Shown: positions 1 through 13,707 of the stretch, piece after piece
How the letters are laid out: the number at the start of each line of letters is the position of its first letter
Position numbering within the stretch: position 1 is the stretch's first letter
Source: a bacterium
Lineage (GTDB): Bacteria; SM23-81; DAOVCL01
DNA: 13,707 nt
NCBI GenBank assembly: GCA_029932675.1
Contig: JAOZPP010000082.1
Coordinates: forward strand, 1 to 13,707
Reading direction: 5' to 3'
The notes under the pieces: generated by a model
Database searches by the model: none
Seen by the model: only the letters and a program-made list of their open reading frames with translations
Told to the model about the DNA's origin: nothing
Program-made: the position numbers and the translations under genes

Positions 1-504
1 CCGTATCTACCTGTTAATAAAGAACTTGTATTCTTAAACTGTTAAAGATGAGTTAAAAAGTAATGATATTTTAGAAAGGTACTCGATTTATTCATGAATC
101 TCCAAATTCATTGTGTCACCATTTGTTAGCTGGTGAGTCAGAGATCAAAAGCGAAGTGGCAGAATCCTGATTCTACCACCCATCTCAGACCCTCAGGTAA
201 GGGCACCCAATGGCCGGCTGCAGAGGTCAGATGGGGCAAGAGTAATCTTTCAAACCCTATAGCGTTACAAAACTTTCACCGCTTATCTGACAGGATAAAT
301 AGGATTCACAGGATCTTTACCCTAAACTATGCAAGGAAATACCTAATGATATCGAAACCATCGGAGAATTAGATCATCCTTTCTTCCTTAGAATTCTTTA
401 TCTCTCAGTGATTTTCGGTGTTTATGAACAAGCTCCTTTATCCCATTTATCATGTCAATCCTGTCCAAAGATTAAATTCAAGTTAAGTATTTCCGGGAGG
501 GGAG
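1..504. other. Gene-free left end with facing GACAGGAT-type repeats
   Basis: No convincing gene is seen here: all frames carry frequent stops, and the short open frames lack a ribosome binding site and any recognisable motif. At 286-315 ACAGGAT occurs twice, at 290-296 and 308-314, around a TAGGATT. At 437-473 the same motif family appears in the opposite orientation (ATCCTGTC at 458-465). The two sites therefore face each other across about 120 bases. From general experience such GACAGGAT tracts are common dispersed extragenic repeats in uncultivated bacteria, but I cannot name the element. Confidence 0.5.
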
Positions 505-1038
505 ATGAATGTAAAGGTGGGAAAGGCCGAGATAGAACTTTACCAGGGGGATATAACTGCCTTAAATGTCGACGCCTTGGTCAATGCGGCCAACAACCGC
601 CTCTGGATGGGGGGAGGAGTGGCCGGGGCCATAAAGGCCAAAGGGGGGAAAACCATTGAAGAGGAAGCGGTAAGGAAAGGGCCCATACCCGTGGGTGAGG
701 CCCTTGTTACTGGAGCGGGAACTCTTCCTGCCAAGTACATCATCCATGCAGCAGTTATGGGACAGGACCTCCACACAGACGAGGAGAAAGTAAGAGCTGC
801 TACTCTTAACAGCCTAAAGAGGGCAGAGGAGATGAAGATTGGCTCCCTTGCCTTCCCTGCCCTGGGAACGGGTGTAGGAAGGTTTTCCCTCTACGCGTGT
901 GCTCAGATAATGATTGATGTAGTTGTCGATTTTCTTCAAAAGACGGAGGTAATAGAAAAGGTTGTTTTTGCTCTCTACGGCCAAGCCCCTTATCAGATCT
1001 TCCACAAATACTTGCTAGACAAGTTTTCCACTAAATAG
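505..1038 (+). CDS. Macro-domain protein (ADP-ribose binding / O-acetyl-ADP-ribose deacetylase-like)
   Basis: A single macro domain fills the 177-residue protein. Visible motifs are QGDIT (14-18), VNAANN (26-31), GGGVAGAI (36-43), and PALGTGVG (118-125) in the phosphate-binding loop. Macro domains bind ADP-ribose, and many remove ADP-ribose from proteins or deacetylate O-acetyl-ADP-ribose in the cytoplasm. The residue after GGGV is Ala, where MacroD-type hydrolases carry a catalytic Asp (GGGVD). GGGVA is the form I recall for archaeal AF1521-like proteins, so substrate and activity should not be assumed from MacroD. The ATG is supported by GGAGGGG at 496-502, which sits close to the start. 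The gene stands alone, with tRNA-Asn about 100 bases downstream. The family call is firm; the substrate is unknown. Confidence 0.9.
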   Translation: MNVKVGKAEIELYQGDITALNVDALVNAANNRLWMGGGVAGAIKAKGGKTIEEEAVRKGPIPVGEALVTGAGTLPAKYIIHAAVMGQDLHTDEEKVRAATLNSLKRAEEMKIGSLAFPALGTGVGRFSLYACAQIMIDVVVDFLQKTEVIEKVVFALYGQAPYQIFHKYLLDKFSTK

Positions 1039-1051
1039 AGCGAAAATCTCC

Positions 1052-1080
1052 TTGACAGAGGTAAATTCTGGCCTTAACTT
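1052..1080 (+). promoter_or_regulatory. Probable sigma-70-type promoter for tRNA-Asn
   Basis: A perfect TTGACA (1052-1057) is followed after 17 bases by TAACTT (1075-1080), which keeps the T-A and final T of a -10 box but is otherwise weak. A start near 1087 would give a leader of about 55 bases before the tRNA. The position, between the macro gene's stop and the tRNA, is appropriate. Confidence 0.5.
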
Positions 1081-1086
1081 TTAGGC

Positions 1087-1122
1087 AGTTCCCCGGGATC
1101 TTTCCCGCGATTCGTGGGAACT
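1087..1122 (+). other. Structured leader upstream of tRNA-Asn
   Basis: AGTTCCC (1087-1093) pairs perfectly with GGGAACT (1116-1122). Nested inside is a second hairpin, CGGGA (1094-1098) with TCCCG (1103-1107) around a TCTT loop. It starts at about the predicted transcription start, so it would form the 5' end of the tRNA precursor. A role in processing or stability is a guess. Confidence 0.4.
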
Positions 1123-1140
1123 ATTACCGCTTCATCGTGC

Positions 1141-1215
1141 TCCCCGGTAGCTCAATGGTAGAGCGGGTGGCTGTTAACCACTAGGTTGGCGGTTCGAGTC
1201 CGTCCCGGGGAGCCA
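1141..1215 (+). tRNA. tRNA-Asn (anticodon GUU), CCA encoded
   Basis: The full cloverleaf can be drawn by hand. Acceptor stem TCCCCGG (1141-1147) pairs with CCGGGGA (1205-1211). The D stem is GCTC/GAGC (1150-1153 with 1161-1164). The anticodon stem is 1166-1170 with 1178-1182, with loop CTGTTAA and anticodon GTT at 1173-1175. The T stem is 1188-1192 with 1200-1204, with loop TTCGAGT. Discriminator G1212 is followed by a genomically encoded CCA (1213-1215). No mismatch or intron is seen, so it should be functional. Confidence 0.97.
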
Positions 1216-1474
1216 GTTAAAGGCTTATACAAAATACTTTTCTTCTGTTTTTGAATTGATAAAGACAAGGGAAAGGAACGGTAGATATTCAATTTGGTAA
1301 GTTAATCAATGAGTGAACCTCACCCACGCAGTCTCGGTGTTCGGACTTCACCTAACCTTCGGCTATCTTCCGTTGCCTGCGCTCCGAGCCTACTCCCCTA
1401 GAGGCTTCCTCAGTCAATCTAATCCTGTCTAAGGAATCCTACCATAAAAACCCCCGCGATGAAGACAAGAAGGG

Positions 1475-1508
1475 AAGCCACCGGAACCCTCCGGTGGTTT
1501 CTCTCTTA
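1475..1508 (+). terminator. Rho-independent-type terminator hairpin
   Basis: AAGCCACCGG (1475-1484) pairs with CCGGTGGTTT (1491-1500), including one G-U pair, around a six-base loop (AACCCT). It is followed by the pyrimidine run CTCTCTT. The T tract is imperfect, but the stem is strong. It could end transcription from the tRNA side before the operon promoter that follows. Confidence 0.6.
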
Positions 1509-1521
1509 TGGGAAATCCCTC

Positions 1522-1549
1522 TTGACTTTTTTGGATTATCCATTATTTT
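1522..1549 (+). promoter_or_regulatory. Candidate promoter of the lsrF-like operon
   Basis: TTGACT (1522-1527, five of six bases matching consensus) and TATTTT (1544-1549, four of six) are separated by 16 bases. The pair sits just after a terminator-like hairpin and upstream of the operon's first gene. A start near 1556 would place the 1568-1593 hairpin at the front of the transcript. No operator is recognised. Confidence 0.4.
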
Positions 1550-1567
1550 ACCTGCGCAAAAAGTTCC

Positions 1568-1593
1568 AAGGACAGGTCTAAAGGCCTGTCCTT
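1568..1593 (+). repeat. Palindromic hairpin in the operon leader
   Basis: AAGGACAGGTC (1568-1578) pairs with GGCCTGTCCTT (1583-1593), including one wobble, around a TAAA loop, giving an 11-bp stem. No T run follows, so it is not a classical terminator. The GGACAGG...CCTGTCC palindrome looks like a dispersed extragenic repeat. It could also act as an RNA stability element or an operator in the 5' leader. Confidence 0.55.
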
Positions 1594-1672
1594 ACAACAA
1601 AGACATATAGCAATTCAGGTCTTGATGTTGATTCATGAATAGAGCGGGGGAGACAAATTAAAGGAGACCAAA

Positions 1673-2551
1673 ATGGCGGACAAAGACGACCTCCAAGAAT
1701 CTCATAACTACTACGTGGATGTTCCTATGAAAGGTGAGCCATTTCAGTTAAGGGGCTCAAACTCGTTGGACTGGGGGATGAAGAACCGATTGTCCAAGAT
1801 CTTTCGCCCCGAAACCGGTCGCACGGTGATGCTGGCCATCGACCACGGCTACTTCCTTGGGCCGACCAGGGGGTTGGAACGGATCGATGTAACCATCTTG
1901 CCGCTCCTTCCTTATGCCGATACCCTGATGTGCACCCGGGGCATATTGCGTTCCACCATCCCCCCCACCTTTACCAGGGGGGTTGTTCTTAGATCGAGCG
2001 GCGGCCCGAGCATCCTTAAGGAACTCTCCAACGAGGAGATCGCCGTGGATATCGAAGATGCCATCCGACTAAATGTTGCTGCTCTTGCCGTTCAGGTCTT
2101 TGTTGGGGGGGAGTATGAAACCAAGTCCATTCATAACCTAACCAGGTTAGTGGATATGGGCAACCGGTATGGCATCCCTGTCCTTGGAGTTACAGCAGTG
2201 GGCAGAGAGATGGTTCGGGACGCAAAATATATGAGGCTGGCAACCAGGATCTGCGCCGAATTGGGGGCTTCGTATGTAAAGACCTATTATGTCTCCGAAG
2301 GGTTCGAGACGGTAACCGCCTCCTGCCCAGTACCCATCGTCATCGCCGGGGGCAAGAAGGTTCCGGAACTTGAGGCTTTGAAGATGGCCTACAATGCGAT
2401 CCAGCAAGGGGCAGCCGGGGTTGATATGGGAAGGAACATCTTTCAGTCGGAAGCACCAGAGGCGATGATTCAGGCGGTGGGGAAGATCGTTCACGAAGGT
2501 ATGACCCCAGAAGAGGCATACGAGGTATATAAAACCCTTAAGAGGGGCTGA
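1673..2551 (+). CDS. lsrF: LsrF-type thiolase / class I aldolase (DhnA family)
   Basis: This 292-residue protein matches the length and whole-chain pattern of E. coli LsrF (291 residues as I recall it). Shared blocks include LDWGM (32-36), [11 protein letters not shown] (51-61), [10 protein letters not shown] (63-72), [10 protein letters not shown] (85-94), [10 protein letters not shown] (220-229) and [11 protein letters not shown] (249-259). LsrF is a class I TIM-barrel enzyme that uses a Schiff-base lysine to transfer an acetyl group from 3-hydroxy-5-phosphonooxypentane-2,4-dione to CoA, giving acetyl-CoA and DHAP in AI-2 breakdown. The expected lysine is K203 in VKTYYV. AAGGAG (1661-1666) is six bases before the ATG. 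It leads a three-gene operon. The family is firm; the AI-2 substrate is less certain, because kinase, isomerase, regulator and transporter genes are absent here. A related sugar-phosphate aldolase or thiolase role is possible. Confidence 0.88.
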
Positions 2552-2581
2552 GCATAGAAGGGAGGAGAGAACAAGAAGCAT

Positions 2582-3316
2582 ATGCCCTCCAAACAGGCCT
2601 TTAACATTCTGCGAGAATCCTCACCCACCATCTCAGTAGGGATCCTATCGGCCGACCTGATGAACCTGAGCTCCCAGTTAGCCCTGCTGGAGGGGGCAGG
2701 AATCAGGGCAATTCACTTCGATGTGATGGATGGGAGATTTGCTCCCTTGATCACTGTTGGTCCACCATTCATCAAGGCCATAAGGACATCGCTGCTTAAG
2801 GATGTGCACCTGCTAATTGATGACCCCGGGGAAAAGGTCTTTGACTTTGTCCGTGCCGGCGCCGATATGATCACCCTTCACCTGGAGTCCTCTACTAATA
2901 TCCGTCCTATCCTCCACGAATTAGGAAAGGCCGAGAATAAAAACGACCCGGAGAGGGGGATAATCCGGGGGGTAGCGATCTCTCCAGAAACGTCGGTGGA
3001 AGAGCTGAGGCCTCTGCTCGCTGATTTGGAGCTAATTCTCATCCTAACAGTTGACCTCAAGGCAATGGAAAAAGGCTTTCTTGACTCCACAGGGGAAAGG
3101 GTTGCTCAGGTAAGGGAGCTAATTACATCTGCAAACAAGGAAATCCTCCTCTCTATCGATGGTGGCGTAAACCTAAAGAACCTTCCTCAGGTTGCTAAAC
3201 TTAGACCGGATATCGTAGTCAGCGGAAGTGCCATATTCTCCGGAGGGAATCCCAGAGAAAACATTAATTTTATGCTGGAAATCCTCGAGTCGGCAGCTAA
3301 CCAAAAGATCCCATGA
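2582..3316 (+). CDS. Ribulose-phosphate 3-epimerase family protein, LsrE/AlsE-like
   Basis: A 244-residue TIM-barrel ketose-phosphate epimerase. Metal and catalytic residues of the family are present: H45 and D47 in IHFDVMDG, H76 in DVHLLI, and D193 in SIDGG. The phosphate-site GSAIF (215-219) is also kept. SVGILS near the N-terminus and RGVAISPET (129-137) resemble AlsE (allulose-6-phosphate 3-epimerase) and Salmonella LsrE more than housekeeping Rpe. The usual VNPGFGG loop, which helps bind phosphate, is replaced by LTVDLKAMEKGF (155-166), so the substrate may differ. GGAGGAG at 2561-2567 is rather far (14 bases) from the ATG. The stop overlaps the next start as ATGA (3313-3316), indicating translational coupling. 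The family is confident; the substrate is unknown. Confidence 0.85.
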   Translation: MPSKQAFNILRESSPTISVGILSADLMNLSSQLALLEGAGIRAIHFDVMDGRFAPLITVGPPFIKAIRTSLLKDVHLLIDDPGEKVFDFVRAGADMITLHLESSTNIRPILHELGKAENKNDPERGIIRGVAISPETSVEELRPLLADLELILILTVDLKAMEKGFLDSTGERVAQVRELITSANKEILLSIDGGVNLKNLPQVAKLRPDIVVSGSAIFSGGNPRENINFMLEILESAANQKIP

Positions 3317-5421
3317 AAAATAAGTGGTCGGACTCCGAGGCCGCTCAATTCATTGCCCGATATGGGCAAGAGTGGGGAGAGGACTTAGCCCTGCGCACCT
3401 ACACCAGCAGGTTAATCGGGAGGGAAAAGGCGCTGGTGCTTCATGGAGGCGGAAACACCTCGGTGAAGTCCACCCATACCAACATCTTCGGCCAGCAGAT
3501 GCCCGTCCTCTTCGTCAAGGCATCCGGATATAACCTGGCAGAGATCCAACCGGATGGGCATATTGGATTAGAACTCAGCTACCTGCAGCAACTACGCAGC
3601 CTAAAGGATCTCTCCGATGAGGCGATGATCAACGAGTTGCGCACCCACCTCCTCAGGGCCGAAGCGGCAACCCCATCAATTGAAACCCTGATGCACGCCT
3701 TCCTTCCCCCCAAGTATATCGACCATACCCATTCCGATTCTATATTGATCTTGACAAATAGGCCAAAGGGTGAAGGGGTTACTCGTCAGGCGTTGGGAGA
3801 AGATGTAGTCATTTTGCCATATGTAAGGCCCGGATTTGCCTTAGCCAAGGCAGTGGCTAGGGCATTTGAAGCTTTTCCAGAAGCTGTAGGTATGGTGCTG
3901 CTTAAACATGGGCTACTCACCTGGGGGGAGACGGCCCGTCAGTCCTACGAAAGGACAATTGAACTGGTGAATAGGGCGGAGGAGTACCTAACCAGCAAAA
4001 GGTTAAAGCCCTTGAAACCCAGGGTTACTACTCCCCCGGAGCTGGCCAGGGAAAGATACTTAAGGATCGCCCCGCTCCTCAGGGGGTTGCTTGCCCTCCC
4101 TACCGGAAATCCCGACTGGCCTTATCAACGCTTCATCATCCAACCGCTAATTACCCGGGATTCGCTTGGCCTGGTGGATTCTATTCAGGGAAAGGAGACT
4201 GCCCTTACCCCTCCCCTCACCTGTGATCATCTGATTAGGACCAAACCGTTTCCGCTTTGGGTAGATGAGCCAAATTATGAGGATGAGAAAGCACTACGGG
4301 AACAACTTTCCCAGGCGATAGATCAGTACGGAAAGGCGTATGATGCCTATTTCCAGCGTCATTCAGGGAGGTTAGGAGCTACTTCCAGTGAGTTTGACCC
4401 CCGACCAAGGGTAATCCTTTTGCCCGGGTTGGGAGCAGTGTGTGTGGGCAGGGATGCAGAGGATGCTGAAATAGTAAAGGACATCACCGCCCGGACGCTG
4501 ACTGCTAAGCGGAAGATTGCCGCCACCGCTAGGTATGAGGGATTAAATGAAGGTGAGCTCTTCGATATGGAATATTTGGGGTTGCAACAATCAAAGCTAA
4601 CCCAAAACTCCCACCTCCCCTTGCGGGGCATAGTGGCCCTCGTTACCGGCGCTGCCGGGGCCATTGGGTCGGCGATAAGCGAAGAACTACTCAAAAATGG
4701 ATCACAGGTAGCCCTCACCGATCTCCCTGGTCAGGCCTTAGACTCATTAATCGATGAACTGAAGAGGGAATACGGCCCAAGGGTAATCGGTATCCCTCTC
4801 GATGTCACTGATCCTCAATCAGTTGCCCGTGGTTTTGATCAGGTGGTCGAAACCTGGGGCGGAATTGACCTAGTGATAGCCAATGCCGGAGTTGCCCATG
4901 TCTCTTCCCTGGCAGAGATGGATCCCCAGGCCTTTCAGAAGCTGGAGCGGGTAAATGTGGAGGGAACCCTCTACCTTCTCTCTCAGGCTGCCCGCCATTT
5001 CCGGGTTCAAGCCACAGGAGGGGATATCGTGCTGGTATCGACGAAGAACGTCTTTTCCCCAGGGGCAAAATTTGGGGCCTACAGTGCCACCAAGGCAGCG
5101 GCCCATCAATTGGCCCGCATCGCTAGCCTAGAACTGGCCGAGCTCGGGGTGCGGGTGAATATGGTTGCCCCTGATGCTGTGTTTGGTTACCGAAGGAGAA
5201 GGTCTGGCCTATGGGCTGAGGTAGGCCCGGATAGGATGCGGGCCAGGGGTCTCGATGAGAAGGGCCTGGAGGAGTACTACAGGAATCGCAACCTCCTCAA
5301 AGCAAAGATAACCGCAACCCATGTGGCTAAGGCTGTATTGTTCTTCGTCACCCACCAGACGCCGACAACAGGGGCGACAATCCCTGTAGACGGCGGCCTC
5401 CCGGAGGCCACTCCCCGGTAA
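3313..5421 (+). CDS. Bifunctional class II aldolase / short-chain dehydrogenase
   Basis: A 702-residue fusion. Residues about 1-230 are a class II (zinc) aldolase domain: HGGGNTS (44-50), catalytic-type E124 in SIETLMH, zinc-ligand histidines H138 and H140 in DHTHSD, and H199 in LKHGLLTW. Residues about 436-700 are a short-chain dehydrogenase: nucleotide loop TGAAGAIG (445-452), NAG (524-526), serine in LVSTKN (574-579), and YSATK (590-594). A linker of about 200 residues joins them. Relatives such as the rhamnulose-1-phosphate aldolase/lactaldehyde dehydrogenase fusion (RhaEW type) split a ketose-1-phosphate into DHAP plus an aldehyde and then oxidise the aldehyde. Here the substrate is unassigned. 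The start overlaps the epimerase stop by four bases, and a terminator spans the end of the gene. Both active sites look intact. Confidence 0.88.
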   Translation: MKNKWSDSEAAQFIARYGQEWGEDLALRTYTSRLIGREKALVLHGGGNTSVKSTHTNIFGQQMPVLFVKASGYNLAEIQPDGHIGLELSYLQQLRSLKDLSDEAMINELRTHLLRAEAATPSIETLMHAFLPPKYIDHTHSDSILILTNRPKGEGVTRQALGEDVVILPYVRPGFALAKAVARAFEAFPEAVGMVLLKHGLLTWGETARQSYERTIELVNRAEEYLTSKRLKPLKPRVTTPPELARERYLRIAPLLRGLLALPTGNPDWPYQRFIIQPLITRDSLGLVDSIQGKETALTPPLTCDHLIRTKPFPLWVDEPNYEDEKALREQLSQAIDQYGKAYDAYFQRHSGRLGATSSEFDPRPRVILLPGLGAVCVGRDAEDAEIVKDITARTLTAKRKIAATARYEGLNEGELFDMEYLGLQQSKLTQNSHLPLRGIVALVTGAAGAIGSAISEELLKNGSQVALTDLPGQALDSLIDELKREYGPRVIGIPLDVTDPQSVARGFDQVVETWGGIDLVIANAGVAHVSSLAEMDPQAFQKLERVNVEGTLYLLSQAARHFRVQATGGDIVLVSTKNVFSPGAKFGAYSATKAAAHQLARIASLELAELGVRVNMVAPDAVFGYRRRRSGLWAEVGPDRMRARGLDEKGLEEYYRNRNLLKAKITATHVAKAVLFFVTHQTPTTGATIPVDGGLPEATPR

Positions 5422-5441
5422 TGGGTGTGACCCCTATTTTT
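5406..5441 (+). terminator. Terminator of the three-gene operon
   Basis: GGCCACTCCC (5406-5415) pairs with GGGTGTGACC (5423-5432) at eight of ten positions around a seven-base loop, followed by CCTATTTTT (5433-5441). The stem spans the aldolase/dehydrogenase stop codon. The position at an operon end and the T run support a Rho-independent terminator; the two mismatches reduce confidence. Confidence 0.5.
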
Positions 5442-5542
5442 CCAGTAAATCTTCATCGGTTTTGTTTCGATTCCGATATTCATTCTTTTCGGATAATTGC
5501 TGAAACTGATACTATTGAACATAAGTTTGGCCTAAATACAAG

Positions 5543-6275
5543 ATGGAAGAAGAAACTAATTCCTTGCCGCCAGAGTTCCTTATGGAACTGAAGAAACTGG
5601 AGGAATCCTATCTCGCGGAGACAGATCCCATTCGTCAATCAGGATTTATCCGTGGCCAAGCCCGTTGGAGGAGGGAACGGAGATTCATTCTCAATGCGGT
5701 AGGTGGTGATGGCGATTTCCTCGATGTTGGCCGCGCGAATGGTTACTTAGTGTCTGTCCGGAAATATCCATATTTCTTGGCATTCCGGCAATTTTTAAGC
5801 TGGAATCTACTTGAGATCAGCAATGGATTCCCGCTAACGGCGTGCGGGAATGACAAATTTGGACAGACACTACTTAGTTCAATGCCTTTCAAAATGGGCG
5901 AGAGATGACGGTATCACCTTGATACCATATGGTGTTGATCAAGGTGCTGGGCTGATTGGCCTGGCCAGAAAACGACTTCCAGAGTATGCTTCACATTTTG
6001 GGGTTGCGAATGCATGAAACTGGATTCCTCCCCACAAATTTGCGTATGTTTACCCTCTTTACGATTGTGTTCCTGAGGATTTCCTCAGCGAATATGTGGA
6101 AAGACAGTTGGGAAAATATGTGGACATAGATGGCTCTCTCATCATTGGAAGTTATTCGCGGGACCAGCCAGCTCGAAATATCGGTAATGATCTAAGCGAA
6201 CTGGGTTTCCCTATTGCCGGAACCGCTTCCTCTGGCGCCCCACCAATTTCCACGATTGCCTGGATGAAGGCCTAA
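5543..6275 (+). pseudogene. Class I SAM-dependent methyltransferase, disrupted
   Basis: The frame from ATG 5543 runs through FLDVGRANGYL, a motif I (SAM-binding) sequence in which the usual Cys of DVGCANG is Arg. It is then broken by a 123-bp inserted element. Deleting 5749-5875 (element plus one target copy, 127 bases) rejoins the frame: tta at 5747-5748+5876, then gtt caa tgc. Translation continues VQCLSKW..., PYGVDQGAGLIGLARKRLP, an in-frame TGA at 6015-6017, and then NWIPPHKFAYVYPLYDCVP to TAA at 6273-6275. That makes 201 codons plus stop. The downstream half is in phase on both sides of the TGA. As it stands the insertion shifts frame, and only a truncated product ending at 5908 could be made. 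No ribosome binding site is evident before the ATG. The substrate is unknown. Confidence 0.85.
5749..5871. mobile_element. 123-bp MITE-like element with terminal inverted repeats and ACTT target duplication
   Basis: Left end AGTGTCTGTCC (5749-5759) is the exact reverse complement of right end GGACAGACACT (5861-5871). The element is flanked by ACTT on both sides (5745-5748 and 5872-5875). It has no coding capacity. Two internal hairpins of like design are present, each with an 8-bp stem and a 9-base loop: ATTCCGGC/GCTGGAAT (5782-5789 with 5799-5806, one G-U) and ATTCCCGC/GCGGGAAT (5827-5834 with 5844-5851). It is probably a non-autonomous derivative mobilised by a transposase encoded elsewhere; the family cannot be named from this sequence alone. 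Confidence 0.85.
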
Positions 6276-6329
6276 CCGTTTGCTGCTGCGGACGCGTGCA
6301 AACCTAACCGCTGAGTTCAAGCGTTATGC
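6270..6329 (+). other. Possible integron attC-like site at the end of the methyltransferase pseudogene
   Basis: GCCTAAC (6270-6276), which contains the pseudogene's TAA, can pair with GTTATGC (6323-6329) at six of seven positions. Inside, CTGCGG (6286-6291) can pair with CCGCTG (6308-6313) at five of six, with nine-base spacers on both sides. Outer and inner arm pairs, symmetric spacers, a stop codon within the left arm and a length near 60 bases are what attC sites of gene cassettes look like. The right arm does not match the strict GTTRRRY consensus, and no matching boundary is clear upstream of the gene. Confidence 0.25.
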
Positions 6330-6632
6330 GGCATTCGATTGTGGATAATAGAGCGAATAAGAACCCAATAACTCTAACCCCAATTATTCATAGCATATAG
6401 GCTTATGTATCTTCGAATTTAGCTCGCCGTGCTGGCCAAATCTCCTGTAGGATCACACACGTTTCTCGATACCCATCGGGGCTCGGATGGTGGAGCTTAC
6501 ATCCTTGAATCCCGGCCTATCCCGAGATATTTGACTTTCCACATTACTATAACTCCCGGTAACTTCATTAAGTTCTGAGCTTATTTGAGAGCAAGCTTGC
6601 GGGATACCTCCTGGTAATTCTCGAAAAAAAGC
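6276..6632. other. Gene-free interval before the surface-protein promoter
   Basis: Apart from the attC-like sequence at its left edge, I see nothing assignable. On the minus strand a frame of about 55 codons is open at roughly 6460-6626, but it has no recognisable motif. No terminator, tRNA or clear repeat is seen. Confidence 0.5.
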
Positions 6633-6660
6633 TTGACAAGTGGAGAAGTCGTGCTATAAT
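6633..6660 (+). promoter_or_regulatory. Strong sigma-70-type promoter of the surface protein gene
   Basis: Perfect TTGACA (6633-6638) and perfect TATAAT (6655-6660) are separated by 16 bases, with an A run just upstream of the -35 box that may act as an UP-like element. This is the best promoter in the window. A start near 6667 gives a leader of about 120 bases. Confidence 0.85.
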
Positions 6661-6665
6661 CGGCA

Positions 6666-6759
6666 GTGATAAAGGTGAAAAAGGGACATCACGGTCAATG
6701 AAACTTACAGGTAAGAACAAAGGTATGGGGCTGAAGCACAGAGTAAATGACCCATACCT
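6666..6759 (+). promoter_or_regulatory. Hairpin-rich 5' leader
   Basis: Three successive stems lie between the predicted start and the ribosome binding site: GTGAT/ATCAC (6666-6670 with 6688-6692), CTTA/TAAG (6704-6707 with 6712-6715), and a perfect 9-bp AGGTATGGG/CCCATACCT (6721-6729 with 6751-6759) with a 21-base loop. The AGGAGG at 6775-6780 lies 15 bases beyond the last stem and is free. This could be a protein- or ligand-responsive leader or simply an mRNA-stabilising structure. No known riboswitch class was recognised. Confidence 0.4.
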
Positions 6760-6788
6760 GGCCTAAGGAAAGGAAGGAGGTAGAAGAA

Positions 6789-9700
6789 ATGAAGAGGTTA
6801 CTCATTGCGGTTGTAGCACTGGGTGTAGGGCTTCTTTGGTCCGCTGGAGGAAGAATATTGGCTCAGAACTGGTTTCAAACTGGCCAGCCAGCGGACATAA
6901 TTCTTGGGCCTTATGTAGACAGTGGCGGAGCTTCAGCTTTGCATCATCCTTCACGTGTTTGTACAGATACAGCAGGTCGGCTTTATGTTGCGGATACACG
7001 CAATAACCGGGTTCTTATCTGGAATACTATTCCCACTACAAATTACCAACCAGCGGATATAGTAGTAGGTCAGCCAGATATGCACTCCAATGATTCAGGT
7101 GGCGACAGCACAGGTCTCAACTGGCCAGTAGGAGTCTATTCTGATGGTATTCATCTTTTTGTAGCCGATGCTAATAACAGGCGGGTACTCATCTGGGACT
7201 CAATACCCACTCAGAATGGGGAGCCAGCCAATTTAGTATTAGGCCAGCCAAACTTTACCAGTTATGAGTTAATCATTGACTCTACCCTAACCTGGCCATG
7301 GGATGTATTTTATGATGGTCAGCATCTCTACATACTTGATGCCCACGCAGCAGGTGTGCTAATATGGAATTCTCTTCCAACTCAAAATGGTCAGCCGGAA
7401 GATTGGATAATGGGGGGTTGGTCAGATTCAGCTCTTATAGCTTCACCACGCGGGATAGCATCTAATGGGACAGCTTTAGCTATCAATGACTATCAACTTC
7501 ATCGAGTACTCCTCTGGTACAATATCCCAACCCAGCCTAATGAGCCCGCAGATGTTGTATTACTCCAGCCCGATTTTACACCATATGATGAAGGGCATTC
7601 CACACATGGTGGAATTTCTATGCATGGTGATACATTATATGTTGCAGTTGGTCACAATATTTGGGTATGGACAGACATCTACACTCTCACCAATGGACAG
7701 GACCCTGACTATATAATTGGACGTTCTGATAGACAACCTACCACTTCTGCTGTAGCTCTGTCTGGACCCTGGGGAGTCTCTACTGATGGAACGCGCCTTT
7801 ATGTGGGTGATACAAATAACAGTCGAGTGCTTATTTACAACCAGATTCCAAGCGGACCAGATATTCCCGCAGATGTTGTCCTGGGTCAGGTAGACTTTGG
7901 AAGCAATGTTTTTCGCTCCAGAAGAGGCATTCGTAGTGTGGGTGGAGTGGCCTCCACCGGGCATCATCTATTTTTGTCAAGCCCCATAGATAACCGAATT
8001 GTCGTCCACGATGGACTACCTGAGCATGATAGCGCTTCTGCTGATTACCTTCTCTCAAATGTAGATTTTGATATACCCCGTCCTATAGAATTCCCAAAAG
8101 AGGATGAATATGAGTGTAGCCAGATATGGACTGATGGCAGTTGTCTTTATGCAACAGCACGGAGGGGGATACTGATGTGGGATTCTCTTCCCCAGTCCAA
8201 TTTGGTTAGGGAAGATAGAGTTATCGACAGTATCGGGCCCGGCCGTCTCCCATTATATGATGCCTCGGGAATTACCAGCGATGGTACTCGTCTCTTTGTC
8301 AGCGATACTCGCAACAATCGGGTTATAATCTGGAACACCATACCGACCGAAAATAATACGCCAGCCGATATCGTACTTGGTCAGCCTGACTTTAACTCCA
8401 ATGAACCGGGTTTAATGAATTCTCCCTCAAGAATAGCTACTGATGGTACCCGCCTGGTAGTGTCTGGAGGGAATCAAAGAATATTAATCTGGAACACTAT
8501 CCCTACCGAAATTAATCAACCACCCGATATTACGCTTGGAGAGGGAGGGGGGTACTGTGGTTGCTGGGGATTCAACCTACCAGCGGGAGTATTTATTTTT
8601 GATAACCATTTGTTTGTAAACGACCTTGGCAATAATAGAACGTTTGTCTGGAATACTTTTCCTACAACAGGTGACCAACTACCTGATGTCATACTTGGTC
8701 AACCTGATTCTCTGACAAAGAGGGCCCGGAAGGCACGCGATGGACTGCATAACGTATGTTCCCTATGGTTTGATGGTGATTATCTATGGATAGGAGAGTT
8801 TAAATTTGCCGACCGGGTTCTGGGGTATAGGGCTACTATCTCTCCAACTGTACCAGGAACTCCCTCCGCTCTCACAGCTACAACAGTATCAGGTCATCAG
8901 ATTAACCTGAGCTGGGTGGATAATGCTACCAATGAACAGGGTTTTAAGGTAGAGCGAAAAATAGGAACAGACGGAACTTACAAACAAATTCGTTATTTAA
9001 GCGCCAATACCACAAGTTATAGAGATAAATGGCTCAATAGTGGTATAGAATACTTCTACCGCATAAGGGCATATAATCGCTATGGAGATTCAGACTACTC
9101 AAACGAGACAAATGCTACCACTTCCGCAAATAATCCACCAAATATTCCAAGTAATCCATCACCTGCTGATGGTGATACTGTGGCCGATTTTGCTTTTGGT
9201 GTGAAACCCAGTTGGACAGGGGGAGACCCGGATGAAGGTGATGCAGTCACCTATGACATCTATTTTGATACTTATGATCCCCCAATATTCTTGCTGTCAG
9301 CTAACCAAGTAAATACATTCTGTGGTCTCGATAGTCTTAGAATATTAAGTCTCGGGACTAACTATTATTGGAAAGTTGTAGCCAGAGACCTGGAAGGAGC
9401 AGAAACCGAAGGTCCTGTATGGAATTTTTATACTTGTCCATATAGTCCATATTATAACTTGACTATTTCTACCACCGCAGGAGGGACAACTTTTCCCCGG
9501 CCTGGCACTCATCGATATAGATTCGAACCAGATCCAATCGGTGTTCCTCTGACAGCTATTCCTGATAGTGGATATTCATTCTCAGGCTGGACAGGCGATA
9601 CTACAGATACTATTAACCCCATAACCATCATTATGGATAGCGACAAGAGTGTAAGAGCTAATTTCACTTTACCAGGTGTAGAGGAGGAACACGCCACAGT

Positions 9701-9986
9701 TATTCCCAAAATCTATAAGCTCTTTCAGAATTACCCAGACCCTTTCAACTTGGAGACCAAGATCGGGTATCAACTGCCAAATAGGGCTTATGTAGAGATT
9801 ACCATCTACGACATTACAGGCAGAAAGGTAAAGAAGTTGGTTTCTGCTATTAAACCAGCGGGTCACTATTCCGTTGTTTGGGATGGGAGAAACAGCCACG
9901 GCAAGGAGGTGAGTAGTGGGGTGTACTTCTATCGCCTGAAGGCCAAAGGGATTAGCCAGACCAGGAAGATGATCTTGTTGAAATGA
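6789..9986 (+). CDS. Secreted multidomain beta-propeller surface protein with C-terminal sorting domain
   Basis: A 1065-residue exported protein. The signal peptide is MKRLLIAVVALG... ending near AQN. Residues about 25-680 contain twelve repeats of roughly 50-58 residues built on the pattern PADIVLGQPDF...DGTRLFVADTNNNRVLIWNxIPT, resembling NHL-type propeller blades and compatible with two six-bladed propellers. Then come an FN3 domain (about 683-775), a second Ig/FN3-like domain (about 780-880), and an InlB-type repeat with GYSFSGWTGD and a final SVRANF (about 888-960). Last is a FlgD-Ig/T9SS type A-like sorting domain (about 972-1065) with NYPDPFN, IYDITGRKV, WDGR and SGVYFYRL. ATG 6789 is chosen over an upstream in-frame ATG at 6747, because AGGAGG (6775-6780) lies eight bases before it and the signal peptide starts there. 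It probably binds a ligand or partner at the cell surface. The function is unknown. Confidence 0.88.
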   Translation: MKRLLIAVVALGVGLLWSAGGRILAQNWFQTGQPADIILGPYVDSGGASALHHPSRVCTDTAGRLYVADTRNNRVLIWNTIPTTNYQPADIVVGQPDMHSNDSGGDSTGLNWPVGVYSDGIHLFVADANNRRVLIWDSIPTQNGEPANLVLGQPNFTSYELIIDSTLTWPWDVFYDGQHLYILDAHAAGVLIWNSLPTQNGQPEDWIMGGWSDSALIASPRGIASNGTALAINDYQLHRVLLWYNIPTQPNEPADVVLLQPDFTPYDEGHSTHGGISMHGDTLYVAVGHNIWVWTDIYTLTNGQDPDYIIGRSDRQPTTSAVALSGPWGVSTDGTRLYVGDTNNSRVLIYNQIPSGPDIPADVVLGQVDFGSNVFRSRRGIRSVGGVASTGHHLFLSSPIDNRIVVHDGLPEHDSASADYLLSNVDFDIPRPIEFPKEDEYECSQIWTDGSCLYATARRGILMWDSLPQSNLVREDRVIDSIGPGRLPLYDASGITSDGTRLFVSDTRNNRVIIWNTIPTENNTPADIVLGQPDFNSNEPGLMNSPSRIATDGTRLVVSGGNQRILIWNTIPTEINQPPDITLGEGGGYCGCWGFNLPAGVFIFDNHLFVNDLGNNRTFVWNTFPTTGDQLPDVILGQPDSLTKRARKARDGLHNVCSLWFDGDYLWIGEFKFADRVLGYRATISPTVPGTPSALTATTVSGHQINLSWVDNATNEQGFKVERKIGTDGTYKQIRYLSANTTSYRDKWLNSGIEYFYRIRAYNRYGDSDYSNETNATTSANNPPNIPSNPSPADGDTVADFAFGVKPSWTGGDPDEGDAVTYDIYFDTYDPPIFLLSANQVNTFCGLDSLRILSLGTNYYWKVVARDLEGAETEGPVWNFYTCPYSPYYNLTISTTAGGTTFPRPGTHRYRFEPDPIGVPLTAIPDSGYSFSGWTGDTTDTINPITIIMDSDKSVRANFTLPGVEEEHATVIPKIYKLFQNYPDPFNLETKIGYQLPNRAYVEITIYDITGRKVKKLVSAIKPAGHYSVVWDGRNSHGKEVSSGVYFYRLKAKGISQTRKMILLK

Positions 9987-10173
9987 GGGGGAGAGGTTAG
10001 TCAATCTCCAAAATTAGCTTCTTGGAAGGGTCAAGCTGGCTCGGATATCCCCTTTACTTGCCTGCTTTTTAGACTAATTTTGACTCTTTTGAATTGTCTG
10101 CAATTTTGCTAATTACAGAGGATTATAGAATCTTGATTATGGCATGAGAATAGACCGCACTAAGGAGGTAAAA

Positions 10174-11259
10174 GTGTTAAGGAGGCATCATCATTTCTTT
10201 GTTGTTAGCTTCCTGCTTGCCAACCTGATACTGCCTGCATATCTCTTCTCCTGCCCACTGCCGACAGCTACATTCTCGATTGTCGCTTATGATTCAGTGG
10301 CTGAGGAGTGGGGGGTGGCGGTAGAGTCCAAGTTCTTGGCTGTGGGGGCGGTGGTACCCTGGGCTAAGGCGGGAGTGGGGGCGATAGCAACTCAGGCTTG
10401 GGGCAATACCACCTATGGCCCACAAGGCCTTAACCTCTTACAGATGGGGATATCTGCTGAAAAGGTTGTGGATATACTCATCTCTCAGGACCCAGATCGG
10501 GACCAACGTCAGTTGGGCATAGTAGATGCCAGGGGGAGGGCAGCCGCCTGGACAGGCGACGGTTGTTTGGCCTGGGCTGGCCACATCGTTGGCCGAGGGT
10601 TCACTGTGCAAGGAAACATCTTAACCGGGGAGCAGGTGGTGCGTAAGATGGCAGATGCTTTCCGCTCGTCTAAAGGGCCATTGGGGAGAAGGCTCATTGC
10701 CGCCCTGCACGCTGGTCAGGAAGTTGGAGGGGATAAACGGGGGAGGCAGTCGGCGGCCCTTCTGGTAGTGCGAAAGGGGGGAGGTTACTCAGGCTATAAT
10801 GACCGATTCATTGACCTAAGGGTTGATGATCATCCCCATCCCATCGGGGAACTGGAGCGCCTCTACAACCTGCACGAGCGGACATTCCAGGGGGGTGCCT
10901 ATGTGCGGTTAGGGATGCAGGCGTTGAAAGAAGGCAAAGGGGAAAAGGCCAACTTAGCGTTAGATCGGGCGATATCTCTGGCCAACAAATATCCGGAGAA
11001 TGCGAATCTGCTTAACGGTATCGCCTGGGAGTTAGCGATCAACAACTTCCGCTTGGACGATGCTCTTAGATTGGCACAAAAGGCAACGAAGCTCGCTCCC
11101 CAAGATGCTAATATCTGGGATACGCTTGGCGAGGTCTACGCCCGACGCGGCAACTATTTAGAAGCCGTAAATGCTGAAAAAAAGGCAGTATCCTTAAGCG
11201 GAGGCAATAAGGAGTTCCAGGGGAAGTTGGAGAGGTGGCAGAAGCTACTCCCCAAGTAG
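10174..11259 (+). CDS. Secreted DUF1028 Ntn-hydrolase-like protein with C-terminal TPRs
   Basis: DUF1028 (COG3342) proteins are predicted N-terminal-nucleophile hydrolases of unknown substrate. The hallmark TFSIVAYD (33-40) is followed by WGVAVESKFLAVG, VVPWAKAGVGAIATQAWGN, TVQGNIL, GGDKRGRQSAALLV and IDLRVDDHPHPI. Residues 1 to about 32 form a signal peptide (hydrophobic VVSFLLANLILPAYLF). Cleavage after A32 would leave Thr33 as the N-terminal residue, which suits an Ntn enzyme. Residues about 239-352 carry TPR-like repeats (NLALDRAISLANKYPEN and following). The GTG at 10174 is chosen because AGGAGG (10163-10168) lies five bases upstream; an ATG at 10144 has no such site. The protein is 361 residues. 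C27 in LFSC weakly resembles a lipobox, so a lipoprotein is an alternative. No T-rich terminator was found after it. Confidence 0.88.
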   Translation: MLRRHHHFFVVSFLLANLILPAYLFSCPLPTATFSIVAYDSVAEEWGVAVESKFLAVGAVVPWAKAGVGAIATQAWGNTTYGPQGLNLLQMGISAEKVVDILISQDPDRDQRQLGIVDARGRAAAWTGDGCLAWAGHIVGRGFTVQGNILTGEQVVRKMADAFRSSKGPLGRRLIAALHAGQEVGGDKRGRQSAALLVVRKGGGYSGYNDRFIDLRVDDHPHPIGELERLYNLHERTFQGGAYVRLGMQALKEGKGEKANLALDRAISLANKYPENANLLNGIAWELAINNFRLDDALRLAQKATKLAPQDANIWDTLGEVYARRGNYLEAVNAEKKAVSLSGGNKEFQGKLERWQKLLPK

Positions 11260-11456
11260 TCAGAGAAGGGACTTCCCTTGGGCAGAGCCATTGCCCGTGA
11301 ACCCTCCATAAAAGTTCCCTCCTTATAATGAGCCTCACCGATAAATGTGGGCTTTTCCTCGGTTTCAAAACTACCTTACCATCTCAACTGAGCCTAACCC
11401 CCTTTGCTGTCACCAGGCTCTCCCGGTATCGGCCAAGCTGATAACGTAGTTTTTCC

Positions 11457-11487
11457 CCTTGCCTTAAAGCAAGGAAATTTTTATTTT
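11457..11487 (+). terminator. Short hairpin with T-rich tail before the ABC-F gene
   Basis: CCTTGC (11457-11462) pairs with GCAAGG (11469-11474) around a CTTAAA loop, followed by AAATTTTTATTTT. The stem is only 6 bp and three A residues precede the T run, so termination would be weak. It lies about 23 bases before the ABC-F start. It may end readthrough from the DUF1028 gene or act as a leader attenuator for the ABC-F gene. Confidence 0.4.
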
Positions 11488-11509
11488 ATATGAAGAAAGG
11501 GAACAGGAA

Positions 11510-13360
11510 ATGGTCCTTGTCTCTCTCCAAGGGATATACAAATCTTATGGGGATAAGGTCGTTTTAGATGCGGTGGATTGGCAGATAACCGATGGGAGAA
11601 GGATCGGCCTTGTCGGCCCCAATGGGGTGGGGAAGACCACCCTTTTGGAGATAATCGCTGGCCAGAGGGAGCCTGATAAGGGGGTGGTGCAGCGGGGAAA
11701 GGGGCTGAGGATAGGCTATCTCCAGCAGGAAGCCCAGTTGGTGGGGGAACGTTCCCTAAAGGAGGAGATGGAGGAAGTCTTCGCCTCCCTTCTAAGGAAG
11801 GAGAGCAAAATAAGGGAACTGGAGGAGAGGATCTCCTCTAAGCAAGGGGATCTGAAGTTCCTGCTTAAGGAATATAGCCGATTGAGCCAGGAGTTTGAAG
11901 CCGCAGATGGCTACCTCATCCATACTAAGATAGAGAAAACCCTCTTTGGCCTTGGCTTCCAGGCGGAGGACCTCACCAAGAGGGTAGGGTCCCTCAGTGG
12001 CGGACAGAAGAGCATTGCCGCCCTGGCAAAGGTGCTCTTGGCTGATCCGCAGCTTCTTCTCTTAGACGAGCCGACTAATCACCTGGATATCAGGGCCACC
12101 GAGTGGCTGGAGAGGTTCTTGGCTGACTACCCCCGAACCTACATCATCATCTCCCATGATCGCCAGCTCTTGGATAGGACCACCGAGGAGATAGTAGAGG
12201 TTGAAGGAGGGAAGCTGAAGAGGTGGGTGGGAAACTACTCTGCCTATCAGATCCAGAAGCAGAAGGAGTTAGAACTTGCCCAAAAGAGGTATGAACTCCA
12301 GCGGGAATGGATAGAGAGGACTGAAGAGTTTATCCGCAGAAATATAGCTGGGCAGAAGACCAAGCAGGCCCAAAGCAGGAGGAAATTGTTGGAGAAGGTG
12401 GAGAGGTTGGAGAAACCTTCCCCTAAGGTTAGGGGACCAGTTCTCCGGTTTGACTCTCGCAGAAAAGGGGCTCAGGAGGTCCTCCGCCTGGAGAAGGTCA
12501 GCAAGACCTTTCCGGGCATGAGGCTCTTCTCCGGGGTAAGTTTCACCCTTTTGCGCGGTGATCGAGTAGGATTAGTTGGGCCCAATGGATCGGGGAAGAC
12601 CACCCTGATGAAGATAATTGTTGGTGAGGAGAAAGCCGACCAAGGTTCAGTTAGAGTGGGCAATGGGGTAAAGATAGGTTATTATAGCCAAGAACATGAA
12701 AATTTAAACCGCGGAAGATCTGTCTTGGATGAGGTCTGGGGGGTGGAGCCTTACCTTACCCAGGGGGAGATAAGGAGTTATTTAGCCAAGTTCCTCTTTC
12801 GGGGCCAAGAGGTTTTCAAACCCATTACTGAGCTCAGCGGAGGGGAACAGAGTAGGGTCTGTTTAGCTAAACTTATCTTGGGGAAACCCGATCTCCTCCT
12901 TCTGGACGAACCCACCAACCACTTGGATATACCCTCCCTGGAGGCATTAGAGGAGGCTCTGTCAGGATTTAAGGGCACGGTATTTGTCGCCTCCCATGAT
13001 CGCTATTTTCTCGACCGATTGGTAAACAGGATCTTCTACCTTAGCGGTGAGAAGCTCTCTAAATGGGAGGGAAACTACACGGAAACGGCTGGCAAGTGGA
13101 GAGAGCAGGAGGGTAAACCTACCACCCAGCGAAAGGGGAGGAGGAGGAAAGCAAGGAGCCCAGCAAGGATAGAGAAGGAAATAGCTTCCTTAGAGGAGAG
13201 GCTTTGGGAGACGTCCCTCCTCTTAGCCGATAGGGAGGTCTATTCCAATTGGCAGAAGCTGCATTCCCTCTTAGAGGAGAGGGAATCCCTCTCTAAGCAG
13301 ATCAACACCCTTTACAAGAAATGGGAGGAAGCCGTAAAGGAGGAAGAGGAAACTGTTTGA
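11510..13360 (+). CDS. ABC-F family ATP-binding protein (ribosome-associated, duplicated ABC domains)
   Basis: 616 residues with two ABC modules and no membrane segment, as in ABC-F proteins. Module 1 has Walker A GPNGVGKT (36-43), signature LSGGQ (162-166) and Walker B LLLLDEPTNHLD (182-193). The linker at about 240-325 is rich in charged helical residues (RNIAGQKTKQAQSRRK), matching the P-site tRNA-interaction motif region. Module 2 has GPNGSGKT (357-364), LSGGE (442-446), LLLLDEPTNHLD (462-473) and SHDRYFLDR (495-503). A basic, coiled-coil C-terminal tail (about 545-610) resembles Uup/YdiF-type proteins. ABC-F proteins enter the ribosomal E site and relieve stalled or drug-bound ribosomes; which subfamily this is cannot be fixed by eye. 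AAAGGG at 11496-11501 precedes the ATG. The stop is one base before the hflX start. Confidence 0.93.
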   Translation: MVLVSLQGIYKSYGDKVVLDAVDWQITDGRRIGLVGPNGVGKTTLLEIIAGQREPDKGVVQRGKGLRIGYLQQEAQLVGERSLKEEMEEVFASLLRKESKIRELEERISSKQGDLKFLLKEYSRLSQEFEAADGYLIHTKIEKTLFGLGFQAEDLTKRVGSLSGGQKSIAALAKVLLADPQLLLLDEPTNHLDIRATEWLERFLADYPRTYIIISHDRQLLDRTTEEIVEVEGGKLKRWVGNYSAYQIQKQKELELAQKRYELQREWIERTEEFIRRNIAGQKTKQAQSRRKLLEKVERLEKPSPKVRGPVLRFDSRRKGAQEVLRLEKVSKTFPGMRLFSGVSFTLLRGDRVGLVGPNGSGKTTLMKIIVGEEKADQGSVRVGNGVKIGYYSQEHENLNRGRSVLDEVWGVEPYLTQGEIRSYLAKFLFRGQEVFKPITELSGGEQSRVCLAKLILGKPDLLLLDEPTNHLDIPSLEALEEALSGFKGTVFVASHDRYFLDRLVNRIFYLSGEKLSKWEGNYTETAGKWREQEGKPTTQRKGRRRKARSPARIEKEIASLEERLWETSLLLADREVYSNWQKLHSLLEERESLSKQINTLYKKWEEAVKEEEETV

Positions 13361-13361
13361 G

Positions 13362-13700
13362 TTGAGAAAAGCGAGGATAGAGAGGGCTATCCTGGCTGGA
13401 TTGGACCATTGGGATGGCGGGGGGAGGGACTGGGAGGAGTTAGAGGCATTGGTGGACTCCGCTGGGGGCAAGGTTGTGGGGAAGATGTCCCAGAGGAGGC
13501 GTGAACCTGACCCAGCCCTTTTTATGGGCAAGGGGAAGATCGAGGCCCTGAGAGAGGAGGTAAGAAAGAAGGAAGCCGATCTGGTCATCTTCGATCAGGA
13601 CCTTACCCCTGTGCAGGTAAAGAACCTGGAGGAAGCATTGGGGGTAAAGGTTCTAGCCCAACTTTCGCTCTTTGAAAAAATTTTCCTTGTTTTTCAATGA
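13362..13700 (+). CDS. hflX: HflX GTPase, N-terminal part only (3' end diverges)
   Basis: The first ~97 residues match the HflX N-terminal domain: ERAILAGLD (7-15), LVDSAGGKVVG (30-40), QRRREPDPALFMGKGKIEAL (44-63), ADLVIFDQDLTPVQVKNLE (72-90) and LGVKVL (93-98). HflX is a ribosome-binding GTPase that splits stalled or heat-damaged 70S ribosomes. After VKVL the family expects DRTxLILDIFAxRA and then the GTPase domain. Here the frame reads AQLSLFEKIFLVFQ and stops at TGA 13698-13700, so no G domain is present. The start is TTG one base after the ABC-F stop. The closest purine-rich site, AGAGGA, lies about 11 bases upstream within the ABC-F gene. It is either a real truncation or an assembly edge; the N-terminal identity is confident. 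Confidence 0.8.
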   Translation: MRKARIERAILAGLDHWDGGGRDWEELEALVDSAGGKVVGKMSQRRREPDPALFMGKGKIEALREEVRKKEADLVIFDQDLTPVQVKNLEEALGVKVLAQLSLFEKIFLVFQ

Positions 13701-13707
13701 GTTATGC
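13657..13707. other. AT-rich terminal segment that replaces expected hflX sequence
   Basis: From about 13657 the sequence changes from GA-rich coding DNA to an AT-rich run. TTGAAAAA (13672-13679) can pair with TTTTTCAA (13691-13698), and CGCTCTTTGA (13666-13675) resembles a boxA antitermination element of the kind found in rRNA leaders. It may be the end of an inserted element or a misjoined contig edge. It is too short to decide. Confidence 0.4.

Follow-up and report, generated by a model that had tools for sequence, protein, structure and literature searches.

The question raised by this locus is what an LsrF homologue does in the company of enzymes outside the lsr repertoire. So far LsrF has been known for breaking down AI-2, a quorum signal. 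In the 13,707-nucleotide stretch of DNA analysed here (the window), positions 1673-5421 hold three tightly coupled genes, for an LsrF orthologue, an epimerase and an aldolase-dehydrogenase fusion. The ORFs (1673-2551, 2582-3316 and 3313-5421) are spaced by a 30-base gap and then a 4-base ATGA overlap, as an earlier sequence-only reading had described, and no lsr genes other than those of this set were found among the window ORFs. The features are as follows.

1673-2551, forward strand: LsrF-family thiolase of 292 amino acids (NF006081; PDB 3gkf/3glc; active-site residues)
2279-2281, forward strand: codon of the Schiff-base residue K203, within the LsrF-family thiolase ORF
2582-3316, forward strand: LsrF-linked epimerase of 244 amino acids, a ribulose-phosphate 3-epimerase paralogue (PF00834; clade with LsrF-linked epimerases)
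3313-4602, forward strand: class II (zinc) aldolase half of the fusion, residues 1-430 (PF00596; E124, H138, H140 and H199 kept)
4603-5421, forward strand: short-chain dehydrogenase (SDR) half of the fusion, residues 431-702 (PF00106; D470, N524, Y590 and K594 kept)

A check of gene order across genomes found the same arrangement again in unrelated phyla. The set is therefore not due to chance, and the view of it as a coherent group of enzymes in a conserved order is borne out. Among four genomes of the window's own phylum, LsrF is present only in the window genome. An Rfam search of the window matched only a tRNA, and promoter and terminator scans gave signals no greater than in shuffled sequence.

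The first ORF matched the NCBIfam model NF006081 over its full length (502 bits, cut-off 297), and PDB 3gkf/3glc align with it end to end. All 10 active-site residues checked (D57, H58, K203, Y205, G226, G227, D251, M252, G253 and R254) are kept in ORF1 and are invariant in 156 of 156 LsrF sequences; they include the Schiff-base lysine, D251 and the residues of the phosphate site. The assignment as a Schiff-base thiolase/aldolase with K203 in place is thus upheld. The CoA-dependent cleavage of 3-hydroxy-5-phosphonooxypentane-2,4-dione to acetyl-CoA and DHAP by E. coli LsrF is established in the literature, and the same reaction is predicted for ORF1. The idea that LsrF functions here simply as a class I fructose-bisphosphate aldolase was dropped, as the recurrent neighbour guessed to be a fructose-bisphosphatase is a zinc alcohol dehydrogenase and the LsrF active site is invariant.

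The locus might be a remnant of AI-2 (P-DPD) processing or a signal scavenger, given that LsrF and LsrE are lsr proteins and that ORF1 and E. coli LsrF share 59% identity. However, LuxS, although not a strict requirement of an lsr system, was found in none of the 49 LsrF genomes tested, the window genome included, and no LsrK-like kinase matched in the window genome at 1e-50. Because of these two results, the set at 1673-5421 is not an AI-2 system. The search for LsrK in other genomes returned only FGGY relatives of 26-30% identity. Beside the window lsrF, no lsrG, lsrB, lsrR or importer gene was found among the window ORFs, so the absence of the lsr importer, kinase and regulator noted from the sequence alone holds for the window and, for the kinase, extends to its genome. 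LsrG adjoins LsrF only in three enterobacterial lsr loci among 156 LsrF loci, and the LsrFs of lsr loci are confined to one small clade of the tree. A remnant or scavenger is strongly disfavoured by this evidence, and we regard it as exceedingly improbable.

ORF2 is a member of the ribulose-phosphate 3-epimerase family yet falls under the cut-off of every named subfamily. It scored 105 bits with the LsrE model PRK14057 (cut-off 530; 602 for Salmonella LsrE itself) and 95 bits with the AlsE model PRK09722 (cut-off 271). Its PGFGGQ loop is replaced, and a canonical Rpe is encoded separately in the window genome (G000:C55; 258 versus 138 bits). In the tree, a 100/100 branch sets the LsrF-linked epimerases off as one clade, separate from canonical Rpe and AlsE. 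Salmonella LsrE lies inside this clade on a very long branch, and a topology placing it with Rpe was rejected (p-AU 0.0165). The likeness to LsrE first seen in the sequence is thus supported, and the likeness to AlsE is not, AlsE grouping with the canonical epimerases. The position of LsrE means that the lsr system may have borrowed both LsrF and LsrE from a module of the present type. ORF2 is predicted to be a C3 epimerase of a 1-phospho-5-deoxyketose or of its C4-oxidised form.

ORF3 scored 892 bits with NF006194 (cut-off 686), and with the residues surveyed in both halves kept, its description as a zinc aldolase fused to an SDR stands. The fusion is of the PRK08324 type, with the aldolase as its N-terminal half. 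In domain order and family ORF3 resembles RhaEW, the rhamnulose-1-phosphate aldolase-lactaldehyde dehydrogenase fusion. Unlike RhaEW, it scored below the cut-off of the RhaEW model TIGR02632 (482 bits, cut-off 567.75) and is paired with LsrF and an epimerase, and neither rhamnose isomerase nor rhamnose kinase was found among the window ORFs.

Across many phyla, 124 of the 156 distinct LsrF loci carry an adjacent dehydrogenase. This is the fusion or its SDR half at 100 loci and, at the other 24, a zinc-dependent MDR of the threonine 3-dehydrogenase family, whose namesake acts on a substrate carrying CH3-CHOH. A further 26 loci, some cut by contig ends, have no recognised partner in reach. At L059, L068 and L080 the SDR half stands alone beside LsrF, and the L068 protein matches the fusion model at positions 436-703 only. 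The SDR-only and MDR loci show that the constant partner of LsrF is the dehydrogenase, not the aldolase. The three-enzyme set proposed from the sequence therefore survives in its conserved order, but its aldolase half is dispensable. The pairing of LsrF with a sugar-phosphate dehydrogenase in so many phyla suggests an older, widespread route for 5-deoxysugar waste.

These loci also bear on the possibility that the operon degrades 6-deoxyhexulose-1-phosphate or another imported deoxyketose. The aldolase would then yield DHAP and an aldehyde to be oxidised by the SDR, and LsrF would handle a related diketo sugar phosphate. RhaEW fusions act in such a way on rhamnulose-1-phosphate and lactaldehyde, producing DHAP and lactate (PMC3870299), and ORF3 is related to them. 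A Shinella locus has the order LsrF-fusion-sugar ABC transporter-FGGY kinase, and a Sagittula locus the order FGGY kinase-LsrF-class II aldolase. Against this, another subfamily model fits ORF3 far better than that of RhaEW, the window has no kinase, isomerase or transporter, and the recurrent annotated neighbour families include none of these except MtnA. In addition, the aldolase is missing from the SDR-only and MDR variants, and one of the genomes with the set is small (L059, 0.9 Mb). We consider degradation of an imported deoxyketose unlikely.

The strongest clue to the substrate comes from MtnA, the (methylthio/5-deoxy)ribose-1-phosphate isomerase. Four distinct gene orders place MtnA (TIGR00512) next to LsrF or the fusion.

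MtnA-fusion-LsrF: L058, L065 and L078, and L038 with intervening genes (SAR324)
Fusion-MtnA-LsrF: L057
MtnA-LsrF-fusion of the window type: L103
LsrF-MtnA: L053

L057, L058 and L103 come from genomes in which no MtnA other than the linked one was found. Among loci L002-L081, linkage was seen at six loci in three lineages, with 0.36 expected by chance (P for three = 0.006). At L053 the gene run is metK, MTAP, phosphoribosyltransferase, transaldolase, PRPP synthetase, transketolase, LsrF, MtnA. The sequence-only reading had expected a phosphorylated C5 or C6 sugar, perhaps a deoxysugar, that yields DHAP and an aldehyde or acetyl-CoA. Of these, a C5 (deoxy)sugar is the likely substrate and DHAP and acetyl-CoA are the likely products, and the linkage to MtnA, MTAP and metK points to a specific substrate. 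Co-occurrence of MtnA and LsrF (46 of 49 LsrF genomes) was set aside as evidence: in the control phylum Acidobacteriota MtnA is near-universal (140 of 149 genomes, with or without LsrF), so that co-occurrence is uninformative and physical linkage alone counts. In the window genome, MtnA (G000:C19; 455 bits, cut-off 279) lies beside rplM, unlinked to LsrF. This genome also encodes an MTA/SAH nucleosidase and a purine nucleoside phosphorylase, the latter being the only MTAP-like match; there was no strong match to MTAP. Among the freely accessible papers searched, we found none tying LsrF to MtnA, 5-deoxyribose or methylthioribose.

Oxidation of the MtnA product at C4 gives exactly the known substrate of LsrF, and we therefore propose that the three genes form the end of a 5-deoxypentose phosphate salvage, a variant of the DHAP shunt in which oxidation and thiolysis by CoA would yield acetyl-CoA and DHAP. 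On the sequence evidence we judge this marginally probable. The source sugars would be by-products of S-adenosylmethionine chemistry (5'-deoxyadenosine and perhaps methylthioadenosine too), converted by a nucleosidase or phosphorylase and MtnA, encoded elsewhere in the window genome, to 5-deoxyribulose-1-phosphate. The SDR half is predicted to be the NAD-dependent dehydrogenase that would oxidise the C4 hydroxyl to give 3-hydroxy-5-phosphonooxypentane-2,4-dione, which LsrF, with its identical active site, would split with CoA. The epimerase would adjust the configuration at C3. The aldolase half may provide a second exit, to DHAP and acetaldehyde as in the DHAP shunt. By analogy only, threonine dehydrogenase and 2-amino-3-ketobutyrate CoA ligase likewise oxidise a CH3-CHOH group and then release acetyl-CoA with CoA, and the MDR variant is Tdh-like; the CoA-cleaving enzyme and the substrate are different.

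The same enzymes could instead act on 5-methylthioribulose-1-phosphate from methylthioadenosine, giving DHAP and (methylthio)acetyl-CoA in a branch of sulphur salvage. Both MtnA and MTAP take their names from methylthio substrates, L053 shows linkage of MTAP, and the enzymes of the DHAP shunt process sugars derived from MTA and 5'-deoxyadenosine alike (PMC10986504). The known LsrF product acetyl-CoA and the invariant active site nevertheless fit CH3 rather than CH3-S-CH2, and the window genome lacks a strong MTAP match, making a methylthio substrate decidedly unlikely. Disposal of 1-deoxyxylulose-5-phosphate would pass through a chemically identical product, C4 oxidation giving the same LsrF substrate. 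It would leave the MtnA linkage unexplained, and isoprenoid genes were not seen in the annotated neighbourhoods; we hold it highly improbable.

The proposed 5-deoxypentose salvage shares its predicted upstream metabolites, MtnA, the DHAP product and a class II aldolase with the DHAP shunt and 5-deoxyribose disposal (drdK-drdI-drdA; MtnK/MtnP-MtnA-Ald2) (PMC6079011, PMC10986504, PMC12632272). In contrast to the shunt, the window set adds a dehydrogenase and LsrF, and would release the C2 unit as acetyl-CoA, with NADH, and not as acetaldehyde. Its aldolase is RhaE-like and dispensable, not of the FucA/DrdA type clustered with an isomerase. With the lsr operon (LsrF, LsrG, LsrE, LsrK, LsrR, LsrACDB) the set has in common the LsrF active site and an epimerase of the LsrE clade, whereas the diketone would arise via a dehydrogenase here and arises via LsrK and LsrG in lsr.

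Many radical-SAM enzymes, across all domains of life, release 5'-deoxyadenosine as a by-product. We tentatively suggest, as something short of probable, that an undescribed oxidative-thiolytic salvage of SAM-derived 5-deoxypentose phosphates to acetyl-CoA and DHAP is widespread, with interchangeable dehydrogenases feeding LsrF; that enterobacterial LsrF and LsrE were recruited from it; and that LsrE is a C3 epimerase of the LsrF substrate or its precursor. If so, an acetyl-CoA-yielding branch spread over many uncultured phyla would close much of the gap in the fate of 5'-deoxyadenosine beyond the organisms known to have the DHAP shunt or drd genes, and genes automatically named 'AI-2 thiolase LsrF' in AI-2-free bacteria would not signify quorum sensing. 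It would also give the lsr processing enzymes an origin and LsrE, whose deletion caused no detectable change in AI-2 uptake or lsr transcription (PMC2728841), a testable function.

At Acidobacteriota LsrF loci, the neighbours RuvAB, an AIR synthetase-like protein and a formyltransferase look like conserved genome neighbours that make no metabolic sense. A thiolase and a pyruvate kinase lie near the SAR324 cluster.

The three genes picked out by the sequence-only reading, with their families and their spacing (a 30-base gap followed by an ATGA overlap of 4 bases), were all borne out:

1673-2551, ORF1, LsrF
2582-3316, ORF2, epimerase
3313-5421, ORF3, class II aldolase and SDR in one protein (the fusion)

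The ORF1 product is an LsrF orthologue, 59% identical to its E. coli counterpart across 291 columns, and solved LsrF structures match it over its full length. The window protein, E. coli LsrF, and 156/156 family members compared share every active-site residue checked (D57, H58, K203, Y205, G226, G227, D251, M252, G253, and R254). The ORF2 protein belongs to the ribulose-phosphate epimerase family and scored below every named subfamily cut-off. The ORF3 protein retains its catalytic residues and falls in subfamily NF006194 (892 bits); its score with the RhaEW model was under the cut-off.

A search over one genome per species detected 558 LsrF relatives. The best 80 of the 558 loci, at 71-88% identity, carry the record labels Deltaproteobacteria/Myxococcota, Nitrospirota, Acidobacteriota, Latescibacterota, WOR-3, SAR324, Magnetococcales, Omnitrophota, Planctomycetota, and others; many loci are from metagenome bins, with taxon names as recorded there. 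Gene calling on these 80 gave LsrF and then the fusion, often with the epimerase in between. Surveys of Acidobacteriota, SAR324, and Pseudomonadota supplied more loci. Among 156 distinct LsrF loci, the fusion or its SDR half adjoins LsrF in 100 and a zinc alcohol dehydrogenase (MDR) in 24; three are lsr operons, three have an epimerase or the isomerase MtnA as sole recognized partner, and 26 have no recognized partner within reach. The partner of LsrF varies, yet it is nearly always a dehydrogenase. The SDR half occurs without the aldolase half at three loci (L059, L068, and L080), the L068 protein aligning to positions 436-703 of the fusion model only, and MDR replaces the fusion in Desulfobacterota and a second Acidobacteriota group (the single member classified, at L025, is threonine-dehydrogenase-like). 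This makes the dehydrogenase-LsrF pair the core of the set and the aldolase half dispensable. The genes, their linkage, and the conservation of the active site are direct observations.

This module is not an AI-2 system. LuxS was found in 0 of the 49 LsrF genomes tested, by a search whose controls were positive in E. coli, B. subtilis, and others. No LsrK-like kinase was found at 1e-50 in the window genome, and the closest proteins to LsrK in other LsrF genomes are FGGY relatives of 26-30% identity. The only loci in which LsrG was found next to LsrF are the three enterobacterial lsr operons added as references. In the LsrF tree, a single small clade (support 97) holds the lsr members, and nearest to it are Sagittula and Shinella LsrFs encoded beside a class II aldolase or fusion (support 96).

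Several LsrF loci include MtnA, the (methylthio/5-deoxy)ribose-1-phosphate isomerase. The order in SAR324 is MtnA-fusion-LsrF (L058, L065, and L078) or MtnA-fusion-four genes-LsrF (L038); other orders are fusion-MtnA-LsrF (L057), MtnA-LsrF-window-type fusion (L103), and LsrF-MtnA (L053). In the L038, L053, L057, L058, L078, and L103 genomes MtnA scores above the TIGR00512 cut-off, and a single MtnA was found in each of the L057, L058, and L103 genomes. The clearest of these loci is L053, which runs GntR regulator, unidentified gene, SAM synthetase, MTA phosphorylase, phosphoribosyltransferase (adenine salvage, in our reading), transaldolase, PRPP synthetase, transketolase, LsrF, MtnA. Among L002-L081, MtnA lay within the fetched stretch at six loci from three unrelated lineages, against 0.36 expected by chance (P = 0.006 for three lineages); L103, from another survey, is a fourth. 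Co-occurrence of MtnA was rejected as uninformative, MtnA being present in 140/149 Acidobacteriota. The window genome encodes an MtnA (455 bits) unlinked to the LsrF operon, as well as a nucleosidase and a purine nucleoside phosphorylase. Its MtnA gene lies directly upstream of rplM (ribosomal protein L13), followed by rpsB, tsf, and pyrH.

We infer every reaction of the following route in these organisms. 5-Deoxyribulose-1-phosphate is CH3-CHOH-CHOH-CO-CH2-OP, and oxidation of the hydroxyl next to its methyl group would give CH3-CO-CHOH-CO-CH2-OP. LsrF takes its name from this last compound, 3-hydroxy-5-phosphonooxypentane-2,4-dione. The products of LsrF are acetyl-CoA and DHAP (PMC7828210, citing Marques et al. 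2014). As the oxidized sugar phosphate would be the LsrF substrate and LsrF forms these products, a secondary-alcohol dehydrogenase and LsrF would complete a route from a 5-deoxysugar to acetyl-CoA, DHAP, and NADH. Threonine degradation, in which a dehydrogenase is followed by CoA cleavage to acetyl-CoA, is a precedent for this logic of oxidation and then cleavage. MtnA-type isomerases convert 5-deoxyribose-1-phosphate to 5-deoxyribulose-1-phosphate (PMC6079011). RhaEW without NAD+ formed neither DHAP nor lactate (PMC3870299), which fits oxidation before cleavage in the fusion family. The fused aldolase half may act on the diketone, or it may offer a second, parallel way out through acetaldehyde.

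Besides ORF2 (138 bits), the window genome encodes a canonical ribulose-phosphate 3-epimerase (Rpe; 258 bits), and most of the 14 genomes carrying an LsrF-linked epimerase likewise have a separate Rpe with a stronger score. A branch of support 100/100 sets the linked epimerases off from canonical Rpe and AlsE; one exception, L145, has an ordinary Rpe-like neighbor. Salmonella LsrE falls inside the linked clade and shares features including KDVHLM and AVNPG with its members; forcing LsrE into the Rpe group was rejected at p-AU 0.0165, although the LsrE branch is very long. The PGxGGQ loop has degenerated in the subclade of the window, so a changed or reduced epimerase role is possible there. 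No known function of LsrE was found in the mostly open-access literature searched; in an lsrE deletion neither AI-2 uptake nor lsr transcription changed detectably (PMC2728841). On these trees, for which midpoint rooting alone was used, the simplest history would be that lsr took the LsrF-epimerase pair from this module.

A second Acidobacteriota LsrF group (L116-L130; 56-62% identity) usually adjoins an MDR alcohol dehydrogenase; its match begins near residue 27, so the first N-terminal stretch is seemingly missing. On two Bacteroidota plasmids (L235 and L236) LsrF lies directly downstream of dihydroxyacetone kinase DhaK-DhaL in an lsr-free context. A conjugative plasmid of Lacticaseibacillus paracasei (L237) carries a sugar ABC transporter, LsrF (a long branch in the tree), and then a HAD phosphatase and PTS subunits.

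The window also contains the following features:

505-1038, macro-domain (ADP-ribose binding/hydrolyzing) protein, standing alone
1141-1215, tRNA-Asn (GTT), upstream of the operon
5543-6274, reading frame broken by a short MITE-like element
6747-9986, NHL-repeat protein of 1079 aa with fibronectin III, InlB-like, and FlgD/type IX secretion-like C-terminal domains
10144-11259, DUF1028 domain joined to a TPR tail; a signal peptide looks likely on visual inspection
11510-13360, ABC-F ATPase (NF000355, a general ribosome-protection-type model; 451 versus a curated cut-off of 380 bits)

The MITE-like element has perfect 12-base inverted ends, TAGTGTCTGTCC and GGACAGACACTA (arms 5748-5759 and 5861-5872), and the frames on either side seem to be two parts of a single gene that it interrupts. 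The ABC-F ATPase could have a housekeeping role.
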